Shown in pieces: positions 1 through 64,000 of a stretch of DNA of 64,000 nt. Positions within the stretch are counted from its first letter, which is position 1. The number at the start of each line of letters is the position of its first letter. The stretch comes from Lentzea fradiae (lineage in GTDB: Bacteria; Actinomycetota; Actinomycetes; Mycobacteriales; Pseudonocardiaceae): positions 310,001-374,000 of the forward strand of contig NZ_FNCC01000001.1 of NCBI RefSeq assembly GCF_900100955.1, in the 5' to 3' direction. The position numbers and the translations under genes are program-made. Under the pieces are notes generated by a model, which saw nothing but the letters and a program-made list of their open reading frames with translations, searched no databases and had not been told where the DNA came from.

Positions 1-258
1 TTTTCGTCAGGTGCCGGTGCGGGCGACAGCTCCTCGGGCAGGCGGCGCGCCAAGGTCGGAGGTGGAGGTTCCGTCACTCGGAAGGCTGGGCTCTTCGCCA
101 CAGGTGCCCTGGTGGCGACGCCGCCGCGGGGGACGCAGACTACTCTGGCGACTTGGCTAGGAGCCTGGCCCGAGTGGGTGATGCCCGCTACGGGCCTTGT
201 GGCGTTGGCGCTGGGCTTCACCCGACGACGGAAGGACTCGAATGGCGCAGCAGCCTGA
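1..258 (+). CDS. lnt: Apolipoprotein N-acyltransferase, C-terminal fragment (cut by window edge)
   Basis: Frame 1 is open from the first base to a TGA at 256-258. It reads as the end of an Lnt-like protein: a segment around [12 protein letters not shown], then [11 protein letters not shown], a final hydrophobic helix and a basic RRRK tail. Lnt N-acylates the diacylglyceryl cysteine of lipoproteins at the outer face of the membrane. The catalytic nitrilase part lies outside the window, so activity cannot be judged. The gene overlaps the ppm start by 17 nt, matching the actinobacterial habit of pairing or fusing Lnt and Ppm (mycobacterial Ppm1 joins both). The identification rests on this short C-terminal pattern plus context. 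Confidence 0.6.
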
Positions 259-1009
259 CCAGGAACTCGGGCAGGTGCTGGTGGTGATCCCGACCTACAA
301 CGAGCGGGACAACATCGGAAAGATCGTCAAGAGGCTGCACACGGCGGTGCCCGAGGTGCACGTGCTGGTGGTCGACGACGGCAGCCCCGATGGCACCGGC
401 CAGCTCGCCGACGAGATGGCGGCCGCCGACGACCGGATCCACGTGATGCACCGCACCGAGAAGGCCGGTCTGGGCGCCGCGTACGTCGCGGGCTTCCAGT
501 GGGCGCTCGACCGCGGCTACGGCGTCATCTGCGAGATGGACGCCGACGGGTCGCACGCCCCCGAGCAGCTGCACCGGCTGCTGGACGCGCTGCCGCAGGC
601 CGACCTCGTGATCGGCTCGCGCTGGGTGCCCGGCGGCGAGGTCGTGAACTGGCCTGCGCAGCGCAAGGTGCTGTCGCTGGGCGGCTCGCTGTACTCCCGG
701 CTGGCGCTGGGCGCGAACGTCCGCGACATGACCGGCGGCTACCGGGCGTTCCGCGCGGACACGCTGCGCAAGCTCAACCTCGCGTCGGTGGCCTCCGCCG
801 GGTACTGCTTCCAGATCGACCTGCTCTGGCGCACGATCGAGCTCGGCTTCCGCGTCCGCGAGGTGCCGATCACGTTCCAGGAGCGCGAGTTCGGCGAGTC
901 GAAGATGAGCGGCAACATCGTCCGCGAGGCCCTGGTCCGCGTGACGAAGTGGGGCCTGCGCCGCCGCGGCACGCAGCTCAAGGAGCTCTTCGGCGGCAAG
1001 AAGAAGTAA
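242..1009 (+). CDS. ppm1: Polyprenol monophosphomannose synthase (GT2)
   Basis: 255-aa GT2 glycosyltransferase that moves mannose from GDP-mannose to polyprenyl phosphate, the donor for extracytoplasmic mannosylation of lipoglycans and proteins. Visible motifs are VVIPTYNE (residues 14-21), [10 protein letters not shown] (43-52) and the metal-binding DAD (100-102), followed by a GSRW-PGG segment and a TGGYRAF segment. There is no C-terminal membrane domain, so it probably works with the upstream Lnt-type membrane protein as in mycobacterial Ppm1. ATG 242 was chosen over an in-frame upstream start because family members begin just before the VVIPTYNE strand. The reading overlaps lnt, so the two are translationally coupled. 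Confidence 0.92.
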
Positions 1010-1065
1010 AGCGCCACGGCAACGCCGGACCGGCCCGACGCGGGCTGCTCCGGCGTCCGCGCATT

Positions 1066-1078
1066 ACGATTCGAAATC
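1066..1078. promoter_or_regulatory. MerR-box-like motif upstream of the B12-MerR gene
   Basis: The stretch ACGATTCGAAATC contains GATT-CGA-AATC, an inverted repeat with a 3-nt centre, 21 nt before the regulator start. Its ACGATTC half recurs at 1867-1873 in the promoter of the downstream gene. This is consistent with one regulator binding both sites. Inference only. Confidence 0.35.
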
Positions 1079-1098
1079 GATGCAGCGGAGGTGACGCG

Positions 1099-1887
1099 GT
1101 GGAGTGGAGTGCTGGAGCGGTGGCGCGGATGCTCGGCATCGCGCCGACGACCCTGCGCACGTGGGACCGCCGGTACGGGCTCGGTCCCAGCACGCGCCAG
1201 GAGGGCAAGCACCGCCGCTACAACGACGACGACCTGGCGCGGCTGCGGCGCATGGTGGAGCTGACCGGCTCCGGTGTGGCGCCCGCGTCGGCCGCGGCGA
1301 CCCTGGTCGCGCCCGAGGGGCTCGACTTCGTGTCCGCCGCGGACCGGATGGACGCGGCGGGCATGCGGCGGGTGGCCGCCGACCTGATCGCGCGCCACGG
1401 CGTCGTGCACACGTGGGACGCGGTGCTGGTCCCGTTCCTGGTGGAGATCGGCGAACGGGTCGCGTCGACCGCGGCCGGCGTGGAGATCGAGCACGTCGCG
1501 AGCGGGAGCATCACCGACGCGATGCGGGCGTCCGGGGTGGTCGTCGGCACGCCGTCGGTGCTGCTGGCGTGCGCGCCGGACGAGCAGCACAGCCTGCCGC
1601 TGGACGTGCTGGCGGCGGCGCTGGCCGAGAAGGACTGCGTGGCCCGCAACCTGGGCGCCCGCGTGCCCGCCGACGCGCTGGTCAGTGCCGTGCGGCTGGT
1701 GCGGCCCGCGGTCGTGGTGATCTGGGCGCACGACCGGGTGTACGCCGACCAGGTGCCTCTCTCGGACCTGGGCGACGTTCCGGTGCTGGTCGCGGGCTCG
1801 GGATGGGCCGGTGTGGAGCTGCCGCCGGGGGTGGCGGTGGTCGACACGCTGCGCGGTGCGGTTGAAACGATTCTGAGTCGAATCTAG
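1099..1887 (+). CDS. MerR-family regulator with CarH/LitR-like B12-binding region
   Basis: 262 aa. Residues 3-70 form a MerR winged helix (MLGIAPTTLRTWDRRYG). Residues about 75-260 resemble the helical-bundle and Rossmann cobalamin-binding halves of CarH/LitR photoreceptors. The paired Glu-His of the B12 cap is present (E131-H132) and an E-x-H motif (E162/H164) sits where the lower cobalt ligand is expected. However, the CarH capping tryptophan aligns with V121, so light response may be altered or lost. The GTG start is preceded by a good ribosome site (GGAGG, 1087-1091). It is followed by a promoter with a MerR-type spacer and by a TspO gene, which suggests control of a light or tetrapyrrole response. 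Ligand binding is inferred. Confidence 0.8.
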   Translation: MEWSAGAVARMLGIAPTTLRTWDRRYGLGPSTRQEGKHRRYNDDDLARLRRMVELTGSGVAPASAAATLVAPEGLDFVSAADRMDAAGMRRVAADLIARHGVVHTWDAVLVPFLVEIGERVASTAAGVEIEHVASGSITDAMRASGVVVGTPSVLLACAPDEQHSLPLDVLAAALAEKDCVARNLGARVPADALVSAVRLVRPAVVVIWAHDRVYADQVPLSDLGDVPVLVAGSGWAGVELPPGVAVVDTLRGAVETILSRI

Positions 1888-1890
1888 ACT
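1862..1890 (+). promoter_or_regulatory. Promoter with MerR-type operator for the hypothetical protein/tspO operon
   Basis: TTGAAA (1862-1867) and TAGACT (1885-1890) are separated by 17 nt, a near-consensus housekeeping promoter, which is rare at this GC. Between them lies GATTC-TGAGTC-GAATC (1869-1884), an inverted repeat in the position where MerR proteins bind. The -10 overlaps the stop codon of the regulator and sits 7 nt before ATG 1898, so the transcript may be leaderless. Confidence 0.6.
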
Positions 1891-1897
1891 TGGGGGC

Positions 1898-2194
1898 ATG
1901 AGCCTCGCCGACCGCATGATCCGCCTGCTGTGGGCGGCCGCGGGTGAGGACGTGGCCGAGCGCGTGCTGCGGTCGCACTGGAGGGTGCTGCCCTCCGACG
2001 ATGCCGCGGGGAGGGCGTTGCGGGACCGCCTGGTCGGGGTACTCCTGCGGGAGCTGCCCGGCGAGTTCGACAAGATCCGCCGGGCGGTGCTCGACGACGA
2101 ACTGTCGTTGCTCGACGACGCCGGGCGGGCGGCACCCAGCCGCTCGTCGGTGCTCGCCATCGTCCGCGCCTTGCCAGTCTGGAGTCCTCGATGA
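1898..2194 (+). CDS. Small hypothetical protein of the TspO operon
   Basis: 98 aa, no family recognised. It is mostly helical and charged, with alternating Arg/Asp/Glu and no signal peptide or membrane helix, so a cytoplasmic protein is likely. ATG 1898 lies 7 nt after a TAGACT box. Its stop overlaps the tspO start (ATGA at 2191-2194), so the two are translationally coupled and probably act together. No function is proposed beyond that link. Confidence 0.7.
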   Translation: MSLADRMIRLLWAAAGEDVAERVLRSHWRVLPSDDAAGRALRDRLVGVLLRELPGEFDKIRRAVLDDELSLLDDAGRAAPSRSSVLAIVRALPVWSPR

Positions 2195-2670
2195 CCAGCT
2201 TGTCCCTGCAGCGCAGGCACCCCGTCCGGGTGCTGCTCGTCTTCCTCGCGGCGGTCGTCGTCGTGGCCGTGTTCGGCTCGCTGTTCTCGATCTCCGCGGG
2301 TGACGAGTACAGCGGCCTGCGGCAGCCGTCCTGGGCACCGCCCTCCTGGCTGTTCGGCCCGGTGTGGACGGTGCTCTACGGGCTGATCGCGCTGTCCGGC
2401 TGGCTTGCGTGGCGCGGTAATGCCCGGCGCCGCGAGCTGACGCTGTACGGCGCGAACCTGGTGCTCAACGCGTTCTGGACGCCGTTGTTCTTCGGGCTCG
2501 GCTGGTTCTGGCCCGCGTTCGCCGAGATCGTGCTGCTGTGGCTGACCGTCGTGGCCCTGGTCGTGGTGTTCTGGCGGCACAGCCGGGTCGCGGCGCTGCT
2601 GCTGGTGCCCTATCTGGCGTGGGTGAGCTTCGCGGGTGCGCTGAACTTCTCGATCGCCACGCTCAACTGA
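2191..2670 (+). CDS. tspO: TspO/MBR family tryptophan-rich membrane protein
   Basis: 159 aa with five predicted membrane helices and the family signature region around WAPPSWLFGPVW, followed by NAFWTPLFFG and WPAFAEI in later helices. TspO proteins bind porphyrins and cholesterol-like ligands in the membrane and in bacteria act in tetrapyrrole and stress or light responses. Length and Trp content fit the family. It is coupled to the preceding small gene by a 4-nt overlap and lies downstream of the B12-MerR regulator, a linkage seen in LitR-type light-response loci. That regulatory tie is inferred. Confidence 0.92.
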   Translation: MTSLSLQRRHPVRVLLVFLAAVVVVAVFGSLFSISAGDEYSGLRQPSWAPPSWLFGPVWTVLYGLIALSGWLAWRGNARRRELTLYGANLVLNAFWTPLFFGLGWFWPAFAEIVLLWLTVVALVVVFWRHSRVAALLLVPYLAWVSFAGALNFSIATLN

Positions 2671-2676
2671 CGGTCC

Positions 2677-3108
2677 TCAGTTCACGGGGGAGTCGCTGCG
2701 CTTGCGTTCGACCGCGGTGGTGGCCACGCCGAGCAGGATCATCCCGGCGCCGAGCCCGAGGTGCAGCCAGTTGTCCGCGGTGTTGATCGGCAGGAAGTTC
2801 GCGCCGGTGTGCTCGCCGATCGCGGAGCCGTAGACCCACAGGACCACGTAGACGCCGCCGCCGACCACGAGGAACGCGCGGGAGAGCGGCGGGCTCTTCT
2901 TCGCCGCGAACAGGCCCAGCACACCGAACAGCAGGTGCACGAGGTTGTGCAGGATCGAGACCGCGAAGATCCCCAGCAGCAGTGCGCCGGAGTGTCCCGC
3001 GAAGGTCATCTCGTCGTAGTGCGTGGTGATGCCGGGGATGAAGCCGAGCACTCCGGCGAGCAGGAACGCCACGCCGGCCACCGCCGCCGCTGTCTGTACA
3101 GGTCGCAT
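2677..3108 (-). CDS. DUF4383 membrane protein
   Basis: 143 aa with four hydrophobic segments: an N-terminal helix, an ILHNLVHLLFGVLGLF helix, a third around VVGGGVYVVLWVYG, and a C-terminal HLGLGAGMILLGVA helix. The NLVHL...GLFA pattern is typical of DUF4383, a family of unknown role common in actinomycetes. It is convergent with tspO, with only 6 nt between the stops. The start is ATG 3108. Confidence 0.82.
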   Translation of the reverse strand: MRPVQTAAAVAGVAFLLAGVLGFIPGITTHYDEMTFAGHSGALLLGIFAVSILHNLVHLLFGVLGLFAAKKSPPLSRAFLVVGGGVYVVLWVYGSAIGEHTGANFLPINTADNWLHLGLGAGMILLGVATTAVERKRSDSPVN

Positions 3109-3233
3109 GATCGACGGATACCCGGCCGTGCGCGGGATGAACGTGCACGGAAAATCGATCGCCCGCGCGTGGGTCCTGCTGTCAGGATGGAGCCGTCAGC
3201 GCAGGTCAGAAGCCTGAAAATGACTTGCGCCGA

Positions 3234-3315
3234 GGTGGAGAGGGGGCTGTGGAGCCCCGCCCGTCTGTAAAACGGGAGCCCTCGCGCGAAGGCGGTTCGA
3301 CTCCGTCCTCCACCA
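3234..3315 (+). tRNA. tRNA-Tyr (GTA), class II, with atypical core
   Basis: 82 nt that fold as a class II tRNA. The acceptor GGTGGAG (3234-3240) pairs with CTCCACC (3308-3314), with A3315 as discriminator. The D-arm is GGGG/CCCC with G18G19 in an 8-nt loop. The anticodon stem CCCGT/ACGGG holds loop CTGTAAA, anticodon GTA at 3267-3269. The variable arm is 14 nt and the T-loop is TTCGACT. CCA is not encoded (ACCG follows). Position 8 is A rather than T, and positions 14 and 21 are C and G, so the usual 8-14 tertiary pair is missing. Confidence 0.8.
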
Positions 3316-3391
3316 CCGGTGACCCACCCGGGTGAACCGTGCAACGACCTCCTTCCTCCCGGCGACTTGGCTGTAGAGGAAAGGGGATCTC

Positions 3392-3883
3392 ATGTCGATC
3401 GAAGTGCAGCAGCCGAAGCCGCTCGGGCTCGTGGGCAGCACCGTCCTGATCGCCGGCACGGCCGGCGGCGCGTTCGAGGCCGCGTTCAGCTACCGGGTGC
3501 ACGAGGGGCACGACGAGGTCGTCGGCGGGTTCACGGCCGGCGACGGGGCAGGCGGGCACGGGCAGTTCCAGGTGGAGGTCGACGTCTCCGGCGCGGCGTT
3601 CGCGCTCGACCGGCTCTTCGTCGAGGTGTTCTGGCGCTCGCCCAAGGACGGCGAGGAGCTCGACAAGGTCATCGTGCCGGTCGTCTACGGTCCTCGGATC
3701 GTGCCGGGCTACCGCGTCTACCAGGAGTACCAGATCAAACCGGGCGACACTTTGTGGGGAGTCGCCACCCAGTTCTACGGCGCGGGCAACCTCTACACGC
3801 GGCTCGTGAGAGCGAACCCGCACGTCATCACCGACCCGAACGTGGTCAGACCGGGGGATGTGATCCGGATCCCGCAGGCGTGA
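3392..3883 (+). CDS. Gmad2 immunoglobulin-like and LysM domain protein
   Basis: 163 aa. Residues about 10-105 look like a Gmad2 beta-sandwich (a GTAGGAFEAAFSYRV strand, later LFVEVFWRSPKDG). Residues 112-162 are a LysM peptidoglycan-binding motif, with YQIKPGDTLWGVA, a central N-YTRLVRANP segment and VVRPGDVIRIP. No signal peptide is visible, so envelope location would require non-classical export; otherwise it is cytoplasmic. A ribosome site (GAGGAAAGGGG) precedes ATG 3392. It lies just downstream of tRNA-Tyr and 229 nt upstream of the carboxylase gene. The function is unknown. Confidence 0.8.
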   Translation: MSIEVQQPKPLGLVGSTVLIAGTAGGAFEAAFSYRVHEGHDEVVGGFTAGDGAGGHGQFQVEVDVSGAAFALDRLFVEVFWRSPKDGEELDKVIVPVVYGPRIVPGYRVYQEYQIKPGDTLWGVATQFYGAGNLYTRLVRANPHVITDPNVVRPGDVIRIPQA

Positions 3884-4112
3884 TCCTCGCGTCTTGCTCG
3901 ACGCGGGCACGAGGGAGCGCCCGGTGGGTGAGTTGGGCCACGGGCTCAAGTGAAGCTGTGCCGAGGACCTGGTGCCTTGTTGGTTTCATACAAAGCACGC
4001 TGCTCAACTCGCTCCGCTCCAGCGATTTTCCTACCGGGTAGTAGACGAGAGTGTGTACACCGATTGGGCGGCGACTGCCGCTGAGGTCGTATGTCCGCGA
4101 GGAGTCAAGTCG

Positions 4113-9578
<5,466 letters not shown>

Positions 9579-9591
9579 GTCCGTCGTGGAG

Positions 9592-9618
9592 GAGCCCGGT
9601 CACTCGGTGGCCGGGCTC
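9592..9618 (+). terminator. Transcription terminator after the carboxylase gene
   Basis: GAGCCCGG (9592-9599) and CCGGGCTC (9611-9618) form an 8-bp GC hairpin with an 11-nt loop, followed by TTCTCGT. It starts 14 nt after the carboxylase stop. Confidence 0.75.
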
Positions 9619-9637
9619 TTCTCGTCCGTGCGCGCAC

Positions 9638-9810
9638 GTTCCGGACGCCGAACGGGACGTGCACGCACGGGACCGAACTCACCAGGTGCTGACACCTCGC
9701 GCCTTGCGATGCCTCCCAGGAAGAAGGCGTCGTTCATAGCGGTGATGCGCCACTTTTCGGGAACGGCTCGGCGCTCGTTCATGAGCTGGGGCGTTCCGCA
9801 CTGTCAGGCG
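9638..9810 (-). pseudogene. Remnant of a 5'-nucleotidase paralogue (C-terminal part)
   Basis: Read on the minus strand, three consecutive blocks match the end of the intact 5'-nucleotidase at 10166-11038. They are T-x-R-x-APAHERA, then AVPEKWRITAMNDAFFLGG, then LVSSVPCVHVPFGVRN, and they lie in different reading frames. About 40 nt encoding the FFDDQ segment of the intact protein are missing between the second and third blocks. Frameshifts, a deletion and no start show a dead copy. It abuts the stop of the YiaA/B gene, placing that gene between the dead and live copies, as expected after tandem duplication and decay. Confidence 0.8.
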
Positions 9811-9826
9811 GCTCTCTCACCGCTCG

Positions 9827-10120
9827 TCAGGCAGCATCCAGCTTGAACGGGTCGTGCTCCGCCAGCAGCTTCTCCAACCGAGCCCGATCCACCCGCCGAG
9901 TGATGTAGCTGTCCTCCTGCCGGTCCCGGATCACCTTCGCCAGCGTGAAAGCCGAAGTCACGGTGTAGAGCATCGCGATCCCGAGGAACGCCCGCACCCA
10001 CCCGTCGACAGGCAGGAACACAACTCCGATGGCGACGGCGCTCATCGAGAGACCGAAGGACAGGACGGCCTGCATGTAGAAGGCGCCGGACGTCGGTGTG
10101 TTCGCGGGCGTGGTGGTCAT
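9827..10120 (-). CDS. YiaA/YiaB-type two-helix membrane protein
   Basis: 97 aa with two hydrophobic helices (about residues 13-35 and 41-60) separated by a short PVDGW turn, then a charged cytoplasmic tail containing VIRDRQEDSYITRRVDRAR. This fits the YiaA/YiaB inner-membrane family, whose role is unknown. It sits between the nucleotidase remnant and the intact nucleotidase on the same strand. The start is ATG 10120. Confidence 0.8.
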   Translation of the reverse strand: MTTTPANTPTSGAFYMQAVLSFGLSMSAVAIGVVFLPVDGWVRAFLGIAMLYTVTSAFTLAKVIRDRQEDSYITRRVDRARLEKLLAEHDPFKLDAA

Positions 10121-10165
10121 GGTGAAGAGAGTCGTCGATCACACCGTCAGCTGTCATGAGTACAG

Positions 10166-11038
10166 CTACTCATTCGTCACGCCGAAGGGAATGTGCACGC
10201 ACGGCACGGTTTCCACGAGATGCCCGCGTTGGTCGTCGAAGAAGATGTGGGGCTTCAGCACGTCGAGGATCGGGCCTTTCTTGAGCCCTCCCAGGAAGAA
10301 CGCGTCGTTCACCGTCAGTCCCCACGCCTTGAGGCTGTTGACGGCTCGTTCGTGGGACGGTGCGGAGCGGGCCGTGACGACCGAGACGCGGATGCGGTCT
10401 TCTGCCTGTCGCTGGATGCGGTTGATCGCGGCGAGGAAGTTGCGCAGCGGTCCCGGGTCCAGCGGTGTCACGACGTTCAACGCCTCGTGCTCCTGGAACC
10501 GGTCGAGGCCGCCTGCCTGGTAGATCCGCTCGGACGCGTCGTCGGCCAGTACGCCGTCGAAGTCGAACGCGATGCGCAGCGCCGGATCGTCGTCGTCCAG
10601 GAACGACGACTTCAGCACCTGACCGGCGGGCATGCCGGCCGCGGTCGCGCGGCGCACGTCGTTCTCGTTGGCGGACAGGAACAGCGACATGTTCAGCGCG
10701 GGCATGTACTCGTGCGGCGCGCGGCCCTCGGTGAAGATCGCGCGCGTCATCGTCAGGCCGTGGTGTGCCGCCGAACGCAGTATGCGCAGACCGGTGCCGG
10801 GGGAGTTGCGGGACAGGACGATCACCTCGACCAGCGGTCCCAGTTCGTTGAGGCCCAGCAGGCGGCGGATGAACGGGAACGCGACGCCGGGTGCGAACGG
10901 CTCGTCGAGGTGGGCCTCCTGGTAGGCGCGGTAGGCCAGTTCGCCCTCGGTGGTGAAGACCGCGTCGGAGGCGGTCAGGTCGAACAGGGCGCTCGACGCG
11001 ACGCCCACCACCAGCAGGTTCTCCAGGCTCGGAGCCAC
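10166..11038 (-). CDS. Cytosolic 5'-nucleotidase (cN-I type)
   Basis: 290 aa, matching the cytosolic 5'-nucleotidase family related to eukaryotic NT5C1, which dephosphorylates nucleoside monophosphates. The HAD-like core is visible: DFDGVLAD at 159-166 with the predicted nucleophilic Asp, VTARSAPSHER in the middle, and FFDDQRGHL near the C-terminus. N-terminal blocks LSRNSPGTGLRI and ALNMSLFLSAN are typical of the family. No signal peptide is present. A broken partial copy lies at 9638-9810. The SMR efflux pair diverges from it across a 41-nt gap that contains a palindrome. Confidence 0.88.
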   Translation of the reverse strand: MAPSLENLLVVGVASSALFDLTASDAVFTTEGELAYRAYQEAHLDEPFAPGVAFPFIRRLLGLNELGPLVEVIVLSRNSPGTGLRILRSAAHHGLTMTRAIFTEGRAPHEYMPALNMSLFLSANENDVRRATAAGMPAGQVLKSSFLDDDDPALRIAFDFDGVLADDASERIYQAGGLDRFQEHEALNVVTPLDPGPLRNFLAAINRIQRQAEDRIRVSVVTARSAPSHERAVNSLKAWGLTVNDAFFLGGLKKGPILDVLKPHIFFDDQRGHLVETVPCVHIPFGVTNE

Positions 11039-11063
11039 AGCGCGTCAGCCTAGTCGCCTGTTC

Positions 11064-11079
11064 TGGTACGGTCGTACCA
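11064..11079 (+). promoter_or_regulatory. Palindromic operator over the -10 and start of the SMR operon
   Basis: TGGTACG-GT-CGTACCA has 7-bp arms and ends at the base before ATG 11080. It contains TACGGT (11067-11072), a TANNNT -10 box 7 nt before the ATG, so the mRNA is probably leaderless. A repressor here would block polymerase directly. There is no room for a ribosome site or a guanidine riboswitch in the leader. Confidence 0.65.
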
Positions 11080-11394
11080 ATGTACTGGGTCGTACTGGTG
11101 GCCTCCGGGGTGCTGGAGGCGGTGTGGGCCACGGCGCTGGCCGCGTCGAACGGGTTCCGCCGGCCGTGGCCGGTGGTGGTGTTCGCCGTGTCGACGACGT
11201 TGAGCGTCGTCGGGCTGGCCTGGGCGATGCGCGGGATTCCGGTCGGCACCGCCTACGCGGTGTGGGTCGGCATCGGGGCCGTGCTCACGGTGCTCGTGGC
11301 CGTCGTCCGCGGGCAGGAGAAGCTCGACGTGGCCAAGGCGGCGCTGCTCGTCGTGCTGATCGGCTGCGTCGCGGGCCTGAAGGTGGTGAGCTGA
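11080..11394 (+). CDS. Small multidrug resistance (SMR) efflux protein, first of pair
   Basis: 104 aa with four membrane helices. The first helix carries the essential acidic residue in ASGVLEAVWATAL, and the GTAYAVWVGIGAVLTV signature is in helix 3. SMR proteins are proton-coupled antiporters for cationic compounds or guanidinium. It overlaps the next SMR gene (TGATG), so the two probably form an obligate heterodimer of the EbrAB/YkkCD kind. Expression is likely set by the palindrome at its start codon. Confidence 0.92.
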   Translation: MYWVVLVASGVLEAVWATALAASNGFRRPWPVVVFAVSTTLSVVGLAWAMRGIPVGTAYAVWVGIGAVLTVLVAVVRGQEKLDVAKAALLVVLIGCVAGLKVVS

Positions 11395-11783
11395 TGCACT
11401 GGGCCGTGCTGGTGGCGAGTGCCGTGCTCGAGGCGGTGTGGGCGACGGCGTTGTCCGAGCAGTCCTATGTGGTCTTCGGCATCGCCGCCACGCTCAGCAT
11501 GGTGGGGTTGTCCTACGCGATGAAGCAGATCTCCGTCGGGACCGCGTACGCCGTGTGGGTCGGCATCGGCGCGGCGCTGACGGTGGCGTGGGCGATGATC
11601 ACCGGTGCGGAGCAGGTCTCGGTGTGGAAGATCGTGTTCCTCACCGGGATCATCGCCTGCGTCATCGGGCTGAAGTTCCTACGCGAACGTCCAGCGCTGG
11701 TTGGCGGTTCCGGCGCAGTCCCAGAGCTGGAGCCGGGTGCCGTCGGCCGAGGAGTTGCCGGTGGCGTCGAGACACCTCCCTGA
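11394..11783 (+). CDS. SMR efflux protein, second of pair, with C-terminal extension
   Basis: 129 aa. Residues 1-97 are a standard four-helix SMR protein (ASAVLEAVWATAL with the key Glu; GTAYAVWVGIGAALTVAW; a final helix ending near IGLKFL). A tail of about 32 Gly/Pro/Glu-rich residues then follows, reading antisense through the 3' end of the chitinase gene on the opposite strand (105-bp overlap). Family members normally stop after the last helix, so the tail looks like loss of the original stop. It is coupled to the first SMR gene by a one-base overlap. Confidence 0.85.
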   Translation: MHWAVLVASAVLEAVWATALSEQSYVVFGIAATLSMVGLSYAMKQISVGTAYAVWVGIGAALTVAWAMITGAEQVSVWKIVFLTGIIACVIGLKFLRERPALVGGSGAVPELEPGAVGRGVAGGVETPP

Positions 11784-13013
11784 CGCCGCGTTGCGCAGCT
11801 GACCGTTCGACTCGGCGGTCCACTGCTGGTTGGCCGCGCCCGTGCAGTCCCACAGCTGCGTCACTGCGCCGTTGCCGGTGCCGGACGCGTCGAGGCACTT
11901 GCCCAGCGCCCGGAGGGTGTTGCCGGTGCGGGACCACTTCTGGGCGTTGGTGCCGTTGCACGTGTAGAGCTGGACGGCCGTGCCGTTGGCGGAGCTCGCC
12001 GCCGCGACGTCGACGCACTTGCCGCCGAAGCCGGTGATCGAACCGGCGGGCGGCGGGGGAGTGGTGCCGCCGCTCGCGGTCTCCCAGATCGCGTTGAGCA
12101 GGCTGGTGCTGCCGGTCGTGTCCTGCGACAGCTCCCAGTTCATGATCCCGCCCGCGTTGGACAGCGCCCACTGCGTCTTGCGGCGGATGGTCGGCAGGCC
12201 GTTGTAGCAGTTGCCGTTGTAGCAGTCGCGGTTGGCGTTGGCCGGGTCCTGCGCCACGAGGTCGCGGTAGGAGATGTAGGCCGGGCGGCTGTAGAACGGC
12301 ACGCCCAGCACCGCCTTGCTCGCGGGCAGGCCGCGGTTCTTCCAGAAGTTGACCGCGTTGACCGACCAGTCGTAGTTGGCGTGCGGGCTGCCGCCGTCGT
12401 AGGCCATGATGTTCAGCCAGTCGACGACGCCGAACACCGCGGGCTGCACGCCGTTCGCGATGCCGCCCTCGCTGACCACCGCGGCGGTGAGCAGCTTGCC
12501 GCGGCTGTGCAGCTGCTCGCCGAGCTGCCGCATGAGCAACGTGTAGTTGTCGCCTTCCGCGCCGGGATCCGGGTACTCCCAGTCGATGTCGACGCCGTCC
12601 AGGTTGTACTGGTTGACGAGGTTCACCAGCGCGTTGACGAACGTCGTGCGTCCACTGGAGCTGGCGGCGAGGATCTCGAAGTTGTCGTCGTTGCCGTCGT
12701 TCCAGCCGCCGACCGCGATCGACACCTTCACGCCGTTCTGGTGGCCGAGGCTGACGAGCTGCTGGAGCTTGCCGGGGTCGGGAACGCCCTGGAGCGTGCC
12801 GTTGGAGTTCGGCAGGACGAACGAGTAGTTGATGTGCGTCAGCTTCGTGTACTGGATCGAGCTGACGTTGCCGGACCACGACGGCATGTAGCCGACGCTC
12901 TTGAACCCTGCCGGATAGGCGGCCTGCGCGGCAGGCGCCATGACGGTGATCGTCGCCGCGGCCGCGGCCAGCGCGAGGCCGGCGGCACCGAGGCGGGAGC
13001 GGAGTGAACGCAT
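11679..13013 (-). CDS. Secreted GH18 chitinase with C-terminal ricin-type CBM13
   Basis: 444 aa. A Sec signal peptide (residues 1-31, ending AQA) leads to a GH18 barrel with SIAVGGW and the catalytic DGVDIDWEYP (139-148; acid Glu146). A TPPPP linker near 315 joins it to a ricin-type beta-trefoil (about 323-444) with three Q-x-W repeats (AQKW, NQQW, NQRW). It should hydrolyse chitin outside the cell, with CBM13 binding sugar. A DasR-type box 47-62 nt upstream implies induction by N-acetylglucosamine metabolites. The last 105 bp overlap the SMR tail on the opposite strand. Confidence 0.93.
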   Translation of the reverse strand: MRSLRSRLGAAGLALAAAAATITVMAPAAQAAYPAGFKSVGYMPSWSGNVSSIQYTKLTHINYSFVLPNSNGTLQGVPDPGKLQQLVSLGHQNGVKVSIAVGGWNDGNDDNFEILAASSSGRTTFVNALVNLVNQYNLDGVDIDWEYPDPGAEGDNYTLLMRQLGEQLHSRGKLLTAAVVSEGGIANGVQPAVFGVVDWLNIMAYDGGSPHANYDWSVNAVNFWKNRGLPASKAVLGVPFYSRPAYISYRDLVAQDPANANRDCYNGNCYNGLPTIRRKTQWALSNAGGIMNWELSQDTTGSTSLLNAIWETASGGTTPPPPAGSITGFGGKCVDVAAASSANGTAVQLYTCNGTNAQKWSRTGNTLRALGKCLDASGTGNGAVTQLWDCTGAANQQWTAESNGQLRNAASGRCLDATGNSSADGTRLQLWDCAGTANQRWTFA

Positions 13014-13059
13014 TGCGAGGTTGCCTCTTCCACTGTCGTCGAGCGCCCAGCGCGACGGT

Positions 13060-13075
13060 AGTGGTCTAGACCGGT
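13060..13075 (-). promoter_or_regulatory. DasR-responsive element (dre) upstream of the chitinase
   Basis: AGTGGTCTAGACCGGT matches the dre core of DasR, the GntR-family repressor of chitin and GlcNAc genes, with the TGGTCTAGACC palindrome intact and the outer bases partly conserved. It lies 47-62 nt upstream of the chitinase ATG, within a promoter-proximal position. Confidence 0.8.
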
Positions 13076-13088
13076 TGTCGGGAGATCG

Positions 13089-13120
13089 CGGTCGAACCGG
13101 AACTGGTTCCGGTTCGACCG
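13089..13120 (-). terminator. Perfect 15-bp inverted repeat after the SDR gene
   Basis: CGGTCGAACCGGAAC (13089-13103) and GTTCCGGTTCGACCG (13106-13120) are exact complements separated by TG. The repeat begins 9 nt after the SDR stop on the minus strand and precedes the chitinase promoter. No T-run follows, as is usual for actinomycete terminators. An operator role is an alternative. Confidence 0.6.
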
Positions 13121-13128
13121 GTTCCGCG

Positions 13129-13866
13129 TCACCGCAGGTAGGAGGCCCCGTTCACATCCATGATCGTGCCGCTGGCCCAGGTCGCCGCCGGGCTCGCGAG
13201 GAAGGCGACGGCCGCGGCGACCTCCTCGGGTTCGGCGACGCGGCCGAACGGGCTCTGCGCGCGGATCTGCTCGCCCGCCTCGCTGTCGAGCAGGTCGGCC
13301 ACCAGTTCGGTGCGCACGAAGCCGGGCGCGACCCCCGCGACCGCGATGCCACGCGGTGCCAGGGACTGGGCGAGTGACTGGGTCAGCGCGTGCAGGCCCG
13401 CCTTCGCCGCGCCGTACGCGGGGGCGTCGGGCTCGCCGCGGTACGCGCCGCGCGAGCCGACGTTGACGATGCGCGCGCCGTCGGTCATGTGCTGGACGGC
13501 GTGCCACGTGAGGTCTGCCGGGCCGTACAGGTTGAGCTCGACCGTGCGGCGCCACGCCCGCTGCCACTCGTCGAAGCTCGTCGTGGTGATCGGGTGGTGG
13601 AAGTAGATGCCCGCGTTGTTGACCAGGACGTCGAGACCGCCGAGCCGCTCGACGGTCGCGGCGACGACCTGCTCCGCCTGGTCCGCGCCGAGATCGCCCT
13701 GCACGGTGACGTGCCCGTCGCCGGGAAGTGCGTCGGCCACGGCCTGTGCGGCGGCGGGGTCGGAGCGGTAGTGGACCGCGATCCGGTGTCCGTCCGCCGC
13801 GAGGGCGTGGGCGATGGCGGCGCCGATGCCGCGGGAGGCTCCGGTGACGAGTGCGCGTCGGGTCAT
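13129..13866 (-). CDS. SDR-family oxidoreductase
   Basis: 245 aa classical short-chain dehydrogenase. It has TGASRGIG (residues 8-15) for NAD(P) binding, NNAG near 87, a catalytic Ser in IVNVGS, and YGAAK (Tyr-x3-Lys), and ends DVNGASYLR. The substrate is unknown; the family includes 3-oxoacyl-ACP reductases. It starts 7 nt after the stop of the Ser/Thr kinase, so the two are co-transcribed. A close paralogue occurs at 63105-63881 with the same RGA-RGEPD-PAYGA segment and C-terminal NGASYLR. Confidence 0.88.
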   Translation of the reverse strand: MTRRALVTGASRGIGAAIAHALAADGHRIAVHYRSDPAAAQAVADALPGDGHVTVQGDLGADQAEQVVAATVERLGGLDVLVNNAGIYFHHPITTTSFDEWQRAWRRTVELNLYGPADLTWHAVQHMTDGARIVNVGSRGAYRGEPDAPAYGAAKAGLHALTQSLAQSLAPRGIAVAGVAPGFVRTELVADLLDSEAGEQIRAQSPFGRVAEPEEVAAAVAFLASPAATWASGTIMDVNGASYLR

Positions 13867-13873
13867 GGGGTGA

Positions 13874-15706
13874 TCATGCCTGGTTGTCGATCATCCACTT
13901 GCCGTTCTGCTGGACGAACGTGTACGTGTGCCGCTCGGTCGAGTGGACGCCCCCGCCCTGCAGGTACGTCACCGACACGGTCACCACGTTGTCGCCCTGC
14001 GGCGCGAAGTCCGACAGCTGCACCCCGCTGAACTGGGACCACCATGACTGGTAGTTCTGGAAGCTCGGGGAGCGGACGGACTTGAACCTGTCCGTGAGCA
14101 GCGAGTAGCTGGTCTGCAGGTCGCCGGGGATCAGCGCGTAGTAGGCGGTGATCGCCTCCTGCGCGTTCTTCGGTCCCGCGGGCGGCGGCGGGTTCTGCCC
14201 CTGGCCGGGGTCCGTGGCGGGCGGGGTCTCCGCTGTGGACTCGGCGGGCGGCGTCGACTGGGTCTCGGTCGTCGTCGTGGTCTGCAACTGGGACTGCGGG
14301 TCCTGCTGTCCCTGGTCCGGGGCCGGCGTGTTCGTGCCGGAGTCACCGGCCGCAGGCGGGTTGTTCGCCTGGGAGCTGTCGCCCTTGGGCCACAGGAAGA
14401 ACGCGCCGAAGCCCACCGCGAGCACCAGCAGGACGATCGCGACCGGCACGAGCGGGGACCGGCGGCGCTCCTCCTCCTGCGCGGCGGGGGCCGGCGGCGG
14501 GGGAGTGACCGGTGCGGGCCGTGCCGGTTCCGGGGCGGGGAGAACCGGCGTCGCGGCGGCGACCGCGGGGGTCGTGGCGGCGACGGTCTTGTCCTCCGAG
14601 GACTCCGCCGCGGCCTTCTCCTCGACGGGGGCGGGCTGGGGTTCCTCGGCGGCGGGCTCGGGTTCTTCCGCGACGGGCTCGGCGACGGGCTCTTCGGCGG
14701 CGGGTTCCGGCTCCTTGGCGGCCGCGGGCGGGGCGGTGAGCCCGGCGGCCTCGGCGGCCGCGGCACCCGCGACCAGTCCGGCGGCTGCGGTACCCGCGCC
14801 CTTCTTGGACTTCTCCTCCGGCTGGGCCTCGACGGGCAGCTCGACGGTCGAGGGGATGACGACCGTCGCCTCCGATCCCTGCGGCGACTCGTTCACCACC
14901 GCCGCCAGCAGGTGGACGGCCTCCTCCATGGTGGGACGGCGGTCGGGTTCGTTGGCCAGCAGGCGGAACAGCACGGGCGCGAGCAGCGGACCTGCGTTGG
15001 CCGGCGGCATGATCGAGCCGCTGGCGACGCGGTGCAGCATCGCGATGGTGTTCTCGGAGGTGCCGAACGGCGGTTCGCCCTCGACGGCGTTGTACAGCGT
15101 GGCGCCCAGCGAGAAGACGTCGGAGGGGAGACCGGCGTCCTCGCCGCGGGCGACCTCGGGGGAGAAGAACGCGGGGGTGCCCACGGTGCCGGTCGCGGTG
15201 GCGGTCGCGTCCTCACCGGTGGCGCGCGAGATGCCGAAGTCGGTGATCTTCACTTCCTGGTCGCCGATCAGCACGTTGCCGGGCTTCACGTCGCGGTGCT
15301 GGATGCCGTGGCGGTGCGCGGCGGCCAGCGCGGCGGCGGTGTAGCACCCGATCCGCGCGACCTCGCGCGGCGGCAGCGTGCCCTGCTCGGCGATGACGGC
15401 GGCGAGGCTGCGGGACGGTAAGTACTCCATGATCAGCCAGGGCTGACCGTCCTCCTCCACGACGTCGTACACGCGGATGGCGTTCGGGTGCTCCAGCCGG
15501 GCGGAGAGCCGGGCCTCGCGCATCGCCCTCGCCTTGGCGCGCGCGACCCTGGCGTCGTCGAGGCCGTCCAGCGCGAGCAGCGCCTTGGCGGCGACAACGC
15601 GTTGGAGCTGCTCGTCGTAGGCTTGCCAGACGACGCCCATGGCGCCCTGGCCCACCTTCTTCCTCAAACTGTAGCGGCTCCCGATGAGCCTGCTGCTCTC
15701 CTCCAC
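13874..15706 (-). CDS. Membrane-anchored Ser/Thr protein kinase
   Basis: 610 aa. The kinase domain (about 12-270) has GQGAMGVV, Lys41, HRDVKPGN (137-144) and DFG (156-158), all residues needed for catalysis. A long Pro/Ala/Glu-rich juxtamembrane stretch (295-415) leads to one helix (418-440). Beyond it are a Gln/Thr/Pro linker and a compact extracellular domain of about 100 residues that ends the protein. Topology is the Pkn sensor type. Start GTG 15706 is preferred because GGGAG lies 7 nt before it; GTG 15733 is an in-frame alternative. It diverges from the RHH-ClpN gene and is followed by the SDR. Confidence 0.9.
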   Translation of the reverse strand: MEESSRLIGSRYSLRKKVGQGAMGVVWQAYDEQLQRVVAAKALLALDGLDDARVARAKARAMREARLSARLEHPNAIRVYDVVEEDGQPWLIMEYLPSRSLAAVIAEQGTLPPREVARIGCYTAAALAAAHRHGIQHRDVKPGNVLIGDQEVKITDFGISRATGEDATATATGTVGTPAFFSPEVARGEDAGLPSDVFSLGATLYNAVEGEPPFGTSENTIAMLHRVASGSIMPPANAGPLLAPVLFRLLANEPDRRPTMEEAVHLLAAVVNESPQGSEATVVIPSTVELPVEAQPEEKSKKGAGTAAAGLVAGAAAAEAAGLTAPPAAAKEPEPAAEEPVAEPVAEEPEPAAEEPQPAPVEEKAAAESSEDKTVAATTPAVAAATPVLPAPEPARPAPVTPPPPAPAAQEEERRRSPLVPVAIVLLVLAVGFGAFFLWPKGDSSQANNPPAAGDSGTNTPAPDQGQQDPQSQLQTTTTTETQSTPPAESTAETPPATDPGQGQNPPPPAGPKNAQEAITAYYALIPGDLQTSYSLLTDRFKSVRSPSFQNYQSWWSQFSGVQLSDFAPQGDNVVTVSVTYLQGGGVHSTERHTYTFVQQNGKWMIDNQA

Positions 15707-15760
15707 GCGTGTGCTCCCGTCCCCTCTGATCACTCACAAGTGTGACGGTTGCCGCCGCCG

Positions 15761-15816
15761 ACGTTGACCATAACCCCACCTGGGGGTACGCATGGGGTTA
15801 TGCCAAAAGTCAACGT
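15761..15816 (+). promoter_or_regulatory. Extended inverted repeat over the RHH-ClpN start codon
   Basis: Two nested exact inverted repeats share one centre. The outer pair is ACGTTGAC (15761-15768) with GTCAACGT (15809-15816). The inner pair is CATAACCCCA (15769-15778) with TGGGGTTATG (15793-15802). The ATG at 15800 is the end of the inner right arm. It could be an operator for the gene's own RHH domain or an mRNA hairpin hiding the start codon. Confidence 0.65.
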
Positions 15817-16450
15817 GTACCTGCCGGACGACCTGGCCGACTCGGTCAAGGAGCTCAACCTTCCTGTCTCGGCGATCTGCCAGCGGGCACTGGAGGTTTC
15901 CGTCAAACGACTGGCGTCGGTCCGCGGCCTCACCGTCGCCGACCTCGACGGGGAAAGGGGTTCCCAGCTGACCGAGCGCTTACGCACGGTGCTCCGGCTC
16001 GCGGGCGGTTCCTCGGTGGTCACCACGGCCGGTCTGGTGCGCGCACTCGTCGAGGAAGGCGGCAACCTCGCGCTCGACGTGTTGCGCGCCATCGACATCG
16101 ACCCGCGGTCGTTGCGTCTCGACACGCCGGAACGCAAGGGGTCCGGCTTCGCCCCGGACGCGGTGAACGCGCTGGAGCTGGCGGTCGTGGAGGCGATCGC
16201 CTTGGGGCACAACTACGTCGGCTGCGAACACCTGCTGCTCGGCTTGGTGGCCGAACCGGACGGCGAGGGCGGCGAGCTGCTGCGCTCGCTCGGTGCGGAC
16301 ATCAAGGGCACGCGGCGGGCCGTGCAGACCGCGCTGGCCGGGATCATCCACGCGCAGAAGCAGAAGGCCGCGGGACCGGACCCGGCCGAGGTGGTGAAGA
16401 TGATCATGGCTCGGCTGGACCGGCTGGAGAAGCACGCCGGTATCGGCTGA
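15800..16450 (+). CDS. RHH-like N-terminus joined to Clp N-terminal domain
   Basis: 216 aa. Residues 1-35 (KVNVYLPDDLADSVKE then VSAICQRALE) have the beta strand and two helices of a ribbon-helix-helix DNA-binding domain. About 60-190 are a Clp N-terminal repeat (GHNYVGCEHLLLGL), the module Clp ATPases use for substrates and adaptors. A short helix ends the chain. No ATPase domain is present. ATG 15800 is used because RHH proteins start right before the strand. The start lies in a large inverted repeat, which fits autoregulation. Its 3' end overlaps the WYL gene by 47 bp. The biological role is unknown. Confidence 0.8.
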   Translation: MPKVNVYLPDDLADSVKELNLPVSAICQRALEVSVKRLASVRGLTVADLDGERGSQLTERLRTVLRLAGGSSVVTTAGLVRALVEEGGNLALDVLRAIDIDPRSLRLDTPERKGSGFAPDAVNALELAVVEAIALGHNYVGCEHLLLGLVAEPDGEGGELLRSLGADIKGTRRAVQTALAGIIHAQKQKAAGPDPAEVVKMIMARLDRLEKHAGIG

Positions 16451-17369
16451 CGAGCTCCTCGCCGATGCGCGCGAGGTGTTCGGCCACCTCGGGCGACTCG
16501 ACCGTGACGAGACCGCCCCATCCGGCGACGTTGCGGGCGATGTCGAACGCGCGCGGCGCGGTCAGCTCGACCCTCGTCCGGTCGCCGACCTCTTCCACGA
16601 CCGTGCAGTGACGGCCGTGCTGATGGCGGAAGACGTCGAGGAACCGCGTGGGCACGAGGATCGTCGCCGAAGCCGTCGCACGGCGTTCTTCGACGGCGGT
16701 GACGATCTCGTCCCACGCGCCCGCCAGCTCGAAGTCCGGCGGCCGGTCGGAGGGGACACCGGTGAGAGTGGCGCCGAGAATGCGATCGAGCCGGAAAGTG
16801 CGCTGACCCGCCGCGGTGCCGGCGATGAAGTACCAGGTGCCGTCCTTGTCGACGAGCCCCCACGGGTCGACGACGCGTCCTTCCGGTTTCTCGCCCCGTT
16901 TCCGGTAGCTCAGGCGCACCTGGACCTGTTGCACGATCGCGGTCTGCAGCGTGGCGACCAGGCCGGGGCGTTCCTTGACGTCCTCGCCCCATCCGGCCGT
17001 GTCGACGATCGTCGCTTGGGCGGCCGCTTCGGCGTCGGAGCGGAAGGTCTGCGGCAACGCGCGCACGAGCTTTCTCAGTGCCGACTTCACCTCCGGTGCC
17101 ACGGACGCGGCCGGGCCCGCGACGAGGAACAGCGCCTGGGCCTCCGCCGAGGTGAGGCCGCTGAGATCGGTGCGGGCGCCACCGACGAGCGACCAGCCGC
17201 CGCCCCGGCCGGGCTGGGGGTAGACCGGCACGCCCGCCGCGGACAACGCCTCCAGGTCACGGCGTGCGGTCGCGCGCGAGACCTCCAGCTCCTCGGCCAG
17301 TTCGGCGGCGGTGATCCGGCCGCGGGCCTGCATCAACAACAACGTGGCGACGAGCCGGTCCGCGCGCAT
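16404..17369 (-). CDS. WYL-domain transcriptional regulator (DeoR-type HTH)
   Basis: 321 aa. The N-terminal winged helix (MRADRLVATLLLMQARGRIT then SRATARRDLEAL) is of the DeoR/HTH-11 type. A WYL domain (around 140-225, with GTWYFIAGT in place of the W-Y-L core) and a C-terminal extension follow. Such proteins sense small ligands. It diverges from the VOC protein gene, with a perfect 10-bp inverted repeat between them, so it probably controls that gene and itself. Start ATG 17369 follows the family pattern. Confidence 0.88.
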   Translation of the reverse strand: MRADRLVATLLLMQARGRITAAELAEELEVSRATARRDLEALSAAGVPVYPQPGRGGGWSLVGGARTDLSGLTSAEAQALFLVAGPAASVAPEVKSALRKLVRALPQTFRSDAEAAAQATIVDTAGWGEDVKERPGLVATLQTAIVQQVQVRLSYRKRGEKPEGRVVDPWGLVDKDGTWYFIAGTAAGQRTFRLDRILGATLTGVPSDRPPDFELAGAWDEIVTAVEERRATASATILVPTRFLDVFRHQHGRHCTVVEEVGDRTRVELTAPRAFDIARNVAGWGGLVTVESPEVAEHLARIGEELVSRYRRASPAGPAEP

Positions 17370-17387
17370 GTCTCCAGATTTCCGGTG

Positions 17388-17412
17388 AAAGTGCTCACTG
17401 GATGAGCACTTT
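17388..17412. promoter_or_regulatory. Operator between the WYL regulator and the VOC gene
   Basis: AAAGTGCTCA (17388-17397) and TGAGCACTTT (17403-17412) form a perfect inverted repeat with 5 nt between arms, centred 31 nt upstream of the regulator start. It is the obvious binding site for the WYL protein on the shared divergent promoter. Confidence 0.75.
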
Positions 17413-17458
17413 ACGGCGGAAGCTCGAAACACACCGACCGAAAATTTTGGAGGCAGCC

Positions 17459-17872
17459 GTGCTGCGAGGAATGTCGACCGTGTCCTACTTCGCCGACGAC
17501 GTGGCGGAGGCCCGTGCCTGGTATGCGTCGTTCCTCGGCGTGGACGCGTACTTCGAGCGGAGCGGCCCCGACGGGCGGCCGGCCTACGTGGAGTTCCGCA
17601 TCGGCGACTACCAGGCGGAGCTCGGGATCGTGGACCGCGCGTACGAGGTGACGCCGTCGGCGGGACCGGCGGGGCAGATCGTCTACTGGGCGGTCGACGA
17701 CCTGGACGCGACGCTGGCGAGGCTCGCCGAGCTGGGCGCTCGGGTGCACGACGAACCGCGGGTGCGCGGCGAGGGCTTCGTGACGGCGTCGGTGGTCGAC
17801 CCGTTCGGCAACGTCCTCGGCGTCATGACGAACACGCACTACCTGTCGGTCGTGGGCGGGAAACACCACTGA
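17459..17872 (+). CDS. VOC (glyoxalase/dioxygenase superfamily) protein
   Basis: 137 aa with the paired beta-alpha-beta-beta-beta halves of the vicinal oxygen chelate fold: VSYFADDVAEARAWYASFLG, YVEFRIGDYQAELGI, VYWAVDDLDATLARL, and DPFGNVLGVM at the end. The metal-ligand pattern is incomplete, so it may be an antibiotic-binding or ligand-binding member rather than a metalloenzyme. The start is GTG 17459, preceded by GGAGG at 17449-17453. It is probably the target of the divergent WYL regulator. Confidence 0.82.
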   Translation: MLRGMSTVSYFADDVAEARAWYASFLGVDAYFERSGPDGRPAYVEFRIGDYQAELGIVDRAYEVTPSAGPAGQIVYWAVDDLDATLARLAELGARVHDEPRVRGEGFVTASVVDPFGNVLGVMTNTHYLSVVGGKHH

Positions 17873-17889
17873 TCCCCGTCGCGGCCGCC

Positions 17890-17895
17890 TATCCT
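17890..17895 (+). promoter_or_regulatory. -10 box of a leaderless gene
   Basis: TATCCT ends 6 nt before GTG 17902, the distance expected when transcription begins at the start codon. No ribosome site is visible upstream of this GTG. Confidence 0.5.
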
Positions 17896-17901
17896 GCACA
17901 G

Positions 17902-18369
17902 GTGCAGCTCGCCATCACCGGACATCGCGGCCTCTCCTCCGAGCTGGAGGCCAGGGTCGACAGGCTGATCCGGGACGCCGTCGCCACCAGCGGTGACGTC
18001 GTCGGCGTGTCGTGCCTGGCGGACGGGGCGGACGCGGTGTTCGCGCAGGCGGTGCTCGACGCGGGCGGTTCGCTGGTCGCCGTGCTGCCCGCCACGAGCT
18101 ACCGCGAGACGCTGCCCGAGGACTACCGGCCCCTCTACGACCGGCTGCTGTCCCGCGCGGGCAAGGTCGTGCAGCTGCCGTACGTCGTGCCGGACCCGCA
18201 CGCGTACATGGAGGCGGGCAAGCGGATGGTCGACGAGTCCGACTCGTTGCTCGCCGTGTGGGACGGACAACCCGGACGCGGTGAAGGCGGGACGGCCGAC
18301 GTCGTCGCCTACGCGCGGTCGCGGGGCGTGCCGGTCACCGTGCTGTGGCCCGAGGGCGCGATCCGCTGA
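17902..18369 (+). CDS. SLOG-superfamily Rossmann protein
   Basis: 155 aa. The N-terminal ITGHRGLS loop, the SCLADGADAVFAQAVL helix and the GEGGTADVVAYAR segment are features of SLOG (SMF/DprA-LOG) nucleotide-binding folds. These include cytokinin-forming LOG proteins and sensors of nucleotide signals. The LOG catalytic PGGxGTxxE motif is not present as such, so the chemistry is unclear. GTG 17902 follows a TATCCT box by 6 nt and is probably leaderless. The 3' end overlaps the FAD oxidoreductase gene by 35 bp on the opposite strand. Confidence 0.65.
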   Translation: MQLAITGHRGLSSELEARVDRLIRDAVATSGDVVGVSCLADGADAVFAQAVLDAGGSLVAVLPATSYRETLPEDYRPLYDRLLSRAGKVVQLPYVVPDPHAYMEAGKRMVDESDSLLAVWDGQPGRGEGGTADVVAYARSRGVPVTVLWPEGAIR

Positions 18370-19663
18370 GCACATGCCACAACACCCTCGGCGCGAGCAG
18401 CGCTGACGGGTGGTCGGCCAGTTGCGCGACGCGGACGTACGCGCGGTAGACCCGTGCGTTGCCGGGGACGGCGTCGGCGAGGCGTTGCGCGTACCACCGC
18501 CGCGCCCGTGTGCGCGTTGTCGTCTTCCGGTTGCTCCAGGCGCGGTCGGCAGTCGTCACGGCCGACCACGGCAGCCGCGCCGACCTGGCCACCGCACGCT
18601 GGAAGACGAGCGGTTCCTTCGCCAGGTCGTGGCTCTGGAGCAGGTGCCGCAGGTCGGCGGCGTGCAGGGCGGCCAGCGTCATCCCGTGGCCGTGCACGGG
18701 GTTGAGCGAGATCACCGAGTCGCCGACCGCGAGCAGGCCCCGCGGCCATCGCGGCACCTGGTGGAACCTGTTCCAGCGGCTGCGCAGGGCGCCCGAGCGG
18801 TGGACGGGCGACGCGGGAACGGCGGTCTTCACGATCTCCGCGATGTCGTGGCACTCCAGGGCCGCGGCGTGCTCGGCGAACCCGTCCTCGTCGGCCGGGG
18901 TGGTGTCGCCGTCCGTGCCCACCAGCGTGACGAACCACCGGTAGCCGTCCACTTCGGACACAGCGGCGCCGCGCCGCGGTGAGGGCGCCCGCGTGAACTC
19001 GCGGGCCGTTCTCCAGTCGAGCCCGAGGTCGCTCGTCACGTGGTAGAGCCGCGAGGCGCAGGCGGCGTGGCCGGTGACGATCAGCGGCGCCGGGCAGTGC
19101 ACACCGTGCTCGGCGAGCCACGACACGAGCTTGCCCGCCTGCCCGGACGCGTCGACCACCAGGTCCGCGTAGTCGGTGAACGGACGCCCGTCGCGCGTGC
19201 CGTGCACACCGGTGACGAGCCCGCGGTCGGTGAGCAGGCCCTGGACGGTCACGCCGTCCACCAGGGAGACGTTCGGGAGCTTCAACACCCGCTTCCTGAC
19301 GACCTGCTCGATCGTCACCCGCGTCGCCGACAGCACGCTCAGCCCGAGGTGGTCGCGCGGCGCCCAGCCGGACGGGAAGCGGACCAGGTGGTCGCTGCCG
19401 ACGTCCGCGCGGACCGCGCCCGCGTCCTCGAGGTCGGCGCGGAACCGGGGGAACAGCTCGTCCAGGACCTCGGCCCCGCGCGCCAGCAGCACGTGCGGGT
19501 GGTGCGCCTGGGGCACGCCGGGGCGGTGCCCGGTGTCCGGGGTGAGCCGGTCCCGTTCCACCAGCACGACGTCGCCGTACGACTCGGACAGCGCCCTGGC
19601 CGCCAGCAGTCCCGCGAAGCCGGCGCCGATGACCAGGGCGCGGTCGGAGTACATGGCGGTCAT
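18335..19663 (-). CDS. FAD-dependent oxidoreductase (geranylgeranyl reductase/epoxidase-like)
   Basis: 442 aa. It has a Rossmann FAD motif VIGAGFAGLLAARAL (residues 11-25), an Arg/Glu-rich second strand (VVLVERD) and a GD motif in LLAVGDSVISLNPVHGHGM that binds the FAD ribityl chain. This is the layout of PHBH-fold monooxygenases and squalene epoxidase-like enzymes. A short Arg-rich C-terminal part follows. The substrate cannot be told. It lies alone on the minus strand and overlaps the SLOG gene tail to tail. Confidence 0.85.
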   Translation of the reverse strand: MTAMYSDRALVIGAGFAGLLAARALSESYGDVVLVERDRLTPDTGHRPGVPQAHHPHVLLARGAEVLDELFPRFRADLEDAGAVRADVGSDHLVRFPSGWAPRDHLGLSVLSATRVTIEQVVRKRVLKLPNVSLVDGVTVQGLLTDRGLVTGVHGTRDGRPFTDYADLVVDASGQAGKLVSWLAEHGVHCPAPLIVTGHAACASRLYHVTSDLGLDWRTAREFTRAPSPRRGAAVSEVDGYRWFVTLVGTDGDTTPADEDGFAEHAAALECHDIAEIVKTAVPASPVHRSGALRSRWNRFHQVPRWPRGLLAVGDSVISLNPVHGHGMTLAALHAADLRHLLQSHDLAKEPLVFQRAVARSARLPWSAVTTADRAWSNRKTTTRTRARRWYAQRLADAVPGNARVYRAYVRVAQLADHPSALLAPRVLWHVLSGSRPRATAR

Positions 19664-19741
19664 GCTGACAGAGCCCGGTCCGCGGATCGAGACGCCGAAA
19701 GTCCCGTGTCACGGCCGGGCGGAGTGTTCCCGGCTGGAACC

Positions 19742-20146
19742 TCAGACCGGGAAGTTCCGCACCCAGCGCTTCTGCCACGGCGTCTCGACGGCACGCTTGT
19801 GGTAGTTCGCGCGGGTCCACGCCACGGCTTCCCGCGCGGGGACGCCGGAGAGCACCGCCAGGCACGAGATCACGGTGCCGGTGCGGCCGATGCCGCCGCT
19901 GCACGCCACTTCGACGCGTTCGCCCGCCAGGGCACGGGCGTGCAGCGCGCGGATCAGCCGCACGGCCTCGTCGTGGTCGCGCGGCAGCCGGAAGTCCGGC
20001 CAGTCGATCCAGTCGTGCGGCCACGGCACGTCGACCGGCCGCGGCTGCAGGTACACGCCGTACTGCGGTTGCGGTTCGACGAGCGTGCCGTCCCGCAGCC
20101 CGCGTCCCGTCACCACGGTGCCGTCCGGAAGTTCGACGGTCTTCAC
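19742..20146 (-). CDS. Protein tyrosine/dual-specificity phosphatase-like protein
   Basis: 134 aa. The phosphate loop C-x5-R is complete (ACSGGIGRTG, Cys82 and Arg88). The general-acid Asp is probably in the IDWPDF region (about 47-52). The chain is short and Trp-rich, fitting the small actinobacterial protein-tyrosine-phosphatase family related to dual-specificity enzymes. No signal peptide is seen, so it should act in the cytoplasm. No adjacent kinase gene is present. The start is ATG 20146. Confidence 0.85.
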   Translation of the reverse strand: MKTVELPDGTVVTGRGLRDGTLVEPQPQYGVYLQPRPVDVPWPHDWIDWPDFRLPRDHDEAVRLIRALHARALAGERVEVACSGGIGRTGTVISCLAVLSGVPAREAVAWTRANYHKRAVETPWQKRWVRNFPV

Positions 20147-20255
20147 GAGCAGTCCCCCAAACAGTTGTGAGGCAGGAATCCTAGGTGCACGGCAGGACCG
20201 TCGGCAGCGGAACGCACCCGGCCGCCTGGGTCACGACGTCACCCGCACACGGCGT

Positions 20256-20924
20256 TCATCGCTGGGTTCCTGCTGCCATGCGCTCGCGCACGTGCGCGAC
20301 GACATAGGGCGGCACCGAGTCGCCCGCATCGAGGAGCCGGGGCAGCAGCTCGGGTGCGGTGAGCATGGCGCGGAAGAACAGCTCGACCGTGACGTCGTGG
20401 TCCGGCCGGTGCACGACGGTGATCTCGTCGCCCGGCGCGACGCGGCCCGCTTCGAGCACCCGCAAGTAGGCGCCGGGCCGTGCGACCTGCGTGAACCGCT
20501 TGACCCAGCCGCGTCGGCCGAGGAAGCCGGCGAACGTCCGGCACGGGATGCGCGCCGCGGTGATCTCCAGCAGCGCCGTACCGACCCGCCACCGCTCGCC
20601 GACCAAGGCGTGCGTCTGGTCGATGCCCTCGGTGGTGAGGTTCTCGCCGAACTGGCCGTTGCGCAGGTCGACGCCGAGCTCGGTCTGCCACCAGTCGAGG
20701 TCTTCCCGCGCGTAGGCGTACACGGCCTGGTAGTCGCCGCCGTGGTGGGCCTGGTCCGCGATCGCGTCCCCGCTCACCCCGCCGCCGGAGCTCCCCCACG
20801 GGCCGGGAGCGCTGATCTCGAGCGGTCCATCGACCGGGCGCTTGTCGATGCCGGTGGCGCCCTCCCTGGCGTAGTCGACCGGCTTCGTCTTCTGGGCGAT
20901 GTTCAGCGAGAGCACGACAGGCAT
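20256..20924 (-). CDS. MOSC-domain protein (YiiM-like)
   Basis: 222 aa. The MOSC core is visible: VSGDAIADQAHHGGDYQAVY, FGENLTTEGID and a conserved Cys in IPCRTFAGFL, which in this fold handles sulfur or molybdenum cofactor. YiiM-type proteins act on N-hydroxylated or sulfur substrates. A C-terminal helical region is also seen. It starts 10 nt after the stop of a MerR regulator on the same strand, so both are probably one transcript. Confidence 0.88.
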   Translation of the reverse strand: MPVVLSLNIAQKTKPVDYAREGATGIDKRPVDGPLEISAPGPWGSSGGGVSGDAIADQAHHGGDYQAVYAYAREDLDWWQTELGVDLRNGQFGENLTTEGIDQTHALVGERWRVGTALLEITAARIPCRTFAGFLGRRGWVKRFTQVARPGAYLRVLEAGRVAPGDEITVVHRPDHDVTVELFFRAMLTAPELLPRLLDAGDSVPPYVVAHVRERMAAGTQR

Positions 20925-20934
20925 GGGTCCGAGG

Positions 20935-21324
20935 CTATTGCGCGGCCGTCTTCACGGCGATCGATTTGACGTAGTCCTCGTAGACGCCGACCTTGTGGGT
21001 GATGAGGTCCAGGCACTCCCGCAGGTGCTCCATCTGCAACCGGACGCGCTCCTGGTGCTCCTTGAGGACGGCCAGCCGCTGCGGCTCGTTGCCGTCGCCC
21101 TGACGGACCAGCTCGGTGTACCGGCGGATCTCCGGCACCGGCATTCCGGACGTGCGCAGCATGATGCACATGCGCAGCCAGTCGACGTCCCGCTGGGTGT
21201 AGACGCGGCGCCCACCCGGCCCCCGCAGGACCTGGTGGGCGAGGATGCCTTCCTTCTCGTAGAACCGCAGCGCGTGCACGCTCAGCCCGGTCTGTTCGGC
21301 GACCTGTCCGATGCTCAACCGCAT
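20935..21324 (-). CDS. MerR-family transcriptional regulator
   Basis: 129 aa. The winged helix (LSIGQVAEQTGLSVHALRFY) is followed by GGRRVYTQRDVDWL and an antiparallel coiled-coil helix (QRLAVLKEHQERVRLQMEHL). The lack of a cysteine-rich metal loop suggests a sensor of redox or small organic compounds rather than metals. ATG 21324 is chosen since MerR proteins begin a few residues before the first helix. The MOSC gene follows 10 nt downstream and is its likely target. Confidence 0.9.
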   Translation of the reverse strand: MRLSIGQVAEQTGLSVHALRFYEKEGILAHQVLRGPGGRRVYTQRDVDWLRMCIMLRTSGMPVPEIRRYTELVRQGDGNEPQRLAVLKEHQERVRLQMEHLRECLDLITHKVGVYEDYVKSIAVKTAAQ

Positions 21325-21436
21325 GGCCGCGAGCATAGGTGCCGGAGCCGGACCGGTGCCCGTGCCGCAGCGTGGGTGGTCTTCGCGTCGTGCGACTGCC
21401 GGGGTGTGGCCGCGTGACCACACCCCGCGTCCCTTC

Positions 21437-22558
21437 TCACCAGATCTGGGTGCTCAGGCCGGTGCCCAGGTAGATCTGGTCGAACTCGTTGCCGTCGTTG
21501 TCGTCGGTGTAGACGACGGTGACGCGGCCCCACGGGTCGACGCCCACGGCGGGCTCGTCCTGCCTGCCCGTGGCGGTCGAGACCGTCAGCTGCCGTTCCG
21601 GTCTGCCGGTGGTGGTGCCGTCGGGGTTGTAGACCTGCGTGTACACGTCCTGCGCCTCCACCGTGGTCACCGCGACGCCCAGTTGGTCGTCGATGCCGAT
21701 CTGCGGGTCGGCGCCGGTGGTCACGGCGACGGCACCGCGCGCCGCACCGGCCGCGGTGAACGACTGGGTGCGGACGCCGGACTGCTCCCACGCGATGGCG
21801 AAGTCGCCGTTGAAGTTGGCCGCGACGGCGGGGCGCTTGCCCGGTGCCGTGGTGGTCTGCGCGAGCTTCACGCCGCCGGCGGGCGTGACGATCTTGCGGG
21901 CCACGTTCGCGTCCGCCTCCCACACGACCACCGCGTTGCCGGCGGCGCCCATCGCGACCCTTGGCTTGGCGTGGGCCCCGCCGGAGTTGTTGACCTGGGC
22001 CTCGTACGACTTCGACGAGATCGACGCGAACATGCCCACCCGCACGGTCGGCGCGGCGGTGCCCTGCTGGTCCTCCCACACCACCGCGAAGCCGCCGCTG
22101 TCCGGGTCCGCCGCCACGCTGGGGAAGTGCTGCTGGCCGGCGGCGTCCGCGTTGGCCCTGCCGGTTCCGGAGACGGTGCCGGACGCGCTCACCGCGCGGA
22201 CCGCGATGTTGTAGTAGCCGTTGCCGTCGGGGTCCTCCGACCAGACGACGACGGCGCTGCCGTCCTCGTGCAGGGCCACGTCCGGCTGCCAGTGCCGCCA
22301 GTTGCCGGTGCCGCCGGTGCTGAGCTTCTTCTCGTAGACCGAGGTCCCCTCCTTGTACAGGCGGATCCAGATGTCGGAGTGCACCGGGTCGGCCGGGTCG
22401 GTGGAGTCGCGGTCGTCCTCCCACACGACGGCCGTGTAGCCGTTGCGGGTGGCCGAGACGGCCGCGTTGTCCTGGTCGCCGGTCGCCGCGCTGTTGACCG
22501 TGGACCACGTCAGGGGTGCGGGTGCCAGCAGGAGGCTCGCGATCAGCAGTGTCTTCAC
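21437..22558 (-). CDS. Secreted beta-propeller-like repeat protein
   Basis: 373 aa with a Sec signal peptide (about 1-18, no lipobox). The mature part has six or seven repeats of about 45-50 residues, each with a hydrophobic strand ending in V-V-W-E-D or a variant (AVVWEDDRD, AVVVWSED, FAVVWEDQ, VVVWEAD, VTVVYTDD). This points to a beta-propeller. Its ATG overlaps the phoD stop (ATGA), so it is translated together with the phosphatase and is exported with or near it. The function is unknown. Confidence 0.75.
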   Translation of the reverse strand: MKTLLIASLLLAPAPLTWSTVNSAATGDQDNAAVSATRNGYTAVVWEDDRDSTDPADPVHSDIWIRLYKEGTSVYEKKLSTGGTGNWRHWQPDVALHEDGSAVVVWSEDPDGNGYYNIAVRAVSASGTVSGTGRANADAAGQQHFPSVAADPDSGGFAVVWEDQQGTAAPTVRVGMFASISSKSYEAQVNNSGGAHAKPRVAMGAAGNAVVVWEADANVARKIVTPAGGVKLAQTTTAPGKRPAVAANFNGDFAIAWEQSGVRTQSFTAAGAARGAVAVTTGADPQIGIDDQLGVAVTTVEAQDVYTQVYNPDGTTTGRPERQLTVSTATGRQDEPAVGVDPWGRVTVVYTDDNDGNEFDQIYLGTGLSTQIW

Positions 22559-24069
22559 GGCGCCTGCAATCCGGGGTTCGTGGCTTCGACGACGAAGCTG
22601 CCGACGGTCTTCACCGGGTAGTCGCGCACCGTGACCTTGTCGACGGCGCGGAACTCGACCCGCATCTCGGTGGAGCTGGTCCGCGTCTTCACGTACCCGC
22701 GCAGGTTCTTGAAGAACTTCACGTGCGGGTTCAGCGTCGGCTTGAGGCCGTTGTCGGCGGCGTTGCCGTCACTGCCGGACGTGACGGACGTGGTGACGAG
22801 CTCGGTGCCGATGACCCGGTTCTGGGTTCCGTAGTCCTGCATGAGGTTCGCGGCCCAGCTGCGGTGCACGTCGCCGGTCAGCACGACCGTGCCCTTGTTG
22901 CCGCTGGCGTCCCACGCGTTCTGGATGCGGGTGCGGTTGGCCGTGTAGCCGTCCCAGGCGTCCATGCTCTTCGAGCCGTCCGCGGCGGCGAGCCGTTGCG
23001 CGAAGAACACCTGCTGCCCCAGGAAGTCCCACGTGCCGAGCTTCTGGCGCAGCCCGTCGATCAGCCAGCTCTCCTGGGAGGTGCCGGTGAGCGTGCGGTT
23101 CGCCGCGTCGGCGTCGGGACACACCTTGGTGCCGTCACCGCACGCCTGGTCGTCGCGGTACTGGCGGGTGTCGAGCATGTGGAACGTGGCGAGGCTGCCC
23201 CAGCGGACCCTGCGGTGCAGCAGCATGTTCTCGCCGCTCGGAGCTTGCGCGCTGCGCAGGGGCATGTGCTCGTAGTACGCCTTGTAGGCGGCTGCGCGCC
23301 GGGCTTTGAAGTCCCCGGCGGGGCTGCTGTCGTTGCGGACGAGGTTCGCGTAGTTGTTCTCTACCTCGTGGTCGTCCCACACCACCAGCCACGGTGCTGT
23401 GGCGTGCGCGGCCTGCAGGTCCGGGTCGGTCTTGTACTGAGCGTGCCGGACCCGGTAGTTCGCGAGCGTGCTGATCTCGGACGTGGGCGCGAACCTGCGG
23501 ACCTTCGTGGTGGTGGCACCGCCCTCGTAGATGTAGTCGCCGAGGTGCAGGACCAGGTCGGGGTGCTCCTCCGCCATCCGGCGGTAGGCGGTGAAGTACC
23601 CCTCCTCCCAGTGCGAGCACGAGGTGAAGAGCATGGTCAGCGCGGGCTGCGTCCCCACGGCCGGCGCGGTGAGCGCGCGGCCGACAGGGGAGATATGGCC
23701 GCCGGTGCGGAACCGGTACCAGTACTCGCGGCCCGGTTCCAGCCCGGTGAGGGTGACGTGCACGGAGTGAGCGCTCGCCTGCTGCGTGGTGACCGTGCCG
23801 GAGCGGACGACAGCGGTGAAGCGCTCATCGGTGGCGACCTGCCAGTCGACGGCCGTGGCGGTGTTCGGCATGCCGCCGAGACCGTCGGCGTTGAGAGGGC
23901 TGGGCGCGAGGCGGGTCCAGATCACGAACCCGTCCGCCGCCGGCTCGCCGGACGCGACGCCCAGGGTGAAGGGGTAGGCGATCGCGCCTGCCGAGGACGG
24001 CACGAGGATCCCGGCGCTCGCTCCCGCGAGGCCGCCCACGATGAAGGTGCGTCTCCGTAACGTGGTCAT
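22555..24069 (-). CDS. phoD: PhoD-type alkaline phosphatase/phosphodiesterase
   Basis: 504 aa. The Tat signal LRRRTFIVGG leads to an N-terminal Fn3-like domain and a metallophosphatase domain. Ligand motifs of PhoD are present: SCSHWEEGYF, HLGDYIYEG (two Asp), WDDHEVENN, GDVHRSW. PhoD needs Fe3+ and Ca2+ and is exported folded. It releases phosphate from phosphomonoesters and diesters including teichoic acid. A direct-repeat PHO-box-like region lies 11-41 nt upstream, consistent with PhoP control. The propeller gene overlaps its stop. Confidence 0.93.
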   Translation of the reverse strand: MTTLRRRTFIVGGLAGASAGILVPSSAGAIAYPFTLGVASGEPAADGFVIWTRLAPSPLNADGLGGMPNTATAVDWQVATDERFTAVVRSGTVTTQQASAHSVHVTLTGLEPGREYWYRFRTGGHISPVGRALTAPAVGTQPALTMLFTSCSHWEEGYFTAYRRMAEEHPDLVLHLGDYIYEGGATTTKVRRFAPTSEISTLANYRVRHAQYKTDPDLQAAHATAPWLVVWDDHEVENNYANLVRNDSSPAGDFKARRAAAYKAYYEHMPLRSAQAPSGENMLLHRRVRWGSLATFHMLDTRQYRDDQACGDGTKVCPDADAANRTLTGTSQESWLIDGLRQKLGTWDFLGQQVFFAQRLAAADGSKSMDAWDGYTANRTRIQNAWDASGNKGTVVLTGDVHRSWAANLMQDYGTQNRVIGTELVTTSVTSGSDGNAADNGLKPTLNPHVKFFKNLRGYVKTRTSSTEMRVEFRAVDKVTVRDYPVKTVGSFVVEATNPGLQAP

Positions 24070-24079
24070 GGGGACAAGA

Positions 24080-24110
24080 CCTATCGAACTCGGGTAAAGG
24101 CCCGCCTAAC
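24080..24110 (-). promoter_or_regulatory. Possible PHO box upstream of phoD
   Basis: On the minus strand three imperfect units start GTTAGGCGG, CTTTACCCG and GTTCGATAG at 10-11 nt steps. The actinomycete PhoP site is made of 11-nt direct repeats like GTTCACCCG. Unit 2 fits well, the others partly. An exact TTGACA lies at 24136-24141. Confidence 0.35.
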
Positions 24111-24470
24111 AGGAGACGACGGCGAAGTTGTTTCCTGTCAAGCAAAAGACGCGGCCTCCTCGCGCGACACCAACGTCACGTGGCCGCGCCACCTGAACCG
24201 CGCCCGCGCCAGGTACTCGCCTGCCCTGGCATTCTTGCGCCCGGCACCCCACGCGCCGTGCTTCCTGCCAGGGCCACGCCTCCCGTGCTCTGGTGCTGGC
24301 GAGCCTCACAGCGCTCGCGCCCGCCGCTCCGGACCCCGCGCCCGCCGCTCTGCACCCCCGGCACCCGCCGCTCCGCGTCGGCCGCGCGCCCGGCACCCGA
24401 TCCGCCTCGTCCGTGTCGAATCACCTCGGCGACACCTGGTGCCGGCGACGGCGAGCCCTTGCCGAGTGGC
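24111..24470. other. 360-nt gene-free stretch with GC-rich short repeats
   Basis: No convincing gene is seen. The phoD-side end is moderately AT-rich promoter sequence. The middle has three imperfect copies of a CCCGCCGCTC core, at 24320, 24341 and 24364, spaced 21-23 nt, inside very C-rich sequence. Open frames here look compositional. Confidence 0.5.
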
Positions 24471-24845
24471 TCAGAGCACGATGGTGTTCTGGCCGGCGGC
24501 GATCTTCCACGTACCGTCCTCTTTGGACAGGACGTAGAGCGGCGAACCCTCGTTCTGCTCCGACGGCGTCCCGTCCGGCCGGACCGGGCGCTGCCGGATC
24601 TTCACTGCCGCCACGTCGGGGCGGATGAACAGGACGTTCTCCACCTCGTAGGTCGCGGTGCCCTCCTTCGTCGAGCCCGGCAGCCGCTGACGGGTGAAGG
24701 CGGCGATCTCGTCGCGGCCGGTGAGGCGCTTGCCGTGGGCGGTGGTCCAGATCGCGTCCTCCCGGAAGAGGCCGATGAACTCCTCCGGGAGCTCGTTGCG
24801 CTGGGAGTGCTCGACGGTGGCCACGAGCTTCTCGATCTCGGTCAT
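24471..24845 (-). CDS. SgcJ/EcaC-type NTF2-like protein
   Basis: 124 aa of the SnoaL/NTF2-like cone fold with the SgcJ/EcaC pattern: IEKLVATVEHSQRNE, FREDAIWTTAHGKRLTGRDEIAAF, VAAVKIRQRPVR and GTWKIAAGQNTIV. Members are found as stand-alone small proteins and as cyclases or oxygenases in biosynthesis. ATG 24845 is chosen as the family begins just before the first helix. It lies downstream of a secreted hydrolase on the same strand with a 33-nt gap. Confidence 0.85.
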   Translation of the reverse strand: MTEIEKLVATVEHSQRNELPEEFIGLFREDAIWTTAHGKRLTGRDEIAAFTRQRLPGSTKEGTATYEVENVLFIRPDVAAVKIRQRPVRPDGTPSEQNEGSPLYVLSKEDGTWKIAAGQNTIVL

Positions 24846-24878
24846 GTCCCGATCGTCGTAGCTCCAGCGCACTGGAGG

Positions 24879-26150
24879 TCAAGCCCGCGGGGCCACGCGG
24901 GACTCGTAGGACGCCGGGCGGTATCGCGGGTCGAAGTAGCAGCCGGTGCCGTACTCGCGGTCGAGCGCGGGGCAGGCCGCCGCGACCAGGTGCGGGGTGG
25001 CGCGCAGGCCCCGCTTCTCCCACGCTTCCAACGACCGCAGCGCCGCCGCGTACTCGGAGTCGCTCAGCGCGCTGTGCGTCTTCTCGGTCGTGAAGGTCTG
25101 CACGAGGTTGTACCAGCGGCCTGCCTTCCGCACCGTGTCGCGGTAGGCGGACTCGTGCTCCACGAACGCTGTCGGGTCGCCGATCGCGTGCACGGACAGC
25201 ACCGGGATGTCGATCTTGCCGGTCAGGTCGCTGTCGTGCGCCAGGTCGGCTCGGGCGGCGGGATCGGCCGCGAAGCGCTCGACGCCCGCGTTCAGCGCCT
25301 CGTCGTCGTGCGAGCCGCGGTAGACGACGCCGGTGTTGCTGAACGGGTTCCGGCCGTCCAGGCGGTGGTGCACGATGTCGCGGAAGGTGAACGTCGCGAA
25401 GTTCAGGTGCGAGTTCAGCGTCTCCTCCGGGATCTTCGTGACGGCGAGGACGCCGTCGAGCTTCCGCTGTTGTTCGGGCGTGCGGTTGCCCGCTGTGCCA
25501 AGGCATTCCTCGACGCGGCCGCGCAGGCCCGCCGTCGTCATGGTGGAGTCGGCGCGCAGGCCCTGCCACAGCGGGTACTGCACCTCGGACGGGCGCGGGT
25601 GGTTGCCGCAGTAGTACTGGTAGACCGCGCGCAGGTCGACGCGGTAGTCGTAGCCGCGCGAGCCGCCGGCCAGGACGCCGCTGGTGAGCAGGGCGGCGTC
25701 GTAGCCGCGGTAGAGCTCGATCGTCTTGGCCGCGACGTTGCCGCCCCACGACTGGCCGTGCAGGTAGACCTTGTGCGGCCGGAGCATCTTGCTGACGAGG
25801 CGGCGCAGGTTGTCGGTGTCCTCGGCGGCCATCCGCGTGCCGTAGCCGCCGCGCCGGTAGGACGTGCCGGCCCACGCGTAGCCTTCCTCGACCACGACGG
25901 ACCAGCGGTTCAGGTCGTCGCGGGTGCGTTCGGGCGTGGGGTCACCGAGGTCGGGGCCGCCGTGCGAGTGCACGACGAGCGTCTTGTTCCACTTCTTCGG
26001 CACGGCGACCGTGTAGTACGCGCCGTTGACGTCCCGGCCCTCGTAACACGTGGTGCCGGCGGGGACCTCCGCCGGGCACGGCGCTGTCGGCGGCAGGTGC
26101 ACCGGTGACGTGAGACTGGCGGTGAGCGCGAAGGCCAGCAGGACGTTCAT
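24879..26150 (-). CDS. Secreted alpha/beta-hydrolase
   Basis: 423 aa with a short signal peptide (about 1-17). The mature enzyme has the oxyanion region VVHSHGGPDLG, the nucleophile elbow HGQSWGG and candidate acid/base residues in DIPVLSVHAIGDP and KTHSAL. Four or more Cys after the signal suggest disulfides, which fits export. It may be a tripeptidyl aminopeptidase-like or esterase-type enzyme; the substrate is uncertain. ATG 26150 is used since it begins the hydrophobic signal. Confidence 0.82.
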   Translation of the reverse strand: MNVLLAFALTASLTSPVHLPPTAPCPAEVPAGTTCYEGRDVNGAYYTVAVPKKWNKTLVVHSHGGPDLGDPTPERTRDDLNRWSVVVEEGYAWAGTSYRRGGYGTRMAAEDTDNLRRLVSKMLRPHKVYLHGQSWGGNVAAKTIELYRGYDAALLTSGVLAGGSRGYDYRVDLRAVYQYYCGNHPRPSEVQYPLWQGLRADSTMTTAGLRGRVEECLGTAGNRTPEQQRKLDGVLAVTKIPEETLNSHLNFATFTFRDIVHHRLDGRNPFSNTGVVYRGSHDDEALNAGVERFAADPAARADLAHDSDLTGKIDIPVLSVHAIGDPTAFVEHESAYRDTVRKAGRWYNLVQTFTTEKTHSALSDSEYAAALRSLEAWEKRGLRATPHLVAAACPALDREYGTGCYFDPRYRPASYESRVAPRA

Positions 26151-26259
26151 GGCGGGAATCGTGGTTCCGCGCGGGGGAGTGGTCCAGCTCACGCGGGCAA
26201 ACTTGGGATTTCCCTGACGTTGCCGTCGTGTGCGATGGGTGGACCGATCATGCTCGCGG

Positions 26260-26265
26260 TACGGT
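26260..26265 (+). promoter_or_regulatory. -10 box of a leaderless gene
   Basis: TACGGT ends 6 nt before GTG 26272, so transcription is likely to begin at the start codon of the acetoacetate decarboxylase-like gene. No ribosome site is present. Confidence 0.5.
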
Positions 26266-26271
26266 CGTGGC

Positions 26272-26853
26272 GTGCGGTACCCACCCGAACCGTGGCACCT
26301 GCGGGGCTCGGCCGTGATCTCGGTGTTCCGAGTCCCACGCGACCAGGTCCCCGGTGACCACCTGCCCTCCGGAGCGAGGCTGCTCGCCGTGGCGGGCAAC
26401 GTCTTCGTGGCCGTGGCGTTCGTGACGTACGAACCGGGCGGCGTGCTCTCCTACGACGAGCTGCTCGTGGGGACGCCGGTGTGGGACCGCGGCTCGCTCG
26501 CCGTGTCCATCCCGCAGATCTGGGTCGACAGCGAGGTGTCCCGCACCGGCGGGCGCGAGCTGTGGGGCATTCCGAAGCAGCTCGCCCGGTTCGGGCAGGG
26601 CTCGTCGATCGCGGCGGTCTCGGCCGGTGGCGGCGTGCCGCTGCCCGGCCGCTGGAAGGTCGCGGGCCCCACCGCCCAGCGCCTCGACGGCAGGGACGTG
26701 CGCGCGAAGGCCGCCGTGTCCGGCCGCGTCCGCCTGGTGAGGAGCGCCTGGCTGGTCCCGGCAGGCGGCCCGCTCGGCTACCTGACCGGACGCACGCCAC
26801 TGCTCAGCGTCGCACTGGACGACATGCACCTGACGTTCGGCGAAGCCTCCTGA
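26272..26853 (+). CDS. Acetoacetate decarboxylase-family protein
   Basis: 193 aa beginning VRYPPEPWHLRG, typical of the ADC-like family in actinomycetes. The WGIPKQLARF segment matches the E-x-P-K region, where a lysine forms the Schiff base in true decarboxylases. Whether this protein decarboxylates acetoacetate is unknown; many members are uncharacterised. GTG 26272 is preferred over an upstream in-frame start because it matches the family N-terminus and lies 6 nt after a TACGGT box. The DUF2199-like gene converges on it. Confidence 0.8.
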   Translation: MRYPPEPWHLRGSAVISVFRVPRDQVPGDHLPSGARLLAVAGNVFVAVAFVTYEPGGVLSYDELLVGTPVWDRGSLAVSIPQIWVDSEVSRTGGRELWGIPKQLARFGQGSSIAAVSAGGGVPLPGRWKVAGPTAQRLDGRDVRAKAAVSGRVRLVRSAWLVPAGGPLGYLTGRTPLLSVALDDMHLTFGEAS

Positions 26854-26869
26854 CGGCCTTCGCGGGCCG

Positions 26870-27724
26870 TCAGCCGACGTAGCGGACGCTGTTCAGCACG
26901 TGCTGCGCCCAGGTCCGGTCCGCCGGGTAGCGGTGGATGCAGCGCACTGACAGCATGGTGCCGCGCCGGACGACGTGGGCGTGGAACACCTGTTCCTCTT
27001 GGCCGTCGATGACCTCGCTGAGCCAGAACGCGTGCCGCAGCTCCTCGCCGTCGTGCTCGACGGAGTGCTCCGCGGTCGCCGGGTAGCCGTCCAGGACCGC
27101 GCCGAGGAAGTCGCTCGGGCTGCCGCCGGTGAGGTCTGCGTAGACGTCGATGCTCACCGAGCGGCCGGGGCTGGAGAAGCGGACGGTGCGGCCGTCGATC
27201 GTGCACCGCATGCCCTCGGTGCGCTCGATCGTCCACACCTCGCCGAACTTCTCGCGGATGGGCACGGGCAGCGGGTGGCGGATGCGGCTGAGCACCTCGT
27301 CGCGGTCCCATTCGCGTTCCAGCAACGGGTGCGAGGTGTAGTACGGCAGCTCGTCGGCGTTGAGGACGGCCGCCTCGGCGTGCACGCCGAGGACGTCCCA
27401 CGGTTTGATGACGTTCGCGAACTTGCCGGACAGGCGCAGGTTCGCGTACTCGGTGTCGTTGTCCCACACGGCGTGGGCGTACATCGCGTCGACCTTGCTG
27501 ATCCGCATCCAGGCACCGAACACCAGCTCCGTTCCGCCGGTCAGCGCAACGGGGAGCAGGCAACGGATGTAGGTGTCACCGTCCGGTCCGACGAGCAGTC
27601 CGCCTGTCGGTGCGGCCAGCCGGTCGCCGGGGACGCCGACCAGTTGCTCCGGACGGTTCAACCGGTAGTCGATGCGGTCCGTCGACGTGATCTCGGCTCC
27701 GCAGCATCCGCATTGGACGGTCAT
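26870..27724 (-). CDS. DUF2199-like protein with N-terminal zinc knuckle
   Basis: 284 aa. It opens with C-x-C-C (VQCGCCGAEI), a probable half zinc site. The block LVFGAWMRISKVD is typical of DUF2199. A second domain follows (about 150-284) with FSSPGRSVSIDVYADL and a C-terminal strand-rich part ending VLNSVRYVG. No catalytic motif, signal peptide or helix is recognised. It is followed at 21 nt by the DUF779 gene on the same strand, so it may be the last gene of that operon. ATG 27724 was chosen because the zinc site follows at once. Confidence 0.6.
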   Translation of the reverse strand: MTVQCGCCGAEITSTDRIDYRLNRPEQLVGVPGDRLAAPTGGLLVGPDGDTYIRCLLPVALTGGTELVFGAWMRISKVDAMYAHAVWDNDTEYANLRLSGKFANVIKPWDVLGVHAEAAVLNADELPYYTSHPLLEREWDRDEVLSRIRHPLPVPIREKFGEVWTIERTEGMRCTIDGRTVRFSSPGRSVSIDVYADLTGGSPSDFLGAVLDGYPATAEHSVEHDGEELRHAFWLSEVIDGQEEQVFHAHVVRRGTMLSVRCIHRYPADRTWAQHVLNSVRYVG

Positions 27725-27744
27725 GCGCGCATGGTAGTGCCGCG

Positions 27745-28095
27745 TCAAAGCTCCATCGCGGAGAGCAGCCGCGACCGGACCAGGAAGCGCACTCCCAGCG
27801 GTGCCTCCAGGGAGAAACCGCTCCCACGGCCGGGCACCACGTCGATCGTCAGGTGGGTGTGGCTCCAGAGCTCGAACTGCGCCAGGGACATCCAGATGGG
27901 GACCTTGAACGAGTCGACCTCGAGGTCGCCGAGGTGGACGTCCGACGAGCCCGTGCGGAACTCGCCGAACCGGTAGCACATCGGGGCGGAACCGTCGCAG
28001 CAGCCGCCGGACTGGTGGAACATCAGGTCGCCGTGGTCGGCGCGGAGGCGGCGGAGCACGTCCGCCGCCTCCGGGGTCAGCGCGACTCTCGTCAT
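27745..28095 (-). CDS. DUF779 protein
   Basis: 116 aa. The signature HQSGGCCDGSAPMC (Cys-Cys plus one later Cys) may bind iron or another metal, and DVVPGRGSGFSLE lies near the end. DUF779 genes nearly always follow aldehyde dehydrogenase genes, and here the start overlaps the ALDH stop by one base. A role in maturing or protecting the aldehyde dehydrogenase, or in the same stress response, is inferred. Confidence 0.92.
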   Translation of the reverse strand: MTRVALTPEAADVLRRLRADHGDLMFHQSGGCCDGSAPMCYRFGEFRTGSSDVHLGDLEVDSFKVPIWMSLAQFELWSHTHLTIDVVPGRGSGFSLEAPLGVRFLVRSRLLSAMEL

Positions 28096-29618
28096 CAGAA
28101 GAAGCCCTGCGCGTTCTGGGAGTAGCTGACGAGGAGGTTCTTCGTCTGCTGGTAGTGGTCGAGCATCATGCGGTGGTTCTCGCGGCCGATGCCGGACTGC
28201 TTGTAGCCGCCGAACGCCGCGTGCGCCGGGTAGGCGTGGTAGTTGTTCACCCACACGCGGCCCGCCTGGATGTCGCGGCCCGCGCGGTAGGCGACGCCGC
28301 CGTCGCGCGACCACACGCCGGCGCCGAGGCCGTAGAGGGTGTCGTTGGCGGTCTTCATGGCGTCGTCGTAGTCGGCGAACCGGGTGACGGCGACGACCGG
28401 GCCGAAGATCTCCTCCTGGAAGATCCGCATCTTGTTGTCGCCCTCGAACACCGTCGGCGTCACGTAGTAGCCGCCGGACAACTCGCCGCCGAGGTCCGCG
28501 CGCCCGCCGCCGGTGAGGACCTTGGCGCCTTCCTGCTTGCCGATGTCGATGTACGAGAGGATCTTCTCGAGCTGGTCGTTGGACGCCTGCGCGCCGATCA
28601 TCGTCTCGGTGTCGAGCGGGTTGCCCTGCCTGACCGCCTTCGTGCGTTCGACGGCGTCGCCGAGGAACTGGTCGTAGATGTCGTCCTGGATGAGCGCGCG
28701 GGACGGGCAGGTGCAGACCTCGCCCTGGTTCAGCGCGAACATCGTGAAGCCTTCGAGGGCCTTGTCGTAGAAGGCGTCGCGCTGGGCGGCGACGTCGGCG
28801 AAGAACACGTTCGGCGACTTGCCGCCGAGCTCCAGCGTGACCGGGATGATGTTCTCGCTCGCGTACTGCATGATCAGCCGGCCGGTGGTCGTCTCGCCGG
28901 TGAACGCGATCTTGGAGATGCGGCGCGACGACGCGAGCGGCTTGCCGGCCTCGACGCCGAAGCCGTTCACCACGTTCACGACGCCGGGTGGCAGCAGGTC
29001 GGCGATCAGCTCCATCAGCACGTGGATCGAGGCGGGGGTCTGCTCGGCGGGCTTCAGCACGACCGCGTTGCCCGCGGCGAGGGCGGGAGCGAGCTTCCAG
29101 ACGGCCATCAGGATCGGGAAGTTCCACGGGATGATCTGGCCGACGACGCCGAGCGGCTCGTGGAAGTGGTAGGCGACGAGGTCCTCGTCGATCTGCGAGA
29201 TGCCGCCCTCCTGGGCGCGGATCGCGCCCGCGAAGTAGCGGAAGTGGTCGATCGCGAGCGGCAGGTCCGCGGCGAGCGTCTCGCGGACGGCCTTGCCGTT
29301 GTCCCACGTCTCCGCGACGGCCAGCTTCTCGAGGTTCGCCTCCATCCGGTCGGCGATCCGGTTCAGGACGTTGGCGCGCTCGGCGACCGAGGTCCTGCCC
29401 CACGCGCGGGAGGCGCCGTGGGCCGCGTCCAGCGCCCGGTCGACGTCCTCCGCGGTGCCGCGGGCGATCTCGGTGAAGTCCTCGCCGGTGACGGGGGTCG
29501 GGTTGGCGAAATACCCGCCCTGGGCGGGCGGCACGTACTCGCCGCCGATGAAGTGGTCGTAGCGGTCACGGTAGGTGACCACGCTGTCCGGCTGTCCCGG
29601 AGCCGCGTACTGGGCCAT
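28095..29618 (-). CDS. NAD-dependent aldehyde dehydrogenase (ExaC/AdhB type)
   Basis: 507 aa. Catalytic parts are visible: LELGGKSPN (general-base Glu), [11 protein letters not shown] (nucleophile Cys) and the IPWNFP cofactor loop, all in standard ALDH order. The subfamily is the acetaldehyde or short-chain aldehyde dehydrogenase linked to DUF779. It oxidises aldehydes made from alcohols or amines. The divergent GAF-domain regulator and the inverted repeat between them suggest substrate induction. ATG 29618 follows GCGCATC...GGAGG (ribosome site at 29627-29631). Confidence 0.93.
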
Positions 29619-29665
29619 TTCGCCTCCTGTGCGCATCGTTGCGAACCGGGGACGACGCTAAGTAG

Positions 29666-29688
29666 TGCAACGTTTCACCCACGTTGCA
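29666..29688. promoter_or_regulatory. Operator between ALDH and the GAF regulator
   Basis: TGCAACGT (29666-29673) and ACGTTGCA (29681-29688) are an exact inverted repeat with 7 nt between. It sits 48 nt upstream of the ALDH start and 49 nt upstream of the regulator start, and is the likely binding site of the GAF regulator. Confidence 0.72.
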
Positions 29689-29736
29689 TCCGAATGGAGT
29701 AACGCGGGCCGCCAGAAGGACCGTCATCCTGAACAG

Positions 29737-30858
29737 GTGACGGAGCCCGACGAGGCAGCCCGGCCGGTGATCGCCGAGTCGTGGCGGCGTTCCCTGGCCA
29801 CGGGCGTGGACCCCGACCGCCACGAGGCGCCGGTCGTCTACGCCCCGGACGAGGTCGCCGACCTGCGCGGCACGCACCCGCTGGCCGAGGCGGTGCCGGT
29901 GCTGCGGCACACGCTGTCGATGGACGACACGATCATGATCGTCACCGACACCGCTGGTCACGTCCTGTGGTGCGAGGGCGACAACCAGGTCCGCCACAAG
30001 GCTGAACGCGTTCACCTCACCGAGGGGGCGAGGTGGAGCGAGGACGTCATCGGCACGAACGCGATGGGCACCGCGCTCGTCACCGGCAGGCCCCTCACCG
30101 TGCACTCCCGCGAGCACCTGGTGCGCACCTACCACGGCTGGACGTGCGCGGCGAGCCCGATCACCGACCCCCGCACGGGCGTGGTGCTCGGGGTGGTCGA
30201 CGTCAGCGGGCCGCTGACGACCATGCACCCGGCCGTGCCGCAGCTCGTGTCGGCCGCCGCCCAGCTCGCGCAGCACCACCTCCGGCAGTGCGCGCCGCGC
30301 AGGCCCGTGCTCACGCTGAACTTCCTCGGCGGGCTGTACGCCGACCTGGGCGGCCGGACACTGGCGCTCACGCTGCGCAACGCCGAGGTGCTGACGGCGC
30401 TCGCACTGCACCCGAAAGGACTGACGGCCGAGCAGCTCGCGCTGCTGCTCTACGGCGAGCGCGGCAACCCGACGACGGTCCGCGCCGAGCTGCACCGGCT
30501 GAGGGCGCAGCTCGGCGGTGTCCTGCTGACCAGGCCGTACCGGCTCGACGCCGAGGTGCGCGGCGACTTCCTGGACGTGCGGACCGCGTTGCGGTCCGGT
30601 GACGCCGGGAAGGCCACCCGGCACTACGGCGGGGAGCTGCTCGCCCGGTCGGACGCGCCGGTGGTCCGGGAAGAGCGGGTGGACCTCGCGGCGGCGGTGC
30701 GCAAGGGGGTGCTGGAGCGGGGCGACGTTGACGCGCTGCTGGCCTTCGCGGACAGCGCCGAGGACGCCGAGGTGCTCGAACGGCTGCGGCTGCTGCTCCC
30801 CGAGTCGGACCCCCGGCACGCGCTCGTGTCCTCGCGCCTGAGGAGGGCGTTGGAATAG
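29737..30858 (+). CDS. GAF-domain transcriptional regulator
   Basis: 373 aa. The N-terminal part (ESWRRSLATGV, then TEGARWSEDVIGTNAMGTAL) is the GAF sensor found in AcoR-type regulators. However, the sigma-54 AAA domain is absent. A C-terminal segment (LTAEQLALLLYG...TTVRAELHRLRAQLG) forms an unusual winged-helix part. Such proteins activate aldehyde or alcohol genes on binding a metabolite. It diverges from the ALDH gene. The start is taken at GTG 29737, as the farther upstream start overlaps the operator. The start is uncertain. Confidence 0.85.
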   Translation: MTEPDEAARPVIAESWRRSLATGVDPDRHEAPVVYAPDEVADLRGTHPLAEAVPVLRHTLSMDDTIMIVTDTAGHVLWCEGDNQVRHKAERVHLTEGARWSEDVIGTNAMGTALVTGRPLTVHSREHLVRTYHGWTCAASPITDPRTGVVLGVVDVSGPLTTMHPAVPQLVSAAAQLAQHHLRQCAPRRPVLTLNFLGGLYADLGGRTLALTLRNAEVLTALALHPKGLTAEQLALLLYGERGNPTTVRAELHRLRAQLGGVLLTRPYRLDAEVRGDFLDVRTALRSGDAGKATRHYGGELLARSDAPVVREERVDLAAAVRKGVLERGDVDALLAFADSAEDAEVLERLRLLLPESDPRHALVSSRLRRALE

Positions 30859-30859
30859 T

Positions 30860-30875
30860 CTCCCCTTCCGGGGAG
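30860..30875 (+). promoter_or_regulatory. Hairpin over the ribosome site of the Cys-rich gene
   Basis: CTCCCC (30860-30865) pairs with GGGGAG (30870-30875) around a TTCC loop. It hides most of GGAGG (30872-30876), the ribosome site of GTG 30882, and starts 2 nt after the regulator stop. It may restrict translation or act as a weak terminator. Confidence 0.5.
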
Positions 30876-30881
30876 GCCGAA

Positions 30882-31631
30882 GTGAGGCAGTGCATCAACT
30901 GCTTGAGCCGGTTGCCGCGCAAGGACATCACCGACGTCGCGTGGTGCGGCCTGTGCACACCGTGCGTGCGCCTGGTCGAGGACCAGATGAAGGTCCTGCA
31001 CGACCAGCCGGGCGGTGCGGCCGTGCGGATCCTGCGGTGCGGCTGGTGCGGTGTCACCCGGTCGTGCGGAGTCGGCCGGCGAACGCGGTGCCTGGTGTGC
31101 CTGGACGACAGGTCGGTGCCCGACCCCGCGATGGAGGGGGTGGCGCGGCGGCTGGAGCTCGACGGGACCTGGCGCGAGTGCTCGGAGCTGATTGCCGCCA
31201 CGACGGTGAAGATCCGCCTCGCGAAGTACGCCCGGCCGGGCTGGACCGTGCTCGCCACCGACGTGCAGGGGTTGCCGTGGAAGAACTTCCGGTGGCTGAC
31301 GAAGTCGCACGGCACGTGGGGCCGCGACGACGAAACGGGTGAGGTCCGGCGGCTGCGGCACTCGCGCGGTGAGGAGACGCTGCTGTACCTGGTGCGGTAC
31401 GGGAAGGTGCTCAAGTTCGGGCGGGGCAACGCGGACCGCGTCGGCGGGCACGTCGCGCAGGGCGCGGTGCCCGTCCTGGTGCTCTCGGCGCCGCGGGAGC
31501 AGGTCGCCGTCGCCGGGGACCGGCTCCGGCGCCTGCACCGCGCCGAGCTGGTCTCGCACCGCACGCCCGTCGACCTCTTCGCCGTGCTGCCCGGCGGCCT
31601 CGACGTGACCGACCGGTACCAGCGGAGTTGA
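30882..31631 (+). CDS. Cys-rich zinc-ribbon protein with GIY-YIG-like C-terminal part
   Basis: 249 aa, family not known with certainty. The first 90 residues have paired cysteines (C-x2-C at the start, CGLCTPC, CGWC, CLVC), suggesting two zinc ribbons. A middle segment of about 60 residues is unassigned. Residues about 168-235 read LYLVRYGKVLKFGRG, then R-x3-H, resembling the GIY-YIG endonuclease fold, though the catalytic Glu is not clear. It might bind or cut nucleic acid. The ribosome site is sequestered in a hairpin. It lies between the GAF regulator and a PfkB kinase. Confidence 0.55.
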   Translation: MRQCINCLSRLPRKDITDVAWCGLCTPCVRLVEDQMKVLHDQPGGAAVRILRCGWCGVTRSCGVGRRTRCLVCLDDRSVPDPAMEGVARRLELDGTWRECSELIAATTVKIRLAKYARPGWTVLATDVQGLPWKNFRWLTKSHGTWGRDDETGEVRRLRHSRGEETLLYLVRYGKVLKFGRGNADRVGGHVAQGAVPVLVLSAPREQVAVAGDRLRRLHRAELVSHRTPVDLFAVLPGGLDVTDRYQRS

Positions 31632-31675
31632 TCGGTCCGCGACTGGGCGGACCGGCGACTGGGTAGCCCAGCGGC

Positions 31676-32539
31676 GTGGACGAGATCGTCGTGGTGGGAC
31701 AGCTGGCCCGTGACCTGGTCCTCGTCGTCGACGAGGTGCCCGGCCCCGGTGGCACGACGCCCGTGCGGGAACGCCGCGAGATGCTCGGCGGCAAGGGCGC
31801 GAACATCGCGGTCGGCCTGGCCCAGCTGGGAGCGCCGGTCGCGCTGGTCGGTGTGGTGGGGGACGACGACGTCGGCTCCCGGCTGGTCGCGCGGGCCGCG
31901 GCGGACGGGATCGCGACCAGAGCCGTGGTGCGCAGGGCGGACACCGAGACCGGTCTGATCACGAGCGTCGTCGCCGACGGCTGGCGGTACCTGGAGCACC
32001 TTCCCGACGCCGTGCGGCTGCGGGAGGACGACCTGCCGATCGACGTGATCGAACGAGCGAGCGCGGTGGTGTTGCAGCTGCAGCAACCGCCGGAGGTGGC
32101 GTTGAAGGCCGCCCGTGCGGCGCGGGGCCTGGTGGTGCTGGACGGGTCACCGGAACGGCTGCGCGACGAGCTGCTGGCGTGCGCCGGTGTGGTGCGGGCG
32201 GACCACCAGGAGGCCGAGCTGCTGTCCGGGCGGTCGATCAAGAGCGCCGACGACGCCGTCGAGGCCGCCCGCGAGGTGCTGGCGAAGGGCCCTGACCTCG
32301 TGGCGTTCGCCGTGGACGACGTCGGCAACGTGTTCGTCTGGGAGTCCGGGCAGCTCGTGTTGCCTCTCGGCGACGTCGAGGTGGTGGACACGACCGGGGG
32401 CGGTGACGCGTTCGTGGCCGCGCTGACGTTCACCCTGGCGAGTGGCGGGAGTCCGGAGGAGGCAGCTCGCCGCGCCGTCGAGGCGTCCGGGGACACCGTC
32501 TCGCACCTCGGTGGGCGGCCGACGCTCACCGGACGCTGA
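31676..32539 (+). CDS. PfkB-family carbohydrate kinase (ribokinase-like)
   Basis: 287 aa. Hallmarks are EMLGGKGANIAVGLAQLG (sugar-binding GG) and DTTGGGDAF (anion hole and catalytic Asp). A PfkB kinase phosphorylates a sugar or nucleoside at the expense of ATP. The exact substrate is unknown; ribokinase-like size and motifs fit. The GTG start at 31676 is used because the protein begins DEIVVVGQLARD as in the family. No neighbouring sugar transporter is on the same strand. Confidence 0.9.
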   Translation: MDEIVVVGQLARDLVLVVDEVPGPGGTTPVRERREMLGGKGANIAVGLAQLGAPVALVGVVGDDDVGSRLVARAAADGIATRAVVRRADTETGLITSVVADGWRYLEHLPDAVRLREDDLPIDVIERASAVVLQLQQPPEVALKAARAARGLVVLDGSPERLRDELLACAGVVRADHQEAELLSGRSIKSADDAVEAAREVLAKGPDLVAFAVDDVGNVFVWESGQLVLPLGDVEVVDTTGGGDAFVAALTFTLASGGSPEEAARRAVEASGDTVSHLGGRPTLTGR

Positions 32540-32584
32540 TCAGGCAAGTTATCGTGGTGGACGTCCGCTGAGAGGAGGGTCCGC

Positions 32585-33328
32585 GTGCGAGTGCTCGCTG
32601 TCGTGCTGATGTTGCTGCTCTCCGCCGCGCCCGCGCACGCCGCCTCCGGCACGTACGTGCGGATCGGCCACTTCTCCACCGACCAGGCCAGGGTCGAGGC
32701 TAGCTTCGACGGCGTCGCCGCCGGCACCCTCGACTACGCCGACCTCCAGGAGTACCGGCGCGTCGAGCCGGGGGAGCACAACGTCGAGTTCCGCGCGGCC
32801 GGGTCCGATCCCGGCGACCCGGTGCTGCGGTCCGTGCTCGTGATCGCGAGCCCGGGACGGGCGTACACGGTCCTCGACGTCGCGAGCACCATGAAGGTGC
32901 TGGAGGACGACGTCAGCCTGCCGCCCGGCGGGCAGGCGCGGCTGCGGGTGGTCAACGGCGGTGACGCCGAGACGGACCTCGTGCGCGGCGGCACGGCCGT
33001 GCACCGCGCCGTGCAGGCGCACTCCGCGACCGGCTACGTCGACCTGGCGCCCGGCACGGCCGCGCTGGAGGTGCTGCAGCGCGGCAAGGAGCCGACCACG
33101 CTGGAGGCGCCCGTCGAGGCGGGGGCTGTCTACTCGTTGCTGGTCAGCGCCCGGCGCATCGAGCTGCGCACCGACGCCAAGGCCGCGGAGGTCGTGCCCG
33201 GCGGCGGGCAGGAGACGGGGTTCGGCGGCATGGCGGGCGGCTGGGACTGGCTCACCGCGCTGGTCATCGCGCTCATCGTGGGTGTCGCGATGTTCTCGGT
33301 GCGCGGCAGGCTCTTCCGGTTCGGCTGA
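32585..33328 (+). CDS. DUF4397 surface protein, likely sortase substrate
   Basis: 247 aa. A signal peptide (1-20, ending AHA) leads to a DUF4397 domain (about 24-200) with strands such as YVRIGHFS and LRVVNGGD. The C-terminus is GGGQETGFGGMAGG followed by a hydrophobic helix and RGRLFRFG, resembling a cell-wall sorting signal with a degenerate ETG motif. The adjacent class F sortase gene, 11 nt downstream, makes this its probable dedicated substrate. An 18-nt gap-free ribosome region (GAGAGGAGG) precedes GTG 32585. Confidence 0.8.
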   Translation: MRVLAVVLMLLLSAAPAHAASGTYVRIGHFSTDQARVEASFDGVAAGTLDYADLQEYRRVEPGEHNVEFRAAGSDPGDPVLRSVLVIASPGRAYTVLDVASTMKVLEDDVSLPPGGQARLRVVNGGDAETDLVRGGTAVHRAVQAHSATGYVDLAPGTAALEVLQRGKEPTTLEAPVEAGAVYSLLVSARRIELRTDAKAAEVVPGGGQETGFGGMAGGWDWLTALVIALIVGVAMFSVRGRLFRFG

Positions 33329-33338
33329 CGGGGCCGGC

Positions 33339-33863
33339 ATGGGCAAGGGCAAGCTCGTGATGGGCTCCGCGGTCCTCGTGACGCTGATCTACGTCGTGAA
33401 GGGGCCCGGCGCGGACGAGGCGCCCGAACCGGTGACGGTGCGCATCCCGTCGATCGGCGTCGAGACCTCGCTCGAAGCGCTGGACGTCGACTCCGCCGGG
33501 GCGCTGGAGCCGCCCTCGCGCACCGACGAGGCCGGCTGGTACGCCAAGGGCATCACCCCCGGTGACGCCGGACCGGCCGTGATCGCGGGGCACGTCGACT
33601 CGAAGACCGGGCCCGGCGTGTTCTTCCGGCTGCCCGAGCTCCGGCCGGGCGCGGAGGTGCTGGTCGAACGGGAGGACGGCAGCACGCTGACGTTCGTCGT
33701 GAGCAGCAGCTACACGACGGAGAAGACCGCGTTCCCGACCGCCTCGGTGTACGCGCCGACGCCGTTGTCGGAGCTGCGGCTGGTGACCTGCGGCGGTGAG
33801 TTCGACCGGCTGGCGGGCAGCTACCGGGACAACGTCATCGTGGAGGCGGTGCTGAAAGCGTGA
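33339..33863 (+). CDS. Class F sortase
   Basis: 174 aa with one N-terminal membrane helix (about 5-20). The sortase triad is present: His85 in VIAGHVDS, Cys151 in RLVTCGG and Arg163 in SYRDNV, with the expected spacing. Class F sortases process cell-wall sorting signals in actinomycetes. It follows the DUF4397 gene at 11 nt and likely cleaves and anchors that protein. The stop lies 29 nt into the 3' end of the ABC operon on the other strand. Confidence 0.92.
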   Translation: MGKGKLVMGSAVLVTLIYVVKGPGADEAPEPVTVRIPSIGVETSLEALDVDSAGALEPPSRTDEAGWYAKGITPGDAGPAVIAGHVDSKTGPGVFFRLPELRPGAEVLVEREDGSTLTFVVSSSYTTEKTAFPTASVYAPTPLSELRLVTCGGEFDRLAGSYRDNVIVEAVLKA

Positions 33864-34467
33864 CAGTCTCGTCCGCCCACCTGGCCAGCAGGCGGGAGTC
33901 GTGCGAGATGGCCAGCACGCCCGCGTTCGTCCGCTCCTGGTAGGCGCGGATCACGCCGACGAGCGCCGCCGTCGTGGAGGCGTCCAGCATCGTGGTCATC
34001 TCGTCGCAGATCAGGTAGCGCGGGTTCAGGGCGAGCGCGCGGGCGAGGCACGCGCGTTGCAGCTGGCCGTCGCTCACCTCGTGCGGGCGGCGGTCGAGCA
34101 GGTCGCCGGTGAGCATGACCAGGTCGGCCAGCTCCTCGACGCGGTCGCCCGCCGGTTCCGCGATGGCCCGCCGGAGGGTGAAGCGCGGGTCCACCGAGAG
34201 CCTCGGCTGCTGGAACAGCACGCCGATCCTGGTGCGCTGAGCCGCCTTGAACCGGAACCCGGTCACCTCCTCGCCGTCGATCTCGACGGTGCCGGCGAAC
34301 GGCTTGTGCAGCAACGCGAGCACGCGCGCCACGGTGGACTTGCCGGAGCCGCTCGGACCGGCCAGGCCGACCGTCTGTCCCGGCCGGACGGTCAGGCTGA
34401 CGCCGGTGACCACCGGCTCGCGATACCCGGCGGTGATGCCGGTGCCGGTCAGCACGGGACGTGGCAC
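33835..34467 (-). CDS. ABC transporter ATP-binding protein (NikE/DppF-like), short
   Basis: 210 aa. Walker A GPSGSGKSTVARVL, Q-loop LFQQPRLSVDP, signature VSDGQLQRACLARAL, Walker B YLICDEMT and H-loop AISHD are present. The Walker B Glu-Met pair and the short length are noticeable: family members have about 50-60 more residues, with a C-terminal Cys-rich extension for peptides. The last gene of the operon; its GTG start overlaps the upstream ATPase gene by 19 nt (GTG 34455 is also possible). It is the partner ATPase of the next entry. Confidence 0.88.
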   Translation of the reverse strand: MPRPVLTGTGITAGYREPVVTGVSLTVRPGQTVGLAGPSGSGKSTVARVLALLHKPFAGTVEIDGEEVTGFRFKAAQRTRIGVLFQQPRLSVDPRFTLRRAIAEPAGDRVEELADLVMLTGDLLDRRPHEVSDGQLQRACLARALALNPRYLICDEMTTMLDASTTAALVGVIRAYQERTNAGVLAISHDSRLLARWADETVTLSAPPPR

Positions 34468-35348
34468 GCGACGGCGTGCGGGTCGTCGGTGAGCACGGGG
34501 CGTTCCTCGCAGAGTGCGGTGGCCTGGGCGCAGCGCGGGGCGAACGCGCAGCCGTCCGGCAGGTCGGTGAGCAGGGGAGGCTGGCCGGGGATCGGGAGGA
34601 AGTCCCGTTCCGGCAGCGCGTTGGCGAGGCCGCGCGCGTAGGGGTGCCTCGCTGCGTCGAGCACCTCGTGGGCGGGGCCGACCTCGACGATCCGGCCCGC
34701 GTACATCACCGCGATCCGGTCGGCGATCCGGTGGGCCGCCGCGAGGTCGTGGGTGATCAGCAGGACGGCGTGGCCGTCGTCGGCGAGCCTGCGGAACTCG
34801 TCGAGCAGCCCGTCCACCAGGTCGCGGTCGAGGCCGGTGGTCGGTTCGTCGGCGATGAGCAGCCACGGGTCGCCGACCAGCGCCAGCGCGTTCGCGACGC
34901 GTTGCGCCATGCCGCCGGACAGCTCGTGCGGGTAGCGGTCGAGGTGCTCGGGCAGCAGACCGGCCCGTCGCGCCGCGCTCTCCGCGTCACCGCCCAGCAC
35001 GCGGGCGGCCTCCTCCAGCTGGGACCGCGCGGTGCGCACGGGCGTCAGGTGGCTCGCCGGGCTCTGCGGGACCAGGCCGATCTGCCGGCCGCGGACCGTC
35101 CTGGCGAGCTCCTGGTCGGTGGCCGCCAGCAGGTCGAGCTCGCCCAGCCGGGCGCTGCCGGTGGTCTCGGCGTTGCCGGGCAGGAACCCGAGCAGGGCGC
35201 TCGCCAGCACCGTCTTGCCGCAGCCGCTCTCGCCGACGAGCGCCACGCACTCGCCGGGCCGGATGCGCAACGACACGTCGTTGACCGCCTCGACGGTCGC
35301 GCCGCCGAGCGCGAACCGCACCGAGACGCGGTCGATCTCCAGGTTCAC
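34449..35348 (-). CDS. ABC transporter ATP-binding protein (NikD/DppD-like)
   Basis: 299 aa with Walker A GESGCGKTVLASAL, Q-loop GLVPQSPASHL, signature LSGGMAQRVANAL, Walker B LLIADEPT and H-loop LITHD. A C-terminal CAFAPRC-x6-C-x-ERP segment is the oligopeptide/dipeptide/nickel ATPase extension. It starts with GTG overlapping the permease stop (GTGA). It supplies ATP hydrolysis for the importer with the next, shorter ATPase. Confidence 0.93.
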   Translation of the reverse strand: MNLEIDRVSVRFALGGATVEAVNDVSLRIRPGECVALVGESGCGKTVLASALLGFLPGNAETTGSARLGELDLLAATDQELARTVRGRQIGLVPQSPASHLTPVRTARSQLEEAARVLGGDAESAARRAGLLPEHLDRYPHELSGGMAQRVANALALVGDPWLLIADEPTTGLDRDLVDGLLDEFRRLADDGHAVLLITHDLAAAHRIADRIAVMYAGRIVEVGPAHEVLDAARHPYARGLANALPERDFLPIPGQPPLLTDLPDGCAFAPRCAQATALCEERPVLTDDPHAVACHVPC

Positions 35349-36229
35349 CACGTCAGCTCCGTGCGTCGCTTGGGGTTGAGCCGGTCCCGCCACACGCCGC
35401 TGACGCCGGAGATCGCCAGCGTCGTGACGACGAGCAGCAGGCCGGGGGCGAGCGACATCCACCAGCCGCCGGTCAGCAGCGACCGCTGGGCGTCGTTGAT
35501 CATGTTGCCGACGCTGGCCGCGTGCGGCGGCAGGCCGAGGCCGAGGAACGACAGCGCCGTCTCGTGCCACACGGCGTGCGGGACCATCAGCGTCGTCGCG
35601 AGCAGCACCTGCGGGGCGACGTTGGGCAGCAGGTGCCGGGTCAGGACCTGCGTCCTGCTCGCCCCGCCGACGATCGCCGCGTCGATGAACGGCCGGGAGC
35701 GCAGCGACAGCACCTCCGAGCGCACGATGCGCGCGGCCGTGAGCCAGTGGGTCAGCGCGATCGAGACGACCACGGCGGTGAGGCTCGGCCGCAGCACCGC
35801 GACGATCACGATGCCCAGCAGCAGGTGGGGGACCGACGCGATGGTGTCGACCAGCCGCATCAGCAGCCGGTCGAACCAGCCGCCGATCGCTCCCGCCAGC
35901 GCGCCGACCGCCGTGCCGACGACCGCGGAGATCACCGCCGCGACCAGGCCCACCGTCAGCGACACGCGCAGGGCGTAGACGCAGCGCAGCAGCACGTCGC
36001 GGCCGAGCTCGTCGGTGCCGAACAGGTGGGCCGCGCTCGGCGGCCGGTTGGCGAGCGTGAGGTCGACGTACTGCTCGTTGAGCTCGACGACCAGCGGGAC
36101 GACCACCACGACCAGCGCGACGACCGCGAGCACGGTCGCCGACGGCAGCAGCCGCCACTTCGGCGCGCGGGGCGGGCTCGCCGCGGTGAGGCGGCTGCGC
36201 GGCGCGGGACGCCAGGTCAGGTCAGCCAT
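35345..36229 (-). CDS. ABC transporter permease (NikC/DppC-like)
   Basis: 294 aa with an N-terminal helix (about 33-50) and a permease domain with about five helices (about 85-285). The LFGTDELGRDVLLR block is a hallmark of the DppC/NikC family, as is the coupling EAA loop AAIVGGASRTQVLTRHLLPN. It overlaps the upstream permease by 8 nt and the downstream ATPase by 4 nt. It is part of the nickel or peptide importer. Confidence 0.93.
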   Translation of the reverse strand: MADLTWRPAPRSRLTAASPPRAPKWRLLPSATVLAVVALVVVVVPLVVELNEQYVDLTLANRPPSAAHLFGTDELGRDVLLRCVYALRVSLTVGLVAAVISAVVGTAVGALAGAIGGWFDRLLMRLVDTIASVPHLLLGIVIVAVLRPSLTAVVVSIALTHWLTAARIVRSEVLSLRSRPFIDAAIVGGASRTQVLTRHLLPNVAPQVLLATTLMVPHAVWHETALSFLGLGLPPHAASVGNMINDAQRSLLTGGWWMSLAPGLLLVVTTLAISGVSGVWRDRLNPKRRTELTW

Positions 36230-37196
36230 CGAGCGCCACCCTCGGGTCGGCCAGTGCGTACAGGACGTCGGCGAGCAGGTTGCCGAACAGCACCACGCCC
36301 GTCGCCATCACGGTGAGAGCGCCGAGCAGCGCGAAGTCGACGTTCAACGCCGCCTCGACCGTCGCCCGCGCGATGCCGGGCCACGAGAACACGGTCTCCA
36401 CCAGCAACGCGCCCGTGATCAGCTCCGGCAGCCTGGCGCCCAGCAGCGTGAGGAACGGCAGCAGCGACGTGCGCAGGGCGTGGCCGGACACCACCAGGTG
36501 GTCGGGCAGCCCGCGGGCCCGCGCGCCGACCACGTGGTCCTGCGTGAACGACTCCAGCAGGTTCTGCCGGACGAACAGCACGAACCACGGCGCCTGCGAG
36601 ATCGCCAGCACCGTCACCGGCAGCACCATGTGCACGGCCACCCCGCCGACGGACACCGGGTCGGACCCGGTCGTCACGCCGCCGCCGGGCAGCCACCGCA
36701 GCTGCAGCGCGAACACGTACAGCACGGCCAGCCCGACCCAGAACACCGGTGCGGCCTCCAGGGTGTAGCAGCCGCCGGTGACGAGCCGGTCGAGCCACGA
36801 GCCCTGCCGCCACGCGGCGAGGGTGCCGAGCAGCAACCCGAGCAGCAGCGCCAGCGTGAAGCCGACCGACACGAGCAGCACCGTCCACCCGAGACGGTCG
36901 CCGATCACCTCCGACACCGGTTGCTGCAACGACAGCGAGTCGCCGAGGTCGCCCGTGACCGCGTGCCGCAGCCACGCCCAGTACTGCGCGACGACGGGTT
37001 CGTCGACGCCCCAGTTCTCGCGCAGCTGGGCCACGCGTTCCGGCGAGGCGCCGATGATCCGGACGCCGAAGTAGCGCTCGACGGGGTCGAACGGGGACGC
37101 CTTGGCCAGTACGAACAACGCGAAGCTGACCACGAGCAGGACGGGGACGGCGAAGGCGAGGCGCCGCAGCGCCATCCGGGCGATCGACCTGGTCAC
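36222..37196 (-). CDS. ABC transporter permease (NikB/DppB-like)
   Basis: 324 aa with six helices, an N-terminal helix followed by the periplasmic region containing NWGVDEPVVAQYWAWL and the GDLGDSL motif typical of DppB/NikB. EAA-type loop VGARARGLPDHLVVSGHALR contacts the ATPase. GTG 37196 overlaps the stop of the binding-protein gene (GTGA). It forms the channel with NikC-like 35345-36229. Confidence 0.93.
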   Translation of the reverse strand: MTRSIARMALRRLAFAVPVLLVVSFALFVLAKASPFDPVERYFGVRIIGASPERVAQLRENWGVDEPVVAQYWAWLRHAVTGDLGDSLSLQQPVSEVIGDRLGWTVLLVSVGFTLALLLGLLLGTLAAWRQGSWLDRLVTGGCYTLEAAPVFWVGLAVLYVFALQLRWLPGGGVTTGSDPVSVGGVAVHMVLPVTVLAISQAPWFVLFVRQNLLESFTQDHVVGARARGLPDHLVVSGHALRTSLLPFLTLLGARLPELITGALLVETVFSWPGIARATVEAALNVDFALLGALTVMATGVVLFGNLLADVLYALADPRVALDG

Positions 37197-38758
37197 GACT
37201 TCGGCGTCCAGCGTTCGAGGTTCCACCACACGGCGTGCGCGAGGCCGTGGTCGTGCGGCTCGACCTGGGTCTCCTGCCCGTTCCACCGGTCGCGCAGGAC
37301 GTAGGTGTGGTCGAGGAACACCAGGAAGGCCCAGCCGGGGTCGGCCGCGTAGGCGCGCTGGAAGTCGTCGTACGCCTGCTTGCGGACCGCGGGGTCGAGG
37401 CTGCGGCGCGCGGTGTCGAGCGCGGTGTCCACAGTGGAGTTCCGGTACAGCGACATGTTCACGTAGCCGTCCTGGCCCGCGTACCTGCTGTGCAGCAACG
37501 TGTACGCGGCGGTGTCCGGGTCGTACGGGTCGCCGCCGCCCCAGACCGACGCGGCCTCGCCGCGGCGCTGGAGCATGACGTCGAACGTCGTCGCCTCCAC
37601 GGGGGCGTCGATGCCGAGCTTCGCGATGTCGGATGCCGCGGCGAGCGCGAGCTCCTTGCGCAGCACGTCCGGTGCCGGGTAGAGCACGGGCAGCCTGGCC
37701 GGTTGGCCGTCCTTCGCGCGCTTGCCGTCCGCGCCCTTGCGCCAGCCTGCCGCGTCGAGCAGCCGTTCGGCCTCGGCGACGTCGTAGGGGAACGCGGAGT
37801 CCTCGCTGTACCAGTCCTTCAGGTGCGGCGAGATCGGCGTGGACGCGGGCGTGCCGGAGCCCACCAGCACGGCGTCGATCATCGCCTGGCGGTTGATGCC
37901 CAGGTTGATCGCGCGCCGCACCTCGGGGCTGGAGGTCAGCGGCAGCTCGGACGGGATGCCGATGCCGCGGTAGTCGGCGGACGGGCTCTGCACGATCTTG
38001 TACCCGGCCCGGTCGCGGTAGGTCCCCGCGAGCTTGGGCGGCAGCACCGTGCCGTCGAACTCTCCGGCGGCCATGCGTGTCGCGCGGGCGTTGTCGTCGG
38101 GCACGAAGACCACGGTCACGGACTTGATCGCGGGTGCGCCGCCCCAGTAGTTCTCGTTGGCGCGCAACACCATCCGGTCACCCTTGCGCCACTCGGCGAC
38201 GGTGTACGGGCCGGTGCCGACCGGGGCGGTGTTGAACGGGGCGGCGTTGACGTCCACGCCGGAGAACTTCGCGGCGGGCACGATGCCGAGCGCGAGTTGC
38301 TGCGCGAACGGCGCGTACGGGTGGGAGAGCCGGAACTCGACGGTCTGCTGGTCGACGGCCACGACGTCGCTCATCGCGTCGAACCGCGACGCGATCGTGG
38401 AGTTCACCTTCGGGTCCAGCACCGACTTGTAGGTGAAGACGACGTCCTGCGCCGTCAGCGGTGTGCCGTCGGAGAACGTGATGTCCGTGCGCAGCTTCGC
38501 GGTCCACGTCAGGCCGTCCTCGGACGCCGTCGGCAGCTCCGAGGCCAGCGCGGGCTTCAGCGCCAGCGACGCGTCCCTCGTGACGAGGCCGTCGAAGATC
38601 TTCGCCGCGCCGTCCGGCGCGTAGCCGAGGATCGGGTTGAGGTTCTCGGGCTCGCTGCCCGCGCCGATGACGATCGACGTCGCCGGACCGGTCGTCTCGC
38701 CGTCGGGTGACGAGCACCCGGCCAGCAGGACGACGGCCAGCAGTAAAGCGCGCCGCAT
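37193..38758 (-). CDS. Family 5 substrate-binding lipoprotein (NikA/DppA-like)
   Basis: 521 aa. The lipobox LLAGC (Cys15) follows a basic n-region, so it is anchored at the membrane outer face. The SBP family 5 signature appears in IVIGAGSEPENLNPILG and in FSDGTPLTAQDVVFTYKSVLDP. NikA and DppA are both in this family. Nickel is favoured by the NikABCDE order of the operon, the divergent His-rich gene and a Nur-like box between them; peptides cannot be excluded. GGGGAGG lies 10 nt before ATG 38758. Confidence 0.88.
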   Translation of the reverse strand: MRRALLLAVVLLAGCSSPDGETTGPATSIVIGAGSEPENLNPILGYAPDGAAKIFDGLVTRDASLALKPALASELPTASEDGLTWTAKLRTDITFSDGTPLTAQDVVFTYKSVLDPKVNSTIASRFDAMSDVVAVDQQTVEFRLSHPYAPFAQQLALGIVPAAKFSGVDVNAAPFNTAPVGTGPYTVAEWRKGDRMVLRANENYWGGAPAIKSVTVVFVPDDNARATRMAAGEFDGTVLPPKLAGTYRDRAGYKIVQSPSADYRGIGIPSELPLTSSPEVRRAINLGINRQAMIDAVLVGSGTPASTPISPHLKDWYSEDSAFPYDVAEAERLLDAAGWRKGADGKRAKDGQPARLPVLYPAPDVLRKELALAAASDIAKLGIDAPVEATTFDVMLQRRGEAASVWGGGDPYDPDTAAYTLLHSRYAGQDGYVNMSLYRNSTVDTALDTARRSLDPAVRKQAYDDFQRAYAADPGWAFLVFLDHTYVLRDRWNGQETQVEPHDHGLAHAVWWNLERWTPKS

Positions 38759-38818
38759 CCAGGTTCCTCCCCAGCAAGGCCCGTGTTCACGGACGATCTT
38801 GTCGCCAGCCGTAGCTAA

Positions 38819-38835
38819 CAGCAAGTCAGTTGCAA
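38819..38835. promoter_or_regulatory. Nur-like box between the ABC operon and the His-rich gene
   Basis: CAGCAA-GTCAG-TTGCAA fits the actinomycete Nur (nickel-responsive Fur-family repressor) box, tTGCaa-N5-ttGCAA, with an exact second half-site and 4 of 6 bases in the first. A further CTTGCA lies at 38846-38851. It is 61 nt upstream of the binding-protein start and 56 nt upstream of the His-rich gene. Confidence 0.55.
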
Positions 38836-38890
38836 CAAGCAAGACCTTGCACGACTGCGGTCGTGTGACACTCGTGTCAGCATCAGAACC

Positions 38891-39076
38891 ATGACCAACG
38901 GAGTGCACTCGCACGAGCACAGCCACGGCGACAAGACCCACACGCATCCCCACGGCGCGCACGAGCACGACCACGTCGAGCACTCGCACACCCACGTCCA
39001 CGGCGGGGAAGAGCACTCACACGCCCACGTGCACGACGCGGGGCACCTGGAGGAGCACGAGCACTCTCACTCCTGA
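38891..39076 (+). CDS. Histidine-rich metal-binding peptide
   Basis: 61 aa of which 22 are His, in alternating H-x-H runs from residue 6 to 60, with Glu, Ser and Asp. There is no signal peptide or helix, so it is a soluble metal-storing or buffering peptide similar in kind to Hpn-like nickel proteins. It diverges from the NikABCDE-like operon across a Nur-like box, supporting a nickel role; zinc or cobalt are alternatives. The start is ATG 38891. Confidence 0.85.
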   Translation: MTNGVHSHEHSHGDKTHTHPHGAHEHDHVEHSHTHVHGGEEHSHAHVHDAGHLEEHEHSHS

Positions 39077-39143
39077 GCCTGGCCGGACGTCCTCAGGGCA
39101 GGTGCGGGCTCGCTGAAGTGCCGTCGCACCACCGGATCACCGG

Positions 39144-40847
39144 TCAGTGCGACTCGCGGGTGACCTCGCTGCCGCTGGAGCCGACCAGGAAGTCGAGGTC
39201 GGCTCCGGTGTCGGCGCCCAGCACGTGGTCGATGTAGAGCCGCTCCCAGCCGCGGCGCGGTGCCGCGAACGCCGCCGCCATCGCCTCGCTCGGGGTGCGG
39301 GTGAGGAAGTCCGGGTCCTCCACGTCGATCCGGCGGTTCGCGACGTCGAGCACGATGACGTCACCGGTGCGGACCAGGCCGAGCGGCCCGCCCGCCGCGG
39401 CCTCCGGCGCCACGTGCAGGACGACGGTGCCGTACGCGGTGCCGCTCATGCGCCCGTCGCAGATCCGGACCATGTCGCGCACACCCTGCTCCAGCAGCTT
39501 CCTGGGCAGCGGCATGTTCGACACCTCCGGCATGCCCGGGTAGCCGCGCGGTCCACAGCCGCGCAGCACCAGCACGGAGTCCGCGTCCACGTCGAGGTCC
39601 GGGTCGTCGACGCGCGCGTGGAAGTCCTCGATGCTGTCGAACACCACGGCCTTTCCCCGGTGCCGCAACAGGTGCGGGGACGCGGCGGCCGGTTTGACCA
39701 GCGCGCCGGACGGGGCGAGGTTGCCGCGCAGCACCGCGATCCCGCCCTCGGCGATGATCGGCTGCCGCCTGTCCCTGATCACCTCGGGGTCCCAGATCGG
39801 CGCGTCACCGAGGTGGTCGACCAGCGGGGTGCCGGTGACCGTCAGGGCCGAGGGGTCGAGCAGGTCGCGCACCTCCCGCAGGACGGCGAGCAGGCCGCCC
39901 GCGCGGTGGAAGTCCTCCATCAGGAACCGGCCCGCGGGCTGGAGGTCGACCAGCAGCGGGACGCCGGAGCCGATGCGGTCGAAGTCGTCGAGGGAGAGGT
40001 CGACACCGAGCCGTCCGGCGATGGCGAGCAGGTGCACCACCGCGTTGGTCGAGCCGCCGATCGCGGCCAGGGCGACGATCGCGTTGTGGAAGTTCGCCTT
40101 CGTGAGGAACGTGCTGGGACGCCTGTCCTTCTCGACCAGCTCGACGACGAGGCGGCCGGTGCCGTGCGACGCCTCCAGCAGCCTGGTGTCCGGCGCAGGG
40201 GTGCCGGCCACGCCGGGCACGACCGTGCCGAGCGCCTCCGCCACCAGTGCCATCGTGGACGCGGTGCCCATCGTGTTGCAGTGGCCGCGGCTGCGGATCA
40301 TCGCCGACTCCGACCGCAGGAACTGCTCGCGCGACAGCGTTCCGGCGCGCACCTCCTCGGACAGCCGCCACACGTCCGTGCCGCAGCCCAGCGGCACCCC
40401 GCGGAACGTGCCGGTGAGCATCGGCCCGCCGGGCACGACGACGGCGGGGACGTCGACGGACGCCGCGGCCATCAGCAGCGCGGGGATCGTCTTGTCGCAC
40501 CCTCCGAGCAGCACCACGCCGTCGACGGGGTTGGCGCGCAGCATCTCCTCGGTGGCCATCGCGGCCATGTTGCGCCACAGCATCGCGGTGGGGCGGACGT
40601 TCGTCTCGCCCAGTGACACCACCGGCAGGTTCAACGGGATGCCGCCCGCTTCGCGGATGCCGTTGGCGACGGAGGCGGCGACCTCGTTCAGGTGCGCGTT
40701 GCACGGGGTGAGGTCGCTCGCGGAGTTCGCGATGGCGATCTGCGGCCGCCGGAAGGCGTCGTCCGGGCCACCGCGGCGCATCCAGGCCCGGTGGATGTAG
40801 GAGTTGCGGTCGTCACCGGCGTACCACTGCTCGCTGCGAAGTCCCAC
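39144..40847 (-). CDS. IlvD/Edd-family dehydratase, probably of sugar acids
   Basis: 567 aa. Iron-sulfur ligands are visible in LTPCNAHL, GGCDKT and GHCNTMGTAST, with VLRGCGPRGYPGMPE and ICDGRMSG later. Besides dihydroxy-acid dehydratase the family includes L-arabonate, D-xylonate and gluconate dehydratases, and the GHCNTMGTAS block and a YIHRAWMRRGG start favour the sugar-acid group. No other branched-chain gene is nearby, which supports this. GTG 40847 has GGAGG 6 nt upstream (40853-40857). Confidence 0.88.
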   Translation of the reverse strand: MGLRSEQWYAGDDRNSYIHRAWMRRGGPDDAFRRPQIAIANSASDLTPCNAHLNEVAASVANGIREAGGIPLNLPVVSLGETNVRPTAMLWRNMAAMATEEMLRANPVDGVVLLGGCDKTIPALLMAAASVDVPAVVVPGGPMLTGTFRGVPLGCGTDVWRLSEEVRAGTLSREQFLRSESAMIRSRGHCNTMGTASTMALVAEALGTVVPGVAGTPAPDTRLLEASHGTGRLVVELVEKDRRPSTFLTKANFHNAIVALAAIGGSTNAVVHLLAIAGRLGVDLSLDDFDRIGSGVPLLVDLQPAGRFLMEDFHRAGGLLAVLREVRDLLDPSALTVTGTPLVDHLGDAPIWDPEVIRDRRQPIIAEGGIAVLRGNLAPSGALVKPAAASPHLLRHRGKAVVFDSIEDFHARVDDPDLDVDADSVLVLRGCGPRGYPGMPEVSNMPLPRKLLEQGVRDMVRICDGRMSGTAYGTVVLHVAPEAAAGGPLGLVRTGDVIVLDVANRRIDVEDPDFLTRTPSEAMAAAFAAPRRGWERLYIDHVLGADTGADLDFLVGSSGSEVTRESH

Positions 40848-41085
40848 TGCGCCTCCTCGCGGTCCCCGCCGACGATAACCACCTCGGAGGGTCCGGCGGC
40901 AGCCGCGAATGACGTAGATCGGCCCGCACATCTGACCGGTGGTGGAGACCGGGTTCTGGCCGAGCACCGCGTTGTCGGTGCTCTCGGCTCCTGTGACGAG
41001 TTTGCGTTCCCCCTGCCGGGGTAACCGCGTCGTGCGTCAAACAGTCGGCGCGGCTACCCCCGGTGGGCGGAAGGCGGTCGTCGTG

Positions 41086-41406
41086 ATGGCGTTGGTGCTG
41101 GATTACGCGTTGCGGGTCACCAGGGAGCTCGGTCTCAGCGGCGAGTCGTCCTGCGTGGACCGGGACAAGCCGGTGCGCGTGTACATCGCGGTCGACGGCG
41201 AGCTTCCCGCCCATCCCGGACTGCACGTCGCTCTGCTGTGGACGCGGAGCCACGGCTGGGCGATCGCCGTGGAGGAGCCGGGCGGATCCGAGCTGAAGGT
41301 CGTGGCGCACCTGGGCGGTGTGGTGGAACCACCGCCCGCGACGGTCGCCCGCTGGGTGCGGCGGCAGCTCGCCGCCGGCCCCGCACCGGCAGGTCACGTG
41401 GCCTGA
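41086..41406 (+). CDS. DUF6292 protein
   Basis: 106 aa. The pattern ALRVTRELGL, RVYIAVDGELPAHPGLHVALLW, HGWAIAVEEPG, and HLGGVVEPPPATVARWVRR is that of DUF6292, small proteins found mainly in Pseudonocardiaceae and of unknown role. ATG 41086 was chosen, GTG 41083 is in frame. The gene is followed by a strong terminator. The 238 nt before it, back to the dehydratase start, hold no visible gene. Confidence 0.8.
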   Translation: MALVLDYALRVTRELGLSGESSCVDRDKPVRVYIAVDGELPAHPGLHVALLWTRSHGWAIAVEEPGGSELKVVAHLGGVVEPPPATVARWVRRQLAAGPAPAGHVA

Positions 41407-41408
41407 CA

Positions 41409-41448
41409 GGTCCGGCCCCCACCCGCGCGAGCGAGTGGGGGCCGGACC
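41409..41448. terminator. Bidirectional terminator
   Basis: GGTCCGGCCCCCAC and GTGGGGGCCGGACC pair over 14 bp with a 12-nt loop. It begins 2 nt after the DUF6292 stop and ends 18 nt before the end of MMPL on the other strand. TTCTT follows on the plus strand. Confidence 0.9.
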
Positions 41449-41466
41449 TTCTTCACGTGGTGCGGG

Positions 41467-43626
41467 TCAGCCGACGGCGACCGGCTCCTTCTCGTCCTTC
41501 TTCTCGGACAGGCCGTCGAGCGCGGTGCCCTCGACGTCGAGCTCCGGCAGCCAGCGCAGCCACTTCGGCAGCCACCAGGCGCGCTCGCCGATCAGGGCCA
41601 GCGCGGCGGGCACCAGCACCATGCGGACGACGAACGCGTCCACGAAGATGCCGACGGCCAGGGCGAACGCGATCGACTTCACGGTCGGCTCGCCCGCGGG
41701 GACGAAGCCCGCGAAGACCGAGAACATGATCAGCGCCGCGGCCACGACGACCGGGGCCGCCTGGCGGAAGCCAGTGGTGATGGCCTCGATCGGCTTGGCG
41801 CCGCGGTGGTGCGCCTCGTGCATGCGGGACACCAGGAAGATCTGGTAGTCCATCGCCAGGCCGAACAGGATGCCGATCACCAGGATCGGGGTGAGGCTGA
41901 TCAGCGGGCCGGTGCCGTCGAGGTTGACCGCGTCGGCGATCCAGCCCCACTGGAACACCGCGACGGTGGCGCCGAGCGACGAGCCGATGGTGAGCAGGAA
42001 GCCCAGCACGCCCACGAGCGGCACGAGCAGCGAGCGGAACACCAGGACCAGCAGCACCAGGGCGAGCCCGACGACCACCGCGAGGTAGATCGGCAGCGCG
42101 CGGTCGAGCGAGGTGGCCACGTCGACGCTCACGGCGGTGGCACCGGTGACGGACGCCTTGGCACCGTCCAGACCCGCCAGCTCGGCGCGCAGGTCGGCGA
42201 CGAGCTGCTCGGTCTCCGCGCTGTCCGGGCCGGACTTCGGGATGACGGTGAGCATGGCGGACTGGCCGTCCTGGCTCGGCTGGGCCGGCGTCACGAGGGC
42301 GACGTCGGACAGCTTCGCGATCGGCTCGGCGGCCTTGGTGGCCGCCGCGGCGGCGTCGTCACCCTCGACGAGGACGACGATCGGGCCGTTGAAGCCCTCG
42401 CCGAAGCCCTTCGCGAGGATCTGGTCGGCGCGTTCCTGGGTGGAACCGGCCGGCGGCCGCTGGATCAGCGTGGTGTCCATGGACGCCACGGGGATCGACA
42501 CGATGCCGAGCGCCACGACCGACAGCAGCAGGGCGACGAGGCGGTGACGGGTGATCGCGTTGCCCCAGCCGCGGATGACGCCGCGGTCCTTCGGCTCGAC
42601 GGCCTCGGCGGCGCGTTCCTTGCGGGTCAGCACGCGGCGGCCGAGCATGGCCAGGACGGCGGGCACCAGCGTGATGGCGATCAGCACCGCGACGATGATC
42701 GTGGCGGCGGCCGAGACACCCATCTGCGTGAGGAACGGGATGTCCGCGATCGCGAGGCCCACCAGCGCGATGACGACGGTCAGACCGGCCGTCACGACGG
42801 CGGAGCCGGCCGTGCCGACCGCGGTGCCGACGGCGTGGCCGACGTCCGAGCCGTGGCGCAGCTCCTGGCGGTAGCGGTTGATGATGAAGAGCGCGTAGTC
42901 GATGCCGACCGCGAGACCCAGCATCGAGGCGAGGATCGGGGTCGTCGACTGCAGGTCCATGAACCCGGTCGCGATGGTGATGCCCAGCACGCCGATGCCG
43001 ACGCCGATGCCGGCGCTCAGCAGGTTCATGCCCGCCGTCACCAGCGAGCCGTAGGTCAGGGCGAGCACGACCAGCGCCAGCACGACACCGATGGCCTCGG
43101 TCGGGCCGCCGACGTGCGGGATCTCCTGCATCGCGGTGCCGGAGACCTCGACGGTCAGGCCCGCTGCGCGCGCCTTGTCGACGGCCTTGAGCAGCTCGGC
43201 GCGCTGGTCGTCGGTGACCTCACCGGGCTTCGCGTCGTAGGTGACGGTGCTGTAGCCGACGTTGACGTCCTGGTTGACGCTCGGGGCCGCCGGGTCGAGC
43301 GGGTTCGTCGCCGACTTCACGCCCTGCAACGCGGACGCGTCGGTCACCAGGTCGGTGATCGTCTGCACGTGCTGCGGCAGCTTCTCGCCGTCCGGCGCCT
43401 GCAGGACGACGCGGGCCGCGGCGGACTCGCCGGTGCCGAACTTCTCCTGGATGCGCTCCAGGGCGGTCGTCGACTCCTGGCCGGGGATGGACATCGAGCT
43501 CGACGTCTCGCCACCCAGCGTGAACGCGCCGATGCCGGAGCCGACCAGCACGAGCAGCCAGATGAGGACGACCAGGAAGCGGTGCCGGTGGGCACCCTTC
43601 CCGAGTCGGTAGAGCAGTTTCGCCAT
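41467..43626 (-). CDS. MMPL-family RND transporter
   Basis: 719 aa with 12 membrane helices in two halves, each with a large extracellular loop after the first helix. Typical segments are LAVGIDYALFIINRYRQEL and LFGLAMDYQIFLVSRMHE, which carry the Asp-Tyr pair for proton transport. MMPL proteins export lipids or drugs. The TetR gene is 5 nt upstream and likely controls it. ATG 43626 begins the chain MAKLLYRLG. Confidence 0.93.
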   Translation of the reverse strand: MAKLLYRLGKGAHRHRFLVVLIWLLVLVGSGIGAFTLGGETSSSMSIPGQESTTALERIQEKFGTGESAAARVVLQAPDGEKLPQHVQTITDLVTDASALQGVKSATNPLDPAAPSVNQDVNVGYSTVTYDAKPGEVTDDQRAELLKAVDKARAAGLTVEVSGTAMQEIPHVGGPTEAIGVVLALVVLALTYGSLVTAGMNLLSAGIGVGIGVLGITIATGFMDLQSTTPILASMLGLAVGIDYALFIINRYRQELRHGSDVGHAVGTAVGTAGSAVVTAGLTVVIALVGLAIADIPFLTQMGVSAAATIIVAVLIAITLVPAVLAMLGRRVLTRKERAAEAVEPKDRGVIRGWGNAITRHRLVALLLSVVALGIVSIPVASMDTTLIQRPPAGSTQERADQILAKGFGEGFNGPIVVLVEGDDAAAAATKAAEPIAKLSDVALVTPAQPSQDGQSAMLTVIPKSGPDSAETEQLVADLRAELAGLDGAKASVTGATAVSVDVATSLDRALPIYLAVVVGLALVLLVLVFRSLLVPLVGVLGFLLTIGSSLGATVAVFQWGWIADAVNLDGTGPLISLTPILVIGILFGLAMDYQIFLVSRMHEAHHRGAKPIEAITTGFRQAAPVVVAAALIMFSVFAGFVPAGEPTVKSIAFALAVGIFVDAFVVRMVLVPAALALIGERAWWLPKWLRWLPELDVEGTALDGLSEKKDEKEPVAVG

Positions 43627-43631
43627 GGTGG

Positions 43632-44204
43632 TCAGTTCTCCCGGTGCCCGAGTGCGTCGTAGCAGGTAGCGAGGATCAAGGGGCGCCACGTCGCCTTGTC
43701 GCCGCCCTCCTGGTTCGCCAGGAGGGTGAGCACGGCGACGGCGCTGAGCGCGCCGACGACGCGGATCGCGCGTGGCAGGTCGTTGTCGGGGTCGAGCACG
43801 AAGATCTCGTTGAGCAGCAGTTCGTCCTGGGCCTGCAGCGGGTCCCGCGCCGGTCGCTTGGCCTCGTCGGGGGCCGTCATGAAGCGGAACAGCAGGGAGA
43901 CCATGCCGGGCCGGTCCAGCGCGTAGTCGGTGAGCAGCTCGATCGCCCGCCGTTCCCGCACCGGCCCGGTGGGCAGGTCCCGCACCAGGTCGAGCACGTG
44001 CCGGCAGATGACGCGGCTCTGCTCCCAGGCCGCCTCGAAGAGGGCGTCCTTGCTGGGGAAGTGGTGCAGCAGACCGGCTTTGGACAGGCCGACGGCGTCG
44101 GCGAGCGACTTCAACGACGTCTGCTCGAACCCGTGCCGCGCGAAGAGCGCGGCGGCGGCGTCGAGGATCTTCTCGTCGACGCCGGCTCGGAGCTGTCGTG
44201 ACAT
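43632..44204 (-). CDS. TetR-family regulator of the MMPL transporter
   Basis: 190 aa. The N-terminal HTH (ILDAAAALFARHGFEQTSLKSLADAVGLSKAGLLHHF, residues 13-48) is typical of TetR. The remaining helical domain binds an unknown ligand. It precedes the MMPL gene by 5 nt and is probably autoregulated through two 19-23-bp inverted repeats upstream of its start. ATG 44204. Confidence 0.92.
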   Translation of the reverse strand: MSRQLRAGVDEKILDAAAALFARHGFEQTSLKSLADAVGLSKAGLLHHFPSKDALFEAAWEQSRVICRHVLDLVRDLPTGPVRERRAIELLTDYALDRPGMVSLLFRFMTAPDEAKRPARDPLQAQDELLLNEIFVLDPDNDLPRAIRVVGALSAVAVLTLLANQEGGDKATWRPLILATCYDALGHREN

Positions 44205-44223
44205 GCGCTCGACTTTACGACGT

Positions 44224-44265
44224 TTACCGACCGGTTCGGTAGGTAAACCGACCGAATCGGTCGGT
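44224..44265. promoter_or_regulatory. Double TetR operator
   Basis: Two adjacent near-palindromes: TTACC-x-ACCG...CGGT-x-GGTAA (44224-44246), and ACCGACCGA-A-TCGGTCGGT (44247-44265) with exact 9-bp arms around one base. They lie 20-61 nt upstream of the tetR start, and 69-110 nt from GTG 44334. TTCGGT-type halves are shared by both. Confidence 0.8.
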
Positions 44266-44333
44266 GGCGTTCGTCACTCCAACGGGGGAACGAATGACAA
44301 CCAGCGGTAACCGGGGGCCATCACAATGGGCGG

Positions 44334-44876
44334 GTGATCGAGATGCGCGCCGTGGTCGAGGTGCCCGGCGGTTACGTGGAGCTGTCGGGGCGGATGACCC
44401 AGGACGACGTCGGCACCGCACTGGCCGCGATCGCCGGCTACGTCGTGGGCGTCGACGCCGAACCCGGTCCGGAACAGCTCCGCGCGCTGCTGGCCGAAGA
44501 GATGATCGTCATGGCCGGCGGCCTGTCCGTCCTCGACACCACGACCGGCGTGCGGATCGTGCCCGGCTGCTGCGCCGGTCTGGAGAGCTGGCGCGACTGG
44601 GCGCTGTTCCTCGACGGCGAGGTGCCGTGGCTCGGCCACTCGCCCGCGCCGGGCGTCGAGCTCACCGCGGACGTGGTGCGGCTGTGGCAGGACGAGGACG
44701 CCCAGGAACCGCCCTCGTGCGAGATCCCGCTGGCCGACCTGCCAGGCCACCTGCGGGGGGTGCGGCGGGACCTGGACGCTTTCCTGTGGCTCGTCCGGAC
44801 GTGGGCGCCGCACGGGATGGGCGAGGACCTGGCGGCCCGGTTCGACGAGGACTTCGCCGTCAGCGCCCCGCTCTGA
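44334..44876 (+). CDS. Hypothetical protein
   Basis: 180 aa of no recognised family. It lacks a signal and membrane helices. It has an acidic pattern, a DTTTGVRIVPGCCAGLESWRDW block with adjacent cysteines, and a Trp-rich middle. It is divergent from the tetR gene, so its promoter shares the double operator, and a role in the same response is possible. GTG 44334 and ATG 44343 are both possible starts. Followed by DUF1905 at 14 nt. Confidence 0.6.
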   Translation: MIEMRAVVEVPGGYVELSGRMTQDDVGTALAAIAGYVVGVDAEPGPEQLRALLAEEMIVMAGGLSVLDTTTGVRIVPGCCAGLESWRDWALFLDGEVPWLGHSPAPGVELTADVVRLWQDEDAQEPPSCEIPLADLPGHLRGVRRDLDAFLWLVRTWAPHGMGEDLAARFDEDFAVSAPL

Positions 44877-44890
44877 GGGAGAATGCGCGG

Positions 44891-45181
44891 ATGTTCGTCT
44901 TCGACGCGGAACTGTGGCTGTGGGACGCCCGCCGCATGGACACGTGGACCTTCGTGACGCTGCCGGAGGACGTCTCGGACCAGATCCGCGACGTGGCCGC
45001 ACCCGGCGCGGGCTTCGGGTCGGTGAAGGTGCGCGCCGGGGTCGGGGCCAGCACGTGGTCCACCTCGGTGTTCCCGGACAAGCGGTCCGGGTGCTACGTG
45101 CTGCCGGTGAAAGCGGCCGTGCGCAAGAAGAACGACGTGGCTCCCGGCGACGTCATCCAGGTGACGGTCGAACTGGTCTAG
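44891..45181 (+). CDS. DUF1905 protein
   Basis: 96 aa. Strand pattern FDAELWLW, TWTFVTLPED, GSVKVRAGVG, WSTSVFPDKRSGCYVLPVKAAVRK and DVIQVTVEL is DUF1905, a small beta-barrel family of unknown role. It is 14 nt downstream of the hypothetical gene, with GAGGGA upstream. No YdeI C-terminal domain is attached. Confidence 0.9.
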   Translation: MFVFDAELWLWDARRMDTWTFVTLPEDVSDQIRDVAAPGAGFGSVKVRAGVGASTWSTSVFPDKRSGCYVLPVKAAVRKKNDVAPGDVIQVTVELV

Positions 45182-45302
45182 GCGCGCCCGGTCGAGGTCA
45201 GGACCCGAGGGGCCGGCAAGTGGTCGTTCTTCCCGCCGCTGTCAGCCTGACAGGTCGATGCGGGTGCCGGAGTGCGGACAGGGACCCATGTGCCGGTGAG
45301 TC

Positions 45303-46526
45303 CTAGGTGGCGCGACTCGCCTCGGGGTGCAGTCGTGCGCGGATGACCAAGGCGGCGACCAGCCCCGCCGCGGTGACGGCGGCGGTGGTGGCGAAGACCG
45401 CTCCCGTTCCCGCGACGCCCCCGACGACCCCGGCCAGGACGGGACCGGCGACCTGGCCCACGTACCCGGCGGAGACGTTGTAGCCGAGCACGAGGCCGAC
45501 GGTGTCGTCCGGGAGGAGCCGGCGGATCGTGGCGACCACGGTCGGCGTGACCCCGCCGAGGGCGAGGCCGGTCGCGAACCGGAGCGCGGCGAACGAGATG
45601 ATCTCCGGTGCCACCGCCTGCAACGCGAGGAGCACCGTCGCGGCGGCGAGGCTGCCGGCCAGCACCCTGAGGTGTCCCGCCCGGTCGGCGATCCTGCCCA
45701 GCCACGGTCCGGACAGGATCGTCCCGGCCGCGGTGAGCGAGAACGTCACCGCGGCGAGCAGGGCGACGTGGCCGGTGCCGCCGGTGAGGTGCTCGACGTG
45801 GACGGTGATGATCGGCTCGACCGAGATCGCCGCGAACACCAGCAGTGCCGACAGTCCCAGCAGGGCCAGCACGAGCGGTTTCCTGGTGACCCCTGCCCAG
45901 CCCCCGGTCCTCACCGACGCGGAGCCGCGGGGCGCGGACCGGGTCTCCTTCAACAGGAACGCGGTGCCGAGGAACGCGCAGAAGATCAGCACGCCGGTGG
46001 CGAGGAAGGCGACGTCGACACCGGCCGTCTGGGCGATCGTGCCGCCCAGGAGCGGCCCGGCGACGTTGCCCGCCATGATCGCCGACGACAGCACCCCCAG
46101 CGCCCAGGCCGACCGGTCTTCCGGGGTCTGCGCGGCGACGAGGATCGTCGACCCCGAGGCGTAGCCGCCGAGCAGTCCCGTGAGCAGGCGCAGCGCGACG
46201 AGCTGCCCCACGTCCTGGGCGAGCCCGGTCAGCGACATCGCGACCGCCATGCCGAGGCTCGCGCGGATCAGCATGGGCTTGCGCCCGTACCGGTCCCCGA
46301 GTCGGCCCCACAGCGGAGCGGTCAGCGCGGCCGTGAGGAACGTGGCCGCGTAGGCGATGCCCGACCACGTGGTGACCGCCGCCGGATCGGTGACGCCGAG
46401 GTCGCGGACGTACAACGGCAGGATCGGGAGGATCAGCGTCATCCCGACGATGGTCGTGAACGACCCCGCCGCGCAGACGGCGAGGTTGCGGCGCCAGTGC
46501 GGTGCGGTGCTGGTGGAAGCGCTCAT
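45303..46526 (-). CDS. MFS transporter (drug-efflux type)
   Basis: 407 aa with 12 helices. The MFS motif A is visible as LWGRLGDRYGRKPMLIRA between helices 2 and 3 and again, less well, after helix 8. It lies alone with no adjacent regulator. Convergent with DUF1905, with CTGTCAG-C-CTGACAG (45239-45253), a possible terminator hairpin, between. Substrate unknown. ATG 46526 is preferred since it gives the usual length. Confidence 0.9.
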   Translation of the reverse strand: MSASTSTAPHWRRNLAVCAAGSFTTIVGMTLILPILPLYVRDLGVTDPAAVTTWSGIAYAATFLTAALTAPLWGRLGDRYGRKPMLIRASLGMAVAMSLTGLAQDVGQLVALRLLTGLLGGYASGSTILVAAQTPEDRSAWALGVLSSAIMAGNVAGPLLGGTIAQTAGVDVAFLATGVLIFCAFLGTAFLLKETRSAPRGSASVRTGGWAGVTRKPLVLALLGLSALLVFAAISVEPIITVHVEHLTGGTGHVALLAAVTFSLTAAGTILSGPWLGRIADRAGHLRVLAGSLAAATVLLALQAVAPEIISFAALRFATGLALGGVTPTVVATIRRLLPDDTVGLVLGYNVSAGYVGQVAGPVLAGVVGGVAGTGAVFATTAAVTAAGLVAALVIRARLHPEASRAT

Positions 46527-46589
46527 GATGAGCGCCAACCTACGAGTGCGCAGGTCACCCGGCGTACGTGAGAATGGTCGCAGGCCCGC

Positions 46590-47726
46590 TCACCGCGTCC
46601 AGTCGATGTCGGCGTAGATCGCGGCGTGGTCGCTGGCCGCGTGCACCTCGCTGGTCATCGTCTCGTAGACGTCCCAGCGGTTCCTGGTCCGCGGGCCGCG
46701 CCAGACGCCCTTGCGGAACACCCCGCCGCCGACGGCCTTCGCGAACAGCGGCGGGGTGAGCAGCACGTAGTCGATCTTGCCCTGCTCGTTCACGCCGCGG
46801 TACGTGCCGAGGCGGTGGTCCCAGTCGAAGTTCTCGTGCTCGCTGATGTCGCGCAGGCCGGTGCGCTCGAACAGCGGGCGCAACGCCTCGCTGTCCGCCG
46901 TGTCGTTGAGGTCGCCGACGACGGCGACGTGCTCGTGGCCCTCGTCGCGCAGGCGGTTCACGATGCGGGCGATGCGGACGGCCTGGCGGAAGCGGCGGCG
47001 GGCGCCGATCGGGTCGCCGGGGGCGCCGTAGCCCTTGGACTTCAGGTGGTTCACCAGCACGACCACCTCCGGGCCCGCCGGGGTGCGCACGTGGTACTCG
47101 GCGCAGTCGCGGGAGAAGACCACACCGGAGGAGTCCCGCGCATACACGTGCGTGCGGATGGTGATGACCTGGTGGGCGTCGCGGGTGAGCAGGCCGACGT
47201 TGATGCCGCGCTCGTCGTTGCCGTCGATCAGGTGGACCTCCTCGTACGGGGTCCAGCCGACGTTCTTGAGCATGCTGGCGGAGAACAGGTGCAGCAGCTC
47301 ACGGGACTCCGCCTCGACGACGCCGAGGACGTGCGCGCCGACGTCGCGCATCACCTGGGCGGTGTGGCGGGTCGCCAGCTCGCTGATGGGTTCGGTGGTG
47401 AGCTCCACCCAGCCGACCCACGACTCCCTGCCGCTCGCCACGACCGACGTCTCGCCGGTGCGGTGCCTTGCCAGGAAGCGGCCCCGGATGCGGCGCAGCA
47501 CCGCGTACCTGCTCCGGTCGGACCGCAGCAGCTCCAGGGTGGTCAGGAGCTCCTTGAGCTCCTCCTTCACCTCGGGCGTGTAGGTGTCGGCGGCGACCAG
47601 CTCGTTGAACCGGGCGTGGGCGGCGAGCACCGGGGCCGCGTGCCGGGTGGCGGTGCGGCCCATCACCTTGGGGCGCTCGAACATGTTCTGCACGTTGAAC
47701 GACCCGATCCGGGTGGTGCTCACCAC
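46590..47726 (-). CDS. Endonuclease/exonuclease/phosphatase (EEP) family protein
   Basis: 378 aa. EEP-fold motifs are present: IGSFNVQN (Asn), VVEAES (catalytic Glu), VLVNHLKSKG, VVGDLNDTADS (Asp-x-Asn) and a final SDHAAIYAD (Ser-Asp-His). No signal peptide is seen. The family cleaves phosphodiesters of nucleic acids or other compounds. GTG 47726 has an immediately following in-frame GTG 47723 as alternative. A 199-nt promoter region separates it from the SARP gene. Confidence 0.88.
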   Translation of the reverse strand: MVSTTRIGSFNVQNMFERPKVMGRTATRHAAPVLAAHARFNELVAADTYTPEVKEELKELLTTLELLRSDRSRYAVLRRIRGRFLARHRTGETSVVASGRESWVGWVELTTEPISELATRHTAQVMRDVGAHVLGVVEAESRELLHLFSASMLKNVGWTPYEEVHLIDGNDERGINVGLLTRDAHQVITIRTHVYARDSSGVVFSRDCAEYHVRTPAGPEVVVLVNHLKSKGYGAPGDPIGARRRFRQAVRIARIVNRLRDEGHEHVAVVGDLNDTADSEALRPLFERTGLRDISEHENFDWDHRLGTYRGVNEQGKIDYVLLTPPLFAKAVGGGVFRKGVWRGPRTRNRWDVYETMTSEVHAASDHAAIYADIDWTR

Positions 47727-47925
47727 CTCAGGGTCGCATGTGGAGCAACGCGTCCGCCCTGGGCCGCTCGGGTGATCTTTGCGCAGGTCGCGGGGGTGGT
47801 GGGACGGCGGGAAGACCCCGTGGCTTGGGCTGCCGGGTCGTTGGTGACCGGGGCCTTCCCGTCCGGTGACGACGGTGCCGGGTGTACCTAGGATGAACCT
47901 TGAATCCGCTGCTGAGAGGTGATGA

Positions 47926-50535
47926 GTGGAGTTCGGGCTGCTCGGCGCCGTCGAGGTGCGCGACGGGGGTGCGCTGGTCGACGCCGGCCACGTCCGGCAA
48001 CGGTCGGTGCTGGTGGCGCTGCTGGTGGAGCAGGGCAGGCCGGTTCCGGTGGAGCGCCTGCTCGACCGCGTCTGGGGCGATCGGGCGCCGCTGCGCGCCC
48101 GCGAGACGCTCTACGGGTACGTGTCGAAGCTGCGCAGGCTGCTCGGGCCGGCGATCGAGCGCTCACCCGCCGGGTACCGGCTGACGGTCTCTCCCGACCA
48201 GGTCGACCTGTTCCGGTTCCGCGCACTGGTGCGGCGGGGCGAGCTGGACGAGGCGCTCGCGTTGTGGCGCGGGCACGCCGTCGAAGGGCTGGAGTCGGAG
48301 TGGTTCGCCGCGTTGCGGGAGAGCCTGCACGCCGAACGCACGGCCGCCGAGCTGGACCGCAACGACGTGGCTCTGGCGGCGGGGCGGCACGCGGCGCTGC
48401 TGCCGGCGCTGCGGCAGTCGGCCGAGGAACGACCGCACGACGAACGCCTTGCCGCGCAACTGATGCTCGCGCTGCACCGGTCGGGCAACGACGCGGAGGC
48501 GTTGCTGCACTACGACACCGTGCGGCGGCGGCTGGCCGACGAGCTCGGCGTGGACCCGAGCAAGCCGTTGCGGGAGACGTACCAGCGCGTCCTGGCCGGT
48601 GGTTCGGCGGTGACACCGCGGCAGCTGCCCGCGCCGCACCCGTGGTTCACCGGCCGCGCGGAGGAGCTGGCGGCGCTGAGGTCGCCCGGCACCACCGCGA
48701 TCGGCGGCAGCGGCGGCATCGGCAAGACGGCGCTCGCGGTGCACTGGGCTCACCGGCACCTCGCCGAGTTCCCGGACGGCCAGCTCTACGTGAACCTGCG
48801 CGGCTTCGACCCCGCCGCCGAACCCACGCCGCCCGAGGCCGTGCTGCGCGAGTTCCTGGAGGCGCTGGGGGAGGAGACGATCCCGTCCGGGCTGGACGCG
48901 CGGGCCGCGCGCTACCGCGGCCTGGTCGCGGGCAGGCGGATGCTGGTGCTGCTGGACAACGCCCGCTCCACCGACCAGGTCGTGCCGCTGCTGCCGGGCC
49001 AGGACGCCACGGTGCTGGTGACGAGCAGGGTGAAGCTCGCGGGTCTCGTCGCCGCGCACGGTGCCCGGTCGGTGTCGCTCGACGTCCTCGGCCAGGCCGA
49101 CGCGCACGAGTTCCTGGCGGTGCGGCTCGGCGCCGCCCGCGTCGCCGCCGAACCGGGCGTCGTCGCGGACCTGGTGACGTGGTGCGGTGGTCTGCCGCTG
49201 GCGTTGTCGATCGTGGCCGCGCGTGCGGCGATGGACCCGGACCTGCCGCTCGCGGTGTTCGCGGAGGAGCTGGCCGAGCAGCCGCTCGACGCGCTGGACG
49301 CGGGGGAGATCGGCACGAACCTGCGTGCGGTGTTCTCCTGGTCAGTGGCGGCGCTGTCGGAGCCTGCGGCCCGTGCGTTCGCGTTGCTCGGGACCGTGGG
49401 CTCGGCGGACCTGAGCCTCACGGCCGCGGCGGCGCTGCTGGACCTGCCGGTTGCGCGAGCGCGGATGGTGTTGAGGGAGCTGGAGAACGCGCACCTCGTG
49501 CAGCAGCACGTGCCAGGCCGCTACCGGATGCACGACCTGGTCGGGCTCTACGCGGCGGACCTGCCCGCCGACGCCGGGTCGCGGCTGGCCGACTTCTACG
49601 CCGCCACCGCCCGTGCCGCCGCGCTCACGCTGGAACCGCACAAGTCGTTGCCGGAGCACGAAAGCGGCCACGTCCTGACGTTCACCGGCAACGCCGCGGC
49701 GATGGCCTGGTTCGACGCCGAGCACGCCTGCCTGCTCACCGAACAACGCCGGGCACTGGCCGGCGGGCGGTTCGGCGTCGCGTGGATGATCGGCCGCGCG
49801 CTGAACAACTACCACCTCCGCCGTGGCCGCACCCACGACGACGTCGAGGCGTGGCTGGTGGCGCTGCGCGCCGCGGAGGCGCTCGGCGACGAGCTGAACC
49901 AGGCCACCGCGCACGTGTGCCTCGGCGCCGACTACGTCGAGCTCGGCCAGTCGGCGCTGGGGCACGAGCACTTCGACCGCGGCCTCGCGCTCTTCGAGGG
50001 CATGACGAACCACGAGGCGCACGGCGGCGCGCACCGGGCGATGGCGTGGGCGGCGGAGTTCGAGGGCGACCGGGAGAAGGCCCTGGAGCACTCGCTGCGC
50101 GGCCTCGAGCAGTTCCGCGCGGCCGGGTCGGAGGTCCGGGAGGCCGAGTCGCTGAACGAGGTGGGCTGGCGGTACGCGTGCCTGGGCCGGTACGCCGAGG
50201 CCCGCGCGTTCTGCGAGGAGGCCATGCTGCTCAACGGGAAGCTCGGCCACGCGGAGGGGTCCGCGGCCACTTTGGACAGTCTCGCGCACATCGCCCACCA
50301 CGACGGAAGGCACTCCGACGCCGTCACGCACTACCGCGATGCCCTGGAGGTGTACCGCGAGCTCGACAACTCGGTCGAGCAGGCGACGGTGCTGGAGCAC
50401 CTCGGCGACGTCCACGCGGCGGCCGGGGAGGTTGAACTGGCGCGGGAACAGTGGGAACGGGCGTTGGCGCTGTACCGGGAGCAGGGCCGCACCGCGGAGG
50501 CGACGGCACTGGCGGCCCGCGTCCCGGCGAGCTGA
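47926..50535 (+). CDS. AfsR/SARP-family transcriptional regulator with NB-ARC and TPR
   Basis: 869 aa. An OmpR-like winged helix (about 1-90), then a bacterial activator domain BTAD (about 92-235), are the SARP core. A nucleotide-binding NB-ARC module follows with Walker A GGSGGIGKTALA (from about residue 260) and LVLLDNA. The C-terminal 350 residues are tetratricopeptide-like helices. Such proteins switch on secondary metabolism in actinomycetes. No adjacent biosynthetic cluster is seen, so the targets are elsewhere or unknown. GTG 47926 begins MEFGLLGAVEV. Confidence 0.92.
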   Translation: MEFGLLGAVEVRDGGALVDAGHVRQRSVLVALLVEQGRPVPVERLLDRVWGDRAPLRARETLYGYVSKLRRLLGPAIERSPAGYRLTVSPDQVDLFRFRALVRRGELDEALALWRGHAVEGLESEWFAALRESLHAERTAAELDRNDVALAAGRHAALLPALRQSAEERPHDERLAAQLMLALHRSGNDAEALLHYDTVRRRLADELGVDPSKPLRETYQRVLAGGSAVTPRQLPAPHPWFTGRAEELAALRSPGTTAIGGSGGIGKTALAVHWAHRHLAEFPDGQLYVNLRGFDPAAEPTPPEAVLREFLEALGEETIPSGLDARAARYRGLVAGRRMLVLLDNARSTDQVVPLLPGQDATVLVTSRVKLAGLVAAHGARSVSLDVLGQADAHEFLAVRLGAARVAAEPGVVADLVTWCGGLPLALSIVAARAAMDPDLPLAVFAEELAEQPLDALDAGEIGTNLRAVFSWSVAALSEPAARAFALLGTVGSADLSLTAAAALLDLPVARARMVLRELENAHLVQQHVPGRYRMHDLVGLYAADLPADAGSRLADFYAATARAAALTLEPHKSLPEHESGHVLTFTGNAAAMAWFDAEHACLLTEQRRALAGGRFGVAWMIGRALNNYHLRRGRTHDDVEAWLVALRAAEALGDELNQATAHVCLGADYVELGQSALGHEHFDRGLALFEGMTNHEAHGGAHRAMAWAAEFEGDREKALEHSLRGLEQFRAAGSEVREAESLNEVGWRYACLGRYAEARAFCEEAMLLNGKLGHAEGSAATLDSLAHIAHHDGRHSDAVTHYRDALEVYRELDNSVEQATVLEHLGDVHAAAGEVELAREQWERALALYREQGRTAEATALAARVPAS

Positions 50536-50537
50536 AA

Positions 50538-50574
50538 ACGGTCCCCGTACGGGGGAACACCGCACGGGGACCGT
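50538..50574 (+). terminator. Terminator after the SARP gene
   Basis: ACGGTCCCCGT (50538-50548) and ACGGGGACCGT (50564-50574) are an exact 11-bp stem with a 15-nt loop, 2 nt after the stop, followed by CGTCTTCC. It may also serve the convergent DUF305 gene. Confidence 0.85.
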
Positions 50575-50616
50575 CGTCTTCCGGTCAGGTCCTGTCGCCC
50601 TCGTGACCGGTGCGCG

Positions 50617-51138
50617 CTACAGAGCGTTCAGGGTGGCGAGGTAGGTCTCTCGCGTCTTGTCGATACAGCCGCCCAGCTCGACCACCGTCGCGTTCGTCCC
50701 GGCCGAGAGCGCGGAGCGGGCGACGGTGCGTGCTTCCTCGAACTGGTTGCGCAGCAACGACTTCAGGTGGTCGTCGGGGTCGGGCGCGTGCTCGGCGGCG
50801 GCCAGCTCGGCCGCTGTGACCATGCCGGGCATGTCATGACCGTCGTGCTGGTCCGACTCCGGCCTGCCCGCCCGCGTGAGCACCTCCCTGACCCGCGCCA
50901 GCTCGGCCCGGTAGGCGGGGGCGACCTGGTCGGCCAGCGGGCGCAGCGCGGAACCGGGTCTCACCAGGGCGAGCGCGGCGAGCGCCGTCTCGTTCTGGGG
51001 GATCACCAGGTCCAGGAACGCCAGGTCGGTGGCCGACAGCTCAGGTGCGGGAGAAACAGGGTGTGGCGCAACGGGTGCAGGGGCCGCTGCGCCACACCCC
51101 GCCGCCGCCAGGACGGCGGCGACGACCAGTGCCCGCAC
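50617..51138 (-). CDS. DUF305 lipoprotein
   Basis: 173 aa. A lipobox LAAAGC near residue 16 makes it a membrane-anchored lipoprotein. The DUF305 part has FLDLVIPQNETALAAL, in which the usual metal-ligand histidines are largely absent (a typical motif is H-x2-A-x2-M), and a HDGHDMPGM segment later that has retained two His and a Met. GTG 51138 shares a base with the upstream DUF1996 stop (TAGTG), so it is translationally coupled to it. It is the last gene of the sigma-GH128 operon. Confidence 0.72.
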   Translation of the reverse strand: MRALVVAAVLAAAGCGAAAPAPVAPHPVSPAPELSATDLAFLDLVIPQNETALAALALVRPGSALRPLADQVAPAYRAELARVREVLTRAGRPESDQHDGHDMPGMVTAAELAAAEHAPDPDDHLKSLLRNQFEEARTVARSALSAGTNATVVELGGCIDKTRETYLATLNAL

Positions 51139-52196
51139 TACGGACGGCCGTCGGGTCCGCACTTGACGATCCGGTTGATGCAGTCGCGCACCCGCAGCGC
51201 CATGTCCTCCTCGGGCCAGGCGTTGAAGAAGTCGCCGTGCATCGTGAAGCCGGGGCCGGACGCGAGCTTGATCCGCGCCGGGTCACCCGTCACCGGGTAG
51301 CGCAGCACCTGGCGCAGCTTCGGCACGGGCACCGGGTGCGTCGACGGGCACTCGTTCGCGACCGGGTAGGCCATGTGGCTCTTGTGGTCGGCCGAGTCGA
51401 GGTCCTTGCCGTTCCAGCACTGCGGGAAGTCCAGGTAGGACTCGAGCATCGAGCCCTCCGGGCAGTTCACGAAGTCCTTGGACGGCTCGACGTGCCCGGC
51501 GTGCAGGCAGGACCAGCGGGACTGGGTGCTGCCGTCGGGCGCGGTGGCCTTGGCGTTGCCCGCGACGATCCGCAGCCCGTGCGGGAGCGGCTGGATGCGC
51601 GCGGTCACGTCGTCACGCACGCCTTCACCGAGGTAGTAGAACGTCGTGCCGGTCGGCTCGACCGGTTGGCCGTCGACGAGCAGCGTGGGCACCCAGTAGG
51701 ACGAGAGGTCCTTCTTGGGGTTGCACGAGGTCTCGGCCTTGTCGAGGTCCTCGACGGTGGTGTGGGCGTTCGTGGAGACGTTGCCGAAGAAGCTGTGCAT
51801 GTGCGATGCGCCGGGCAGGTTCGGCAGGACGATCGGGTCGTCCGGCAGCCGGTGCGTGAACGGGCACTCCGCGACGAACTCGGCGACGCGCACGGCGTTC
51901 GCCGGGATCGGCTCCTGCGCGGGCAGGTTGAGAGCGGCCTTGGGTGCGTCCTGGGCGGTCGTCGCGCCGGACGTGCCCTCCGCCGGAGCGGTGGCGGGAG
52001 GAGCGGCCTGCTGCTGGTGCTGCTGTTCCGGCGTGGAGGCAGGGGGCGTGGTCGACGAGGTCGCCGCGGGCGGGTTCTTGGGGGGAGTGAAGAACATCGC
52101 GTTCGCGGTCACCGCGGACGCCGCAACACCCGCCACGGCGAGGGCGGCGATCAACACGCGCCTCCGCATCCGGGACGGAATCGGGGCGTGGGCCAT
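51138..52196 (-). CDS. DUF1996 secreted protein
   Basis: 352 aa with a signal/anchor helix (about 12-33), a Pro/Gln/Thr-rich linker (about 38-100) and a DUF1996 domain (about 100-350). Conserved features include AECPFTHRLPDDPI, SHMHSFFGN and SRWSCLHAGHVEP and four or more Cys, plausible disulfides. DUF1996 is known in fungal and bacterial secreted proteins, often beside carbohydrate-binding WSC modules. It is 65 nt downstream of the sigma-GH128 gene and shares its strand. Confidence 0.88.
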   Translation of the reverse strand: MAHAPIPSRMRRRVLIAALAVAGVAASAVTANAMFFTPPKNPPAATSSTTPPASTPEQQHQQQAAPPATAPAEGTSGATTAQDAPKAALNLPAQEPIPANAVRVAEFVAECPFTHRLPDDPIVLPNLPGASHMHSFFGNVSTNAHTTVEDLDKAETSCNPKKDLSSYWVPTLLVDGQPVEPTGTTFYYLGEGVRDDVTARIQPLPHGLRIVAGNAKATAPDGSTQSRWSCLHAGHVEPSKDFVNCPEGSMLESYLDFPQCWNGKDLDSADHKSHMAYPVANECPSTHPVPVPKLRQVLRYPVTGDPARIKLASGPGFTMHGDFFNAWPEEDMALRVRDCINRIVKCGPDGRP

Positions 52197-52261
52197 CGAA
52201 TGATCCTTTCGAGCAGGGAGAACTTGAACAGGGACGGTGGCGGTTCAAGGGCGGCGCGGGA

Positions 52262-54097
52262 TCAGCCCGCGTCGCGGTAGGCCAGGCCGGCCTGGTTGGG
52301 GGTGCCGCCGGGGGCGTAGAGACCGGTGCCCGGTTTGTCGGCGGGCAGCGCGAACCACGCGTAGCGCTCGACGTAGGGGAGGCTCTCCATCATGGCGGCG
52401 GAGCCGCGGGCGAAGGCCGCCTGCTGCTCGGGAGACGGGTAGCGGGGTGACCCGCCGGAGAAGTCGATGAGGGCGTACTCGGTGAGCCACAACGGTTTGC
52501 CGTACCGCTTGTGCACGGCTTCCAGGTAGTTCCTCAGGTGTCCGACGGCGGCGTCGCCGAAGTCGGAGCCGTACCAGTGCACCGCGATGAAGTCGACGCG
52601 CAGACCTCGTTGCGCCGCACCGGACATGAACCGGTCGAGCCAGCCGCCCGGCTTGTCGCCGCTGTGCGCGACGGCCGGGCTGCCGAGCCGCAGCCCGGTG
52701 GCGGCGAGCTTCGGCCAGAGGTCGAGCGCCTGCTCCGGCGACATGTCGGCCTGGTCGGGGAAGTCGGGCTCGTTGAACCCGAGCAGCACCTTGCCGTTGG
52801 CCTTCGCGCGGGCGATCGTGGCGTCGTCGGTGAACTTCGTGCCCCAGATCATCGGCACGAACTCGACGTTCGGCGGCGTGGCGACACCGTCGGGGTGCAC
52901 GGCCCAGTTGTAGTACCAGCCCGCGCGGACGTCGGTGAGCGCTTTGCCGACGCCGTCGAAGTTCCAGGTGCTGACGCCCTTCTTGGCCGCGACCGTCACC
53001 GGCGTGACTGGCGGAGGAGGAGGCGGCGCCGCGACGGACGTCGACGACGGGACCGTGGTGGTGGTCGTGACCGGCACGGACGAGGACGCGACGGTGGTGA
53101 CCGGCGGCGTGCGTCCGGTCGCGACCGCGATCGTGTTCGCGACCGGCTGCTCCTCGCGGGACGGCACCACGGCGACGACGATGCCCGCGGCCACCACCGC
53201 GGCCGCCGCGGCGGCGACGGGTTTGACGAACGCGCCCTTGAGCAGCAGCCCGATCTTGCCGGTGGTGACCGGGTCTCCGGCGGCGTGCGAGAGGACGGCG
53301 TGCGCCCCGGCCGGGGCGGACGGGTCGAACGCGAACGCCGCGGGCAGCGGCACCAGCGGCAGCCGGGCGATGAGGCCCTCGACCGCCGCGAGGTCGGTGC
53401 CGCAGCGCTCGCAGCGCGCGCAGTCCCGGGCGTGCCGGGCGATCCGCTTGCGCCACAACGGACTCGGGTCACCGTCCCAGTCGGCCACGACCTCGGCCAG
53501 GTCGGGGCAGCGGGGCGTGCGTTCGAGCGTGCGCACGACGATCCGCGCGGAGTCGAGCTGCGCCTTGACCCGTTGCACCCGCACAGCGGTGTGCTGCGGC
53601 GTCAGGTCGAGCGCGTTGGCGACCTCAGCGCGGGTGAGCCGCCCGGCCGCCTCCAGCCACCACAGCGACAGCAGCTCGCGCTCGTCCGCGCTGAGCCACC
53701 GCGTCGCCGCCACGACCTCGCGTCGCTGCCCGGACAGCTGCAGCCGCATGATGGTGAGGTCGACGAAGTCCGCGCCGGGGTCGGCGATGTCCTCGACCAT
53801 CGGACCGGTGACCGGCACCCGCTCGCGTTCGCGGTGCCGCAGCCGGATCTGGTTCATCGCGATGACGACGAGCCACGACCGGAACCCCGCGGGGTCGCGC
53901 AGCGACGACAGCCCGTGCACCGCGCGCAGCATCGTCTCCTGGACGACGTCGTCGGTGTCCTCGTGACCGCCGAGCGCGTGCCCCACGATGTTGTAGACGA
54001 GCGGCAGGTACCCGCTCACCAGGTCGTCCAGCGCACGCTGGTCGCCGTCGCGTGCGGCTTCCACCGTCGCGACGCCGGGCTCCCGCGCTGCCGTCAT
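52262..54097 (-). CDS. ECF sigma factor fused to a zinc finger, membrane helix and GH128-like glycosidase
   Basis: 611 aa. Residues 12-90 are sigma region 2 (DDVVQETMLRAVHG, GFRSWLVVIAMNQIR) and 135-185 region 4 (LSADERELLSLWWLEA then TRAEVANALDLTPQ). A H-x3-C-x2-C zinc finger (His222, Cys226, Cys229) typical of anti-sigma domains follows, then one helix (291-311), a Val/Thr/Ser/Pro linker (315-370) and a TIM-barrel glycosidase (374-611) with GFNEPD (Glu443) and WLTEYAL (Glu540), as in Asl1/GH128 beta-1,3-glucanases. The single helix puts sigma inside and enzyme outside. ATG 54097 has GAGG upstream. The gene heads an operon with DUF1996 and DUF305 and diverges from GH76. ECF groups with long membrane extensions are known; a glycosidase end is notable. 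Confidence 0.85.
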   Translation of the reverse strand: MTAAREPGVATVEAARDGDQRALDDLVSGYLPLVYNIVGHALGGHEDTDDVVQETMLRAVHGLSSLRDPAGFRSWLVVIAMNQIRLRHRERERVPVTGPMVEDIADPGADFVDLTIMRLQLSGQRREVVAATRWLSADERELLSLWWLEAAGRLTRAEVANALDLTPQHTAVRVQRVKAQLDSARIVVRTLERTPRCPDLAEVVADWDGDPSPLWRKRIARHARDCARCERCGTDLAAVEGLIARLPLVPLPAAFAFDPSAPAGAHAVLSHAAGDPVTTGKIGLLLKGAFVKPVAAAAAAVVAAGIVVAVVPSREEQPVANTIAVATGRTPPVTTVASSSVPVTTTTTVPSSTSVAAPPPPPPVTPVTVAAKKGVSTWNFDGVGKALTDVRAGWYYNWAVHPDGVATPPNVEFVPMIWGTKFTDDATIARAKANGKVLLGFNEPDFPDQADMSPEQALDLWPKLAATGLRLGSPAVAHSGDKPGGWLDRFMSGAAQRGLRVDFIAVHWYGSDFGDAAVGHLRNYLEAVHKRYGKPLWLTEYALIDFSGGSPRYPSPEQQAAFARGSAAMMESLPYVERYAWFALPADKPGTGLYAPGGTPNQAGLAYRDAG

Positions 54098-54381
54098 GCT
54101 CACCTCACTTGCCGGTCCAGGACTCTCTCTGAACAGGAGATGTCCGGGCTTCACGGCGATAACGAAAAATTCTCGGCGACTTGGGCCGAGCGTCTCAACT
54201 GGCCTGTCGAGGGGGCGTGTCACCGGCCCGCCGCGACGGCGGAAGTAGACCACGAGGCCGTGTGAGATCCGGGTAGGGACGCGGGAATTTCTGTCCGGGA
54301 CATGAACGCGCCAGCCCGTTGACCTGGAGCTGCCCGGGTCACGACCATGAGAGCGTTCCCACGAACGCGGGGGTGGTCGGC
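54098..54381. other. 284-nt divergent promoter region between sigma-GH128 and GH76
   Basis: No gene is visible. It includes a mildly AT-rich island (ATAACGAAAAATTC near 54160) and GGGAATTT near 54286, and must hold both promoters. I cannot assign an ECF-type -35/-10 pair with confidence. Confidence 0.5.
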
Positions 54382-56406
54382 GTGCTGAACCTTCTCGTGG
54401 CCCTTCTGGTGGCGCTCGCGCTCGCACCCGGCAGCAGCCCTTCGTGGACGCCGCCTGTTGAGACGGTTTCGGCCGGCGGTGCGCCGGACGGCGTAGCGGC
54501 CGGGGACGCGTGGGGTGGGGCGGCGGAGACGGAGGCCGCACCGCTTGGCGCCGCGCCGCCTTCCGGCCCGCCGAGCAGCACCGCACTACCAGCCGCCCAG
54601 CCCGACTCACCGCAGCCCACCGCACCACCTCTAGCCGCCCCGCCCGGCACGCCGCAGCCCACCACTCCACCTCTCGCCGCCACCGAGCTCGTCTGCGTCC
54701 TGCACTGCGACACCCGCGACCCGTCCCGGGCGGCCCAGGAGACGTTCCCCGTGCCGGAACGGCAGGTCAACGGCCGCCGCCTGGTCCTGCACGTCTCCGA
54801 CCGCGACGGGATGGCGTGGGGCAGCATCGACAACGGCGTCACGGGCGACTCGGTGTGGCTGGACCGGTCGTGGGACGGCGGTGCGAGCTGGGAGGGGTTG
54901 CTGGACCGGGCGAGCGTCCCGGCCTCGTGGACCGGTACCCGCACGCTGATGTACAACGTCACCGACCCGGTCCACCACCGGCGCGGCCTGATCCGCGCGT
55001 GCGGGGACGCGGCGGCGGTGACGTGCACGGACTGGATCTACCCCGCGGTGTGCGACGTCCTGTGCGACGGGGCGGGTGCCACGCAGGCCAACGGTGACGC
55101 GCAACCCGTTCCGCCGGCGACGTTGTCCGGTCGCACCATCCGGCTGCACACCGACCTGAACGGCATGGCGTGGGGCACGGTCGAGGCGGGCGGGCCCGGT
55201 GACGAGGTCTGGCTCGACCGGTCCTGGGACGGCGGGGCGAGCTGGCCGGGCGGGTCGTCGCTGGGGCGGACGTCGACGCCTGCCGGTGCGACGGGCACGG
55301 GCACCACGTTGTTCGCCACCCGCGACCCGCGTGGCCGGCACTTCGGTGGTGCCGTGCGCGCGTGCGGGCGGGAGGCGGCGCACCAGGAAGGCAGCTGCAC
55401 GGCGTGGGCGCGGCCGGTGCCGGGCCGGGTGCGGGCGGCGGCGGACGCGTTGATGTACGACTACGACCCGTCTGCCGCCTGGTGGCCGACGAGCTGGTGG
55501 AACTCGGCGACGACGCTCACGGCGCTGCTGGACTCGGGAATCCGGGAGTACGACTGGGTGGTCGCGCGGACGTTCGACGTCAACCGCGGCACGTTCGCGG
55601 CGGGAGAGCGCGGCACCGACCCGGTCGAGGGGAACTTCATCAGCCGTTCGATCGACGACAGCGCCTGGTGGGGGCTGGCGTGGGTGGCCGCGTACGACCG
55701 CACGGGCGACCGGCGCTACCTGGCGATGGCGACCACCATCGCGTCGTACGTGCACCAGTACTGGGACACCCGCACGTGCGGCGGTGGTGTTTGGTGGGAC
55801 CGCGAGCGCACGTACAAGAACGCCGTGACGAACGGCCAGTACGTCAGGCTGACCGCGTCGATCCACCGCCGGACGCCCGGCGACACCCTGTGGCTGCGGC
55901 GCGCCCGGACCGCCGCTGACTGGTACCTGGCCAGCGGCATGGTCAACTCGGCGAACCTGGTCAACGACGGGCTGAACGGCTCCTGCCGCAACAACGGCGG
56001 CACGGTCTGGTCCTACAACCAGGGCCTCGCCATCGGCGGGTTCACCGAGGTGTGGCGGGCGACGCGGGACAGCCGGTACCTCGACGCCGCGCGACGGCTC
56101 GCGGACGCCGCGATCACGAGCCCGGTCTTGACGCGCGACGGCGTGCTCACCGAGTCGTGCGACCTGTCCGCGTCCTGCGACGACAACCAGAAGCAGTTCA
56201 AGGGCGTCTTCATGCGCTACCTGAACGACCTCGCGCGGGCCACCGGGGCCGGCGCCTACCAGCAGTACGCGCGCCGCCAGTCCGACTCGGTGTGGACGGC
56301 GGGGCGGGACGCGCTGAACCGGATCGGGCAGCGCTGGGCCGGTGGCGCGCCGAACCAGGTGGACTGGCGCACGCAGGCGAGCGGGCTCGACGCCGTCGTC
56401 TCCTGA
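54382..56406 (+). CDS. Secreted GH76 alpha-1,6-mannanase with duplicated N-terminal modules
   Basis: 674 aa. A hydrophobic signal (about 1-18), a long Ala/Pro/Thr-rich linker (20-100), two copies of an about 90-residue module sharing WLDRSWDGGASW and a Cys pair, then a GH76 alpha/alpha barrel (about 350-670). The catalytic Asp pair in SIDDSAWWG is residues 425-426. GH76 enzymes cut alpha-1,6-mannan of fungal walls or mycobacterial lipomannan. It diverges from the sigma-GH128 gene, whose sigma part may control it. The GTG start is uncertain; GTG 54373 is an in-frame alternative. Confidence 0.85.
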   Translation: MLNLLVALLVALALAPGSSPSWTPPVETVSAGGAPDGVAAGDAWGGAAETEAAPLGAAPPSGPPSSTALPAAQPDSPQPTAPPLAAPPGTPQPTTPPLAATELVCVLHCDTRDPSRAAQETFPVPERQVNGRRLVLHVSDRDGMAWGSIDNGVTGDSVWLDRSWDGGASWEGLLDRASVPASWTGTRTLMYNVTDPVHHRRGLIRACGDAAAVTCTDWIYPAVCDVLCDGAGATQANGDAQPVPPATLSGRTIRLHTDLNGMAWGTVEAGGPGDEVWLDRSWDGGASWPGGSSLGRTSTPAGATGTGTTLFATRDPRGRHFGGAVRACGREAAHQEGSCTAWARPVPGRVRAAADALMYDYDPSAAWWPTSWWNSATTLTALLDSGIREYDWVVARTFDVNRGTFAAGERGTDPVEGNFISRSIDDSAWWGLAWVAAYDRTGDRRYLAMATTIASYVHQYWDTRTCGGGVWWDRERTYKNAVTNGQYVRLTASIHRRTPGDTLWLRRARTAADWYLASGMVNSANLVNDGLNGSCRNNGGTVWSYNQGLAIGGFTEVWRATRDSRYLDAARRLADAAITSPVLTRDGVLTESCDLSASCDDNQKQFKGVFMRYLNDLARATGAGAYQQYARRQSDSVWTAGRDALNRIGQRWAGGAPNQVDWRTQASGLDAVVS

Positions 56407-56567
56407 AGACGTTCACTCACAGCGACGAACGACGCCGTCCGTTTGGCCATGCTCCGATCGCGCCCGAACGCGCTTCCACCTGCGTTGAGGCCGTGACTCG
56501 ACCACGACCCTAGTTACTCATGGTGAAGTTTTGGGACTAACTGACAGATGACCCGAATCGAGAAGCA

Positions 56568-57476
56568 ATGGACAAGGCATCCGTCGCGCGCTTCCTGCTG
56601 CTGGCGCTGCTGTGGGGAAGCAGCTTCACCTTCATCAAGGTCTCACTCGAAGGTCTGACACCGGGCCAGCTCGTGCTCGCCAGACTCGTGCTCGGAGCGG
56701 CGGTCCTGCTCTCGATCGTGGCCGTCCGCAAGGTGACGCTGCCGCGGTCGGCCGTGGTGTGGGGCCACATCGCGGCCGCCGGGCTGTTCGGCAACGTCAT
56801 CCCGTTCCTCCTGCTGTCCTACGGCGAGAAGACGACCGGCGCGGGCATCGCGGGCGTCCTCATCGGGGCCACCCCGCTGCTCACCCTGGCGCTGGCCACG
56901 GCCGCGCTGCCGACCGAGCGGGCCACCTCGCGCAAGGCGGTCGGGCTCGCGCTCGGCTTCGTCGGCGTGGTGCTGCTGATCGGGCCGTGGCACGAGTCGC
57001 TCGGCTCGCTCAGCGGGCGGATGGCCTGCTTCGGCGCGGCCGTGAGCTACGCGATCGGCTTCGTGTACGTCCGCAAGCACCTGTCCCCGCTCGGGCTGGC
57101 GCCGCTGGCGCTGGCCGCGTCGCAGCTCGTCGCGGCGGCGGTGCTGCAGGCGCTGGTGACGCCGTTCCTCGACTGGCGCGTGCCGGACCTCACCACGCCG
57201 GTGACGCTCAGCATCGTGCTGCTCGGCGTGCTCAGCACCGGACTGGCCTACGTGCTGTACTTCCGCCTCATCGGCGACGTCGGCGCGACGACGGCCTCGG
57301 CGGTGAACTACGTGGTGCCGGTGTTCGCGGTGCTGATCGGCGTGACGTTCCTCGGTGAGCCCGTCACCTGGAACCTCCTGGCCGGTGGCCTGGTGGTGCT
57401 GGTGGGCGTGGCCTACGCGGAGAACCGGCTGGGCCAGCTGCGGGCGGACCGCGAGAAGGCCGGAGCCCTCCGGTGA
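56568..57476 (+). CDS. EamA/DMT-family exporter
   Basis: 302 aa with ten helices in two EamA repeats (residues 1-140 and 146-290), each with the WGSSF or ALGFVGV-type signature. E. coli EamA exports O-acetylserine and cysteine. Here cysE follows with a 4-nt overlap and cysK after that, so the protein probably exports cysteine, O-acetylserine or a derived compound. ATG 56568 follows an AT-rich region. A TAGTT-x-AACT-rich segment (56510-56545) may carry the promoter. Confidence 0.9.
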   Translation: MDKASVARFLLLALLWGSSFTFIKVSLEGLTPGQLVLARLVLGAAVLLSIVAVRKVTLPRSAVVWGHIAAAGLFGNVIPFLLLSYGEKTTGAGIAGVLIGATPLLTLALATAALPTERATSRKAVGLALGFVGVVLLIGPWHESLGSLSGRMACFGAAVSYAIGFVYVRKHLSPLGLAPLALAASQLVAAAVLQALVTPFLDWRVPDLTTPVTLSIVLLGVLSTGLAYVLYFRLIGDVGATTASAVNYVVPVFAVLIGVTFLGEPVTWNLLAGGLVVLVGVAYAENRLGQLRADREKAGALR

Positions 57477-58114
57477 CCCCGCGGGCGCTGCTGCGAAGGC
57501 TCGCCGCGGACCTCGACATGGTGATGGACCGCGACCCGTCGATCCTGTCGCGCAGCGAGGCACTGCTGCACCCGACGGTCATCGCTACGTGGGGCCATCG
57601 CGTGTCGCACCTGCTGCACCTGCGGGGTCACCGCCGCGGCGCCCGCCTGGTCATGGTGCTCGCGAGGCTGCTGACCGGCGGCATCGAGATCCACCCCGGC
57701 GCGACGATCGGCCGCGGGTTCTTCATCGACCACGGCGCCGGTGTCGTGGTCGGCGAGACGGCGGTGATCGGCGACGACGTGACGATCTTCCACCAGGTCA
57801 CGCTCGGCGCGGTCGGGTGGTGGCACGACAACCAGCGGCCGGAGGGCTCGCGCCGCCACCCGAAGCTCGGCGACCGGGTCGTCGTCGGCGCGAACGCGAC
57901 GCTGCTCGGGCCGATCACCGTCGGCCACGACTCCGTGGTGGGCGCGCAGGCGCTCGTCATCCGCGACGTGCCGGCGGACTCGCGGGTCCTCGCTCCGTTC
58001 TCCATCCCGAACGTCAGGTCGACCCGCGGTGTGGCGAAGGCGGCCAGGCCCCGCCAGTCCGTCGTCGTCGCCGGCCAGAAGCACAAGGGCGCGGCCGTGT
58101 TCCCCAGCTGGTGA
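57473..58114 (+). CDS. cysE: Serine O-acetyltransferase
   Basis: 213 aa, EpsC-type. The left-handed beta-helix hexapeptide repeats are clear (IHPGATIGRGFFIDHGAG, VVVGETAVIGDDVTIFHQVTLGAVG), with the catalytic His in IDHG. It acetylates serine with acetyl-CoA to O-acetylserine, the cysteine precursor. GTG 57473 overlaps the eamA stop; cysK starts 24 nt downstream. Confidence 0.93.
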   Translation: MTPRALLRRLAADLDMVMDRDPSILSRSEALLHPTVIATWGHRVSHLLHLRGHRRGARLVMVLARLLTGGIEIHPGATIGRGFFIDHGAGVVVGETAVIGDDVTIFHQVTLGAVGWWHDNQRPEGSRRHPKLGDRVVVGANATLLGPITVGHDSVVGAQALVIRDVPADSRVLAPFSIPNVRSTRGVAKAARPRQSVVVAGQKHKGAAVFPSW

Positions 58115-58138
58115 CCACCGAAGCAGATCGGAGGGCTC

Positions 58139-59134
58139 GTGGAGACCCGAGTCAGTCAGCCCCTCACCCGACGACCACCCGCTCAGTCGCTCGTGGACCT
58201 GGTCGGCGGCACCCCCACCGTCCGGCTCGACCTCGGCGTCACCACCGCGCACCTGCACGCCAAGCTGGAGATGGCGAACCCGCTGTCGAGCGTGAAGGAC
58301 CGCGCCGCGCTGTACATGATCGACGGCGCGGAACGGCGCGGGCAGCTCACCAGGGGCTCCGGCACGATCGTCGAGGCGACGTCGGGCAACACCGGCATCT
58401 CGATGGCGGCCATCGCCGCCGCGCGCGGCTACCGGTGCGTGATCGTCCTGCCGGACAGCGCCACCAGTGAACGCGTCCAGCTGCTGAAGGCGTTCGGCGC
58501 GGAGATCGTGATGACGCCCCACCAGGAGGGGTACGTCGCCGCGATCGCCAAGGCCGAGGAGATCCACCGCGACCGGCCGGGGTCGTGGTTCGCCTGCCAG
58601 CACGAGAACCCCGACAACGTGGCGGCGCACTACGCCACCACCGGACCGGAGATCTGGAACGACTTCGACGGCGACGTGGACGTCTTCGTCTGCGGCGTCG
58701 GCACCGGCGGCACGCTCAGCGGCACCGCGAAGTACCTCAAGGAGCGCAACCCCGCCGTCCGCGTGGTCGCGGTCGAGCCGGAGGGCTCGCCCGTGCTGAG
58801 CCAGGGCTGGGGCGGCCTGCACCGCATCCCCGGCCTGAACGGCGGCTTCGTCGCGCCCACCACGGACGTCGGCCTCATCGACGAGGTGCTCGCGGTGTCC
58901 GACGAGGACGCCTACCGCACCGCGCGGGAGCTGGCGCGCACGGCGGGGCTGCTGGTCGGCGTCTCGTCCGGCGCGGCGGCCCACGCCTGCCGGGTGCTCT
59001 CCGCGCGGCCGGAGCTCGCCGGCAAGAACTTGGTGACCGTCTTCCCGGACACGGGTGAGCGGTACCTCTCGTGGTTCAACCAGGAAGACACGACCGACAG
59101 CGGCGAGACGACCGCGGCCATCGACGAGGAGTGA
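58139..59134 (+). CDS. cysK: Cysteine synthase-family PLP enzyme
   Basis: 331 aa fold-type II PLP enzyme. PLP lysine in SSVKDRAA, phosphate-contact GTGGT, and the SGNTG substrate loop are clear. It forms cysteine from O-acetylserine and sulfide. An N-terminal extension of about 20 residues (SQPLTRRPPAQ) precedes the domain. Because it sits in a dedicated operon with its own exporter and cupin, a second nucleophile or a non-primary role is possible. GTG 58139, GGAGG upstream. Confidence 0.9.
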   Translation: METRVSQPLTRRPPAQSLVDLVGGTPTVRLDLGVTTAHLHAKLEMANPLSSVKDRAALYMIDGAERRGQLTRGSGTIVEATSGNTGISMAAIAAARGYRCVIVLPDSATSERVQLLKAFGAEIVMTPHQEGYVAAIAKAEEIHRDRPGSWFACQHENPDNVAAHYATTGPEIWNDFDGDVDVFVCGVGTGGTLSGTAKYLKERNPAVRVVAVEPEGSPVLSQGWGGLHRIPGLNGGFVAPTTDVGLIDEVLAVSDEDAYRTARELARTAGLLVGVSSGAAAHACRVLSARPELAGKNLVTVFPDTGERYLSWFNQEDTTDSGETTAAIDEE

Positions 59135-59140
59135 CCGGAC

Positions 59141-59635
59141 ATGACGCAAGTGCCCAACATCCTGCTTCCCGGTGAAGGCGAGTCGGTGCAGATCGGCACC
59201 ACCACGCACACCACGTTCAAGGCGCGGGGCAGCGAGACGGACGGCAGGCTCGGTCTGTACGAGCACCGGATGGACCCCGGTGCCCCCGGCGCCTCGCCGC
59301 ACGTCCACAACGAGCAGCTGGAGGCGTTCTACGTCCTGGGCGGCGTGGTGGAGCTGCACCTCGACGGCAAGTCGTTCGCCGCGCCGCCCGGCACGTACGT
59401 CAACGTGCCGATGGGTGTCTCGCACGGGTTCCACAACCCGTACGCGGACCAGGCGAAGATGCTCATCATCTTCACCCCGGCGCTCAACCGCGAGGAGTAC
59501 TTCCGCGGCCTCGCGGAGCTGTACGCGGACGGCAACAAGCCCACCGAGGACGAGCTGCTGACGCTGATGGAGAAGTACGACCAGTTCGAGGTCGACCTCA
59601 ACGGCCACAACGTGCCGAACTGGGGCAGGCACTGA
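59141..59635 (+). CDS. Cupin-domain protein
   Basis: 164 aa. Cupin motif 1 SPHVHNEQLEAFYVLGG has the H-x-H and Glu that bind metal; motif 2 is MGVSHGFHN (His). It may be a metal-dependent dioxygenase or isomerase. It is the last gene of the eamA-cysE-cysK operon, 6 nt behind cysK, so a role on cysteine or a cysteine product is suggested but not shown. A strong terminator follows. Confidence 0.88.
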   Translation: MTQVPNILLPGEGESVQIGTTTHTTFKARGSETDGRLGLYEHRMDPGAPGASPHVHNEQLEAFYVLGGVVELHLDGKSFAAPPGTYVNVPMGVSHGFHNPYADQAKMLIIFTPALNREEYFRGLAELYADGNKPTEDELLTLMEKYDQFEVDLNGHNVPNWGRH

Positions 59636-59644
59636 GCTTCCGGT

Positions 59645-59681
59645 GGTCCGGGCGGCGCCGCTCCTGAGCGCCGCCCGGACC
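59645..59681. terminator. Bidirectional terminator
   Basis: GGTCCGGGCGGCGC (59645-59658) and GCGCCGCCCGGACC (59668-59681) give a 14-bp stem with a 9-nt loop. It lies 9 nt after the cupin stop and 7 nt before the end of the PKD gene on the other strand. Confidence 0.88.
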
Positions 59682-59688
59682 GGTCCCG

Positions 59689-61125
59689 CTACCGGGTGGC
59701 GGTCACGGTCGTCTCGGCCACGCGCTCGTTGTCGGCCGGGTTGTTGTCGTCGCCGGAGGCGAGACGCACCCGTGCCTTCAGCGTCGCCTTGCCGATGGCC
59801 GCGTCCTCACCGGTGTAGGTGTAGGTGAACGGCACGACCGTCGTGCCGTTCTTCGCCACGTGCCCGTCCGCCGTGCCGACGACGGTCCAGTAGCCCGTGG
59901 GCAGGCGCCGCAGCAGCTCGACGACGATGTCCTCGTCGTACCGCGTGGTGGACACCGACACCGTGACGTCACCGGTCGAGCCGGCCGTCGCGGTGGCGGG
60001 CGCGACGAGGTCCGCCACGGTCACGTCGTGCGTCTCCACCTTGAACTTCCGCGTGGTGGAGCCGGAACGGCCGTCCGCCGTGTACCCGCTGACGGTCAGG
60101 TCGTACTCGCCGTCCGCCGCGTAGCGGTGCGAGACGGTCGCCGTGCCGGGAACGGCCGGGATCGCGGCGGCGGCGCCGTCACCGAAGCGGACCTCGCCAC
60201 CCGCGAGCCAGCGGCCCGCCGGGTCACCGGGGTCGATCTCGAACACGATCTCGTCGAAGACGCCCGGCCGCGCGGGGGAGAAGTACCGCAGGGCCGGTGC
60301 GATCCCCGGCGCGTCCGACAGCCGCAACGTCAGCGCCGCCGCGTCGTAGTCGCTGTTCGCGATCCGCACGTAGTAGGTCTCGCCAGGGGTGGCCGTGAAG
60401 ATCGCCGGGGCGTGGCTCGTCTGCCGGCACTCCACCTCGGTGAGATCGCTCTTGCGGAAGACCGCGACCGAGGCGGCGCTGCTCCTCTGGGTCACCTCCG
60501 CGGCGACGACCCGTTCCCGGCCGGTGGTGTAGCGGTACCACAGTGACCGGTCGGAACCGGTGTCGCAGCTCGCCTCGACCTCGTCCTGCTCCACCGTGGC
60601 GGGACCGGTGTCGCCCGCGACGTCGGTGTCGAGCGGCACGTCCGCCGCCGCCGCGAGGTCGTCGTTGGCCGCCCTCGGCACCGGCGTGAGGCTGAGCGTG
60701 ACCGGGCCCGCGTACCGGGTGTCCTGCACCAGCAGGTGGTAGGTCGTGCCCGCCTTCACCGCGAACGTGTCCGAACCGCCGCCGTGCGGGTACTGGCAGG
60801 CCCCGGCCCAGCTCAGCGCGCCGCGGTCACCGGTGTACACGGAGACGGCGGGCTTGCGGTCCTCCTCCCGGTCCGTCGCGAACGCCACGAAACCGTCGGC
60901 GGGCGCGGTGTAGCGGTACCAGACGCTGCTGGTGCTCCACCAGCAGAGCTGCGGGTCGTCGGCCGCGGCCGTGCCCTCCTTCGTGTCCACGGTGGACGTG
61001 AAGGGCAGTGCGGTGACCGGCGTGGCGCCGGAGAAGTCGTCGTTGGCTGGCGGTGCCGCGTGGGCCGCCGCCGGTGCCAGGACCGCGGCCAGCAGGGCCG
61101 CGGCTCCGATCATCAGTACGCGCAA
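59689..61125 (-). CDS. Secreted PKD-domain protein
   Basis: 478 aa from TTG 61125. A signal peptide (about 1-25, ending AHA) is followed by two related beta-sandwich modules that each begin with NDD (PPANDDFSGATP and AANDDLAAAAD), with paired Cys and a V/L-WYRYT segment. Then a PKD-like domain (around ARYFSPARPGVFD to VSHRYAADGEYDLTVSGY) and an Ig-like end follow. It should be extracellular and may bind polysaccharide or peptidoglycan. TTG was preferred as GGGGA lies upstream; ATG 61113 is possible. No enzyme domain is seen. Confidence 0.78.
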   Translation of the reverse strand: MRVLMIGAAALLAAVLAPAAAHAAPPANDDFSGATPVTALPFTSTVDTKEGTAAADDPQLCWWSTSSVWYRYTAPADGFVAFATDREEDRKPAVSVYTGDRGALSWAGACQYPHGGGSDTFAVKAGTTYHLLVQDTRYAGPVTLSLTPVPRAANDDLAAAADVPLDTDVAGDTGPATVEQDEVEASCDTGSDRSLWYRYTTGRERVVAAEVTQRSSAASVAVFRKSDLTEVECRQTSHAPAIFTATPGETYYVRIANSDYDAAALTLRLSDAPGIAPALRYFSPARPGVFDEIVFEIDPGDPAGRWLAGGEVRFGDGAAAAIPAVPGTATVSHRYAADGEYDLTVSGYTADGRSGSTTRKFKVETHDVTVADLVAPATATAGSTGDVTVSVSTTRYDEDIVVELLRRLPTGYWTVVGTADGHVAKNGTTVVPFTYTYTGEDAAIGKATLKARVRLASGDDNNPADNERVAETTVTATR

Positions 61126-61215
61126 GTCGTTCCCCAGTGTCCGTGAGCCGCTTCGGTGCGGCCCTCTGATCACTGGACGCCGCGGGCGGTGCGCGGGGAT
61201 GGGCCGCGGCGCGAA

Positions 61216-61235
61216 GTTCGGTCGAACGACCGAAC
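61216..61235. promoter_or_regulatory. Palindromic operator upstream of the PKD gene
   Basis: GTTCGGTCG-AA-CGACCGAAC has exact 9-bp arms around two bases and lies 91-110 nt upstream of the PKD gene start. A regulator-binding site is likely; the regulator is unknown. Confidence 0.55.
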
Positions 61236-61248
61236 CGGGGACAGCCGA

Positions 61249-61282
61249 AAGGCCCAGTCACGGGGTGAGGTGACCGGGCCTT
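61249..61282 (-). terminator. Terminator after the xylanase gene
   Basis: AAGGCCC-A-GTCAC (61249-61261) and GTGAC-C-GGGCCTT (61270-61282) form a 12-bp stem with one mismatch and an 8-nt loop. On the minus strand it lies 59 nt past the xylanase stop. Confidence 0.75.
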
Positions 61283-61340
61283 CGTCCACTGTGGAGTGGA
61301 AGGGTGGGGCCTCCTGCTCAGAGGCCCCACCCGAGCTGGA

Positions 61341-63092
<1,752 letters not shown>

Positions 63093-63098
63093 TAGGCT
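63093..63098 (+). promoter_or_regulatory. -10 box of a leaderless gene
   Basis: TAGGCT ends 6 nt before ATG 63105. This is the TANNNT spacing seen at the other predicted leaderless genes in the window. Confidence 0.5.
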
Positions 63099-63104
63099 GT
63101 GATC

Positions 63105-63881
63105 ATGATGGATCGCCGGCCGGGTGGTGTGCTCGTAACAGGAGCGTCACGGGGGATCGGCCGCGCGACGGCCGTGGCGTTCGCCGCGCTGGGGCACCGC
63201 GTCGCCGTCCACTGCGGCAGCCGCCGTGACGAGGCGCAGGAGACGCTCTCCCTCCTGGCGGGCGACGGGCACGCGCTGGTCGCGGGCGACCTCGCCGACC
63301 AGGAGACGGCCCGTGCCGTGGTCGCCGAGGCGGTGGCCCTGCTCGGCGAGGTCGACGTGCTGGTGAACAACGCCGCGGTCGCGCCGGCGCCCGGCAACCT
63401 GCACCGGATCGGTGAGGCGTCGTGGGACGAGTGGACCTCGGCCTGGCGGACGATGGTGGACGTCAACCTCCTCGGCGCGGTCAACACCACCTGGGCCGTG
63501 GCACGGCACCTCGTCGAACGCGGCGCGCCCGGCAGCATCGTCAACGTCGGCTCGCGGGGCGCCTTCCGCGGCGAACCCGACTTCCCGGCCTACGGCGCGA
63601 CCAAGGCGGCGCTGCACGCGTTCGGTCAGTCGGCGGCTGTCGCGCTGGCCCCGCACCGGATCTCGGTCACGTCGGTCGCGCCGGGGTTCATCGCGACCGA
63701 ACGCCAGGCGGCGAAGCTGAGCGGAGCCGAGGGGGACGCGGTGCGCGACCAGAGCCCGTTCGGCAGGGTCGGCACACCGGAGGAGGTCGCGGCCGCCGTC
63801 GTGCACCTGGCCTCGCCCGCCGCGGCCTGGTCGTCCGGCGCGGTGGTGGACCTCAACGGCGCCTCGTACCTGCGCTCGTAG
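63105..63881 (+). CDS. SDR-family oxidoreductase, paralogue of 13129-13866
   Basis: 258 aa classical SDR: TGASRGIG, NNAAVAP, the catalytic Ser in SIVNVGSRGA and YGATK with Tyr and Lys. The segment RGAFRGEPDFPAYGATKAAL and the end NGASYLR match the SDR at 13129-13866 closely. The substrate is unknown. ATG 63105 lies 6 nt after TAGGCT and may be a leaderless start. A phosphotransferase gene follows after 7 nt. Confidence 0.88.
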   Translation: MMDRRPGGVLVTGASRGIGRATAVAFAALGHRVAVHCGSRRDEAQETLSLLAGDGHALVAGDLADQETARAVVAEAVALLGEVDVLVNNAAVAPAPGNLHRIGEASWDEWTSAWRTMVDVNLLGAVNTTWAVARHLVERGAPGSIVNVGSRGAFRGEPDFPAYGATKAALHAFGQSAAVALAPHRISVTSVAPGFIATERQAAKLSGAEGDAVRDQSPFGRVGTPEEVAAAVVHLASPAAAWSSGAVVDLNGASYLRS

Positions 63882-63888
63882 GTCTGCC

Positions 63889-64000
63889 GTGGACGAGCGC
63901 ACCCTGAACCGCGTCCTGGCCGCCGCCGGTGTCGACCCCGCCACCGTCACCGGCTGGGCCGAGCTGACCGGGGGAACCTTCAACGCCGCCTACCGGATCG
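63889..64000 (+). CDS. Phosphotransferase (APH-like), N-terminal fragment cut by window edge
   Basis: From GTG 63889, the reading runs open to the end (37 codons). ELTGGTFNAAYRI is the usual opening of the glycine-rich loop of aminoglycoside phosphotransferase-like kinases. Only the N-terminal lobe is seen, and the catalytic HGD motif is outside. Seven nt after the SDR stop, so it is co-transcribed. The substrate is unknown. Confidence 0.6.
   Translation, partial: MDERTLNRVLAAAGVDPATVTGWAELTGGTFNAAYRI

Follow-up and report, generated by a model that had tools for sequence, protein, structure and literature searches.

A predicted autoregulated membrane sigma factor with an outer GH128 domain, its putative DUF1996 and DUF305 targets, and a probably separately regulated GH76 neighbour in Lentzea fradiae

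In the window (the whole stretch of 64,000 nt of DNA of the soil actinomycete Lentzea fradiae that was analysed) we found a locus at which a membrane sigma factor fused to a GH128 domain (sigma-GH128) is predicted to control itself and the two genes behind it, coding for a DUF1996 protein and a DUF305 lipoprotein, with the divergent GH76 gene standing under separate control. We hold this reading to be probable. A preliminary description of the same DNA had tentatively joined the four genes into one polysaccharide detection-and-attack module. The ORF list and Pfam confirm all four ORFs at the positions given there (Table 1), and the 65-nt spacing from sigma-GH128 to DUF1996 and the 284-nt divergent gap between sigma-GH128 and GH76 are also correct. 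The base said to be shared by DUF1996 and DUF305 is found as a one-base overlap (TAGTG) when the GTG at 51138 is taken as the DUF305 start; the GTG at 51162 is a possible alternative start. As to the four genes being one unit, sigma-GH128, DUF1996 and DUF305 do belong together, but among the genomes compared GH76 is adjacent in that of Lentzea fradiae alone.

Table 1. Features of the locus (positions in the window)
Feature	Position	Strand	Remarks
DUF305 lipoprotein gene	50617..51162	-	third in operon
DUF1996 gene	51138..52196	-	second in operon after sigma-GH128
sigma-GH128	52262..54097	-	Pfam Sigma70_r2 + Glyco_hydro_cc
sigma-GH128 promoter (predicted)	54136..54168	-	sequence conservation; inferred -35/-10
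Rearrangement breakpoint (putative), placed in	54183..54290	none	between sigma-side and GH76-side conserved DNA
GH76 upstream elements, conserved	54292..54361	+	
GH76 gene	54382..56406	+	divergent neighbour of sigma-GH128

By its predicted domains, sigma-GH128 is an ECF sigma factor, a zinc-binding anti-sigma domain, a TM helix and an outer GH128 domain in one chain. Pfam detects Sigma70_r2 (PF04542, E=6.7e-13), with sigma region 2 at aa 26-93, and the protein matches TIGR02937 (sigma70-ECF) at aa 22-182 above the cutoff (E=1.7e-20). The zinc-binding anti-sigma motif HARDCARC lies at about aa 222-229, and its pattern H-x3-C-x2-C (HxxxCxxC) is kept in 30 of 30 aligned sigma-GH128 proteins; the Pfam search of sigma-GH128 gave no separate zinc-finger match. 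A single TM helix lies at about aa 290-312, where hydropathy reaches its peak (2.53, aa 293-312), and is followed by a Thr/Ser/Pro linker running to about aa 365 and by the extracellular GH128 domain at aa 369-611. This domain is homologous to the solved GH128 structure 6UAQ (E=5e-92), and Pfam reports it as Glyco_hydro_cc (E=9e-52), its family for GH128. We predict the outer domain to be a subgroup I-like GH128 beta-1,3-glucanase. The catalytic acid/base and nucleophile Glu, E443 (FNEPD) and E540 (LTEYA), are invariant in all 30 proteins, which favours the prediction of an active enzyme. ECF regions 2 and 4, the H-x3-C-x2-C motif and the TM helix with its linker would make this an ECF52/ECF53-type protein, with ECF53 as the most likely candidate home group.

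The regulatory claim is carried by a conserved promoter 5′ of sigma-GH128 with the consensus TTTYY-GTTAT-N16-CATCTCC, which precedes the gene in 14 Lentzea-group genomes and in Umezawaea. The Lentzea fradiae copy on the (-) strand reads TTTTC-GTTAT (GTTAT at 54163-54159), N16 and CATCTCC (54142-54136). A strict search of 24 genomes of the genus, allowing 3 mismatches and strict enough that weak targets could be missed, gave exactly 23 matches, namely all 14 sigma-GH128 genes and the unlinked DUF1996-DUF305 operon in 9 of 9 genomes. Outside these two kinds of unit no strict match was found in the 24 genomes, and the reversed-pattern control gave 0. A looser pattern gave 25 matches in the same genomes (control 2), being the same 23 and two extras, G020 and G023:C19, which were judged to be chance. 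In other genera the same promoter class is found once 5′ of a DUF1996 gene and also 5′ of two GH16 beta-1,3-glucanase genes in two Actinoplanes. Across 120 family genomes the pattern search returned only sigma-GH128 promoters, the known Lentzea matches and matches that are in-gene or unassigned. Matches at L206 (5′ of adenosine deaminase) and L201 (within a gene) were judged to be chance and discarded as targets. A match to the promoter pattern was also observed at a SARP gene of Actinoplanes sp. M2I2 (L211). We also rejected DUF1996 as a general target: none of 30 DUF1996 loci in 14 other-genus genomes (the 30 include the Umezawaea copy located behind the sigma-GH128 gene) has a motif of its own, and beyond Lentzea and Umezawaea the motif turned up at just 1 DUF1996 gene.

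On comparing gene order, sigma-GH128 was found in 14 of 24 genomes of the Lentzea group, and in 4 of these 14 (Lentzea fradiae counted) and in Umezawaea it adjoins DUF1996 and DUF305. A fifth Lentzea-group genome has sigma-GH128 and DUF1996 linked, with DUF305 undetected, and in nine genomes, Lentzea albidocapillata among them, DUF1996-DUF305 is a separate operon with its own promoter copy. Because these nine unlinked operons come from one clade of the marker tree, the operon probably split only once, taking a copy of the sigma leader along, and the promoter 5′ of the unlinked DUF1996 is best read as retention under divergence rather than as nine independent gains. The single clade would also suit a functionless leftover of the split, as would the leader downstream of the -10, which in several genomes is similar enough to the sigma leader that it was probably copied. 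We find a leftover very hard to credit, as 12 of 12 motif positions are identical among the nine unlinked copies against 66% identity for the spacer and 48% for the upstream flank (45-48% overall beside the invariant motif). Since the motif is invariant while spacer and flank diverged, selection on the promoter is indicated. Of the 24 genomes, the 14 that have sigma-GH128 are also the 14 that have the DUF1996 orthologue. Striking as this seems, it was given little weight, because on the marker tree about one or two losses of the linked operon explain it.

The GH76 gene codes for a catalytic domain (PF03663, E=1.7e-38), its IDDSAWW falls on the DD region when aligned to CtGH76, and the duplicated modules claimed for it, which are N-terminal, are real (47% identity across 124 aligned columns). 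An Asp-Asp motif of GH76 has been described (PMC12295086). Orthologues occur in 6 of 24 genomes, all six among the 14 with sigma-GH128, which together with the adjacency across the divergent gap would suit a model in which sigma-GH128 also activates GH76, so that detection of beta-1,3-glucan leads to attack on alpha-1,6-mannan. This model is most improbable in our view, and GH76 was rejected from the regulon on three grounds. The linkage is not conserved: about 40 and 49 kb separate GH76 from sigma-GH128 in two relatives, and three more carry the two genes on different contigs. The promoter suggested to be shared is present at sigma-GH128 and at DUF1996-DUF305, the nine unlinked genomes included, but at 0 of 6 GH76 orthologues. 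Lastly, the GH76 orthologues have upstream signals in common that are distinct from the sigma-GH128 promoter; in the window these are a palindrome TGTCCGGGACA at 54292-54302, TTGACC at 54319-54324 and a putative CebR-like operator TGAGAGCGTTCCCA 5′ of the gene at 54348-54361. GH76 appears to be regulated separately and to have come to lie beside sigma-GH128 through rearrangement. The earlier grouping is supported far past adjacency for sigma-GH128, DUF1996 and DUF305, and the four-gene detection-and-attack module with GH76 is not upheld.

In the circuit that we propose, the zinc-binding anti-sigma domain would keep the sigma part inactive at the inner membrane face, the extracellular GH128 domain would engage beta-1,3-glucan, and binding or cleavage of the glucan would, we infer, release sigma by proteolysis or by a conformational change. 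The released sigma would transcribe from GTTAT-N16-CATCTCC, thereby driving its own gene in positive feedback. The only other predicted target in the Lentzea group would be DUF1996-DUF305, in the same operon in Lentzea fradiae and in a separate one in nine relatives. Lentzea genomes have other ECF sigma factors, and another regulator or sigma might read the promoter, with sigma-GH128 just one of the targets. We consider this improbable: the ten genomes lacking sigma-GH128 have zero strict matches (one match, likely chance, with the looser pattern), the promoter class is kept 5′ of sigma-GH128 in 12 of 12 genomes from other genera, and the sigma-CAP paralogue has its own promoter, diverged from that of sigma-GH128, which is what one would expect were each fused sigma to read a promoter of its own. 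It is a serious possibility, somewhat short of even, that the circuit holds with a non-fungal ligand (plant callose, algal laminarin, bacterial curdlan or a self polymer) and with GH128 acting mainly as a binding domain. For the GH10 of RsgI6 a very low activity and a probable role as a binding module are reported (PMC4711584), and no feature at the locus links glucan to fungi; the catalytic Glu pair favours an active enzyme, yet has no bearing on the source of the glucan. The earlier claim for beta-1,3-glucan itself gains indirect support, as in two Actinoplanes a promoter of this class precedes GH16 beta-1,3-glucanase genes, which fits glucan sensing.

Both predicted target proteins carry possible metal ligands. 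PF09362 covers the DUF1996 protein (E=3.2e-49, profile 1-237 of 237), which is predicted to be exported or to have an N-terminal membrane anchor, and which has invariant His132, His134, His271, His274 and His320 (HxH and C-terminal His signatures) and is a probable metal-binding protein. Its AlphaFold model is confident, having a pLDDT of 81, with 221 residues at >=90. Searching the sequence against the PDB found no relative, Foldseek gave no match at E<=0.001 and VIA-align gave one row at Z 2.1. We read no function from the fold, as the model is without a convincing match among solved structures; such a missing match does not establish a new fold. The DUF305 protein (PF03713, 32.3 bits against a gathering cutoff of 27, E=1.3e-7) has a lipobox and a conserved metal motif, H-x-GHDMPGM. 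We suggest only tentatively that an active beta-1,3-glucanase is the sensor and that its single output besides itself is the secreted DUF1996 protein with this lipoprotein.

The prediction of the sigma-GH128 promoter, and of so few targets, is precise enough to be tested directly. DUF1996, a family of unknown function common to fungi and bacteria, is now tied to a predicted beta-1,3-glucan sensor, and should it act on the sensed glucan or the organism that makes it, or protect against either, a large family of fungi and actinobacteria would gain a function. The GH76/sigma-GH128 pair illustrates that a suggestive divergent arrangement can come from rearrangement without common control.

Fused sigma-glycosidases (ECF52/ECF53) are already known by prediction, and the defined sigma-GH128 regulon appears to be new. 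ECF52 SCO4117 of Streptomyces coelicolor resembles sigma-GH128 in its N-terminal ECF sigma, zinc-finger domain, membrane helix, Pro-rich linker and extracellular carbohydrate domain, and autoregulation has been proposed for ECF52 (PMC5826349; PMC8999054). The outer end of SCO4117 is a carbohydrate-binding module, and SCO4117 acts as a pleiotropic regulator, with its motif in 29 promoters, whereas sigma-GH128 ends in a catalytic-type GH128 predicted to be active and has a predicted regulon of two units under a different promoter sequence. ECF53 likewise comprises actinobacterial ECF sigma factors with a fused zinc-finger/TM extension; in the parts of the review drawn on here, glycosyl hydrolase domains are predicted for some members of ECF52/ECF53, experimental validation is said to be lacking for the glycosidase-bearing fused sigma factors, and DUF1996/DUF305 targets, as predicted for sigma-GH128, are not mentioned (PMC10766802). 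In IutY (ECF243, Pseudomonas putida) sigma and membrane anti-sigma are also fused in one chain, and release occurs by regulated proteolysis (PMC8999054); IutY serves iron-siderophore cell-surface signalling in a Gram-negative and is without a glycosidase domain, where sigma-GH128 has GH128. In the SigI/RsgI biomass sensors of Clostridium thermocellum (RsgI6 GH10), too, an extracellular glycoside hydrolase senses polysaccharide for a membrane anti-sigma, with autoregulation (PMC4711584). That system uses two proteins, a SigI-type sigma and a regulon of cellulosome enzymes, and its RsgI6 GH10 is nearly inactive, whereas sigma-GH128 is one protein with an ECF sigma and keeps both catalytic Glu.

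The four genes that the preliminary description suggested could be one glucan- and mannan-directed detection-and-attack module lie where it had placed them, with Pfam domains assigned to all, and the 65-nt gap and the 284-nt divergent gap are as it gave them, the one-base overlap (TAGTG) being possible. The sigma-GH128 protein is arranged, from inside to outside, as an ECF sigma factor (aa 22-182, TIGR02937), a zinc-binding H-x3-C-x2-C motif of the kind typical of anti-sigma domains, a single hydrophobic helix (~290-312), a Thr/Ser/Pro linker and a GH128 domain (aa 369-611) that aligns with the solved GH128 structure 6UAQ (E=5e-92). Since the zinc motif and the catalytic glutamates E443 and E540 are kept in all 30 sigma-GH128 proteins compared, from many actinobacterial genera, conservation suggests that both the GH128 enzyme and the anti-sigma domain are working. 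Such a sensor, putatively of the ECF53 group, is of a known kind, because sigma-glycosidase fusions have already been predicted for ECF52/ECF53 (PMC10766802).

Genes and upstream block of the locus (window numbering)
Feature	Position	Strand	Content	Remark
DUF305	50617-51162	-	Pfam domain	
DUF1996	51138-52196	-	Pfam domain	
sigma-GH128	52262-54097	-	Pfam Sigma70_r2 + Glyco_hydro_cc (GH128)	
GH76 upstream block	54292-54361		TGTCCGGGACA palindrome + CebR-like operator	conserved in relatives
GH76	54382-56406	+	Pfam domain	

The named relatives place the window in the genus Lentzea. Sigma-GH128 is present in 14 of 24 genomes of the genus, and the same 14 carry the DUF1996 orthologue (77-81% identity), which adjoins sigma-GH128 in 5 and lies elsewhere in 9. 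DUF305 follows DUF1996 in 13 of the 14, including all nine unlinked cases. Since the unlinked genomes form one clade in the marker tree, with the linked ones outside it, and the order sigma, DUF1996, DUF305 is also found in Umezawaea, a single break of an ancestral linkage is the probable history. On aligning the regions upstream of the 14 sigma-GH128 genes and that of Umezawaea, a sole conserved island was found ~40 nt 5′ of the start codon, TTTYY-GTTAT-N16-CATCTCC-TGGTC. This island also precedes DUF1996 in 9 of 9 unlinked genomes, all of one clade. The motif positions are invariant, whereas the spacer is 66% and the upstream flank 45-48% identical. A whole-genome search of all 24 that tolerated at most 3 mismatches, strict enough that targets may be missed, gave exactly 23 matches, namely the 14 sigma-GH128 and 9 unlinked DUF1996 promoters, with none at other places, none in the ten sigma-less genomes and none for the reversed control pattern. 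A looser pattern gave 25, two of which are likely chance.

Outside the genus, the same promoter class, GTTAT-N16/17-CGTCTCC, stands upstream of sigma-GH128 in 12 of 12 genomes. Of six extra matches in these, one lies upstream of a DUF1996 gene, in Actinoplanes sp. M2I2, and two others upstream of similar GH16-lectin genes (Actinoplanes palleronii and A. siamensis), whose proteins have beta-1,3-glucanases and laminarinases as nearest solved relatives. In M2I2 a SARP gene (L211) has this promoter class upstream. The sigma part is combined with swapped outer domains. Most Lentzea genomes have a sigma-CAP paralogue (L003, G000:C17:137930-139000), made up of sigma, zinc motif, TM helix, linker and CAP domain; its promoter is parallel but different (TTTCTGTGACC...CGGTCTCC), as expected if every fused sigma recognises a promoter of its own. 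A C-terminal CAP domain is also present in Streptomyces and Phytomonospora relatives (L070, L111), and in Antribacter soli (L090:3513-5843) the sigma is fused to a ~500-aa outer region without a Pfam match. Another sigma, 59% identical to that of the window (L022, G011:C244:5228-6268), has a different C-terminal domain and the sigma-GH128 promoter class upstream (GTTATC-N15-CGTCTCCT).

The proposed membership of GH76 fared differently, as neither the conserved gene order nor the shared promoter extends to it. Six of the 14 sigma-bearing genomes have GH76 orthologues, which adjoin sigma-GH128 in the window genome only, being ~40 and ~49 kb away in two and on separate contigs in three. In the G010 genome the sigma-side DNA is conserved to 54182, GH76 is far off and the wider region is scrambled; the GH76 upstream block is conserved from ~54290. 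The adjacency is therefore best read as a lineage-specific rearrangement. It may be noted that in several relatives (L038, L039, L041; upstream of 10001) a SARP/AfsR-like gene, ~245 nt divergent from sigma-GH128, occupies the position that GH76 has in the window. The sigma promoter is absent upstream of all six GH76 orthologues. These regions share TTGACC and TGAGAGCGTTCCCA (TTCTCA in one); a TGTCCwGGACA-like palindrome is present in five of the six. As TGAGAGCGTTCCCA agrees at 12 of 14 positions with the CebR operator TGGGAGCGCTCCCA (PMC5332605), and no second site of this kind occurs in the 64-kb window (0.004 expected within the 284-nt gap), GH76 would, judged from sequence, more likely be controlled by a LacI-family repressor than by the sigma. 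The N-terminal modules of GH76 share 47% identity, and the closest solved structure to its catalytic domain is CtGH76, of a mixed fungal/bacterial subfamily whose presumed substrates are alpha-1,6-mannan or GPI-core glycans (PMC12295086).

Five histidines are invariant in DUF1996, and DUF305 carries a conserved H-x-GHDMPGM, which makes metal binding by both plausible; fungal DUF1996 proteins are tied to stress and metal responses (PMC4738358). The AlphaFold model of DUF1996 is confident and gave no convincing PDB match. Actinobacterial genomes hold up to 11 DUF1996 copies. In the likeliest mechanism, the GH128 domain would meet glucan and the tethered sigma would thereby be released, then amplify its own production and induce DUF1996 and DUF305. 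In the literature searched, the one paper naming both sigma factors and GH128 has, by its title, an unrelated topic, and none of 19 papers on DUF1996 deals with such a link in title or abstract; as far as this literature shows, the defined promoter, the tiny predicted regulon and the exclusion of GH76 would be new. Proteolysis is the proposed route of sigma release in ECF52/53 and the demonstrated one in IutY (PMC8999054), and a glycosidase domain serves as sensor in RsgI6 (PMC4711584), like the role predicted here for GH128.

Follow-up and report, generated by a model that had tools for sequence, protein, structure and literature searches.

Does a single gene of Lentzea fradiae encode a sigma factor that carries its own extracellular sensor and, if so, what does the protein sense and which genes does it serve? 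The question arises from the initial annotation of a 64,000-nucleotide stretch of the genome (hereafter, the window), which described an ECF sigma factor joined in one chain to an extracellular glycosidase and proposed that binding or cutting of a polysaccharide is signaled through the membrane to free the sigma factor. We confirm that the ECF sigma-GH128 fusion is real, and we observe in it an intact catalytic pair, the ligands of a zinc finger, and the topology signals of a membrane protein, along with a conserved promoter-like motif upstream of the gene.

From sigma factor to glycosidase in one chain

The reading frame of the fusion opens with the ATG at 54097 and proceeds, on the minus strand (which the initial annotation had not given), through 611 codons to a TGA without any internal stop (Table 1). 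Two observations had been named in advance as fatal to the fusion, namely, a frame broken by sequencing error and relatives in which the halves are separate genes. Both are excluded, since the same single-gene fusion is uninterrupted in about 50 relatives, and we dismiss a sequencing error as its origin. These intact GH128 fusions, recovered by scanning genome contigs and whole genomes, occur in the Pseudonocardiaceae (Lentzea, Umezawaea, Actinosynnema, Saccharothrix), Micromonosporaceae (Actinoplanes, Dactylosporangium, Micromonospora), Cellulomonadaceae (Cellulomonas), Treboniaceae (Trebonia), Actinospicaceae (Actinospica), and Streptomycetaceae.

The N-terminal part meets the definition of an ECF sigma factor, i.e., sigma regions 2 and 4, no region 3, and a score above the model cutoff (73.3 bits against 42.9 for TIGR02937, over residues 22 to 182), such that both regions claimed by the initial annotation are recognized. 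An AlphaFold model, built with 33 natural fusions as input, is confident for the sigma and glycosidase domains and disordered in the stretch between them and in the linker.

Residues 369 to 611 satisfy the requirements for GH128 subgroup I, which are the fold and two catalytic glutamates. Profile Glyco_hydro_cc (PF11790) matches residues 391 to 594 (E value of 9e-52), and all 243 residues align with AmGH128_I, an enzyme of solved structure, at 312 bits and 60% identity. The modeled domain (pLDDT mostly above 90) superimposes on PDB accession numbers 6uas and 6uaq with an rmsd of 0.9 to 1.0 Å (TM score of 0.97 by target). E443 and E540 are invariant in all 33 aligned GH128 fusions, and a missing active site, the third potential refutation, can be ruled out. 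Judged by fold and sequence, the domain is a GH128 subgroup I endo-beta-1,3-glucanase, although its hydrolysis of beta-1,3-glucan is inferred in the absence of an assay. AmGH128_I (6uaq), with the same fold and both glutamates, is a stand-alone enzyme, whereas the fusion has its GH128 domain attached to a sigma factor, at the extracytoplasmic end of the chain.

Between the two lies an anti-sigma-like zinc finger. The H-x3-C-x2-C signature noted in the initial annotation is present, but the list of ligands lacked C197, which by alignment completes a four-ligand finger. All four residues are invariant among the 33 fusions, and the sequence requirement for a ZAS domain (H-x3-C-x2-C plus an upstream Cys or His ligand) is fulfilled by 78 of 78 family members, with a Pfam search of the fusion protein failing to recognize zf-HC2. 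That the finger inhibits the sigma factor is only inferred. There follow the one hydrophobic segment and the Thr/Pro linker that had been predicted; the sigma side of the helix is the more positively charged in 76 of 79 family members and, therefore, the sigma factor is placed inside and the enzyme outside, a topology (cytoplasmic N terminus, extracytoplasmic C terminus) that fits the charge pattern and agrees with the one first proposed.

Relatives share no conserved neighbor of the fusion gene, only lineage-specific ones, and hence no conserved separate anti-sigma gene. This supports the suggestion that none is needed, with the reservation that a scan with anti-sigma profiles was not part of the analysis.

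Table 1. Features of the fusion gene and its surroundings, with positions in the window and residues of the 611-residue chain
Feature	Position	Strand	Basis
ECF sigma/zinc-finger anti-sigma/membrane helix/GH128 fusion CDS, 611 aa	52262..54097	-	Intact in about 50 relatives
Sigma region 2, residues 26-93	53819..54022	-	PF04542, E 6.7e-13
Sigma region 4, about residues 125-190	53528..53725	-	TIGR02937 (22-182); modeled helices, pLDDT 85-93
Anti-sigma-like zinc finger, C197-x24-H222-x3-C226-x2-C229	53411..53509	-	Four residues in 78/78 family members
Single membrane helix, residues 294-312, Ala/Val-rich, positive side inside	53162..53218	-	KD hydropathy 2.53
Thr/Pro-rich extracytoplasmic linker, residues 313-368	52994..53161	-	Sequence; low pLDDT
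GH128 subgroup I domain, residues 369-611	52265..52993	-	Profile, structure match, alignment
Catalytic E443	52769-52771	-	Aligned to GH128 catalytic pair
Catalytic E540	52478-52480	-	Aligned to GH128 catalytic pair
Candidate autoregulatory ECF promoter, GTTATC-N17-TCTCC, 39-66 bp before start codon	54136..54163	-	Family-conserved; single strict genome match
DUF1996 protein, 65 bp downstream of fusion gene	51138..52196	-	PF09362, E 3.2e-49
Divergent GH76 (alpha-mannanase family) gene	54319..56406	+	PF03663, E 1.8e-38

A family promoter and its putative targets

Upstream of the fusion gene in Lentzea relatives, GTTATC and TCTCCTG are strongly conserved while the sequence around them drifts. Across the family, the pattern GTTAT-N18(19)-TCTC, which was derived from part of the same set, lies 36 to 123 bp before the start codon in 98 of 114 genes, irrespective of the outer domain that they encode; 200 shuffles yield a mean of 0.1 and a maximum of 1, and the reversed pattern yields 0. 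It is absent from the scanned upstream stretch of the subfamily containing L003 and L107, of L037, of L042, and of 12 others. Within the 8.5-Mb genome of L. fradiae, the strict form GTTAT-N18-TCTCC occurs once only, before the fusion gene, and among 32 further named genomes, 30 likewise have a site upstream of the cognate sigma gene. Autoregulation by an ECF sigma factor would predict just this pattern of one strict site, placed before its own gene, and the comparative inference is strong, but there are no expression data and transcription is not proven.

Additional copies of so rare a motif should point to any further targets of the sigma factor. The strict motif identifies no targets outside the fusion operon in L. 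fradiae itself, where it precedes neither the stand-alone GH128 enzyme nor the thaumatin-like gene; a scan allowing one mismatch returned 45 matches against 10 for the reversed control, and none of the three sites with an intact GTTAT that were checked is convincing. The divergent GH76 gene was dismissed as a target, as it has no strict motif (the window contains just the one) and is not a conserved neighbor. Some motif sites in other genomes are evidently unrelated, being intragenic, at genes of other function, or at origins of replication: GTTATCCACAGG sites, seen repeatedly across four genomes, were discounted because we take them to be oriC DnaA boxes, and a site shared by six genomes, with no gene following it, seems to be located within a conserved gene, in antisense orientation.

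The DUF1996 gene is probably in the same operon as the fusion gene. Seven Lentzea genomes lack an adjacent DUF1996 gene, and in all seven a second motif site lies 16 to 87 bp before a distant one; Actinoplanes M2I2 provides one further case of the motif before a DUF1996 gene. DUF1996 is therefore placed under the sigma factor, either through the operon or through its own promoter, and such control is very likely on these comparative grounds. The DUF1996 gene overlaps at its end with a DUF305 gene (50617-51162, minus strand), which also stands behind DUF1996 in L017, L033, and L090; the DUF305 gene may be part of the operon.

In relatives with the GH128-type sigma factor, where additional motif sites are few, further putative targets often relate to beta-1,3-glucan. 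The motif precedes a gene for a secreted GH16-ricin protein, whose closest solved relatives are beta-1,3-glucanases, in Actinoplanes palleronii and Actinoplanes siamensis, and, in Trebonia, a GH64 beta-1,3-glucanase gene and a thaumatin-like gene divergent from the sigma gene. Plant thaumatin-like (PR-5) proteins are known to bind or cut beta-1,3-glucan and to be antifungal. Four GH128-type Streptomycetaceae genomes contain seven thaumatin-like genes, every one associated with the motif, six through a site of their own and one as the next gene. A rough binomial estimate for this enrichment (6 of 13 further sites, set against two such genes in about 7,000) is about 1e-18, or about 3e-6 when two orthologous groups are each counted once. 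Two variant sites, GTTATG-N17-GCCTC, precede the gene of a ricin-GH128 enzyme in Streptomyces sp. NBRC 109706. Genomes in which the sigma factor bears a CAP domain have the same promoter before genes for secreted CAP proteins.

Because the sample includes related species, some of these cases are not independent. A beta-1,3-glucan-related regulon in GH128-type relatives is a strong comparative inference; as a broader rule, we infer that the outer domain and the targets share what they act on. The conservation of the promoter in approximately 100 relatives suggests that the sigma factor would switch on its own gene together with secreted proteins that, like its outer enzyme, target beta-1,3-glucan. 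Less in keeping with this, sites in CAP-type genomes (L230, L234, L239, L233, and L236) precede genes for a secreted protein without Pfam match and for a secreted thioredoxin-like protein.

Outer domains of the family

The sigma/zinc-finger module is well separated from other ECF proteins: in a search of the Streptomycetaceae, full-length members score 264 to 420 bits, and the next full match scores 62. Together with the membrane helix, it is joined to at least five kinds of outer domain. CAP is one (36 of 40 in one alignment); others are GH128, a Pel9A-like (pectate-lyase-like) beta-helix, a GH99-like domain, a domain without Pfam match, and, in Antribacter, a long repeat protein that we read from its sequence as propeller-like.

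Individual lineages offer several side observations. The GH99-like type is represented by L294, L303, and L309. The Pfam-unknown type comprises L131, L136, L123, L124, L119, and L308, and in this group, nearby or second promoter sites precede genes for alginate-lyase-like and long secreted proteins. In L293 and L266 (G254), the gene divergent to the Pel9A-like sigma gene has the common family promoter and encodes a ricin-lectin protein that partially matches pectinesterase.

L. fradiae itself encodes a CAP-type paralog (L003, C17:137930-139000; 44% over residues 11 to 361) from a diverged subfamily without the promoter motif, as well as the stand-alone GH128 enzyme mentioned above (L002, 57%). 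A tree of the sigma/zinc-finger module requires at least two changes to account for the GH128 type, with weak support. The glycosidase domain of L042 belongs to a distant GH128 lineage and, thus, at least this outer domain was acquired or replaced separately. L042 is from Streptomyces sp. NBRC 109706 (L042:4291-7800), where the sigma gene, over 750 bp taken from the GH128 outer domain and part of the linker, shares 98.4% DNA identity with the separate, head-to-head gene of the secreted ricin-GH128 enzyme. By sequence, the pair is a case of recent copying between sensor and enzyme.

Proposed signal and release, and relation to known systems

We propose that, at rest, the cytoplasmic sigma regions 2 and 4 would be held at the membrane by the zinc-finger anti-sigma segment of the same chain, while outside, a full GH128 endo-beta-1,3-glucanase would sample beta-1,3-glucan, most likely from the walls of fungi. 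Once glucan is bound or cleaved, the ectodomain or linker would change, and proteases would cut outside and then within the Ala-rich helix (regulated intramembrane proteolysis), freeing a sigma factor that would read GTTAT-N18-TCTCC promoters, its own first. Sensor and surface glucanase would be amplified together with the downstream DUF1996 protein, and in relatives, secreted GH16 and GH64 beta-1,3-glucanases and thaumatin-like proteins would be switched on as well. We consider it probable that the fusion is such a one-protein, membrane-tethered, self-amplifying glucan sensor that induces glucan-active proteins, with both the signal and the release inferred without experiments. The originally proposed polysaccharide signal gains support from promoter and regulon for beta-1,3-glucan specifically, whereas the release of the sigma factor remains as inferential as before: it is by analogy that the finger holds the sigma factor and proteolysis frees it, there being no direct evidence of the latter.

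The most serious competitor retains the architecture and the autoregulation but has the ectodomain merely bind, or respond to a ligand different from beta-1,3-glucan (for example, the envelope of the cell itself or some soluble oligosaccharide), with any activity incidental. We regard this as a real, if minority, possibility: binding-only GH128 proteins are known (subgroup VII, from PDB titles), ECF52 proteins have a noncatalytic NPCBM domain (PMC5826349), and it is not obvious that the CAP and propeller-like ectodomains in the family act as polysaccharidases. Against mere binding stands the catalytic pair, whose invariance leans toward a working enzyme, and against another ligand stand the targets of the GH128-type genomes, which make the polymer fit even if catalysis is irrelevant. 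The trigger may be either binding or cutting.

The glucan-sensor reading also has to be weighed against an uncut chain, in which the sigma factor stays tethered and is activated by conformational displacement of the zinc finger. There are no protease data to exclude this, and ECF41 and ECF238 work by conformational change (PMC8999054). We nevertheless think it unlikely, because a zinc finger followed by one membrane helix is the plan of ECF48, ECF52, and ECF53, for which proteolysis is expected, and of IutY, for which it has been demonstrated (PMC8999054), and because the Ala-rich helices with an XAA-type motif, present in 61 of 79 family members, resemble the RsgI helices that are cut by RseP before ClpXP degradation (PMC12203970). 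Least credible is a role of the GH128 part primarily as a surface enzyme, with the sigma end as a simple expression booster without sensing, which would suit the restriction of strict targets in L. fradiae to the gene and its operon but not the joining of one N-terminal module to at least five kinds of outer domain with targets that follow them, as a swap of sensors predicts.

A more far-reaching version of the glucan-sensor reading, which we advance only tentatively, is that these proteins form a modular class of enzyme-sensors, each consisting of a single protein. The outer domain would be either a tethered copy or a functional twin of secreted proteins induced by the same sigma factor from a common promoter. 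Tethered catalysis, rather than binding, would serve as the signal, and copying the domain of a target enzyme could rewrite the sensor. The last element is suggested by the 98.4% identical pair of Streptomyces sp. NBRC 109706.

If the glucan-sensor reading holds, one protein is enough for soil actinomycetes to detect fungal beta-1,3-glucan, DUF1996 is assigned to the glucan response, and a modular sigma switch has had its sensor half exchanged in nature among GH128, GH99-like, pectate-lyase-like, and CAP domains. A promoter sequence, a short list of targets, and a polymer are now named, and the system is therefore testable.

Three known systems share parts of this design. SigI/RsgI, exemplified by RsgI6 of Clostridium thermocellum, likewise uses a membrane anti-sigma factor with an extracellular polysaccharide sensor to control enzymes for that polymer, and its RseP and ClpXP steps have been demonstrated (PMC12203970). 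However, it belongs to the cellulosome system of an anaerobic firmicute and is defined by a separate anti-sigma factor for a SigI-type, non-ECF sigma factor, a definition that the fusion, with an ECF sigma factor in cis, does not meet. IutY of Pseudomonas putida (ECF243) has its sigma factor in cis with a membrane anti-sigma factor and is released by proteolysis (PMC8999054), but it serves iron-siderophore signaling and has no enzyme domain. SCO4117 of Streptomyces coelicolor (ECF52), for which positive autoregulation has been proposed, is the only member of such fused groups treated in depth in the literature searched (PMC5826349), and it has an ECF sigma factor, zinc finger, membrane helix, Pro-rich linker, and carbohydrate domain in the same order as the fusion. 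Its outer domain is, however, a binding module, and its published motif, CSGY-N17-SRHA, is unlike GTTAT-N18-TCTCC (PMC5826349). The sigma/zinc-finger modules of SCO4117-type NPCBM proteins are only about 21% identical to that of the fusion, and six of them score no more than 30 bits on the profile of this family, against 300 to 430 for typical members. With no NPCBM domain in the fusion protein, we dismiss membership in ECF52; the SCO4117-type proteins are, by sequence, a parallel plan in a separate clade.

ECF53 of the Actinobacteria is closer, being described in reviews as sigma factors fused to a zinc finger, with one membrane helix or two and a C-terminal extension of up to 400 residues (PMC8999054, PMC10766802), and with glycoside hydrolase domains predicted in some members. 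The fusion protein fits this description and likely belongs to ECF53, on architecture only, without comparison to the reference WP_030276194.1 or an ECF53 model. According to a 2024 review, glycoside hydrolase and carbohydrate-binding domains are predicted in certain ECF52 and ECF53 proteins but lack validation by experiment (PMC10766802); the review credits the predictions to Huang 2015 and Pinto 2019. Since such fusions had already been reported computationally, the initial description of a catalytic glycosidase sensor as unusual has to be softened. Within the literature that could be searched, which excludes the primary classification papers, neither the GH128 identity nor the promoter, the regulon, or the match between outer domain and targets is described, and a full-text search for GH128 together with sigma factor returned only a metatranscriptome paper. 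The sigma-GH128 fusion is a further variant of the known ECF52/53-type fusions, which have so far been lists of predicted domains.
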